Shown here: in pieces, positions 1 through 64,000 of the stretch
Position numbering within the stretch: the stretch's first letter is position 1
Layout: every line of letters begins with the position of its first letter
Assembly (NCBI RefSeq): GCF_024713945.1
Contig: NC_134679.1
Span: 3,539,001 to 3,603,000 of the forward strand
DNA length: 64,000 bases
Direction of reading: 5' to 3'
DNA from: Dermatophagoides farinae
Lineage: Eukaryota > Arthropoda > Arachnida > Sarcoptiformes > Pyroglyphidae
Made by a program: the position numbers and the translations under genes
Notes under the pieces: model-generated
The model's database searches: none
Seen by the model: only the letters and a program-made list of their open reading frames with translations
Told to the model about the DNA's origin: nothing

Positions 1-1364
1 TTGCTCTGATTAGTCTGATGATGATAAGAATTGTGGTACAATTTCTACCATATATAATGATTAACAAAAAAAAACAAGGAAAAATAAAAGTTTTATCTAA
101 GAGGAAAAAAAACTTATCGATGTCAAATGTCTGAAAATAGTTATATTGCACAAAAGAGAAAAATTGAAATGATGAATTCATTTATTTATTCATGAATAAT
201 TTAAACAAATCATCATCATTCATGTTGAGAATGGAATCATTCCACATAAAATACATTCATAGAATCATTATCAGAATTTGATTCTGAAGAGGAAAAGCTT
301 TTATTTTTCTCTATTTGCTAACCTGTAAAACAATGCAATTAAATGTGCTCATCGAATTATAAGTATAAAAAAACATACACATACGCACACGAATTCTGAG
401 AAAATGTGAAAGGAAAATATTTAATTCTGTTTTCTCAATGTCAAAAATATCAAATCGATTCATTTGTCTGAAAATTTATATGTCGTGCCATCGAATCGAT
501 TGATCGGATTAGAAAATTGTAAGCAGGAAGAGTAAGAGTGAATTTTATTATTTAATAACATTAAACCATCAACAATGATGGTGATGTTAATAAAAAATGG
601 TTTGTTGTTTTTTGTTTTTGTTTTCATTGAATTATATTTAAAAAAAAACAAGTAAACATTTAGAAAATAAAATTATGAAAATTATAGACAATCATCAATT
701 TCATCGATAGATAAAATGAAATCGATTGAGAATTAGTTTGATGCTTACTACAAATAATTACATTTCATGAACAAACATTGAATAAATTCAGAAAATGTCC
801 AAAAAAAATAATAATTCGATGTGAAATAGTTTAGTTTTAATAATGCAATCAATTTTTTTCTCAACATTGAATCGAAAAAGTTTTCAATAAACTTGTAGGA
901 ATTCAATAATCAACCATTATTGTTTCTAAGAATCTATAGGGATTGGATTTTTTTTTCTTTTCTCAACTCTAAATTGAATTAAAAAAAAAGAACAAGAAAA
1001 TTCATTTATTTGATCTTTATCAAGAATGGCAAACAAAAAAAAACTTATAACAAAAGCTTAATTGATTATTATGGCTTGAAAGAGCCGCGATTGATTTAAA
1101 GCTTTTAGGCTCAATTAAATTCGAAAAAAACCAGATCCAAAATCTGTTGAAGAGGGAGGGAATTCATCATTCTCTCGTAATTCTTGTAATTTAAAACAAA
1201 CAAAAACAAAATGTAGCTAGTGATTTAAAAATACAAAAATCATCCATTAGTATTAATTTCTATTTTTATCTTGATTAATCTAAATAATGATGAATTTCAA
1301 TTGAAAACTGGTGATGATTTTTTATGCTGCATAACTTCAAAAAAAAAAAAAAAAAAATACATAC
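1..1364. other. Non-coding A/T-rich stretch, probably intron
   Basis: No open frame here has coding character on either strand. The only longer frame (460-651, minus) is Lys/Asn/Phe-rich and has no domain. The stretch holds A and T runs and one copy of a duplicated segment (61-140). It follows a good splice donor at 1364 on the minus strand, so it is most simply intron of the LDLa-like gene, whose later exons would lie to the left of the window. Confidence 0.5.
61..140 (+). repeat. Duplicated segment, copy 1
   Basis: This 80 bp block begins TTAACAAAAA and ends CTGAAAATAG. It matches 2531-2628 almost base for base over both ends, including the words TTTTATCTAAGAGG and TCAAATGTCTGAAAATAG. It lacks about 19 bases present in copy 2 after ACTTATCG and has one extra A in an A run. 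Flanks outside the block do not match. Confidence 0.85.
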
Positions 1365-1923
1365 CGCACATTTCGATACTTTCATCGAAACCATTTGGAC
1401 AATCGGAAACACCGTTACATTTGGTGTCTAAATAGAAACACGAATCATCGTAATCATCTTTACCGCAGGTAATGATTTCACGTTGTTGCAAACGCTGTTG
1501 TTCACTGTTTTGTTGATGAACATGATTATGGTGTGAATGAAAATGATTATGGCTATGTCGATGAAAATGTTCAGTAGTTGTAATCAAAGTGGCTTGATTA
1601 TGCTGTAAATAATAATAATTATGATCATTCTTAACATTAGGTTGCCATCGTTGTTTCAGTTGTTGTCGCATCAATTCACATAGATTAACATGTAATTCAT
1701 CTGAATGCGTTTCATCCGAATTACCATCATCATCCGAATTACTAACGATATTCATTTTATTGATTATTGAATCATCTTGTTTGGTGCGATTTTTGATAAA
1801 TCTTGTATTACTATAATCATTTAAATGAGAATCATCGTAATGTTGAATAATGGAAATGTTATTATCATTCTTTGTATCAATGGTCGACATTGCAAATGTC
1901 ATCATATTGGTCATGATTAACAT
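1365..1923 (-). CDS. Partial gene: His-rich protein with LDL-receptor class A-like module (5' coding exon)
   Basis: The minus-strand reading frame is open from beyond 2160 down to a clear donor (GCG followed by GTATGT, donor G at 1364). The first ATG codons lie at 1923 (MLIMTNMMTF...), just after a hydrophobic stretch, so the true start may be in an upstream exon or further up this frame; the 1923 start is only the first usable ATG. About 105 codons later comes a His-rich stretch, then a Gln-rich stretch, then CGKDDYDDSCFYLDTKCNG and DCPNGFDESIEMC. The spacing CNG-x3-DC-PNGFDE-x-C is the calcium-binding half of an LDLa module. Only five of the usual six cysteines are visible. LDLa modules occur in receptors, proteases and matrix proteins, so no specific function is proposed. 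Downstream exons would be left of position 1. Confidence 0.5.
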
Positions 1924-2530
1924 AATGGACAATACAAAACATGTGTGATAAAAAGATCGATGACTTAGATGAGCAAAATAGATTTGATAACTTTTCACTG
2001 AATTAAGTAGCCATTGATATTGATAAATATGGTGATGAATTGTTGTATAGCAATAATAATAACAATATCGGCAGCAATCGATAAGATAAATCACAGAAAA
2101 TTGTAGTAATAAATCTATAATATTGTGAATAGAATAAGTAATAAATAATATTAATAAAAACAAATTACAATTTGTCGTTTAATTTTGATGTTAAGAAAAT
2201 TGATCATTAACAAATGTGAAAATCAATTATCGTAAAATGAAAACAAAAAAAATGTTGAAAGATTATTGATTATTACACTTGAAAAGATATAAATTGATAA
2301 AAAATGGAGCCTTTCAAAAAAAAGAGAGAAACAATTCTTTTTATTTGTGACAAATAAGATTTTTTTTATGATCATTATTGTTTTTTTTCTAATACATAAC
2401 GTACAACTAAAAAAAAAGAACATAAGAACATAATGTTGGAATCATTTGAATCATCAAAATTTCAACATTGTATCATACTGTAAGAGCACTTTGTACATTG
2501 TATTCAATCTCTAACAATATCTAAACAAGG

Positions 2531-2628
2531 TTAACAAAAAAAACAAGGAAAAATAAAAGTTTTATCTAAGAGGAAAAAAAACTTATCGTTCCAAGGTTAC
2601 GAGAAAATTGTCAAATGTCTGAAAATAG
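2531..2628 (+). repeat. Duplicated segment, copy 2
   Basis: This 98 bp copy of the block at 61-140 is in the same orientation. It carries an internal 19-base stretch around TTCCAAGGTTACGAG that copy 1 lacks. The two copies are about 2.4 kb apart and flank the LDLa-like exon on both sides. Confidence 0.85.
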
Positions 2629-3577
2629 AGTCATCATTTTTTTTCTTTTGCAGAAAGAATCCAATCAAATTGATAATGGGAATCTTATATTTTGTGAACA
2701 AAATTTTGATACATAAAATAGTAGAAAAGAATGAATTTTCAAATCATATCACAGAAATGTGTAAATTCACACTCGAATAAACATCAAGATCGATAATGAT
2801 AAAAGAAAATCTATATCTAAAAATAATTCGCATCATCATTACATATGGCTGTGTTAAATATTTGATTTGCTCGTTATACTGGAGGCAAGTTTTTTTCATG
2901 TCATCTAGTACATGATTACAAGAATATCCTCAAAACGACAATACTAAGAACATAAAGAAGTAAAAGTAAAAAATAAAATGTAAAAGGAAAGTTTTAACAA
3001 AAAAAAAAATTGAAAAAAAATTTCACCTGATAAAAGTTGAAGAATATAAATCATATTTTTTTCATCATCATCATATAGATTTAGATAAAAAAGATGATGT
3101 TAATAATAAAACAAATTACGATGAGTGAAAAAATTCTTGTGAAGCGGCTGCTACTATTATATGTTTCTATAATATTCTTGATCGGACCGATAAATATAAT
3201 TTTTGTTCCAATCAACTAGAATTCTATCACGCATATCACACATATAAATACTGAAAACATTATGGTGACAGAATTGGTAAACATAAAAAATGGGTACATA
3301 TGCTATGGATGTATTATGCGATAGATGAAAGTACATAGATAGAATAGAGAAAATCTCATCAATTTTGCAGTTCTATCGCAAGAATATGAAAAAATAGAAA
3401 ATCGAAGTTTTCTTCTGACGTCATTTTTTTATTCTTTTTTTCTTTTTTTTTATATTTTGAACAAAAAACTATTTATAAACAGCACCAGAGATGGAGCATA
3501 TACTTGTGTATTGAAAAAAAACTATGTTTAAAATGGATTTTTTTTTTGTATTTTTCAAATTTATGAATTATAAAATC

Positions 3578-3610
3578 ACAATTACAAGTACAAAATACAT
3601 GTGTAATTGT
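3578..3610. repeat. Short inverted repeat
   Basis: ACAATTACA (3578-3586) and TGTAATTGT (3602-3610) are exact reverse complements separated by 15 bases. Overlapping arms CAAGTACA and TGTACTTG offer an alternative pairing. It lies in non-coding DNA and has no recognised role. Confidence 0.5.
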
Positions 3611-6600
3611 ACTTGCTTGTAAATGAAAAAAAACGTATAGGATTAAAACATATATATATATGACAATGATGATCCACGTGGAAAAAAATTAGATTGCTTC
3701 TAATTAAATTGTTTTCATTTTGTTCTCATTTTTTTTGTCTTTAATTAATATTTTTTCATTTTGTGATTGTTGCAACAACATTTATTAAGATTTATTTCAA
3801 TCTAATTTTGGGAACAAATTCAATATAGTGTTATTTGATTATCGACAAAAACAAATGAAAATGAATAATATAGAAAAAAAACAAATAGACACATTGGATT
3901 GGATAAGTAAAATTGATAAAAATTTGTAGTTTGAATTGAAAAAAGCATAAATTCTATAGAATCATTAAACACACGTTTATTTTTAAAAGCGTTGAGAAAT
4001 TTTTTTTCTTGATATTTTGGTTATTTTCTCATCAATTTTGATCTACTGTGGAACAAAAAAAAATCGTCATTAACTAGAATAAAAAGTTGAAAATTTAAGC
4101 TTTAAAATTTCATCTTTTTTTTCTCAATGTTAAAATTTTTTTTTAAAAAGAATTTCAAGTCATTAAATTCAGGTTTACTGATCGATCGATTTAATGTCTG
4201 TTGATGATGATCGATGATTGTCAAGTCTTTTTAGCAATCAATTAATATATCATTCGTTTTGGTGTGAAAAATATTGTGTATATTGGTATAAGTATGAAAA
4301 AAAGTGAGAAAAAAAAATAAATCTAAAAGAACCATTAGCCATCAAATTGCAATTCATATTAATAAACTTACAATATATACTATATCATAATGATCACCAT
4401 TATCATATATAAAAGAATGAATTTAAAAATTGTCGATCCTTTTTTTGTCCAATTGAATTGTATCGAATAGAATCGATCGACCAATCGATATAGGGTTCAT
4501 GCGAAAACGAATTGTCCTAGAACAAAAAACAACTTGGGATCAAATGAAGAAAAAAGAATCAAACAACCGATCAATCATCAGAATTTTTCCAGTGAATATT
4601 CATTGAATATTCAATTGTTTTTTCTCTCCATTTTCCTTTCAAGCGTTTATTCTTGATTGCTTCAAACAACAAAATGAGAATGAAAATTAAGCAAAAAGAT
4701 ACACACAGCTATAATGGAGACCGATGGCTATAATAAATTCTTTCAATATTTTTTCATCTGTAAAAAAAAATTCCAGATGTACTATTCATTAAAGAGAATT
4801 GAGCAATTCCTTACTATGCACAAAAAAGACTGCAATAGTTTCAAATGAATTTGAACAGAGAAGAAGAAAAAACATACAAATGGTATGATGATGGCACACA
4901 ACAAGCAGAGATTTAAATACAGAATAAAAATTGACATTAGTATGCGTTGGATACCATCTTTCATTGTGCAAATACGAAATATTATTTTCCACAGAATTTT
5001 GTTCGTTGTTTGAATGTCAATTTTATTAACAAGATGAAAATATGTACAAACACGATATGATCATCTATTATTAGTAAGCATTTGTAGAATTGTAAATCTA
5101 TGGTTTCAAGTTCAAAAAGCCAAAAAAAAACAACAGACCAACAATTGAAAAAGCTCTGTTTTTCATACCATAATAATACAGAAAACGTAACTAAAAAAAA
5201 AACAAAATGATCTCTTATGTGTAATTCGAATACGAATCAAATCAAAACAAAATAAAATGAAAACAAGTAGAAAGAAAATCAAATTCTATGCACGAATGTC
5301 TGTGAAGCATATAATTAGTTGGTAAATAAACGTGCAAAAAAAAATTGAAAAAAATAATTCTGGTAAAGAAGATTAAAAATAATTAAATCAAAGAATTGAG
5401 AAAAAAAAACAAAAATGGGCTAGCATCATTAGCTCAAAAAATTTGTTTTGCTTTGTTTTTTTTTCTATAAAATTTTTGAAAAAATCGATGGAAAGCAAAA
5501 CGATTAACAATAATCGATAATGACATAATCGATAATGATGGTAAAACTGACATACACACACACCACCACATTGAATTCGAATGTTGACATCAGAAAAAAA
5601 AATCGAAAAAAATGGAATGAAAAGAGGATTGCATCAAAACAAAATGTCATCAAAGAAAATGATAATCTTATTAATTTGTAGACAAAACAAACAAACATTT
5701 AATCGTTAAAACAAAATGAAAAAAAAATAAGAAAAAGAAAGTTGAATCAGATCCAATTTCAATGATTTCAAACATCAGTCATGTCGTAAGCAGACAATCG
5801 TTGTATAAATATAAGTCAAGTGGTTTCATCGTTTACAGGAATGGATTTACAGTTTTTGTTCTATTTTGTTCCGAATTTTTTTGTTTCCTTCTCCAGTTTT
5901 TTTTTCAAATTCCTTTTTTTCCATTAATTTGACCAATGTTAAAAGCGTTTTAGTGATCATGTTCTCATTTATATATCATGTGATAGCAATTACTTTATAG
6001 ATTATAAAACTTACCAAAATTTGTTCGAAACTTTGACCATGTGAATGAACAAGTCTTCTCATGAAATGGCTGTAAATAATCGAGATAGTGAAATTTATTG
6101 AAGCAAAAAAATTTTTGAAAAATTTCAACAACAACAACAACATAAACAACTATGTTAATGACGATGACAAAAACATTTCGATTATTCGTTAGTTTCAGTA
6201 ACTGAAAAACAGGTATAAATTCCAAAGTCCATGTACAAAAAAATAAAGAAAACAACAACAACAACAAGGACATCGAAATGGACAAGGCACATGAAAAAGG
6301 ACTGTCCAGATATCTATGGTTTGAATCATGTAATATTTGTTTGTTGTTATTGTTGATAGTGATGCAAAAAGCTTTGATGATGACGATACAAATACATGAT
6401 GATGATGTAATAACAAGAATGATAGCCAAAAGAAAATCAATCATTCGGTAATAATAAACGAAAAAAATGAATATTGAAAATGAAATGAAAAAAATAAACG
6501 AAACAAACATAGAAAACAATGTAGAAAAAGAGAACCATACAAATGAACGACGAAAATAACAATGAAAACATGAAGGAAAAAAGGTACAAAGAAAAAATAA

Positions 6601-9428
6601 TGGCAGATGGACAACGAACAAAATCTTTTTAGACACGGCAAATAAATCATGATGATAATGGTGGCTGTTGATAATCATATTATTATTATATTGAATGTTA
6701 TGGTAATCATTATAATAACTGTAACAACAATTGAAAACGTGGGAAAATATTTGTTCAATACTATTCATTGATAATGGATTTGATTTGTTTACATTAATTA
6801 TGATGGCCATTTTGACCAATGAATGAAAATTATATTTTTTTGTTGACACATGAATATTCATAAAAAATAAATAAGTTATATTGAAATATGAAAATTATGA
6901 AAGAATTAAAGTATCCATTATCATTGAAAACAAAAAAATGCTATCTATAAATGAAGATAATACGAAACAACAGAAAAAATTGGCAAAGAAATTTGTCGTC
7001 TCACGCCGATGAGATCAAATAAACAACTGAAAGCAAAGAAGAAAAAAAAAGAATTCTCCATTTTAAAGACGACGACGACGACTACCCAACCATCGACCAT
7101 CATCATCATTGATGAGATCATGAAGACATGCATGCTTCTGCGCAATGATTGAATCAGCTAAAAAAAAATCTTGGTTACTTTTTGTTCAATATATATAAAG
7201 GCATCATATTTTGGTGGCAATTTATTTAGCTTGCTTACGCAACCTTGTAATCTTACATCATCATTTTTATGGATGTAATGACAACAAAAAAAATTGATGA
7301 TGAAATTGATAGTAAGAATAATAACACAAAAAAAATTCCATCAGTTCATTTAAACATTATTTCAAAGTGTAAAACACTTAAAGAAAAAATAAATATAATG
7401 ACAGGGGTTTATATTTTAGTCAAAGTTCTTCGATAAACTGTATATTATATGTCCGTAGGTTACATTCTGTATGTAAAAAGAAAGAAAAAAAAAGAATACA
7501 ACTTGTAAAACATGCAAGAAACCTAGAATTATATAACAAAAGCAATAAGGCTATTTTACAACGCGTTTCACACTCAGACACACACACACACAAATAGACA
7601 TAAATCTGACAAGCAAGCATGTAGTTGAAAAAAAAATCTTAAAGATATTGGTCTAATTTGAAGAAAATGGTGAGCAAATAAAAATAATGATAATAACAAA
7701 CTGTGAAACAAAAAAAAAGAAAGTGTTTGAAACGAAAATTCTTTCAAAGCAAATACAATTCGGACATCACCTGTAATGTTTTATTTTTTCAAAGAATTAA
7801 TACAGTCGAGTTTACATTTAAGGGACATTTTTGCATATAACGATAGTGGCACAAAACAGCACGAAAAAGAGAAGAATTCAAACAATGATTTCAATAGTAT
7901 AAAAGTGAGACTAAATGGTTAGTTGCACTTGTGATGACTTGTTATTGGTAGTACAATGAAAGGCAGGAAAAAAAAGACCATTGACACAAACACATAACGG
8001 GACAAACTTTGATATTATCCAAATTAAATCTTGTATATAAGTACTAATACAACAACATGAACAGAACGTGAAGAAAAGAAAAACAAAACAAATCGAATGA
8101 TCATATCAAGTGGTTGACGACAATGAGATGATAGAATAATACTTTTGTTTTTGGTTTCAGGCAAACATTTATATATGTAGATGAAAGATTTGAATTGAGG
8201 TTTTTTACCGGGAAACGAATGCTCGTTTGTATTAGTGTGTGTGTGTATTCGATACGAGAAAAAAGTTACAATTTAGTGATAGATAAGTAAGTAGTTTTAT
8301 AAACGGCAAACATTGTTAAATGTGGAAATGAATTGAATTTAATTATTCAATCTATAAAATGTTGGTTTTACTTGAAAACATTTGATGAACATGAAGTAAG
8401 AGAGAAAATAGGATTCTATCTGAATTGATTATTTTTATTGGTGGATAATAAATAATTGGTTTAGTGATTTTGGTTATATTTTGGTTATACTTTTTTTTTA
8501 TTCTTTGATCATCGTTCTATAATCATAATATTGATTCCAAAAAAAAGTGATATATACTAATTATAACATTTGAATCTCATATACCGGTAATCACGATACA
8601 ATTGGCCAGAAAATCAATAAAGATTTAATAATGATTTTCATTCCGAACAAATTGAAACAAATGCTAATGAAGAATGAAGAAAAATGCAGACCATAGTTCT
8701 GGTCATGAAAAAAAAGTGTACGAAATAAATTTTCTCCAGAAAAAAAGTTTTTCGTCCACTTTTATTTTGGGTACATTGAAAGCAATCACGTCATAAATTT
8801 GTACCCATTTTCATCACACATGTACAAACTAAAACTTGACCGAAAAACGTAACATTTAAAAAATATAAAATTCGGACTAATTTTTTTTTGAGGGGGGAAT
8901 TTGAGCATCAACAAAGGAATAAACAAACAAACGAATAAATAAACAAACAAACTAAAATATTATAGTAGAAAGAGGCATTTCGAAATTCAGCAATATTTTT
9001 CCTCAATGAATATTTTCTCATTAATGTTATTCATAATAATAATGTACAATACATTCATACTATTCACATGTAAATTTATTCTTGTTTCAACAATTTTTGT
9101 ATTAAAAAATATCTTCCGGATAGAATAAAATATCCGGCCATATTCTGAACGCTATTTTTTGTTGCTTTATTTTTGGATTAGCTTTGATTTTTTGAAATTT
9201 TTGTTATTCAATAATGGCTATTATATTTTGATCATGATGGATATTGTACGTATTGTTTTGTTGATATTGTTTCAGTTATAATAATTCTGGTTTTTCACTG
9301 AAAATATTCAAAGAAACTTTTCTTCTTCTTTTTTTTTGTTCCGTCAAGAGGAAATAAAAAAAAAATCAGATTATTAGAATCTAACTACATCATGAAAGAA
9401 TCACTTTGAAAAAAATAGCCACATCAAC

Positions 9429-9448
9429 ATGTCATGTCATGTCATGTC
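9429..9448 (+). repeat. (ATGTC)4 microsatellite
   Basis: Four uninterrupted copies of the pentamer ATGTC lie in the gene-poor tract. A five-base unit stands out from the three- and two-base repeats that dominate the window. Confidence 0.9.
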
Positions 9449-12400
9449 TATTGATTCTTATGGCAAAAATGTTGACAAAATGGCATAAATAGAACGGAAA
9501 TACAGTTGAATCAAGATAACAACAATAAACAAAAAAAATGGTTAACACTTAACCAAAATCAAAGTCGAAACGATTTATGGTATACATAAAGAATATAAAC
9601 AAGCAAACATGAACGTCTACAACAACATCATACATTTATTTCAAACGAATATTTGACCAAACCACTACAATAGTGAATTCAGTGTTTCAATTTTTGTTTT
9701 CTCATGAGATTTATTTCATAGTTGAAATACTGATTTATTGTGTTTGATATAAATAGATGTGTATTGGTTCTTTTAAATTCCAATTCAAGTTTCAATTTAA
9801 TTAAAAATTCATGATTCTACATAACACAAACTTTCGAAACAATGAATCACCACTATATTTCAATCAATTGTAACCAACTGTGAAAAATATATTCAATTTT
9901 TCCTCTTGACTTGCGAAAGAATATTGTCATTGGTTTTCATTTTCATTTTTTTTCTATTGGCAACGACAATATTTTTTCCTATAATAATGATAGTAGTCCC
10001 AAAAGAATTTCATTTGTGAATTTTTTTTTTGTTATTTGAAAAAAAACTCATTCATAAAGTTGATATATATATGAAAAAAGAATTTTTCTAAACCATATGC
10101 CCCATTTTAGTGATGAATATAAGATTGATAAATAGATAAATAATAACAAAAGAAAAAAAAACTTTTTTTTATGCCTTAAAAATGAATTTTTATCTACTGG
10201 GCAGTATCCGGATGGATGTTTTGTTCGAATATGTTCAAAAAAAAAAAAAAATGGAATTATCATCACCGAAAGAAAGGTGGAAAAATTTCTATAAAAAAAC
10301 ACTACTATTCAAATACATAATACTTGAATAGATAAGATAGTAGAGAGAGTGAGAGAGAGAAAAAAAATTCAAGGATTATCATTGAAATTGATGAATGAAT
10401 TTGCAGCTATAACTATTTCCAGAAACAACATTGAAAAAAATGGCTAAAAAATTGAAATATCTTATTCATAGTGTTCAATGTACAATGTGGCATATATCTC
10501 ATCATCATAATAATAATGGAAAATGCATAATAATGAATAATGATTTCATGACAAACACAAACATCAAACAGTAAAACTGATCAAATCCGAATTTAACAAA
10601 ATAAACATACGAATGTATATAGTATGTTTATACTGAATTAATGATTGATCTATCTATATATATGATGACAAACTTGCAAAAACAAATTCATTACAAATGT
10701 CAACATTAATTCGAATTCATTTATTTAATTGCAATCAAATGAATATAATCTTTAATCCTAATCTTTGTTAGTTGATTTCTGTTTTTTGTTGTTGTTGTTG
10801 TTGTTGTTATTGTAATTATGTACCAAGATGTTGGTTTTATTTTCAAATACAAAAACAACAAACAAGCAGGAAAAAAAACAGAATAAATTCCGATAAAGTA
10901 AAAAAAAAATTGTGAAATGTACTATCATTATAGTGTGGTCATCAAATAATGATGATGAGAATAATAAGAATTTGATGATGTACATGAACTTGTAACAAAA
11001 AAAAAATCAACAAAGTTGACACACACAAACACACACACACACATATATACCGAAAAATAATTAAATGAAGCTGAAAGAAATACATTAAACAAGAGCTAAA
11101 TCTATCATGATTCTTTACCATCACTGAACATTGTTCATTTTGAATTATTGTACACATTTACCAGAGAGAAAAAAAAATAAAGAGCTACATTACATGATTA
11201 TCGCATCACTATGTCGGTTAAAATTTGACAATAAACATTTTGTATACAGTACATTTTGGTTATGTTCCAAAATTGATTTTGAACGTAAAGCGAAATAACG
11301 TTAATCGAGGCAGTGTATTATACTGTATATATGCAATTTAAGTCAACCGTTTTTTTTTTTTTTTTTGTTCACGTTTGAAACCCCTGCCTTTATTTTTTTT
11401 TCTGCTTATAGAAACAATCGCTGTTAACTTTTATATTTCATTAATAAAAAAAAAGACAAAAATTCTTGAAAAAACAAGGATGTTGTTATAGATGGTGATG
11501 ATGATGATTCGAATCTTTGGTCATTTCATTTTATATTACAAAAAAAAATACGAGAAACAACAAAAAATTAATAAATAAGTAGATAAAACAAAAAAAAAGT
11601 CCATTATTTATAGGATATGAGATTATATGTACTTATTACTTGTACATTTTTTTTTCATTTTGTTGAAAAGATAAATAGACATTAGATGGATGGATAGAAG
11701 AAGGATGGACAGGTCTAAAAATAAATAAACAAAAAAAAATTATTTGGTCAGTATGAGAAGGATTTTTTTTTTGCTAATAACAACTTGAAATGTGAAACGA
11801 AAATGAAAATGACACGAAACGTGACCTGTAATTTTGATGATGATGAAATATTTTTATTTATTTTTTTTTGTCAAAAAAAAACCATTCTCTCATATATATA
11901 TGGAACAATTGAGTGGATGGAGAATATGGAGTTTGCACTTGTCATTCTGTGGTTCAATATCCGGAAAGGAAATCTTTTTTGGATAAAATAGGCAATATAT
12001 TGTTTCCATAGACATTGTTATTTAGTACTAAAAGGGAAAATATCAATGTCCCTTTAGGGTGAATATAACGAAAGTCTTAAACAAAAAAAAAAAAAAAATA
12101 CAATAAAACAGACGTGTCTAGTCGGAAATATATGTAGGTAGAGTATACCTTGATGGCATTTTTTATCAATTCTACTTTCATTCAGACAACAACATATGAA
12201 AGGCGGTGGTGTCAAAATTAAATTTGAAGTTTAAAAAAATTTGAATTCATATCATTATTGCAGTTGTCGATTGTGGATGATGGTTTTATTATTATTATTA
12301 TTGAATCAGACAATCAGAATTTGAATTCGAATTCGAAACAAAGTATTTTTTGTTATTCGAAAGTTGGAACGAAAAAAAAAATTTTGACATTTAAAATTTT

Positions 12401-13663
12401 TTTTTATTTTTGGTTTTTCAGCTCAAGTCAAAAAAAAAAAGAAAAAAAGAAAAAGAAAATCGAAATTCTCTTTATTTTGAAAGTCTGGCACCTGAAAATT
12501 TCAATTATGGCTACGGTGACAGACTGTGATGGGAAAAAAAGTTTAATTTAATAAAAAGAACAAGAATGAAGCAAACGAAAAAAAAAAATATAAAGAGAAT
12601 AGTGAAACATCTTTTTGGATGAATTGAAAGTTTTAGCATTTATACTGTTACCAAACAATGAACACAAAAAAAAATAATAATTGATCAGACATCGATTTAT
12701 TCGATTGAATGGATAATCATTCGATTGTTCATCAATGATGTATAGTATACGATATAAACAATAACGACAACCGAAAAAAGTACAATCAATTGTTGTCATT
12801 TGATGTTTGATAATCAAAGAAGAAGAAGAGAAAAAAAGGAATTTGTTTTCATAAATGATGGATGGATTGAGCACAGACAAAAGAAAATTTAATGGATAAT
12901 AATATAAAGGATGAATGACGATATATTTTTTTGTGTAATAATCACTTTGAGAAAGAGAGAAAAATAGAAAACCAAGAATGTATTTCGTATAGCGAAAAAT
13001 AGATGGCATGCACATATGCAGTAATAAATTCATCATCAAAAACAACACACTGTGGCAGCGTTTTTGAAACAATCAACAATGTGAATTTGAATATTATCAA
13101 AATATTGCTCGAATAATAATAAATTGAATTGTTCTATATATGCATATAATCAACCAATTTAAACACTACGTACGTATATAGCATTCGGATGAATCATCAT
13201 GTGAATTTGTAATAAATTGTTTGAATCATCATTGAGTTCAAATATGACATCCATAAATCATTCATTCATCATTTATAAATGGTCGATGATACCATACTTG
13301 GATAATAATAATAATGTTGAAATTTCCATATTTGATTACAATTTGTTTCTATTTTTTTTTGTTCATGATGATGATGATGAAAACTTTATATTCCAAAAGT
13401 ATTTTTGATCAATTTGTAAGTTTTTTTTTTTAATTAAATCTCAATCAATTCGATTTTTTTTTCTCTGTTTACAAAAAATGATAACTTTTTAGATTTTTGT
13501 TTTTTTTTCACATTTATTTCGAATTGTAATTTTTTTCTTATCTTTGAAAATTCTCATCATCTCTTATCTCGGTGGCAATTTTCAAAGATTAAAAAAAAAA
13601 TTCCCCAGAATTTTTTATTCATTGATGTTTTAAAATTATTGTTAAGACAATTTCAATTGTATC

Positions 13664-13720
13664 TGTTGTCTGTGTCTGTCTGTGTGTGTGTGTGTGTCTG
13701 TGTTTGTTTGTTTGTTTGTT
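13664..13720 (+). repeat. Compound (TG)n / (TTTG)n microsatellite
   Basis: A run of TG dinucleotides interrupted by CTG is followed by tandem TTTG units. It is simple sequence in the gene-poor tract. Confidence 0.85.
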
Positions 13721-13974
13721 GTTTTTCATAATTTCTAAATTTAGATCATATAAAAACATCAAAAATTTATACATGACCAAATGAAAGATAAGTGAGAGAT
13801 AGAGAGAAATCAAGTAATGTTGGTTTTTTTTTCACTTTCCAAAAAAAAAAAAACATTGTTGATTGGCAATGCTGATATTATATAACATTATAACCTACTA
13901 CAACTACTATTATATTTATGTATACACACCAATCTTGAGATGTGAATGATGTTTATGAGAATCTTTTTTTTTCG

Positions 13975-14009
13975 CATCATCATCATCATCATCATCATCA
14001 TTATTATTC
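13975..14009 (+). repeat. (CAT)n then (TTA)n microsatellite
   Basis: About nine tandem CAT units run into ATT units. This triplet is the commonest microsatellite type in the window. Confidence 0.9.
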
Positions 14010-14888
14010 ATAATTTTTAAGATATCGTAATAATTATTCAACAGCAGTGAAAAAAGAAGAAAAAAAAATCTGAACACAAAAAAATAAAGTCAATGTTCTT
14101 GTTATACTATAGTAAACTCTTGTTTTCTTGGAAATATTATTATTTTTATATATTAAACATTACACACACAGTTATTATTAATAATTAATCATCATGATGA
14201 TTATCAATGTTGGTTATTGCCCTGGTTTCTATGAAATTATTTGTTGATTTTTTTTGTTTTGTTTTGAATGAAGGTTTTGTCATTGAAAAAAAAAGATTGA
14301 AAATCAATTCAAACAAATCAAGGTTAGTAGAATTGTATTCAAAATGTCAACAAACAGTATTGATTGACTGAATAATCCTATTGTTATTTATTGTTGTTTA
14401 TCTCATCAAATCATCATCATCATCATCATTATTATTATTATTATTTAGGATGATTTCAGGGATGTAAAGAAAAATGGATTGAGATTGTTTATATATATTC
14501 AAATTAGAGAAAAATATAGAAAGCTATTTTTGGTCATATCTGAACTACCAACCCCAGAACAAAACAAAACAAAAAAAAACACATTCTCACTTTAATCTCT
14601 GGACACTGGACTATACACCGCACAGCACACCTTTTTTTCATCAAAAAAAAAAAAAAAAAAATAGATTGCTACATACACAGCTCTCGGTTCTTTAATCGAA
14701 CACCATTGGATATCCAAATCAAGATAAAAATAGATCGACTTGATATGTTTGTGTGTATGTGTGTGTGTGTGTGAGAATGGTCAAAGCATTTTTCTTTCAT
14801 GTGAATGATGATTATGATATAGCCATGTTGATGATGGTTATGATCATTTTCATAACATCATAAAACCAAATCTACAAAAGTGTTCCTT

Positions 14889-14910
14889 TCTCTCTCTCTC
14901 TCTCTCTCTC
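14889..14910 (+). repeat. (TC)11 microsatellite
   Basis: A pure pyrimidine dinucleotide run, with further pyrimidine-rich sequence on both sides. Confidence 0.9.
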
Positions 14911-17164
14911 TTTTCTTTCTATATCTTGCTCTTGTTTTCCATCAAAATTTGAATGTAATGATTTGATCACATACACACACACACTCTTATTTTTTTTTCT
15001 GATCATAAGAACCTGAATGACCAACAAGAGCATTTGACCAGCGATCAGAAATGTAAAGAACAGAAATCTATTTTCAGATTTCATGTTATTCCTTTTTGCT
15101 ATCCCCTGTATATACAACTCTATTACATTAGTTTAGACATATGTTAAAGTAAAAGAAAGAAAAATGTATTTTTTTTCTGAAAAAAAATGAATCCGATTTA
15201 TGATCGAAAATGATGACCGATCTGATGACAAAGAAACAAGTTCAACCCTTTATTTGATTTGTGATGATGATAATGATGATAACATTTCAAATTTAATCAG
15301 ACCAAAAAAATAAATATGGATCATCCCCTTGACATAACTTAGTTTTGAATGATGAATGAATGGATTGTTGACATATACAAACACACACACACACAAGCAG
15401 AGAATAGTCCAAAAATTTTATTTTCTCATAATGGATCAATGAACTTGAATTTTGAAAAGAAAAGCAAAAAAAAAATTTGAATGAATGAATGCATTTATAT
15501 GTGTGATATATATAATTTATAGTTTTCTTTATTTATTTGTTCATTTGACTATTCAATTTTTTTTCTGTGTGGTTTAGGTAATTTTATTTGTTGTTTTGGC
15601 TATTATTTATTATGATTTATAATAGAAATTTAATCTCTTGAACACGATATGATCGGTTAGTAAGATGATGATGATGATGATGTTGTTGAGATCATTTATA
15701 CCCAATCACGAAATACGCAACATGATAAGTGAATTCGGATGAATTGGAAAAAAAAATCCTTTCTTCCCCCTCCTCTCCCCTCAATGAAATTGTTCACTTG
15801 AATCCTTTTTGTAATCACAACCACGCGTAAAGGAATAAAACAAAAACAATAGAACAAAATAGAAAAAAATGTTTTGACTGTTGAGAATGCAAAAAAAGGC
15901 ATTTTTTTCCAACGAAACAAAAATTTAATAAAAAAAAATCTTCATAGGCCAAAATATTAGTGCCCGAAACAAACGGAACGAGTAAACGGAATTTTAATTA
16001 GCTCTTTTTTTTCTAATAGTATCTAGCGATTGGTCAAGACTGATTGAATGAATGGCTGGCTGCTGCTGCCTGACTGTTTTTCGTTTCACGTACCATTGCA
16101 CATTGTGTATTTATAATTCGAGTTTTTTTCTTTCTTTCTGATTACCCAAACCTAAATAATGTAGTCTCTAATTCATTGATTTTGCAATCATCTCTTTTAT
16201 CTTGTTGGTTGATTTATTCGTCATCTGTTAAGTGGAAAAAACTGATTATCATTTACGATTTTTTCTTTTTTTTCATTGATTTACGATTGTATTGAGTTTT
16301 TTTTTCTGGCTTAAAGCCGACTTTCACTCATCTGACATTTGGAATGGCTGACTGATGATGATGATGATGATGATAACCGCAACGGGCATTTTAACTTCAT
16401 TTTTTTTCTTCACTTGTCGAGTATTTCTGTTCTTAAATGGGTGAAAAAATCTAAATCCGGTTTTAGTGCATGCATACGGCACGAGATGATTGTTTATGGA
16501 ATCATTGGATTTATAAATATAACGATGAATTTCTTTCGATATTTAATTTACATTTATCCATAATGAATGATATATCAAATCCATAGGACACACACACACA
16601 CATATATATGATTAACCTAGATTGTGAGAAAAAAAAGAAAAAACACTGTAATCCAATAGGAATTCATTTAACCGGCATTCATTTTTCCGGTTACCAGATC
16701 AATACGATCAAATAACTGGATTTTTTCCATCATTTATCATTGTATCTAATAATGGCGATCTTATCAAATGAAAAAGACCTAGAAATTTCAATCACTTAAT
16801 CTGACTTTCATCTGTGTGGTTTTTTTTGCACTTTGATTCGAATAAATAACCCTGATGGTGATGATGATGATGATGATAAATTAAATTCCAAAAAAGATGA
16901 TATTTTTATATATTAATGGCCATTTATGGAACATTCATGCTCATCATATATCGTAAGACAAGATTAGCCAATTGATGATTTTTTTTTCTGTGTTTTCTCT
17001 ACATGTTTTTGTTCTCTTTTCATTTTTTAAAAATTTCAATTTACGCAAACATCTATAGTCACATCTATAAAGATCATCATCAACAGTAATTCAGATGGTG
17101 AGAGAGACAAACAATATCAGAGTGAATTGAAAAGAGAACGAAAGTTATTTGAAATGAAAAGAGA

Positions 17165-17184
17165 TTTTTTTTTTTTTTTTTTTT
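17165..17184 (+). repeat. Poly(T) run of 20
   Basis: An uninterrupted run of T in the gene-poor tract. No retroposed gene body or target duplication could be recognised beside it. Confidence 0.85.
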
Positions 17185-17836
17185 GATGACTGGAATATTG
17201 CGGTCTATATTGACTAAGTTATTCGGTCAGTCAGTCAGTGATTTGTTATCCATTTCATTGGTTGAGTTTTTTTTTTGATGAATAATTATGATTTTAATAA
17301 TGACGATGATCCGATTGTCATAGATGATCATTATCGAATCATAATTATTGTGAAGATCTAGAAGAAAAAAAAATTCAACACCAATCTCATTATTTTGATT
17401 CATTTTCGTTTCACCATAATTCATGTGTACCATCAAATCATGATGCTGTTGGTATCTTGATAAGTTTTTTTTTCACTTCTGTATATCGAATTTTATTCAT
17501 TTGATTTTCTATCAACAAAAAAAGAAGCAATTCATAAAGCATTCTTTTCTTGTTTCTTTTTTGTTCATCATCATCATCATCATTATCATCATCTGGAACA
17601 CATCGTGTCTACTTCATTTAAAAGCAAAAAAAAAAATTCATTCAAGATAACCATCGTATTCACACACGCACACACATACATACACAAACACACATAAACG
17701 ACAATGGTTCTTCATCAAAGGTAATAAATAATTTTTTTTTTTGCTTTTTTGTTCATTCAATTTGACATACATTTAAACGTAATTGAACCGTCGAAAACGT
17801 CATTAGTTCACTGTTTCGAAACAATCATCAACAATT

Positions 17837-17890
17837 TTGTTGTTGTTGTTGTTGTTCATTCATTCATTCATTCATGTTGTTGTTGTTGTA
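17837..17890 (+). repeat. Compound (TGT)n-(CATT)n-(GTT)n microsatellite
   Basis: A GTT array is followed by four to five CATT units and then a second GTT array. The same triplet array flanks a tetramer array, which suggests insertion or expansion of CATT inside an older (GTT)n tract. Confidence 0.85.
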
Positions 17891-18181
17891 GTATTTGTGC
17901 TAGTGAATTTGTGTGAAATTCAAATAAAAAAAAATTGATCAACAATTTCAAAAAGATAAAAAAAACCTCAAGCCTTACCACTCATCAGCAGAAGAGGAAC
18001 CTGTTTCATTGATTGAATGAAGAAATGATGATGAAATAAATCATAGATAATGATAATAAAGAGAGCAAGCAAGCAAGTCACAGGGCCACAAAAACAAAAT
18101 TGAACAAAATTCCTAAATTCTTGATTTTCACATGTTTTATTTTTGTATAACACAATCTCAACCATCACAGGCATTTTTTTT

Positions 18182-18199
18182 TGCTGCTGCTGCTGCTGC
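18182..18199 (+). repeat. (TGC)6 microsatellite
   Basis: Six tandem TGC units after a T run. This is one of very few GC-containing triplet arrays in the non-coding part of the window. Confidence 0.9.
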
Positions 18200-19146
18200 T
18201 TTCATGTGATATAACCAAGGTCTAGATGGTCAAGTTTCAGATTTCATAAAAAATTTGTTGTTTTTTTGCCGTAGTTTACATCTGATTTGTGTGGCATGTG
18301 TAATGTAAGCTTTATTTTTTTCCCTTACGATATTGTTTTCAATTTCATTGTCGATGTCCATTTTTTTTTTTGTTTTTGATTGTGGATCTATAATTCTCTT
18401 CAGCTCTCCACTATGTTAAGTAGATTAAATCTTAATACTCATGAAATATGGACGTTTTGGTCATCTAATTGACCCAAAGTGCCCTTGTATAAAACAGCTT
18501 ATATCTAGTCAACAACAATCCAACAATTTCATATGTTGAAGAGAAAATTATTAATAACGAAAACGACAAAACAAGATTGCTGAACAAAAGGCCTACTTCA
18601 TCCAATTCGTTGCAATGACAATAAGAAAAAAAATTTTCAATCGATAAAATAATAAAATAAAAACGGAAGTTTCAAGATTGATGCTGACAGGCAAACAAAT
18701 AAAATAACAAACAAATGAAACACATGAAACGATACTTTTGGCTAATTTACTCTCTGATTTGGTTAAAACGTGAACTTAAATGACAAAACATTTGAATGAT
18801 GGTGGGCTATACAATGCTTCCGTCGTATTTTGATATCACGTTTTGATTGTGACATGTATCAATCAATTTCTAATCAATTTTATTCAATATTCATTCATTG
18901 TAAATTTATCAAATAGATTGCTTTGGCTTTACATTCGTCATTATTGATATTGTGAATTTTTTCGTCACGATCAAAAATTTAAATTACCGTGATAGGTGTG
19001 GAAAGTTAAAATCTGTTTTCACTTCTAAAATTTTATATAATTTTAAAATCTAAATATTTATGCCATTTCATTCAGCGTTTCCTGACTGTTCTCATGGAAT
19101 TATTAATTTTTTTTTCATTTCCTACTTTAGATCATTGGTGGCAAAT

Positions 19147-22031
19147 ATGTTACCTCATCGGACGCCATTCACAATAATTATAGCCATTTTAGCTGCCGTT
19201 ATCATTGGTTCATCTGCCAATAGCCAAGATAATAGTCATCATCATAATAAAAATGACGAAATAGTGAGCTTCGAGTTGCCCACCGAAACCGAAACCGATA
19301 CTCATACTCATCATAATCAACAACAACGACAATCGCAAGTTCAACATCTGCATCATGAAATATCGCCACCGATCAAGCGACAAATTTCAAATAATCCTAA
19401 CTATCAATATTATAATCTTGAGCTGCCAAATACAAACACTACGAATTTTGTAAGTTATTAGCAAATTGTTGTCGAGATTTAATTTAATACAATTTCATTT
19501 TATCATTTTCATAGCAATTACCACCTGTTGAGGATCATTTTATCCATTATCATCAACCACAATCACAGCCTTCACGTGATCAAACACAGCCGCAACCTGT
19601 TCATCGTCATCATTCACTTTCTAATCATCATAATCAGCAGCCACAACAAGCGCAATATCATCAACCACAGCCACAATATATCCAACCACAATCACAATCG
19701 GCTAGCAACCAGGATCAATTCAATTCGATTCGTCGTTATCCACAGTTTCAACAAAATCAACCGCTAACAAATAATGAGCCATTGATTTCAGTCATAAGCG
19801 GTGCAAATCAATTTCATCCATCTCAATCGGTCTCATGGAATCCACCACCAACGCATTTTCCACCACCACCAATATCGCCACCTCAATCATCTTCATCATC
19901 TTCAGTTTTGAATTCAGCTCAAGCACCATCATCATTGCCCGATTCGATCAGTAATATTCCACAAAATTCTCCACAATCATCAATTGTATCATCATCACAA
20001 TCGAATGCCAATCAATTTAATGCTCAGCTGGTTGATTCTTCCAACAACCAACGAACAAATTCACGAAGTCAGTCTCAATCGTTTTCGCCATCAAAACCAA
20101 GTGAATCTTCAGTACAATCACAGCCCGCTTATCCATTCCAATATGAAGATTTGCAATCAAATGCAAATAAATCGAGAATAAATTTTCGACCGGGTAATCA
20201 TAATTTATTGGCCCCGATTTCCGAACCACCACCACCAGCACCAGATTCTACGCCAATACCAACTCGATCAACAGTTCCACCATCGTCAACACCAGCCATA
20301 GCCAATAAGACAGCTCCAACAAATAGTAGCGATAATAAAAAAGATGATGTCGTTATCTATTATTACTATTATTATGATGATGACAAAAATGCAAAAAATG
20401 ATCCGAACAATGAACTAGATGCTATTCCTTCTTTAGAAGGATTTGATGGTGGTGTTAATTCCCAATCACAACCACCGTCATCATCACATTCACAATCGAC
20501 TGTTGGTAATCCACCGGGTAAAATCCTTGTTAAACAACCGGCTGATTCTCATAAAATGATGACAGATCTACATTCTGGTGCCAACGTTAAACCACTTGAT
20601 ATATCGGCAATTTTAAATCCATCTACGTCAAATTCCGAACATAGAAAGCCAACTCAACCACAGCAGCAATCATCATCACAACCAATCACATCGACATCAG
20701 CTCAAATTCAACAACCGTCACAACCTTCTATTTTGCCACCAATAACTAATCATACGAGCCTTGTGTCAAACATTTTCCGATATGGAAATCAGCAACAATC
20801 ACAACCTGTAACAATATCTACTCCTCAAGCTCCATCTCAATTGCCATCACATTTTGAACCAGAAAAAATTCAACCACAGTTTATAGGTATCGAAAAATTA
20901 CCAGAACACGATCAACCTCGTATTTCTTCGCCTCAAATACCGGCCAGTACTGCAGTTCCAACCTTAACTTCACGAACATCAACTTTACAGCAATATTCAA
21001 CTACCACTTCCGCCCGACCACGATTCACGACTACCACAACAACAACAACAACAACAACTCCTACGCCAAGTACAACGGAAGCATCGACAACAACTGAATC
21101 ACCACGTAGACGTTTTGGTAATCGCCGACCTGGATTCGGGGCTCCAAACCGTTCTACTCCATCATATAGAAATCGGTTATCAACTACAACTACTACAACT
21201 ACAACCACTTCAGCACCACCACGAACATTTACACGAGCTCCGCCTGTTAGCTATAATAATCCAGCGGCCGTTAATCTTCGCCGTAATCGTCCATTATCTA
21301 ATAATCGATTCCGTCGTCCACAACGCCCGGGATTCGGTTCACCCATAAATGATGAACGCCATTCTGGAGATGACCAACAAGGTGATGGCAAAGAACAAAA
21401 TCCCTCTTCAACGTCTACAACAACTACAACAACAACAGCCGCACCACATCGCACAGCACAAGATCAATCATCACCTTCATCTAGACGTTTCGGTAATCGA
21501 GGGCGATATGGAGGACGAGGTAGTTATCAACCACAACCAAGTACTGGACGGCCGAGTACAGAAGCATCATCAAGTACGACTGATACTGCTACACAATCTA
21601 CCACAAGACGTCCAAGCGTTTATGCAAGCCGTAATCGACCCCAACTTCGTGGTGGTGGTGGTCGATTACCGTTCTTACGAAATCGAAATCGCAATCAACC
21701 TGAAGAACAATCAGCCATTTCATCTACAACGGAAACCACTGTGGCCGCTTCTGTTTCTGCAGCTTCAGACGACCAAGGAAATGCTGGTGGAAACGATGAA
21801 ACAGCAGCAGCAGCTGCTATAGAATCGGGTTCACAGCCAGCATCTGGAAATAGTGATTCTGATTTAGAATCACAACCTGCTTTAGGTGAATCATCTTTAT
21901 CATCAACCCCATCATCATCAACTGAACGGCCTAAAATCGGTGGTGGACGACAACGACCTGCATTGTTTGGAAATCGACCAAGGCCAAATCTATTTGGACG
22001 AAGAGCTCCAACGCCAGCTCAAAGTGCCTAA
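19147..22031 (+). CDS. Secreted mucin-like, Gln/Ser/Thr-rich protein with Arg/Gly blocks
   Basis: Two coding exons, 19147-19449 and 19515-22031, join in phase 0 across a 65 bp intron (donor GTAAGT, acceptor TTTTCATAG) and give about 939 residues. An acceptor at 19130 (CTACTTTAG) just before the ATG implies a 5' untranslated exon upstream. The N-terminus (MLPHRTPFTIIIAILAAVII, then GSSANS) is a good signal peptide. Then follow His/Gln-rich, Pro/Ser/Gln-rich and acidic regions, including DDVVIYYYYYYDDD at about residues 378-391. The last third alternates poly-Thr tracts with basic blocks such as RRRFGNRRPGFG, RRFGNRGRYGGRG and ALFGNRPRPNLFGRR. No folded domain or cysteine framework was found. 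Thr/Ser tracts fit O-glycosylation and the Tyr run could allow cross-linking; a cuticle, matrix or secretion role is inference. A neuropeptide-like precursor is less likely. Confidence 0.8.
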
Positions 22032-22703
22032 ATCTAAACATGACTGTTTTAAACAAATTGAAAGGCCATTTAATTTCATTCTATTTATTTCTATTTTTTA
22101 CGATTTGGATTTTTCAACTATTGGATATTCGATTAATTTTTAATAATTATTCATTTGTATTTATTTTCAGATTTTCAATCACTATTATATCGTGTTTATG
22201 TACAAAATCAAAGAAAAAATCAACCATATAAGCGAAAAAAAATTCGAATCATTTATTTTCGGATCAATATTTTTGAGTAAATTTACAAATTAAATTTCTT
22301 AATAATAAAAAATTCAGTTAATTGAACCGTTGAGTTATGTTATTTTTTTCTCATTGACAAAATGCTTGGAATGTTTAGAATGATTGTCTGATGTCTAGGA
22401 GATTGTGATATAAATAGATTGATGTTGATGATGTTCATGGCCATTATTGATATAAATATCATTCGAAGTGTATGATGATGATCGCATTTTTTAGCTTTGC
22501 CTCCAGTTGAATGTAGTTCGTTCTATATATACATATAAAATGATCAACAATTGGATTGTACCCAAAATTGTAGCTTAATTGTCATTGAATATTTTGTCAA
22601 AATCATTGCATTGTAATAAGATGCGAATTTTAACCAAAGGATTCGGCTAATGATAAGGATGTCGCCCGTGGTGACGGGATTGTGATTTTTTCAACGATTG
22701 GAA
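22032..22703. other. 3' UTR of mucin-like gene and aquaporin upstream region
   Basis: After the stop at 22031 the sequence is A/T-rich with a poly(A) signal AATAAA at 22304-22309. The remaining 390 bp up to the aquaporin ATG should carry its promoter and leader; no TATA box was singled out. Confidence 0.5.
22304..22309 (+). terminator. Poly(A) signal, mucin-like gene
   Basis: AATAAA lies about 270 bp after the stop codon at 22031, in A-rich sequence. It is the first exact hexamer after the gene. Confidence 0.5.
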
Positions 22704-23631
22704 ATGGCCATACAAATTACGGTCGAAGATCATTTCATCCCATATCTAGTGCTCATTTTTAACGTGTTTATAGCACATTTAGCTCGATCAATTTCAATTC
22801 GCATTTTACCTATTAACATTCATATTATTATAAATGAATTAATTTCAACTATAGAATTATGTGCCTGCTGTGCTGAACTTGGACCAGTTTGGGAATTACA
22901 TGGTAATCATGGTATAGCTATAGCATTATTTCTTTTATGTGTTTGGTGGTGTCAAGCATGGGGAGATGCAGAAGCCTGTCCTTGTGGTCCGGTAGAAGAA
23001 ATGTTCATAATGGGAAGATCGATTAATTCGCCAGACTTGATAAAAAAATTAACGGGACAATTATTAGGCGCATGGCTCACTTGGAAGTAAATGCTAAAAA
23101 AAATAAACATAAACAAAATTTATTAAGTTGTAAAATCTGTTTCTGTTTAGATATACTTCTTGGATCTGGTGTTGGCATTTAACCGAACAACATCATCATC
23201 TACATGAGGCCCCATGTGAAGCATCGTTATATGTTTCACCTCTATATGGTGCTTTGATCGAAGGTCTAATCACATTTATTAGCCGTATCGTTGCGCTTGA
23301 ATCGGAAAAATGGAATCACATCATTTCAACTGTGGCTAATTCAATGACAAGTGTATTACTCGTTTTATTCGGTAAGATATCAATCGATCGTACGAAATTA
23401 TATTAATAAACATAAAAATTAATAAAAATTAAAATAGCACTCAATACAACTGGTGGTTTTTTCAATCCAATATTGGCTTCAGCTTTGATGATCGGCTGTA
23501 AAGGCAATACATATTGGGAACATTTTCAAGTTTATTGGTTCGGAGCTATGGTCGGCAGTTTGTTGGCTCGATGGATACATAATAATTTATTGGATTCAAC
23601 CACAATCAATAAAAACAACAAATATGATTAA
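22704..23631 (+). CDS. Unorthodox aquaporin, AQP11/12-like
   Basis: Three exons, 22704-23086, 23151-23371 and 23438-23631, join in matching phases (2, then 1) and give 265 residues, close to the roughly 270 of AQP11. Introns are 64 and 66 bp. The ATG at 22704 was chosen; the frame opens at a TTG two codons earlier. Hydrophobic segments alternate with short loops as in the six-helix MIP fold. The first half contains GHxGIAIALFLL-type helix sequence then WGDAEACPCGPVEE, where CPC stands at the first NPA box. The second half contains TTGGFFNPILASAL, where NPI replaces the second NPA, then a WEHF-VYWFGAMVGSLLARW helix, matching the AQP11/12 pattern. The family acts in intracellular membranes and moves water, glycerol or peroxide; the substrate here is unknown. 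The stop is only 20 bp from the stop of aladin on the other strand. Confidence 0.85.
23586..23591 (-). terminator. Poly(A) signal for aladin, inside aquaporin exon 3
   Basis: TTTATT on the plus strand reads AATAAA on the minus strand, about 60 bp beyond the aladin stop. It lies within the aquaporin coding sequence. Confidence 0.5.
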
Positions 23632-23651
23632 ACTAATGCAAAATCAAATTT

Positions 23652-25677
23652 CTAATCATATTGAACACGTGTTGAATAAAGTACAGATCGACGAAAAGGT
23701 GTTGATGGTGGTGTGGATGTGCCAAAAGATTTTGTTTTCTCTGGTTGCCTAGATTTTTTTCCAGTATGCGTTTGTGATAATATAATCGAACCATTACCAT
23801 TGTGTTGAAGTGGCGAGGCAATTGAACAACGACTTAAAGAAAATTCACCGGCTCGGCGAACAAAACTGGATTCATCAAAACTGGTGCACAATGAAGTTAG
23901 CGAACGAATCGATTCGTTTGGTGTACGATCGTTTTTGTCTATATCAGTGTCTTCTAGTGGTATATGTGTCAAAATACCATTTGACCAACAAATAGTAATC
24001 AAACAACCAGGATCAACGTAATTGTCATGAAAATTCATCGATAGACATCGAACGTTTTTTCCAGAAGTGAATGCCGGTTTGAGAATACGAAATGGTTGAA
24101 TATTTAGGCCAGGATTTAAACTGGTGCTAAATATTGCTATTGTTTCCATAGGATCTAAAATAAACAAATGTTACAAAAATTCTCTTTATAAAACACAATA
24201 CCTTGAAATGAAACCACCAATTTGGTGCATTTAATATCCCAGCATAACTGGTGAATAATCGGTAGAGAAGTTATGCCATCCTGATTGAAAAATTGTCGTG
24301 TGTCAAGTATTAATGTACATTGATCACTGGAACCGCCACCAACGTCGTCGGCTTCGGCTCGATCATAAAATGTTAATGCAAAGATTTTGGATGATTGTTT
24401 AGGCACAAACAACATGATCATTCCGTTTGGTCGTAACCATACTGCAGTTTGACAGAGTTGTCGATTGTGTTCAGGGGGGAATGTCCAAAATTTGTAAGAC
24501 CATTTAATCGATTCGAATACACAAATTGGTTTAGAGCGTAGGGTTGTCAAAGCCAATAGCCGTCGTCCATCAGGTGACCATTGAAGTGAGGTCAGTTGAG
24601 GCAAATGAATCAATGATGAAAGTTGTTTCATTCGAATAGATTCGATTTTTGCCAATTGACATTTATCATCGAATCGACACAACGACAGTGAAGCATTACG
24701 GGGTGAACAACTGACCAACATATTGCCATTCATATTAAATGCTAAACTGGTAATTGGACTTTGTAGATGTGTATTCACGATTTGTAATGAAGGCTGCTGC
24801 CTGGTAGATAAAGATTCTGCTTTGACTTGAGCCAGTAAAGCTGGGGATGATTGAACAACATTCGTCGATAGGGATTCAAAACGCCAGATGAGTATCTTAT
24901 CACGACAAGCCACAACCAATACATTATCCAATTTGGGATGCCAACACATTGAGGATATTTGTCTTTGATGAACATTTTTCACGCATGTTATATGATTTAA
25001 TGGCCGTTTATGATCGGCCGAATATACATAAATAAGATCATTGACTAATGCCAATGCACATCGAAGCGAGCTAGGATGCCAGACAAACGTACGTACTAGA
25101 CCAGATTTCCACCCGGAATTCAAATTGAATTCATTTAATAGATCATCATCGGAATACTAATGATGGAACGAGGAGATATTAATAAATCACAACACAATTG
25201 TTATCGAAATTATAATTACCGTATCAAATGGATAGAAATACATATGAATTGCAAGATATATGGAATAAATTTGTAGGATGATTAAGGCAAATATGTACAA
25301 CAATAATAGGCCATAATTTTTGCTATTCGTTGGTTTGCCAGAATGATTGTCATCACTTTTTTGTTTTGATTGTCGATGATATTCATGATACGATTGTTTA
25401 ATAAAATTCAACATAGAGATGAATCCTTTTGTGCGATAATGACGCAATAGACGAACAAAAAGATTTTGATCATTTCGCTCAACAAATATATCACGACAAA
25501 GATGTTCGGGTGCCAATGCTGGTTTCACAATATCATCATTTTGTATTAAAATTCGAGGATATTTTTGTCCCTGTAATGAAAATGGTCATAAATGAACAAT
25601 AAAATTAATGTCATATTTACCATATGATTAATGAGATCAGAATCAACAAACGAATCATCAATCAGAATTTGTTCCAT
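23652..25677 (-). CDS. AAAS: Aladin, WD-repeat nucleoporin
   Basis: Four exons on the minus strand, 25677-25621, 25570-25220, 25156-24202 and 24154-23652, join in phases 0, 0 and 1 and give 621 residues (human aladin has 546). Introns are short (50, 63 and 47 bp). The ATG at 25677 (MEQILIDDSF) starts a complete frame. The conserved core begins near residue 150 with RTFVWHPSSLRCALAL and continues through ISSMCWHPKLDNVLVVAC, ILIWRFE, SLQWSPDGRRLLALT and ITICWSNGILTHIPL, which match the order of human aladin (VFAWHPH, VLAVAC-ILIW, NLLWSPDGSKILATT, SVGWSTGRIAHIPL). Aladin sits on the cytoplasmic side of the nuclear pore, anchored by NDC1. A hydrophobic stretch near residue 100 and a Ser/Thr/Pro-rich C-terminal tail are local features. 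The gene converges on the aquaporin. Confidence 0.9.
23675..23680 (+). terminator. Poly(A) signal for aquaporin, inside aladin last exon
   Basis: AATAAA lies 44 bp after the aquaporin stop, within the coding sequence of aladin on the opposite strand. Confidence 0.55.
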
Positions 25678-37370
<11,693 letters not shown>

Positions 37371-37816
37371 TCTTATATGTGACAAACATGGGCAGCTTCT
37401 TCATATCGGCCAATGGATAATTGAATCTTTGTGCTTATTATTGTTGTTGTGTTGCCAAAGACTAAAAAGATTTTTTTGATTTCACTTAAAATTTGACACT
37501 TATTACATCATTGATTTATTCTTTATCAATATTGTGAAATATTTTATCCACTTTTTCATTATTTTTTATTTTTGTTATCGTGACCCTTTTTCCCTTTTTT
37601 GGATGGACATTCTGTACAAAAAACAGCCAAATTTTTTTTTTGGTATCTGGTCATTGTCATTGTACCACAAACCCCATTATACACCCGTTTCCCAATTTTT
37701 TTGCAACTTTGACTTGTTTTTTGTATGCGCCGTTGCCTCCTGTTCATTTTTAACCCTGAAATTATTTTCCAACCTCAACTTATAAGCCAACAATTCAAGA
37801 CTTATCTTTTGGTAAC

Positions 37817-37822
37817 AATAAA
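37817..37822 (+). terminator. Poly(A) signal, Scribble
   Basis: AATAAA lies about 450 bp after the Scribble stop and is followed by an A-rich stretch. Confidence 0.45.
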
Positions 37823-38412
37823 TTTTTAAAAAATGTACTACAAAATTTTAAATATTTTCAATTAGCTAAATATTAATTAAAAAAATTATTTATGTTTTTT
37901 AAATCACTTTACTTTTAATGATTCGCTTAAATTAACAATTTTTGGTACCACCAAAGGAATGAAAATCTCTAGAGATCTTGCCTCGACTAAAACATCACAA
38001 TAATTTTTTATTTTTAAATTCCCTTTTCAAATAATCAACGAGAAATTTTTTTTTGTTTGGTGTTTCATTACTTCAAGTTTATTTTCTCTTGTTATCGCGT
38101 CATAATGTCCGGCAAATTTTTCAGAATCATTTTTATATTTATGTCTGAAATTCGATATTCTTGATAAACTTATAAATCCAAAAGGATTTACTAAAAATTG
38201 ACAAGATCAACATGAGTTTTTTTTTTGCTAAATATTATTATTTAAGTATCGTTAACATGGAATTTTTTCCAAAGCAGTAGCCGTCACATGAACATGTTTG
38301 GAATACATAATACAATCTCAATGGATCAAATAATAATAATGAAATTTAAAATTCAAATTCAAAATGATCAATGTAAAGCCGATGATGATGATGATGATGA
38401 CGCTATCAGCCG

Positions 38413-38418
38413 TTTATT
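38413..38418 (-). terminator. Poly(A) signal, ACSL gene
   Basis: TTTATT on the plus strand, AATAAA in the gene's sense, lies 81 bp after the ACSL stop. Confidence 0.55.
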
Positions 38419-38498
38419 CGACGGCCCCTTCTTGCATGAAGTCTAGTGTCAACAAAATTCAAATTTAAAACGAATTCTGATCATTAACAATAGATAAT

Positions 38499-40733
38499 TC
38501 ATTCACAATTTTCAACTATTATTTGTTCAATCATTTCTTGATAAAAATGTTGAATTTGTTTTCGTTTCAATTTGAAACTTGCGGTAACTAAACCATTTTC
38601 AGCTGTCCATTCGTCTTGCACCAACAGATAATGTTTAGGAATTTCATAACGACGTAGACCATTCAGGCGAGCATGTATTATCATCTTTTTTCTGAATATT
38701 TGCAGTAGTTTTTGATTATTTAGATTCAAATTTTCACGTTCATTGTTTTGACATTTGTTGGCAATTTGTCTTGTCCAAATCCGTTCAATTGCTTTTTGAT
38801 TTGGAATAACAATAGCGATTAAATGATCACGCATAGAATCGGCAAGCACACAAATTTGATTGATCAAATACGAAGTCTTAAGTTTAGTTTCCACTTTACC
38901 AAGGGAAATATATTCGCCAAATTGAAGCTTAGTAAAATCCTTTTTCCTATCTATTATCTTGAACGAACCATTCGGGAACATTTCACCCACATCGCCTGTT
39001 CGAAACCATCGAATGCCTAGATGATCTTCATAATAGGCTTTACGATCCACATCTTTCAATTTGAAATAACCAATCGATAATGATTCACAGGACAAATGAA
39101 TTTCCCCACGAGGATTCGGTTTATCGGTTATTGTGTATCCACCTTCCGTCCAATCTACTAATTTGATTTTTGTACCAAATTGTGGTCCACCAACTTTTCC
39201 CAATGAGTAATCATGTGTATCCATGAACAAACCACCGCCAACAGTCTCGGTTGAGCCATAGCCTTGTATAAATATGATGTTCATGCAAGCTCGAATCAAT
39301 TTCTGAGTATCTGGGGCCAATGGAGCCCCTCCCGATAACATACCAATCAGATTGCCACCCAATAATTCGTTGAACTTACGAAGGAAAATGTGATCCAATA
39401 AAGGTGTCTGGAAGCCTTTTGCCATCCAGAAATATTTGTATTCAACAATGAATTCGAATAATTTAACAGCCAACAACCCACGTTGATTTAGTCTGGTCAA
39501 GATGGTTTTTCGTATTCTATCTAGAACCAAAGGAACACAGGCCATAACTGTAGGTCGCAACAATGTAGCATCACCTTTACAGCCAGGCATTAATGCTGCG
39601 CTCAAATCGGTTAATGTATGTGGACTTGAATAACCGATGCGAGCACCAAGTAAAATGACAAATGTTTCGACACCGAATTCGAGAATGTGAGCTAACGGTA
39701 GGTATGCAATATATACGTGACGGCATGTTTCGTGCAAGAAAAACTCGAGCAATCCGATACATCCTTTGAACAATCCTATGATGTTTCGCTGTGTCATTAA
39801 AACACCCTTGGGTCGGCCACCAGAACCAGAAGTGTACATAATGACTGCTAAATCATCCGGGTCATTTTTTGTAAAATTAAAATTTTTTTCACCAGCTTGG
39901 AGCATCTGTTCATAAGTGATGATTTGAACATCATTTTGATTATTATTGTTCAATTCCAAATTGAAACGTTCAATGTCCTTGTTACTTTCATATTGTCCTT
40001 CCTTTTGGTCTAAAACAATAAGATAACGCAATTGTTGAAAAATTTCACTTTTACGTGGATGTTCAATCAATTTTTTGAGAAGTTGGTTAGTGGTTACAAT
40101 GATTGTGGTTTCACATTCTTTAATTGCATCATAAACTCCTTGATTATCCAATGTCGGATATAATGTGGCAACAACAGAACCATTCTTGATAATGGCTTGA
40201 GCTGAAATGAACCATCGATAACTTGTTTCAGCATAAATGACGATTCTGTCTCCTTTTTGAGCTGAAAGCATTCGACGTAAGGCGCTACCGAATTGATTGA
40301 TAGAATCAATTAATGTTTTCCAAGTCATCCATTGATACTCGCCTAGTTTATATCGATACGGTATGTTTATATCATTTTGTTTGTTCGATTCACGCTGTAG
40401 AATAGGACGCCAAGCTAGGCATGAATGTTGAGGTCCGAAAATTTCATAACCTTTTTCGAATGCTTCATCCAATGTTTGACAATCGTCTAGGTAAAATTCA
40501 GGTAAATGTGTGCGCGTAGATTTTCGAACCAAATCATCTGGATAATCAACATCTTGAAGCGAACGATTTCGATAGATGAGATGCCATAGACGCCATGGCT
40601 TATGCCATAATAAATAGATGGGCAAAGTAATTATATCGAATACAACGGTCACTGTTGCAATACACAAAATAACAATTCGAATCACTTGTTGCGGTAAAAC
40701 TTTTTTCCATAAATATTGTAGCCGTTTCCACAT
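38499..40733 (-). CDS. Long-chain acyl-CoA synthetase, ACSL3/4-like, intronless
   Basis: One uninterrupted frame of 744 residues starts at ATG 40733 (MWKRLQYLWKK). Human ACSL3/4 have 711-720 residues. ACSL enzymes activate long-chain fatty acids to acyl-CoA with ATP at ER and lipid-droplet membranes. A membrane segment (about residues 19-43) precedes the AMP-binding domain. Motifs in order: GDRIVIYAETSYRW, the phosphate loop YTSGSGGRPKGV (residues 300-311), YLPLAHILEF, GYGSTET near residue 490, TGDVGEMFPNGSFKIIDRKK, and SLGKVETKLK. These follow the ACSL order. The phosphate loop has Gly305 where the family has Thr (TSGSTGxPKG), and GYGSTET has Ser for the usual Leu. The catalytic-side motifs after these are intact. 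Activity is therefore likely but not certain. Upstream of the ATG no splice-phase evidence for another coding exon was seen. Confidence 0.9.
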   Translation of the reverse strand: MWKRLQYLWKKVLPQQVIRIVILCIATVTVVFDIITLPIYLLWHKPWRLWHLIYRNRSLQDVDYPDDLVRKSTRTHLPEFYLDDCQTLDEAFEKGYEIFGPQHSCLAWRPILQRESNKQNDINIPYRYKLGEYQWMTWKTLIDSINQFGSALRRMLSAQKGDRIVIYAETSYRWFISAQAIIKNGSVVATLYPTLDNQGVYDAIKECETTIIVTTNQLLKKLIEHPRKSEIFQQLRYLIVLDQKEGQYESNKDIERFNLELNNNNQNDVQIITYEQMLQAGEKNFNFTKNDPDDLAVIMYTSGSGGRPKGVLMTQRNIIGLFKGCIGLLEFFLHETCRHVYIAYLPLAHILEFGVETFVILLGARIGYSSPHTLTDLSAALMPGCKGDATLLRPTVMACVPLVLDRIRKTILTRLNQRGLLAVKLFEFIVEYKYFWMAKGFQTPLLDHIFLRKFNELLGGNLIGMLSGGAPLAPDTQKLIRACMNIIFIQGYGSTETVGGGLFMDTHDYSLGKVGGPQFGTKIKLVDWTEGGYTITDKPNPRGEIHLSCESLSIGYFKLKDVDRKAYYEDHLGIRWFRTGDVGEMFPNGSFKIIDRKKDFTKLQFGEYISLGKVETKLKTSYLINQICVLADSMRDHLIAIVIPNQKAIERIWTRQIANKCQNNERENLNLNNQKLLQIFRKKMIIHARLNGLRRYEIPKHYLLVQDEWTAENGLVTASFKLKRKQIQHFYQEMIEQIIVENCE

Positions 40734-41799
40734 GTTTTAGATTATTGTTGTTTTGACTTTGATACGATCAATTCGAATTGATTGATCCAACACCAATATG
40801 TCACAATATTTCAAACAAGTTTAAAACCAACTGAATCAATCGAGATTGTTCTTTTCATCTGTGATCAAGATTGCTAATGAACAAAAAAATTAGTGAATAG
40901 TAGTGAACGGATTGTCAGTAATAATAATGACAGACCGGTTGTGTAACAACACATGCCAAGATGACAATTTTTTTCGTTCCAATCACCATTCATTTATATT
41001 AATAATTTTTTCTCGTTTCATCCTGTTGATGATAATGATAACGACGTAACCATTCAACTGAAACCAAACAAGATATGTTTCTTGTTTCATTTTTTTTGAC
41101 ATATCTCAAATATCATTTATTCGGTCCATTTGGTCTCTTACACAATTGATTATCTTTTCTCTCTGGTAAGCCATCAATCATGTCGATTACAATGTGAAAT
41201 TTGGTTAAAATTTTTTAAAAACAGAAAAACAGTTGGCAATATCTGCCACTGGGTTGTGAAAATTATGTTTTCTTGGTAAAGGATTTCTCATAAATATTTG
41301 GACACTGAATTAGTGAAATTTGAATTATTGGTTGAGAGTCTATATTTTTCTCATTTATTTGAAAAATATTTACGTTTTTTTCCTTTCCATGGGAGGTAAT
41401 GTGATATTCTATGGTTTATAGCCCATTATCATCATTCATAGATTTTTCCGTTGTTGCTAATGAAGCATTTTGGTGATAATCATAATTTGATTGTCATCAT
41501 GAGTAACGCAAACAACAAAAACAACAAACTTATCGCCCTCTCATTATTTATGATTACAAGTTGCATTTCATGATGTGGATGATGATGATGATGATGATTT
41601 GACCATATCTATCACTTTGATATTGAATCATACACTCATGTTTTATTTTTAAATGGTCGAATGACTTTATGAACTGATTACACTATTTAATTCGGCTTAA
41701 AGCCGGTTGAATTTTTTTATTTCTCAAAATTTGTTTTGTTGGTTTCACATCTTCAACAAAAATTTCATCTTAATTATTGATTTTTTAAACTTTGTTGTG
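40734..41799. other. Divergent intergenic region, ACSL / calsequestrin-like gene
   Basis: The two flanking genes diverge, so both promoters should lie in this 1.07 kb. It contains a (GAT)n tract near 41578-41599 and several ATCGAT-like words but no coding frame. In-frame codons before the 41800 ATG open at a TTG and were not used. Confidence 0.5.
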
Positions 41800-43523
41800 A
41801 TGGAAGTCTATAAATTTGTTCTTGTAATTCTTATAATTTGTTCATCAGTTCGAGCCGATAACATTCTTGATTTGATTGAAACACGGCCATCATTAGCAGC
41901 ATCTGATCAATCTATGATTTGTCAATTAAATGAAAATGACGTAAAATCATTGTTGACTTTGTCCGAACAATCTACAAACACTCAGAAATATATTTTGATC
42001 AAAACTGATGAAAACGAAGATTCTTTTATTAACAATGTTCGATCGCAATTATCCGGTTTGGATTATCGTGTTTGTTCATTCAAATTATCACAAGTTTCAC
42101 TTGCTCTAACTAACATAACAATTGTCAACAATGACGGACATGCCATACCTTATTATGGTCGCCGAGATCCCTCAACTTTGGTTCGTTTCCTTGCTCATTT
42201 GGAACAACGTATTTCCAAATCGCCATATCAAACGATTAAAGGCAAATTAGACAAGAAAGCCTATGAGCACGTGTTAGAGCCTAAAATTATCGCCTATTAT
42301 CCCGATGTTACAGCGCCTGCATTTGCACAATTTCAACAAGCTGCCAAACTAATGGCTCCTAGTCCTCCGTTTTTTGTCGTTCATGATCCACAGGTAAATA
42401 GTTTTCTGACATTGGCCAATTTGCCTTCAAATATTTACTTTCAATGTTATTTTTATTCTATACAATTATCTTTTAATAATGCTTATAGCTTGCAGCCAAA
42501 TTTCGACTCAATCAACCGGGACAAATGTCTCTAGTTCGTCGTTTAGAAAAATCGCAAATATTTTTCCCTCCACTATCATCGTCGGTGATGTCCTTGGAAC
42601 CAACACAGGCTATCATGGCTCAGGATATCATCAATTGGATACAAGAAAACCGTGGACTAGTAATGCATGAACTCAAAGATACCAATCTTTATAAGCCAGA
42701 GATTCATGACCCCAACAAATATCAATTGGTTGCAGTTGGTGATAAATCATCACCGCTTGGATTGTATTTCTTCAAGATTCTCACCAAAACAATACAAAAT
42801 ATAAGTCGTGAAAATGAAATCTGGTTAAATCCGTCGTCAATATCTGATGATAATGACGATGAACAGAATTCGGACATACAGAATCATATTCAATCGGATG
42901 AACCCGTTGATTTAATCCGTTTGGACGATATCAAAATTGTGTGGATCGATTTACAACAATTTCCTTCAACTGCATTGAACTTACAAAAATTGTATCAAAT
43001 AGAACCGGTTCAGAACGTTTGGTTTGGCCTCATTCATTCACCATCAACGGCTATTGCTACTCAAGGTCTGGATTCAGTATGGTTTGATTTGAATGGCTTG
43101 AATTTGACACGAAGTGATCGACGAACCGATCAGGAGAACATTTGGCTGGTTCGTAATTGGATTCTGACTGTTACTGACCGAGAAATGAAATCGGCTACCA
43201 ATGATTCATCAACCGGTGCTCCAATTACTTTTGTTCTAGAACCTGAACCGATTTCCGTACGACAAGGTGGTAATTTCCTGTTAGAATGTCGTGTTCTTCC
43301 TCATTTGAAATGTAGTTGGATGAAAGATTCCCAATCCATTGTAGTGGATTCCCGGTATCGATACGCTATTTCTGGTCGTGATGGTGGTGATTGTAGTCTG
43401 ATGATTCAGGGAGCTCGAATCGATGAAGATCAAGGAGAATGGACATGTTTGGTCGATGGTACAAATGAAAAATCTTTGCCCATCATAGTGAATGTTCGAT
43501 ACGATACGAAAACGGAATTCTGA
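41800..43523 (+). CDS. Secreted calsequestrin-like protein with C-terminal Ig domain
   Basis: Exons 41800-42393 and 42489-43523 join in phase 0 (donor CAG then GTAAAT; acceptor TGCTTATAG) and give 542 residues. MEVYKFVLVILIICSSVRA is a signal peptide. Residues from about 60 to 430 follow the calsequestrin triple-thioredoxin fold: FLAHLEQRI-YQTIKG, EPKIIAYYPD, AFAQFQQAAKLM, PPFFVVHD, INWIQENRGLVMHELK, DIKIVWIDLQQFPS and DSVWFDLNG correspond in order to FLLDLIEDPVELIEG, EIKLIGYFKSK, AFEDAAEEF, PFFATFD, VNFVEEHRR, IIWIDPDDFP and DSVWMEM of vertebrate calsequestrin. The usual acidic calcium-binding tail is absent. Instead residues 445-535 form an Ig domain: Cys465, Trp475 and Cys518 in DEDQGEWTC. 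No transmembrane segment or ER-retention signal follows. A luminal or extracellular binding role is inference; calcium storage is doubtful. Confidence 0.85.
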
Positions 43524-43618
43524 TTGTGTGTGTTTTAGTTTGATGAATTTTTTCAATCAGTTATATTATAACTTGAATTCTGGTTTTTATTCTTGATTCA
43601 ATAATTGATAAGCCAAAA

Positions 43619-43624
43619 AATAAA
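43619..43624 (+). terminator. Poly(A) signal, calsequestrin-like gene
   Basis: AATAAA lies 96 bp after the stop at 43523, with a second AATAAA about 12 bp further on. Confidence 0.55.
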
Positions 43625-44526
43625 AGTTTAAATAAATTCTGAGTAATTATAAAAAAGTTATATACCGGGATCTACTTTTTGATTGTTTTACATCAATTTG
43701 ATAAATAACAAACTAATCAAGAAAATGTTTGGTTATGGCATTTATTTTAAAAAATATATAGCTAGATTAAAATTGAATTTTTAATATTCAAATTTTTTTT
43801 TTTTTGAAAATTAATCCTTTGAGAGAAATGAAACATTTCATAGAGCAACTTTTTTTTCTGATGATCGATAAGTTTCGTGGTTAATCAAAACAAACGGCAA
43901 ATGTAGCGATTTTTTTAAAATTACATACGTGACATCCATTCCCATAATCTGAGATTGTCTCACAGATTGTTCCTTGTTGGCCAATTACTTTGCCATAATT
44001 TGAAGATTGTTGCGATTTGATCTTAATATTTTTCAATATTCTTTTGTTTTTTTTTGTTTGTTTTTCATAATTTGTATTTTCATTTTTTCAAAAAAAAAAA
44101 TTAAATTTTTCTTTTTTCGTTTCAAATCCATATCCACCCATAATCATCATCATCATCAACAACAACCTTCCATAGAATTATTTGAACAGGCATTTTTTAT
44201 AGTTTTTCAGATTTTTGAGATTTGTGTGTGTGTGTTTTTTTTGCCAAAAAATTATTATCCATAAATTATATTATTTGAAAGTTTTCTGATAAAAATGAAA
44301 TCTATCATTAAAGGATCGTTTATTCACGATTTGGTTTCATTTTTTCCATGGAAAAGAATCGACCAATCAAGAAACACACGCATAAATACAGTAAATAATA
44401 AAACATCCAACTTAACCTATCCATTACGTACGACGCATGAATTCCAAAATATCATAACATTCCAGAATTAGTCTCCGCCTTCAAGATGGATCTCAAATTC
44501 GAATGGCAATATCAGATTGAAGATGA

Positions 44527-44535
44527 TATAAAAAG
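44527..44535 (+). promoter_or_regulatory. TATA-like element before neuropeptide precursor
   Basis: TATAAAAAG lies 100 bp upstream of the ATG at 44627. The distance suits a TATA box with a leader of about 70 bp. In such A/T-rich DNA a chance match is possible. Confidence 0.4.
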
Positions 44536-44626
44536 CGATCATTTAAAAGCGCTATATTATAATATCTATTTAGCTACCGGAAGCTGAAAGTTTTCTTTTA
44601 AAAAAAATTCAATCGTTTGGTAAAAA

Positions 44627-45289
44627 ATGTCAACGGAAAGTTTCTCGTTGACCTTATTGATGATGGCCTCTAGTATGATGATGGTAATCATTTGTGCTTC
44701 ATCATCTCCATCATCTTCATCATCAATAGGCGAAGATATTGAACAGCAACAGCCCCAATTAGCTGGCCAACAATGTGCACCAAGCGATATTCAATGCAAT
44801 GAAGTCTCTAATCCATCAACGATGATGATGACACAAAGATCAAATCCGTCATCTATTCAATTAGTCGAACCATCTATTTTTTCAATGCCATCGTCACTAT
44901 CTTTGAGCCAGAATCCGGCTTCAGCACTTTTAGTTCCAACAACAAACATAGGATCTAATAACTTTGGCGATGGTGAACAACAATCGCAACAACAATCATC
45001 AATGAGAATTCAGGAACCAATCGATTTAGATTGGCTTATGAATCGAATACCACAACAACCACACCAAACATCATTTTTATTGTCAGGTTCATCACCGATT
45101 ACTGCACCAAAATTGATTCGAGCATTCATTGTGAGCAATGGCAAAGGTGACGGAAGTAGTTCAATCTCGTCATCATTATCATCATCTCAATCAGTGGATC
45201 GTCGTGTGGCCCGTACACCACTTTTGAATATGGCCAATCGTTTTGGTAAACGTGATAAGCTACGTATGTCAAATCGTTTCGGTCGATAA
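44627..45289 (+). CDS. Putative amidated neuropeptide precursor (two NRF-amide peptides)
   Basis: A single exon encodes 220 residues, with no splice site needed. The N-terminus (LTLLMMASSMMMVIICASS) is a signal peptide. Most of the chain is Ser/Gln-rich spacer with one close cysteine pair (CAPSDIQC). The C-terminus reads VDRR, VARTPLLNMANRF, GKR, DKLRMSNRF, GR, stop. Each copy thus has a dibasic or basic border and a Gly amide donor, which predicts two peptides ending in Met-(Ala/Ser)-Asn-Arg-Phe-amide, at residues 194-206 and 210-218. A dibasic site followed by Gly-Lys-Arg is standard for neuropeptide processing. The C-terminal sequence does not match the known arthropod families I can recall (FMRFa, sNPF, NPF, sulfakinin, myosuppressin, SIFa, RYa). 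A divergent RYamide/luqin-type or other RFamide precursor is the nearest guess. Confidence 0.72.
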   Translation: MSTESFSLTLLMMASSMMMVIICASSSPSSSSSIGEDIEQQQPQLAGQQCAPSDIQCNEVSNPSTMMMTQRSNPSSIQLVEPSIFSMPSSLSLSQNPASALLVPTTNIGSNNFGDGEQQSQQQSSMRIQEPIDLDWLMNRIPQQPHQTSFLLSGSSPITAPKLIRAFIVSNGKGDGSSSISSSLSSSQSVDRRVARTPLLNMANRFGKRDKLRMSNRFGR

Positions 45290-45783
45290 ACAACAAGGGT
45301 CTGTTTGACCAACTGGGAACTTATTAATCATCATTATTTTCATTAAAAAGTAAAAAGTAAAATATGCTTGCATTCAATCATTCAATCAAACATTCATTAT
45401 CATCAGCATCATCGACATCATCGTTTGCGAAAAGAATGCATTAAAAATATAATTTCCGAAATAGCATGCGTCAGAAAATTCATATTTATTCAAGTTTATA
45501 AACTAATCACACCCGCATGAATTGAGTTAGAATATTCCTTACATTCAGCTTACATAGACATATCATCATTCCATAATTATTAGATCAAATATATGATATT
45601 AATTCACACACACACACACAGAAATAATATTAAATTAAATTCGATGAATTTAAACAGAATTTAAATGAAATAAATGGAATGGTTATTCAAATTTATTCAA
45701 TTTAATTTGATCAAAAATCATTCGATGTAATCATCATTTGTATTATCATCAGTATTCACTTCTTTATTGGTTTGGTCCACTAG
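45290..45783. other. Convergent 3' region, neuropeptide / HACD genes
   Basis: This 494 bp A/T-rich stretch lies between two stop codons on opposite strands. It holds a short (AC)n tract near 45606-45620 and minus-strand AATAAA signals at 45768-45763 and 45697-45692. No coding frame was seen. Confidence 0.55.
45763..45768 (-). terminator. Candidate poly(A) signal, HACD gene
   Basis: TTTATT on the plus strand lies only 16 bp after the HACD stop; a second copy at 45692-45697 is a more usual distance away and may be the one used. Confidence 0.4.
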
Positions 45784-46601
45784 TCAATCCTGCTTTATCG
45801 GTTGTTTAGATGAACCAATAATCTTTTTTCGTTGCCCAAACATGTAAAGATAAAGCTGGGGAAAAACTAAAAAAAGAAAATAAACAAATGGACTATATGG
45901 TTTCAAATGGCAATACTTACAATGAATGTAGCTAAGCATGAATATTATGCAATACACATCATAATGGAATGAGAAATTTAATTTGTTTGGTAAATCGAAC
46001 GAGAGAAATTTTTGTTGGCGAATCGGTCGAAGAGCAGCGTAAGTGGTAAATAGTTCACCAGAAACTCCAATTGGATATAGTACAATAAATAGAGTATAAC
46101 GAAGCCAGGTACAAATGTACGGAACGGCATCATAAATGTTTAAGGCATAGTAAGCATATCGTGTACATTCGGCGATACACCAGGCGATCAATAACATCGG
46201 TACACCGATCGAATATCGAGCTTCGGACAACGGAATTAATATTCCCCAAACCAACATTAAACGAGAGAAAATTTGGGTAAATGTTGTGAACGGATTTGAT
46301 CGAACAAAACCAATCATGGCATGGAATACTTCAATTAATTGATAAGTTTGAAAAATAGTTATAATAATGGAACAATGTTCCCATAGTAGTCGATAATTAT
46401 GACGTTCAGGCGAAAACAATAAGAACCGTATGGTCAGAAATAATCCATAAGCCCATCTATGAGAATAAAGTTCGATGAATTAGCTAATCAATATTTGAAA
46501 ATAATAACAAACCCAATAAATTGTACAGCATTATAAATGGCCAAATAATGTTTGACCATTGGTGGTGATTGCTGTCGAGTTTGAGATTTTTTAGTTTCCA
46601 T
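45784..46601 (-). CDS. Very-long-chain 3-hydroxyacyl-CoA dehydratase (HACD/PTPLA family)
   Basis: Three minus-strand exons, 46601-46513, 46456-45921 and 45866-45784, join in phases 2 and 1 and give 235 residues (human HACD2 has 254). Introns are 56 and 54 bp. The enzyme removes water from 3-hydroxyacyl-CoA, the third step of very-long-chain fatty acid elongation at the ER. The multi-pass chain contains FQTYQLIEVFHAMIGFV, TQIFSRLMLVW, AECTRYAYYALN, RYTLFIVLYPIGVSGEL and FPQLYLYMFGQRKK, the family motifs in order. The catalytic pair corresponds to Tyr157 and Glu164, seven residues apart as in yeast Phs1. The C-terminus KQPIKQD lacks a clear KKxx signal. Its 54 bp second intron has no in-frame stop and would add 18 residues if retained. 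Confidence 0.92.
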
Positions 46602-47076
46602 TTTAGAGCAAAAATTGACTGATTTGAATTGATTGAGAATAGAAAAAATAAAAATTAAAAAATAAATTTATTGAAAAAACAATTGACAATATGAGGAAAA
46701 TGTTGTCTTTTAATTTGACAACAAACACAAACCAGTTTTCGACCAAGTAATATGAGTTTTTTAGCATTCTAATGACGCGATTGCTAAAGCTCGAACATTG
46801 AAAGGAAAAAAACAACTTATAGACGTAGTTACGCAAATGAATAGTGTGTGTACTTAAATTCAAAAAAAAATGAAATGAAATACAACTTTGGTTTGTGATA
46901 TAAAATAGCCAAACTGGAAAACAGCCAAAGACTGAAGCGCGATAGTTGTTGTGTGATAATATAACTTTGAAAGAAAAAAAAATTTCCAACTTACAATTGA
47001 TTAAACATGTTTTTTTATTCGATATTTTAAAAAGAAAATCGATTGTATCGATGTGAAAACTGCAAACATTTACAAA
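46602..47076. other. Spacer between HACD and PI31 genes
   Basis: Both genes are on the minus strand, so this 475 bp holds the PI31 3' UTR and the HACD promoter and leader. A minus-strand frame at 46603-46989 is Phe/Ser/Asn-rich with no domain and is not accepted. Confidence 0.5.
47014..47019 (-). terminator. Poly(A) signal, PI31 gene
   Basis: TTTATT on the plus strand, AATAAA in sense, lies about 58 bp after the PI31 stop at 47077. Confidence 0.5.
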
Positions 47077-48113
47077 TCAAAAAAAGCTTCTATCGAAACC
47101 AGGTCCACGCGGCGGAGGTAAATGGTCAGGATCAGGTCTATATAAATTTTTAGCAATTTATTAGTATTAGTATAATGAAAAAAAATCGATTACCTAAAAA
47201 AACGAGCGTCAGGTAGAGGCCCCACAGGATCGTAACGAGCACCCGGCGGCAATGCTCCACGTGGCATATTCACAGGTGGACCACGTTCAGGTCGAAAACG
47301 ATTTCCAGAGAATGGGTCGAATAACATCCCACCACCGATTCCTTGTCCGAAAGGATCTATTTAAAAAAAAGAATGATAATAATTCTAATGAGAATACAAA
47401 AATAAGCAAGATTTACCTAAATCACCACGGCCAATTGGTGGATAAATTAAGCGATTTGGATCATCTTCCAGAATCGATCGAGGTTGAGCGGGAGTAGGAA
47501 TAAATTTGGAAAATGGGAGATTACCGTGATCATCACGAGACGATGAATTTTCAGTTGTTGATGATGAAGGAGCAACTATAGGCTTTTTTTGACAATTGAA
47601 ATTTGACATGTTTTGACGAATGAGTGTGGCCAGACGATTCACCTTATCATTATCAAATGTTTCAAAAATCTTGTCGTTCGAATTGAGAAATGATTTTTTA
47701 GCGATTGAAAATCGGTATTGATCATCATTTGAAGTGGATGAAGCATTAGAAACGGTCACTTTAATTATATCGGTATCAGTTTCGTCGGCGACACAATTCA
47801 AAAAAATGTTTTCTGTTTCCAAAATGGCCGAACGATAAATCAAATTATATTGATTGCAATTGTTATTCCATCCGATCGGTAATAATTCACTGCCACTTTT
47901 GTTTTGATATTCAGCTTTTAGCTTTGAAAAAGAATGAAAGTATTAATACAATAATCGTCATATAAACGTCTTTTTAAATACCTGATTATCGACGGCGATG
48001 CATTTGAAATCAAAATCCTGTACCAAAACCCAGTGTATGACCGAAACAATCAGATCTGTTTGATTTTTTAGAATTGGCTTTATCGTTTGAAAAAAGGTTT
48101 CATATCCTTTCAT
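47077..48113 (-). CDS. PSMF1: Proteasome inhibitor/regulator PI31
   Basis: Four minus-strand exons, 48113-47982, 47921-47417, 47356-47194 and 47137-47077, join in phases 0, 1 and 2 and give 286 residues (human PI31 has 271). Introns are 56-60 bp. PI31 binds the 20S proteasome through its C-terminus and is an adapter for proteasome transport and assembly. The N-terminal FP domain runs from ATG 48113 (MKGYETFFQTIKPILKN) through HWVLVQDFDFKCIAVD and LLPIGWNNN to LATLIRQN near residue 125. The proline- and glycine-rich C-terminus contains PIGRGDLDPFGQGIGGGM, ALPPGARYDPVGP and PDPDHLPPPRG, ending in DRSFF, the PI31 HbYX-containing-type tail region. The gene is head-to-head with NDUFA6. Confidence 0.92.
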
Positions 48114-48466
48114 CGTGGATTTAGGTTTTCAATAGATTTGTTTATAAATAAATAAATTCTTATTAATTGCGTCATATTATTAGCATTTATAAATGGCTGC
48201 TGAGAAAACAAATGAAAATTCATGCGCAGCAAAAAATATAACAATACGTTGTATTTGAATGGAATCGAATGTCACCTTTGTTGAGCTATAGATGGCTACA
48301 GTGCTGCAAAACATGTGAGTGAATGCAGCTGAGCTGTTTTGTTTATATATTAAACTTGATGTCATTTGTTTGGTTTATATTCTCAATTTTTTAGCTAACA
48401 ACGAAAAAGGTAACCTTTGATTATGATAAAATTTCCAATATAGATGAAACATTTTTCTTTGTATAG
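48114..48466. promoter_or_regulatory. Bidirectional promoter region, PI31 / NDUFA6
   Basis: The two start codons point away from each other and are 353 bp apart. Within the interval a 5' untranslated intron of NDUFA6 is likely (48410-48466), which leaves under 300 bp for both promoters and leaders. No TATA box is evident. Confidence 0.6.
48410..48466 (+). other. Probable 5' UTR intron of NDUFA6
   Basis: AAAAAG followed by GTAACC (donor at 48410) and TTTTTCTTTGTATAG directly before the ATG at 48467 define a 57 bp intron, in the size range of other introns here. The acceptor abuts the start codon. Confidence 0.55.
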
Positions 48467-48841
48467 ATGGCTTCAAATCAACTGGTCAAACATTTGGGTG
48501 GTAAAGTCAAGCCGGTATTATCATTGAATCAAACGGAAGCTCGTCGTCGTGTTTTGAATCTATATCGAGCTTGGTATCGACAAATACCATATATTTGCTA
48601 TGAAATGGAATTACCAGTCAATGATAAACAGATGCGCAATAAAGTTCGTGAACTATTCCTAGCAAATCGACATATAACTGATGTACGTGTGATCGATATG
48701 TTGGTCATTCGTGGTCAAATGGAATTGAATGATACAATCAATAAATTTAAATCTCATATGCATGTGATGGCCTATTTCAATGAACATCAAAATCCTAAAG
48801 ATTTCCTTTCGAAATTTTTGTCCGGTCATAGTAATGAATAG
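48467..48841 (+). CDS. NDUFA6: NADH dehydrogenase 1 alpha subcomplex subunit 6 (complex I, LYR protein)
   Basis: One exon encodes 124 residues, close to the human protein (about 128). The LYR motif lies at residues 32-34 (RRRVLNLYRAWYRQIP), followed by NKVRELFLANRHITDVRVIDMLVIRGQMEL, HVMAYF and PKDFLSKFLSGH, each matching NDUFA6 in order. LYR proteins bind the mitochondrial acyl carrier protein; NDUFA6 with acyl carrier protein sits at the matrix-arm/membrane-arm junction of complex I. The ATG follows directly on a splice acceptor, so it is the first ATG of the exon. The protein is nuclear-encoded and imported without an obvious cleavable presequence. Confidence 0.94.
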   Translation: MASNQLVKHLGGKVKPVLSLNQTEARRRVLNLYRAWYRQIPYICYEMELPVNDKQMRNKVRELFLANRHITDVRVIDMLVIRGQMELNDTINKFKSHMHVMAYFNEHQNPKDFLSKFLSGHSNE

Positions 48842-48869
48842 ATCATAATATTGTAACTTATTATACAAT

Positions 48870-48875
48870 AATAAA
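48870..48875 (+). terminator. Poly(A) signal, NDUFA6
   Basis: AATAAA lies 28 bp after the NDUFA6 stop codon. It is the first exact hexamer. Confidence 0.5.
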
Positions 48876-49109
48876 AATATTAGATTATCACATGTAAAAC
48901 AAGTTAAAATAAATTGGTTAGATTTGATATGTTTCCAATTCTTAGGAAATTTCCATTTAGTGTGTTTACCATCACGATCAATAAAGTGAAGAAGAACACT
49001 ATCGATTATTGTAGGAACAACATTCGAAGGTCCTTTATTTTCCCCTCATTCCTGATCAATGAATGTGAGTGATGATGTAGCATCCAATCAAGAAATCCAG
49101 GGCTGAATC

Positions 49110-49330
49110 CTTAATGGCGGCCGTATACACATCGACATAATAAGAGGAGTATAAGGGGGGTTAGGCAAATCTGTGCTCAATTCAATAGTGTTTATCTGCT
49201 CTGGCTGGTGGCTTGGTTTTAACATTTTGGTTAGTTTGGTAGCCGCCGACTCGCGCGCACACCTCAGCACCACCATCAAACCGAAAACAAGAAAGAGAGA
49301 CAATTACTGCTGTCGTCGAAATTGGTTGGT
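49110..49330. promoter_or_regulatory. GC-richer patch, candidate promoter/first exon
   Basis: The stretch includes GGCGGCCG near 49116, and AGCCGCCGACTCGCGCGCAC near 49240. Such CpG-containing words are scarce in the surrounding A/T-rich DNA. A good donor follows at 49512. It could be a distal promoter and untranslated exon of E2F; this is inference only. Confidence 0.3.
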
Positions 49331-50098
49331 TCTTTCATTACACATTCATTTTCATTACTCGTGCATTGAAAGTTTGATGTATGGTTTGGATTTTTATCGT
49401 TGTTTCGATTTTTCATTTTCATGGTTCTCTTTCTTTTCTTTAGCTGTGTTTGATGAATTGTTTACAAAGACCGATTATTGCATAATTCTTGGATCATATT
49501 CCAATAATCAAGGTAAGATTCATAAATTCAATTCTATTAATGTTGTTTTCGTATCGATCTATTCTTTTTTTTCGATTATTGATTTATGATTTTGATTAAT
49601 GTCGAATATCATCATATTTGCATCATGTTCGATGATTCTAAACACCAGATGTGTATGTGTGTTTGTAAAACGTTTGATGACCTGGCATGATGATGATGAT
49701 GGAATGCTATTGAATTTTCTTTCTACCAACTTATTGTTATTGTTATTGTTTTACTCAACCGATATTTATCCATGTACAGCTGGATCTGGGTTTCTTGTTT
49801 CAATTTCAAATGGTTATATTATTACAAAGGAAAGAAAAATTTTATCTATTAAAAATCAACAAGCAGAAGCAACGGAAAAAAATGTGTGCCGTATGATTTC
49901 GAATAGCAGACCATATATTTATCATGATGATGATGATAAATATAACGTGCGCGCACACGTATTTATAGGAATAGAATTTTATTTTATTTTTTTGGTTTAG
50001 GTTGCCATCAATCTATCCATTGATTATCAAAATGATCCTCTCGGGCGTCATGTTTGTTCAATTCCGATTTATATACAATTTTCTATGCATTATATGTT

Positions 50099-50157
50099 TG
50101 TGTGTGTGTGTGTTTGTCACTGTTTATTTGTGCAACCGAGATCCACTTGAATTGCCA

Positions 50158-50188
<31 letters not shown>
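50099..50188. repeat. Complementary (TG)n and (AC)13 microsatellites
   Basis: A TG array (about 50099-50113) and an uninterrupted (AC)13 array (50163-50188) are 50 bp apart and are reverse complements of each other, so the region can fold back on itself. Confidence 0.8.
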
Positions 50189-53100
50189 TCGTTTGTTTGT
50201 ATTTGTCTTGGATTGTCTTTTGGTTATCTTTTATTTCTAGTCATACATTCAAATAGATCAATCTTCAATACTGAATCTGGTATGTGTGTGTGTGTGTTTG
50301 ATTTCTATTAAGTCCCAGTTTATGTTCCAAGTTTGCTTGACATTTTTTTCGTTTTTTCTTAGCTTTGTGTTTTTGTGTGTGTGTGTGTATATGTGAGAAA
50401 AAGGGGGTTAAAATAAAATGTTTTTAGACCTTTTTTTTCGTTGTTTTTTAAATTCATAAATTGTATATATGTGAATTGAATCGAAAAAATGTCTTAGAAT
50501 GGTCAGCCCATTAGTTCTTTGGTCTTGTTTTCTCCTGATATTACCACTACAACTATTATGTTCAAAGAAAAAAGTTGTCAATACTCAAAAAGAAAAAAGT
50601 TGCTGGTGCTGCTGTTGTGGATTTATTGAAAAAAAAGAAGCTATGCCAGACCTAACTGGAAACTCAATTTTTTTCTTTGGTTTTCTACACTTGATTTGAC
50701 TTGTCTTAACTTCTTTGTTCTTGGTCTGTTCATAAATAGCACACATACATATAAAGAACAAATACACTCTCCACAACTAGCAAGTGTACATTTTAGAGAC
50801 AATAATGAAATTCTTTAAAATTTTAATTCCCTTTTAAAAAACTTAATTCTTATATATATGAATTTTATGTTATATAATTGATTTGATTTGAATTGAATTG
50901 ATATATTACTTTATGTGAACCGGTCAAATCCATGATTTGTTTTTTTAAATCATCATATATCAATAATAAAATAAGGTAAGTGAGATTTGTCTTTGTTTCT
51001 TTTAATGAACAATGCACGTATCTAGATTTTGAACTTAATTCTCATATATATTAATTAAGGATTATGGACTCTGACCTTGTGCGTATCGATTGCCCTTTAT
51101 GACATTTCTGTCCATACATTAAAAGAAAAACATATCGGCAAAACATTACATGGACAGATGGCGCCCAGGTTGTTAGTATATATTTCATTTCATTAAGTTC
51201 CATTTAAACCAAAATATGGCTATAATGAACGACAATAATCATCAATGGCAGTGTATTTTTTTTATATTTTATTATAACAATATATAAATGCAATGAAATG
51301 TAACAACAACAACAACAACCAAAATCGCTCTTTGTGTTTATATGAACGTACATGAATGTTTAAGAAGGGGAGACGATATCAAATCATGGCAAAAAGTGAT
51401 TGGCCAAATGAATGAGAGAGAAAAGGCGCGTAATTTTCAGCATCGCCTATGCTTGTGAATGTTACGCTTTTTTTATAATAGAAAATTGCAACACCAATTT
51501 TATTCCATTGCTTATATGAGGGAGGGCATAGACAAGTCACGAATTGAAATTTTTTTTTGTCAATGAAAAAAAAGAATCGTCTGCACGTCGACGCGTGTCA
51601 ATTTTAATTTAGCTCCACCTATTCATTCACAGCTGATGCTACTACTACTATAGCAGTATGAGTTTAACAATTTTCATTCCATTCATTAAAAGTAATATAT
51701 TCTCTGTCGTCTGTATTTGTTTACATTTTTACAAACGTCGTCTGATTGGTCAAAAAGATTTAATATAATATAAATAACAGTGGAAGTGGTAATATGCAAC
51801 ACAATCTTCGGTAATGGCGCGCTTTTTTCCGATCCGATCCGGGTTTTGGATTATCTCTTGTTATGATGACCGGAATTTTTTTCTCTTGTTTCAATTTTTC
51901 GATAAATTCGTTTTTTCCGACCAATAATAATAATAAATGAGTATAATCTGAATCAGAGTATCCAGAATGAGTACTGTATCTAATTTTTTTTTTGCCATGA
52001 TAATTACTATTTCATATGGCCGTGGTGATATGTTGCTTTTGCTCACCACGAGGTCGCTTTATATTCACGTAAACTGCTAGTCGGCTGGACATATGAAAGG
52101 ATTTTTTTGATTGATTGATTCGAATCAAAAATATTCATAGCAGTTGGTGGTGGTGGTGGTAGTCGTATTATTGAACGGGTAATCGACCAGGTGTCGATGT
52201 TGTACTCTTACCAAAATAAAATCCATTTGTGACACATTGGTATGTCACAATTTTATTCCAAATTGATTTCATATGTGATGCTTGAATTCATACCGAATTT
52301 TGATTTTTTACTTGCATCATTGTGAACTATTTTATATATTGATTAAACTCCATATTGTTAATCAAAAAATGAAAATTACTATATTTACGGTAGACGACAC
52401 CGATAGAATTGAGCTTATAAACTCAAACTTAATACTTCAATCAACAAAAGAACAAGAAAAAAAGGAAGTGAAGAAGAAAAGAATGGAAATATATCATGGT
52501 TGGTAAATGTTTTTGATGATGATGATGATGGTGGTGGAGTTGCAAATCGAGATTGCCAAGCCAGATCAAAATAAGTAACTCTCCCACACCACCACCACCA
52601 CCACCAACGATTGGTGAATTTTTTTTCATTATTACGAACAGAAGGCACACCAATAGTTATTATCATCATCAGCTTTTACATTCTCTTTCTCCCTTTTTGC
52701 CTGTGTGTGTGTGTTAACTATCCTATCCTTATGCTTTATGTGTGTGTGTATGTTTTGTATGCCCAGGCAATAATAATAAGGCATAGATTGGTCGATGGAT
52801 GGATCTATTGGACTTTTTTTTCAACAACAAAAAAAAATCTAACACATTGGGAATATATCTTCTATCATCATCATTTTTGTATATACACTCTTGCTACTGT
52901 GGTTTGTCTCAATATATGCTTCTGCCTGTTTCTAGTTTTTCTATTTCTCTCTGTTTATACCCGTGTGTCTGTTGTTTGTGTGTTCTGTTCTCGTAGTTTT
53001 TTTCTTTTTTTGATTGTATATTGTGTGCATGTATGTAAGCGAGAAGCTTTTTTTTTCTTTTTTTCTCGCTGGGCTAGCGTTTCCTGCTCCATTAAAAATG

Positions 53101-53519
53101 TGAATTTCTATGTCGAAATCTAGTGGTTCTACTCATATCAACTAAAAAAAACGACGACAATACCAGAATTTTTTTTTTAATATTGCCAATTCCAAAATAG
53201 ATAATTGATGATGAATGAGAAATGAAATATATTTTTTTTGTGTCCAATTCATCCATTAATTCCATCTTCAATATACACTATATGAATTGTTGGCGTGTGT
53301 GTTTATCCCGGCGTGAGTTTTTTTTCTGATATCGAGGATTTTTCTCTTTTTTCTCAAATGAGATTGTTAATTGTGACTGGTGTTGTGATTTAAAAAAAAA
53401 TTCTATTTCAATAATTGGACCGTTTTGCTGTATCGGTGAGATTTTTCACTTCGAAAAAAAGGGTTTGCAATGGAAAAAATTTGTTTTTTGTCTAACTAAT
53501 TGATTTATATTTTTTTCAG

Positions 53520-53737
53520 GTTTCTTTGTTGTTGATTAGCAAGACTATTTTCATTGATTTATGGCTAAACTATAGATCATTACGCAAATGAAGAATAAAA
53601 AAATTTTTAACGACTATTAAATGCAACGTGAATCACTCGATCACATCTACGAAAAGGCTATCATCATCCACATTGATTTGGCCGATTCGATTTTGATTTT
53701 AAAACGAATCAAAATTAATATTAAAAAAAATTAACGT
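53520..53737 (+). other. 5' UTR segment of E2F exon
   Basis: A textbook acceptor ends at 53519: a branch-like CTAACTAAT near 53492, then a T-rich tract and CAG. No frame is open from the acceptor to the ATG, so the 218 bp to the start codon at 53738 are leader. This implies at least one non-coding exon further upstream. Confidence 0.55.
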
Positions 53738-56700
53738 ATGGCAGCTACACCATTAGCGTCTTCCGCTATAACGCCATCCATTGTTGTTACAACTACACCG
53801 ATGTCAGATCTTATGGCCAGACAAACGAATGGTACAACTACAATCAATGTACATGGAAATGAGAATCTAATGAGCATCACTAATATTACCAATGAAACTC
53901 ATGATGATCATTTATATTTATCACCAAAATTTTATAATGAACAACAACAACATAATTCGAAAACTAAAAGATCCAAACAGCATTTGCAAAATGAAAATAA
54001 CCAAACTCGTTATAAATCAAATGGAATAGCGATGAATAATGTTAAACTAGAAACGGAATTCATTGTCGATACAACACGGCCTTCATTTTTGATCACAGGT
54101 AGTTCTAGTTCTCGACATTCTCATTCTCATCATGGTAATGGCCATCATCATGGAAATAATCAGATTTTTCTCAAACAACATCAAAATACATTGAACAATA
54201 ATCATAATGCATTGCAATCATCAGATGATGCATCCAGTACATTTATCGATGATGATTACATTGATGAAGATTCCAATACGGATACTCAAAGTTGTTCTAG
54301 TTCTTCAGGATGCTCTAGCAGTTCAAATTCGATGGTTGGTTCTGTTAATCGACATCTATCATTAAATAATTATCAAAATTCAATTAAACAACAATTGACG
54401 GCAACAACGACAATCGGTTATCAAAATATTCTAAAACAACATCAATCAAATGGTTCAACAAATACCAATAATAACATTTGCCATTATACTAAAGATTTAA
54501 CGCCCAAACAGGTAAGTTTTTCTGATTATTATTTTATTGATTGATAAGCGTGAGTTGCTTCAGCTCAATTCTTTATATATATAGATTTTTCATTGCTTAC
54601 TATGATTCAGTATATTAGAATCATTATCAAATATCCGTTAATATTCAATTCTGATTCATATTCATAAAGAAAGTAGACTGTGATCACTGATTAAAAGAGA
54701 GGGAAAGAGAGAGAGAGATAGGAATAGGAAATAGAGAATGAACAAAAAAAACTCTAAAAATGCAGTGTAAAGCTTGAACAACGCGCGCGCACAACCAGCT
54801 AAAATGAGAAAGAAAAAAATCGACAAGCTAACTAACCGGTCCTATGGCTGAAACCATGGTGGGTTTTTGTATGCGTGCAACCCTGGGCACATCAACCAAG
54901 CCAAAAGCATAGCTTTCACTAATTTTTCATATTAATTTGAGATTTTAAGAATCAAAATTATCATTGGTATGGATAAATGTTGTGCCTTCTTTTTCTAGAC
55001 ATTCTATACATCCATCCATTTTGATTTTTTATTCATTCACAATTTAGTTCGGTCCAGTTGCTCGTGACAACAACCACCATAGTGAGATATATTTAGATAT
55101 TTAGAATTAGTTTTTGGCGGGTAAAATAAAAACATTTTTTCTTACTGGAATTTCATTTTAATTTTGTTGAATAATCAATGATATTTTTTCAATTCATTTA
55201 AAACTCGGGATCGAATTGGATTAAAATAGCTGAAGCCAATTTTTTGTTGGCTTTGAAATTCTAATGATGGCAATGATGGTCAGTCAAGTGGCCATATTCG
55301 TGACGTGACCATCATCATCATCGTATCGTTGAACTGTACGGGAAACATTTTTTTCATTTTTTTAATCTATTCTACGCGCATGAGCAACAAAAGTTTGAAG
55401 TTTAAATTGATCATTTGTGAATGCTTATATCATCTATAGCTAGGCCTCAAAGTGACCATATTTTTTTTTCTTATTTAATTCATTGTACTGTTGTTCAAGA
55501 GACGCAGCTGTATTGGTATCTAAAATTTATTTTTCCTTTTAATTCATTATTATCTCAGTTATTTTTTTTTTTTTTGTATGGTTTTGTATTGAAAGATACA
55601 AGTTGACACGTACCACCTGCATATGTCATCGTGGTGACATACAAGCGGTATTACCCTAAAATCGCGATTATAAGACGCAGATATTTTTTTCCATAAAGTA
55701 ACTATTAAGTATAAGACTATTTTTCAACTTTTTTTTGCGATTACCGCCTGAATTGTAAGACACCAGAGTATTGTTCATGACTATTAATATTATTATTATT
55801 ACTTCGCATAGCTGCACACATCCATACATTCGAAAAATGACATTTTAATCTTTAACTTATCATCATCTTTTGATTCTTTTCTCATGGATTTTATTTTTTA
55901 ATAAATGCCATGCATGGATGATGTTACCATCATCAATGTTTATGTGCGATAGCCAGTCTGATTAGGTTAGGTCCACATATATAGATAATAAATGTGAATG
56001 ATTATCCTTCTGAAAATATGCAACAAGTCTTTCTCTGATTATTTGCGCCCTCTATTGCATCCTTCATTTCGAAGACTAGGGATAAATTTTCTTTTTTTTC
56101 CCGCCAAACGATCGACGACCCTGTTATAACATTGAATACACACATACACTCGGCACGGTCCACTAAACTTTGGCCTTACCGGGGGTGTTGTCCTCTTTCA
56201 AATTTTTGACTTTATTTTGCTCTAGCTACAACAATTACCATCGCTATTGCTATAGCTTCGGGGCTTTTTTATGAATGAAAATTGTTTCGAATTTAATTTC
56301 AATTGCTTACTGTGTGTGTGTAGAGAGAGAGAGGTTCACAAACACTGATGATGATGATGATGATGTTGATTAACTTGGACAAAGGTGATAGTGGTGGTAG
56401 ATCGCGACTAGATTGAAGGATCGGCTTTCCTTTCGTTTTTTTTTCAACAAAAACTCAACCGACAAAACTAAACTATGAAGCCAATTCATAACAAATTGAA
56501 TTGAATCATAGTTGTTGCTCTATTTTGTTAAATATATGCATCCCCATTGGTATATGCATAAATGTATGCAACTTTATATTCATTCATAAACATTAATGTG
56601 GATGGATGTATACCGCCACCACAGATCAACCACACACATATGCTCACACAATGGATGAATGTAGGTCCGTTCATTCAATGAGATATTTTTTTGGCGCCAA

Positions 56701-59700
56701 AAAACAGGAAAAAAATTGCATTGCCATGCAATGGGGAAGATACCAGGGATAGGCTCGATGGTTCAATGATTGTCCTGTCTTTTTTTCTCGGTATTCTTTG
56801 GCTTGTATCATACCGATCTACTGTATGTAGTGTTTTTTTTGTGTGACACATTCGATTTATAACGTCCGCCCATTTCACCGATGGAATGATGATGATGTTA
56901 TTGGCCAAATAAATTTTAAGGGGATATTTTACATTTTTACGATTGTTTCAGCATTTCGGAAATATAAGTAACAAGCTTAGCCGTGCGTGTAAAGAGAGAG
57001 AGTCGAGTATAGAGTTCAGTGATCATTAGTCGAGCATCATCATCATCATCATTTTGAGATTTTCCCATTGTTTTGCATGATGATAACGAAAGTCGTTTCC
57101 TATTCTCGTCGTGCATGTCACATCATCATTATCATGATTATGTGGTGACTATCACTTGGAATTTAGCCATTGGGCATTAAAACGACAATCGGATGCCATT
57201 CTCATCATCGGAATCGATTATTTAATCATTATGATATTGACTGCCATTAGCAACCAGTAACCTCATTATTATCATCATCATTTTAACCATCGAATTTTTA
57301 TGTAACCAATACTCAACAGGTCATCCGTTTCGATGATGCTTAGTTGTGAATTTCGCGCCAAAACTTAGAAAAAGAAAAAGTCAAATTGTCATTCTGATAC
57401 TCTTTTTTTTAGTGTAAATGTTAGCATTAAAGTTGATTCTATCGAATTCCACATGTGTCCTATAGTGTTTGTTTTTTATATGATTGTTTCGATTCAGTAT
57501 TAAGAATTCATTTTTATTCTTATGAGCAATAATAAATTGCCTTTTCTCTTTTTTTGAGATTATTTATCATCAATCATCGATGTGATATGTGCAACACGCA
57601 ACAATGACGACAATATCCAAAGTTGCAGTTGATGAGTGTGTGCTCGCTTTGTATTCAATAATAATAAAACCATGGATAAAAGTTTGACTGAAGGTGGTGG
57701 TGGTGGTGGTTATACTGTTTTAGGAGCTCTTTCATTAGTAACTGTTATGTTTCTGTGTATTTAATTCAGTTTTTTTTGCCTCATGAATCGCCGAACGAAA
57801 TCAATATCTTTGTTTTTCAAATGTTGGATCATTTGATTTACAATGCCGCATGTTGTTTTAAAGGTCATTATTATTTTTGCTTGATGTTTGTGTGTATGTG
57901 TGTGATTTATTGATGTCTTTGATTATGATTCATCTAATCATCAATTCTTTTCATTGTTTTATTTGTACTTTGTAGGTGAAAAGAAGATTAGATTGGGATT
58001 CACCCCCCACATCTGCATCGCCACCCGAATCATCCAATGCAATCAATGGTAATCCTGTAGCAACAACTACGACAATTACAGTGGCCAAAACAACAATGAC
58101 AGCAGTAAATGGAAAACCCGTCAGTGTTCGTACGTTTAAATTGTCGAATGCAATGAAACAAAGCCTGGTGGCATCCGGCTGTTCGAAAGCTGTTGCCGTT
58201 GCTGCTGTAGCTGCTGCTTTTCATACAAATGCAAATGGTGGTAGTGCTAATCAACAACAATCACAGCATCATTCACCCGATCGATTAATATCGGCAACAG
58301 CTGCTGGTTGTGGTTCTGACACCGGTATTTGTCCCGTTACAGCAGCAATCACACCTGCCATCGTTGGTGGTTCGTCATCCGTTGTGGCCCCGACAGCTGT
58401 ACAGTTTGTAGCTAACATTTCCGAACTATCGCAAGCATCACCAACCATTGCCATTGTGAATCCAAACAATACACCACTTGTACAGCTTGGTGGCCATCAA
58501 ACAGCTACCGCTACGGATTCTGTACAGGCCCAAAACGGAATATTCAAAACACCATTAGCACCAAACAAATCGATTACGGCTCTTACTCCTTCTTCCTCTG
58601 CTCCGTCTTCATCCAATGGTCATTCACAGTCTCAGCAAAATTCTGTTCATCGTTTTTACATTGTAAACAATGATGGTATGACTGGCGGTGAGTCCGACAT
58701 GAAAACTCATTGTTTAAATATCAAATCAAAAAATTCAACTTCAAAAATTCAATTGACGCCAATATTGGCAAATTCAGTAGTCAAACAACAACAGTCATCA
58801 GAGAATCAGCGATCAAACAAACGTGCTCGAACCACAACACCATTAGTGAAAAAAGAAGAATCTAATTTTGAAGATTCTGCGACCAATAGCAATTTGCCAC
58901 GTGTAAACTATATTCGTATACGGCCTTCAAATGGGTCAATGAATGGCACCAATAATGGAAAATCTAATGGTGCCATTCGAACTATATCGAATTCTTCGGA
59001 ATCTTCATTGCCATATTCACAATCTAAAGATTTTTCTTCATCTCCAATTGTAATGAATGAAGATGGTGATGATTGTGGGTCGAATGGTGGAGATTTGTTT
59101 ATTAATACATCCTCAGGATCCACTAACGGATATTATGGCAATGGTGGTTTGCCAAGTACGTCATCTTTATCATCTTCATATCCATATAGTCCATCGTCAT
59201 CATCATCAAGTGATTTTGCCACCACCACCACCTCTCATCATCAACAACATACAAATACATCTAATTCAACTGGTCGTAAATCTGGACGTACACGCTATGA
59301 AACTTCATTAGGTCAATTGACCCGTAAATTTATCTCATTATTGGAAGATTCGTCAGACGGTTCGATCAATTTGAACGATGCTTCCCAAGTCCTACAAGTA
59401 CAAAAACGTCGAATCTATGATATAACAAATGTGCTTGAAGGCGTTGGCCTATTGCACAAAACATCCAAAAATAATATTCAATGGCGAGGCGGTATTATCG
59501 ATTATTTTTCGGGTCGTAATCCGGCTGATTTTAGTGATCAAACCTCCCATTATCGCAATCGTAGGCCACCGCCTTTATCGTTATTATTCAATGAAAATAG
59601 CAATGATTCTAATAGTGGTGGTGGTTTTCATAATGGTTGTTCATCGTCTTCCCAATCATCATCGATTGATCACAGATTAAGTGAACTCGAAAACGATGAA

Positions 59701-60933
59701 AATCGTTTAGATCATCTTTTAAGTGTTGCTCTCGAAAATCTCAATACAGTTAAGCGTAGTCCCTATCTTTATGCGAGCTATAAAGATTTACGTCGAGTTC
59801 CCCAATTCCACGATCAAACTGTGATAGGAATTCGTCCGCCTCCCGATACCGAACTTCAAATTTCTGATCCTTCAGAGGTAATCGTTTATAATTCTAATCG
59901 ATAAATTCGTTTCTTAACAACCCACTTTATGTGTATTTGTATTTTGCTTATATATAGGGCTTACAAATTCGGTTAAGAAATTCTCGATGTCAAATGATCG
60001 AAGTCTATCTTTGTCCGCCTACTAATGATGATGAAACCAGTATTGTCGACCCGACAATGGCCAATTATGAGTTCCAATCATCACATCTCGACGAACCATT
60101 GCAGACAGTGCCTACGCTGGCCAGACGTTCCTCTTCCTCTCCCACAGTCAACGAAATCATTCCGATTGATTCCGAGGAATTAGTTACTGAGACAGCTACT
60201 AGCCAAGCAGCTTGTCATTCAGATATTCAAAGTCATGCGAATACCGAATCTGGTTATCATTCATATTACGGTAGTGGTTCAATTCAGACTCCTGTACGGA
60301 CAACGATGGCCAACCCTAATAAAATGATAAACACTATGGGCAATGGAAGTATCCCTAAAAGTCATCAGTCACAACAACACGTAATTCAATCGCCTACTAA
60401 ATGTTCTTCAGTATACAACGTCAATGATAGCCCGATTATTGTCAAAAGTGAGTTAATAGATTTTATAATTGTTATTAGATAAAAATTATAATTTTTTTTC
60501 CAAAATAATAGGCGAACCATCATCTTGCCATGATAGTTACGCACATGCATTCATTTGTCATGATGATGAATTTGGTCCATTAGGATCTCGGACTTATATG
60601 ACACAGACTGAAGATCAAATAACATTAAAGTCTTCCTCATCGTCGCCGATATCAAGGCAGAACGAACAAAGTGGCAACAGTTCTGCAACGCCAAATAATC
60701 ATGATCATAGCTCTAATAATAATAATAATAATAATAATCAAACTCATCGATCCAGTCATCATCATAGCCAATATCATCATTCACCATTATCACATTGTCA
60801 TTCATCACCCATAGCAATGATTCCATTAGAGCCACCTGTAACAACCGATACCGATGATTATAATTTTACCCTTTGTGACAATGAAGGCATCGCTGAACTA
60901 TTTGATGATAATGATTTTTCTCTAGACATTTAA
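53738..60933 (+). CDS. E2F: E2F transcription factor, E2F1-3 type
   Basis: Four exons, 53738-54511, 57976-59877, 59958-60447 and 60512-60933, join in phases 0, 0 and 1 and give about 1195 residues. E2F binds DNA with a DP partner and is held in check by retinoblastoma protein. Exon 1 encodes a low-complexity extension with an acidic patch. Exon 2 opens with VKRRLDW (residues 259-265), the cyclin A-binding motif. The DNA-binding domain spans about 696-765 ([36 protein letters not shown]). The leucine-rich and marked-box region is about 825-912 ([16 protein letters not shown], then EVYLCPP). The last residues ([18 protein letters not shown]) match the Rb-binding transactivation motif. The protein is about twice the size of vertebrate E2F1-3, mostly through Ser/Gln/Asn-rich inserts. 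The 3.5 kb first coding intron carries four E2F-type sites. Confidence 0.92.
55113..55125 (+). promoter_or_regulatory. E2F-type binding site 1
   Basis: TTTGGCGGGTAAA matches the E2F consensus TTTGGCGGGAAA with one change (A to T at position 10). It lies in the E2F gene's own intron. Confidence 0.5.
55622..55641. repeat. Perfect 7 bp hairpin
   Basis: TATGTCA and TGACATA are exact reverse complements around a six-base loop TCGTGG. It sits in the E2F intron next to repeated TAAGAC words. Confidence 0.55.
56097..56108 (-). promoter_or_regulatory. E2F-type binding site 2
   Basis: TTTCCCGCCAAA is the exact reverse complement of the E2F consensus TTTGGCGGGAAA. Confidence 0.6.
56687..56704. promoter_or_regulatory. 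E2F-type binding site 3, perfect palindrome
   Basis: TTTTTTGGCGCCAAAAAA is an 18 bp perfect palindrome with TTTGGCGC on both strands, the E2F core TTTSGCGC. Confidence 0.6.
57351..57363. promoter_or_regulatory. E2F-type binding site 4
   Basis: TTTCGCGCCAAAA contains TTTCGCGC on the plus strand and TTTGGCGC on the minus strand, both strong E2F cores. It is 613 bp before exon 2. Confidence 0.65.
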
Positions 60934-63022
60934 ATGAAAAGCTCACATGTTTGTGTTTGTCTTTTTGTGTGTATGTGTTCATGTTAATGTGATGGATAAA
61001 TCATTGGTATCATCATAAGAGATTACTTTAATGTTACCGATTGGTCATCTGAAAACAATCTTATTTTTAATGATGATGATGATATATATGATCGACATAA
61101 ACAAACGAAGAGACAAAAAAATTATTGAATATTATCCGCCGAAAAAATGGTATCACATTTTAATCATGTATCTTATTCACACTCAAATCCCCATTGATAC
61201 GCCTCATCAAATCTAATTTTTCATCAAAGAAAAAATAATTCTCCAAAAAATCGAAACTAAACCCTCAACTTAACTTTCATTTTCATTTATATATCCGTTT
61301 TAATTCTGTTTTATAAACATTTTCTTTCTTTATTCAGAAGAAAATTCTCTTATCAACGATAAATTACCAACCAAAATGTTTGATGTTTTTAAATCGTCCC
61401 ACACTCATACAAAAACCCTAATCAATATTTTAGCTTCACACCTCTTTTTTGTTAATTTGATAGAATTTTTTTTTCTTTTCTTTTAAAATGTTGTTTGGAT
61501 TCTATTCATTATTATTCATCCATTCACGCTCTTGCTTTTGACTTTGTTTTTTCTTTCGGTCGTTTTATCTGAGCATTCTGAAGATTTTGACTATTCAGGC
61601 TATATTCAAACAAATTTGCACATCCTTATCTTGATTCTTCATGATCTGATTTATTATTCAAACAAATCCATATTTATGGACATTTTTTTGTTGTAATTGA
61701 TTCAATACAGCAAAAAATAAGTAATGATATTTTGTTTTGTAAAAATTTTTAATAATAATAATAATATATTTTAATTTTAATAACTTTGCTATAATTTTTT
61801 TTTATTGAACTTTGACATTAAATTTTTTGTCATTGAGTTCAAATATTTGAATGCCAATTGTAGTCATGTCCTATATGAACGTGACTGCTAACACGAATAC
61901 ATGAGAGAGTGAGATATAGAGAGGAGGCAAAATCGTATATCATTCATTGTCATATTATTTTGTTTATTTATGTTTCGTTTGTTTGTCTCCAAGAAAAAAA
62001 AACAAAACTCGCAAAATCGTAATATTTCTGATGATACACACTGACATGTTTAAGAATTAAGTATCAACACATCAACATCAACATTTATGTTTATTTCATC
62101 AACAACTTTATTTTTGGTAAACATTCAACTGTAAACTAATGATAATGCATAATGTATTTATAAAACAATCAATGATTCGCGAACAACATTGATTGTTGAT
62201 TGATTAATTTTCTTTATGATTGATTGATTTGTGTTCGATTTATGGTGTTAAAAATGGTAAAATTTGAATATTCTATCTTTAAATGATGGGCTATAAGCTC
62301 ATATAATCATCATATATTTGTTTGCTTCGACCACAATAACCATTTGCTGTATTCAATTGTATATATTTATAGATGATGTGTGTGTCTATCTCTTTTGCTT
62401 ATGTGTGGAGTTTTTTTTTCTGCATGCAGTGAGGCAGTCACATGATATGATCATTCATGACTCATATGACGATAGAAAAGCAAAGCCAAACGAAGCAATT
62501 GAGCCATGATGATGATATGTGTTCATCAGCATCATCATCATCATCATAGATCTAGCGACATAGGACATTCGAATTAAATCGAATTCTAAAAGTTCCAGTC
62601 AGTTTTGTTTCACAAACCAAGAGTGTAACTATAGTTGTTGCAGTCCAGGCAATTATGCTTTTTTTTTGTTCAACTTTATCATCACAATAATAATTTTTAT
62701 TAAACAATAATCTTCCTGTTGCCTTGATTTTAATTGTAATTATTATATTATATTAAATGTTTTGTTTTGTTTTGTTGTTTGTGCTATTTGCTTCTACTGA
62801 TCTACAGATGTTTTTTTATACGAAATAATTTATTTATTTAGATGGTAATTTCCTCTTCTCCAAAATAAATCATCTTGTTTCCGAATTTGATTCGACCTTT
62901 TGATTGTTATCAACAAAATATAATAAACAAATCAAAATCAAAAAATCATCTGTGTTAATATCACCACCACCCACCAATAACAATTGAGTAATTCATCTCA
63001 AATCTTATTTATTCATTCAAAA
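60934..63022. other. Intergenic region, E2F 3' UTR to RagC/D promoter
   Basis: No coding frame is convincing. The 2.1 kb holds the E2F 3' UTR (no close exact AATAAA was found), A/T-rich DNA, an (AAT)n tract near 61750-61770 and (CAT)n near 62528-62546. The RagC/D promoter should be in the last few hundred bases. Confidence 0.5.
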
Positions 63023-64000
63023 ATGGTAAGTATTTGACGTTTAATTAATTTCACTTTATTTATTTATAATTTGAATAGGATTCATATAGAGAAGAAAGCT
63101 ATATGGTTCCAGAATCATTCCCAAAATCGTACAATTATCCGAACGAAGAGGAGAATGATCATCACTCTCATATTCATCATATTCCCCATCATTCACATAA
63201 TGAAATGGATGTTATGCGTCATATTACCGATGATATCAAGCCGAAAATCATGATCATGGGCCCAAAGAGGTCTGTTAGTTAAATTTAAAACGCCCTATTT
63301 ACAATTTTTTTTCAATTATACTTGTTTAGAAGCGGAAAATCTTCCATACAGAAGGTGGTTTTCCATAAAATGTCACCAAACGAGACGCTATTCCTAGAGA
63401 GTACAAACAAGATCGTAAAAGATGGTAATTACATGAAAGAGTTATACATACATTCATATATTAATCATTTTACTCTTCATGTAGATATAACAAACAATTC
63501 ATTTATTTCATTCTCTATCTGGGACTTTCCTGGCCAACTTGATGATCGTGAACTTGAATTTGATAATAACTCTAGTTGTGGTGCTCTTGTATTTGTCATC
63601 GATTCACAAGTATGTATTCGTTGCTAATTGCTGTTTGTAATTTTTAATGACTAATGTTTTTTGTAGGACGATTATGGTGAAGCGCTCGTTCATCTGAATC
63701 AGATTGTCCGAAAAGCCCATCACGTTAATCCTAACATCAATTTTGAAGTGTTTATACACAAAGTGGATGGTCTATCCGACGATCATAAAATTGAAGCTCG
63801 TCAAGAAATTCATCAACGTGCCAATGAAGATTTACTCGAAAGTGGTGAAGACATTTCGCTTAGTTTTTATCTAACATCTATTTATGACCATTCGATATTC
63901 GAAGCTTTCTCGAAAGTTGTACAAAAGTTGATACCTCAAATGCCTATACTCGAAAATTTGCTAAATGTTTTTATCTCGGTAATTAATTGTCAAACAATGT
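63023..64000 (+). CDS. RRAGC: Ras-related GTP-binding protein C/D (partial, 3' end outside window)
   Basis: Five exons are visible: 63023-63025, 63079-63269, 63330-63424, 63485-63609 and 63667-63978, joined in phases 0, 2, 1 and 0, giving 242 residues before the window ends in an intron. The first coding exon is the ATG alone (ATG then GTAAGT). A His-rich N-terminus precedes the G domain: GPKRSGKSS (P-loop, residues 62-70), [26 protein letters not shown] (G3), [18 protein letters not shown] (G4) and [18 protein letters not shown]. These match RagC/D almost word for word. RagC/D pairs with RagA/B on lysosomes to recruit mTORC1 in response to amino acids. After WDFPGQ the switch II stretch ([14 protein letters not shown]) is about three residues shorter than in human RagC. 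If the single-codon exon is wrong, MVPESF in the next exon is the alternative start. Confidence 0.93.

Follow-up and report, generated by a model that had tools for sequence, protein, structure and literature searches.

A divergent calsequestrin-related protein with a C-terminal immunoglobulin domain in the mite Dermatophagoides farinae

Calcium-driven retention of calsequestrin in the reticulum relies on the acidic surface of the protein, which in vertebrates has no KDEL signal. The Asp/Glu tail marks the calcium-storing members and not the whole family, since calsequestrins from before the gene duplication are described as having a C-terminal domain poor in acidic residues (PMC7582152). The same work, a phylogenetic paper from 2020, reports that calsequestrin was not found in insects and that a homologue occurs in a spider, and its discussion states that the Arthropoda lack a calsequestrin gene (PMC7582152). 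Acarine genes named ‘calsequestrin-2-like’ have been listed twice: as predictions in the scabies mite, for which the authors assume a role in muscle and where the word ‘immunoglobulin’ is absent from the main text (PMC4930577), and as a cattle tick transcript among the hemocyte genes downregulated only with Babesia bovis (PMC11789329). The tick transcript hints, mildly, at expression of an acarine relative outside muscle. Both may be orthologues of the gene described here, the likeness being one of name, as these accounts give no domain layout. In the available account of Brugia, ‘calsequestrin’ and ‘I-set’ are separate proteins (PMC4569401). Among the matches listed from the open-access literature, judged by titles and the starts of abstracts, there was no description of a protein combining calsequestrin with an immunoglobulin (Ig) domain; such a layout may be present, without comment, in mite proteomes that are already annotated.

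The mite gene lies on the plus strand at 41800-42393 and 42489-43523 of the window (the whole 64-kb stretch of DNA that was analysed), with the ATG at 41800 and the stop codon ending at 43523; translation of the two exons gives a product of 542 residues. Exon 1 (41800..42393, +, 198 codons) encodes a signal peptide-like start, a divergent first domain and the beginning of the second calsequestrin domain, and exon 2 (42489..43523, +, 344 codons and stop) carries the remaining calsequestrin part and the entire Ig domain in a single open frame. The single intron at 42394-42488 (+; 95 bp, phase 0, GTAAAT..TTATAG) is as the first-pass annotation had placed it. The GC content of the exons (0.36 and 0.40) is higher than that of the intron (0.23) and of the 500 bp flanks (0.29 and 0.25), and by codon position it is 0.48/0.34/0.26 in exon 1, a pattern common to both exons. 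Two AATAAA polyadenylation-type signals follow at 43619 and 43631 (43619..43636, +), about 100 bp downstream of the stop. The exon junction is supported by the similarity to calsequestrin, which phmmer extends over it without a gap: FFVVHDPQ, followed across the junction by LAAKF, is aligned with FFATFDSKVAKKL.

The genome that holds the window contains a group 2 mite allergen gene that agrees with PDB 1ahk (Der f 2) at 119 of the 120 residues compared; its score is 269.5 bits with Der f 2 and 245.6 bits with the best Der p 2 chain, as fits D. farinae (Chelicerata, Acariformes, Astigmata) or a very near relative. In six frames, the window contains nine stop-free runs of at least 300 codons. 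Seven of these, including the present gene, were scanned with Pfam (all except 19515-22028 and 36459-37367), and all seven contain Pfam domains. The neighbours identified by Pfam are an AMP-binding enzyme (38499-40733, -), a PTPLA protein (45784-46419, -), E2F (57976-59904, +) and an Aladin-like propeller (24155-25123, -), the last with 135.1 bits, below the model cut-off of 171.1. Pfam also places leucine-rich repeats followed by PDZ domains in successive open reading frames at 31428-36141 (+), in one or several genes; this layout is presumably that of a Scribble-type polarity gene. An open reading frame of 220 residues at 44627-45289 (+) has a signal peptide-like start and the C-terminus MANRFGKRDKLRMSNRFGR; by eye it resembles the precursor of a neuropeptide from which two NRF-amide peptides would be released, and searches of Pfam (E up to 0.001) and NCBIfam (E up to 1) matched nothing in it.

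The mite protein shares with vertebrate CASQ1 and CASQ2 a likely signal peptide, the absence of a CXXC motif and the blocks of domains 2 and 3 in the same order. Over residues 109-435, 70 of 257 aligned residues are identical to CASQ1. The vertebrate proteins differ in having an acidic tail, about twice the acidic content and a recognisable first domain, and in having neither the inserts in domain 3 nor an Ig domain.

The likely signal peptide (residues 1-19; 41800..41856, +) was assigned by hydropathy, with the cleavage site placed by eye and not by a signal-peptide program. Of all 19-residue windows in the protein, the three with the highest hydrophobicity begin at residues 6-8; the best mean hydropathy is 1.78 at this start versus 1.34 beyond residue 30, and in the whole chain after residue 30 hydropathy reveals no later segment resembling a membrane span. 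The signal peptide proposed earlier corresponds to this signal peptide-like start. Four N-glycosylation sequons are found, at residues 105, 302, 403 and 436. The C-terminal residues after the Ig domain are RYDTKTEF, and a KDEL-type end is lacking.

The region expected to form the first thioredoxin-like domain (residues 20-112; 41857..42135, +) has no recognisable similarity. Against calsequestrin domain 1 it scores as shuffled sequences do (z 0.1 and 0.3 in global, -1.4 and -0.7 in local alignment), and a Pfam search with residues 20-142 gave no match at E up to 10. The best similarity to calsequestrin is found in residues 113-316 (42136..42842, +, spanning the intron), which correspond to domain 2 and the first part of domain 3. 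Here Pfam Calsequestrin (PF01216) matches residues 113-312 with E 2e-10 and 40.6 bits, above its cut-off of 27, and calsequestrin-1 from the PDB matches residues 109-316 with E 5.6e-12. The search of PDB sequences at E up to 1 gave 33 matches, the top 11 being calsequestrins (E 5.6e-12 to 1e-6) and the other 22 being matches to the Ig domain. Domain 2 far exceeds its shuffles (z 18.2 and 19.7), and the whole domain 3 region, residues 251-435, reaches z 8.0 and 8.6.

The second half of domain 3 (residues 340-435; 42912..43199, +), which contains the segments VWIDLQQFP (349-357) and DSVWFDL (393-399), was assigned by the shuffle test: against CASQ1 and CASQ2 it gives z 5.1 to 6.2, with 0 or 1 of 500 shuffles scoring as high. 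As a control, the same residues were compared with calsequestrin domain 1, giving z 4.2 in local and 1.9 in global alignment; the signal may thus in part be a general thioredoxin-type similarity or one of composition. Residues 338-441 alone have no Pfam match, while residues 238-441 reach 21.3 bits with the calsequestrin model, below the cut-off of 27, the best stretch spanning only the first third. By these measures, similarity to calsequestrin is weaker in the second half of domain 3 than in its first half. The alignments of domain 3 disagree in register, IWIDPDDF of CASQ1 being paired with IWLNPSSI (309-316) by phmmer and with VWIDLQQF (349-356) by MAFFT. Relative to vertebrate calsequestrin, domain 3 contains an acidic-rich insert at about residues 317-345 (42843..42929, +), the edges of which depend on the alignment. 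The first-pass annotation had the protein following vertebrate calsequestrin block by block; this holds from about residue 109, firmly to about residue 316, and does not hold for residues 20-112, which are shuffle-like and have no Pfam match.

The Ig domain is matched by Pfam I-set (PF07679) over residues 445-521 (43227..43457, +) with E 4e-7 and 30.6 bits, above the cut-off of 23.7. The domain features Cys465 and Cys518 with Trp475, as had been claimed, and an additional pair, Cys473 and Cys500; judged by the spacing to Trp475 and to a leucine of strand E, these two would face the core, where a second bridge between them could form. I-set domains of titin, obscurin, DCC, LAR and Roundabout, which are among the best PDB matches, share the Cys/Trp/Cys core. 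Those domains occur in multi-Ig proteins, whereas the Ig domain of the mite protein is single, C-terminal and carries the extra cysteine pair. The best match to it in the same genome beyond the gene itself has E 0.016, which is too weak to name a donor gene.

The acidic character of calsequestrin is largely absent from the mite protein. Acidic residues make up 12.3% of residues 20-435, compared with 23.0% of tail-less human CASQ2, and the net charges are -11 and -42, respectively. In one MAFFT alignment, over residues 109-435, the mite protein keeps 20 of the 74 acidic residues of CASQ1 and 16 of the 64 of CASQ2; the other 54 CASQ1 positions are non-acidic, and Lys or Arg now stands at 12 (CASQ1) or 9 (CASQ2) of the former acids. 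Hydrophobic positions are kept at 80 of 106 (CASQ1) and 83 of 111 (CASQ2) in the same single alignment and region. Over the whole alignment, the mite protein keeps 25 of 97 CASQ1 acids, as compared with 76 of 99 for CASQ2. In these comparisons the core is better kept than the acidic surface. Two earlier statements agree with these counts and with the domain layout, namely that most acidic pairs of the aligned blocks are replaced and that the acidic tail is gone, with an Ig domain in its place on one chain.

The further proposal that the protein has left the calcium-storage role is supported in part, by the few acids kept. The missing tail by itself does not show that a luminal role has been lost, because pre-duplication calsequestrins are likewise described as poor in C-terminal acids (PMC7582152). 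The poorer conservation of the acidic surface relative to the core argues against bulk calcium storage; modest binding is still possible, and the remaining acids together with the acidic insert of domain 3 could still bind calcium.

Most likely, the protein is the mite's own altered calsequestrin, which may now serve as a binding protein of the secretory pathway. The chain would enter this pathway and be glycosylated, and would form a non-enzymatic scaffold of thioredoxin type. It would no longer condense with calcium as a bulk store, since it lacks the tail and has a minority of the acids left. Specific contact with a partner would fall to the Ig domain, which would have the usual disulfide and perhaps also a Cys473-Cys500 bridge. 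Export as a soluble binding protein of the hemolymph or matrix is slightly favoured over residence in the reticulum, as little remains of the acidic surface for calcium-driven retention; the missing KDEL signal is no argument for export, as vertebrate calsequestrin lacks it too. We give the proposal as a whole, comprising a divergent calsequestrin, loss of bulk storage, partner binding through the Ig domain and favoured export, a probability of about 0.5. Of the original interpretation, the combination of a calsequestrin-related part and an Ig domain in one chain is thereby retained, and the secreted or luminal binding role is one that the sequence suggests.

There is a considerable chance, short of even, that mites still use the protein as their muscle calsequestrin, in the form of a reticulum-resident buffer of lower capacity, with the Ig domain replacing the acidic tail as an anchor to the release-channel complex. 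The state of the genome is relevant here. All 62.4 Mb (22 contigs) were searched in six frames, exon by exon, with the best candidates being scored. PF01216 gave two matches, both to genes of protein disulfide isomerase (PDI) type, and missed the calsequestrin-Ig gene itself. The calsequestrin-Ig protein as query found its own two exons and two further matches with E 0.3 and 0.8. Human CASQ2 found the two PDI-type genes (E 1.8e-7 and 2.7e-4), the calsequestrin-Ig gene twice, once per exon (E 0.25 and 0.63), and one more match with E 1.4. With these three queries, which can miss genes, neither a second copy nor a canonical calsequestrin was found. Absence of another calsequestrin is not proven, as the exon-by-exon PF01216 search missed the present gene; a better-conserved calsequestrin should score higher, given that CASQ2 reached this one. 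Among 2 pattern matches in viral contigs and 17 in genome contigs, no relative was confirmed, as was to be expected of collections that are not of animal genomes. The mite genome contains RyR domains and calreticulin-type genes. A continuing role in muscle would thus fit a gene that is the sole calsequestrin-like one detected, in a genome with RyR domains; it would also fit the few C-terminal acids described for pre-duplication calsequestrins (PMC7582152) and the muscle role that the authors assume for the scabies mite ‘calsequestrin-2-like’ predictions (PMC4930577). Against this role, acids are replaced all along the aligned region, including the 54 non-acidic and 12 Lys or Arg positions mentioned above, and PF05279 (junctin/triadin type) was not found in the genome, in a search that had no positive control.

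It is improbable that the protein is a divergent member of the PDI family to which calsequestrin is merely the nearest thioredoxin-type profile. The two PDI-type genes of the same genome, L001 (G000:C2:4109866-4110552) and L002 (C7:3634378-3634746), also exceed the PF01216 cut-off, so that passing it is weak evidence alone. More generally, as the case of L001 and L002 illustrates, a PF01216 match by itself should not be taken as calsequestrin. These two genes share thioredoxin-type domains with the calsequestrin-Ig protein; they differ in having Pfam Thioredoxin (PF00085) as best match and CGHC or CVHC sites, and in matching the calsequestrin-Ig protein far more weakly than calsequestrin does. 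Queried with residues 20-440, CASQ1 gives 48.8 bits and CASQ2 gives 32.9, and the top-scoring frame from the two PDI-type loci gives 7.7, which puts CASQ1 41 bits above that frame. CASQ2 in turn matches the PDI-type frames with 35.7 and 27.2 bits, the former being similar to the 32.9 bits between the mite protein and CASQ2, and the mite protein has a weak match to a PDI subfamily model (21.3 bits versus a cut-off of 344); both observations are what a PDI relative could produce. In the genome search as well, CASQ2 matched L001 and L002 better than it matched either exon of the calsequestrin-Ig gene, which makes the link to calsequestrin a distant one. On the other hand, a CXXC motif is absent from the entire protein, Pfam Thioredoxin (PF00085) gives no match at E up to 1, the 33 PDB matches under the same E limit include no PDI, and domain 3 has the DSVW and VWID motifs, as in calsequestrin. 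Judged by these scores, the mite protein is a remote calsequestrin, at roughly the same distance from CASQ2 as PDI; it is grouped with calsequestrin because it resembles the CASQ proteins, and PDI hardly at all.

The aligned calsequestrin part ends at residues 421-435, and 27 to 69 bp in the same frame separate it from the start of the I-set match at residue 445. As first described, the Ig domain therefore lies in one exon with the end of the calsequestrin part, in an uninterrupted frame of 344 codons. The donor patterns searched for in exon 2 occur once, at 43488, where the Ig part is nearly complete, and not at all in the stretch between the calsequestrin part and the Ig domain; the fusion is thus independent of splice choice. 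Two adjoining genes, or an error of assembly or gene model, might be suspected from the unrecognisable residues 20-112 and from a model built on sequence alone, but this is hardly credible given the common exon frame of domain 3 and Ig domain, the single donor match lying outside the junction between them and the gapless similarity over the sole intron. By all these signs this is a real gene and a real fusion.

A mite gene with calsequestrin-type domains, few acids and an added Ig domain would represent an intermediate or an alternative fate of calsequestrin. It is conceivable, if rather unlikely, that in acariform mites, and perhaps in arachnids at large, the sole calsequestrin gene has turned into an Ig-bearing, exported protein of adhesion or recognition, leaving striated muscle without calsequestrin. 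How arthropod muscle copes without a canonical calsequestrin becomes testable with this gene. If exported, the product would also be a secreted protein, as yet uncharacterised, of a mite that causes allergy.
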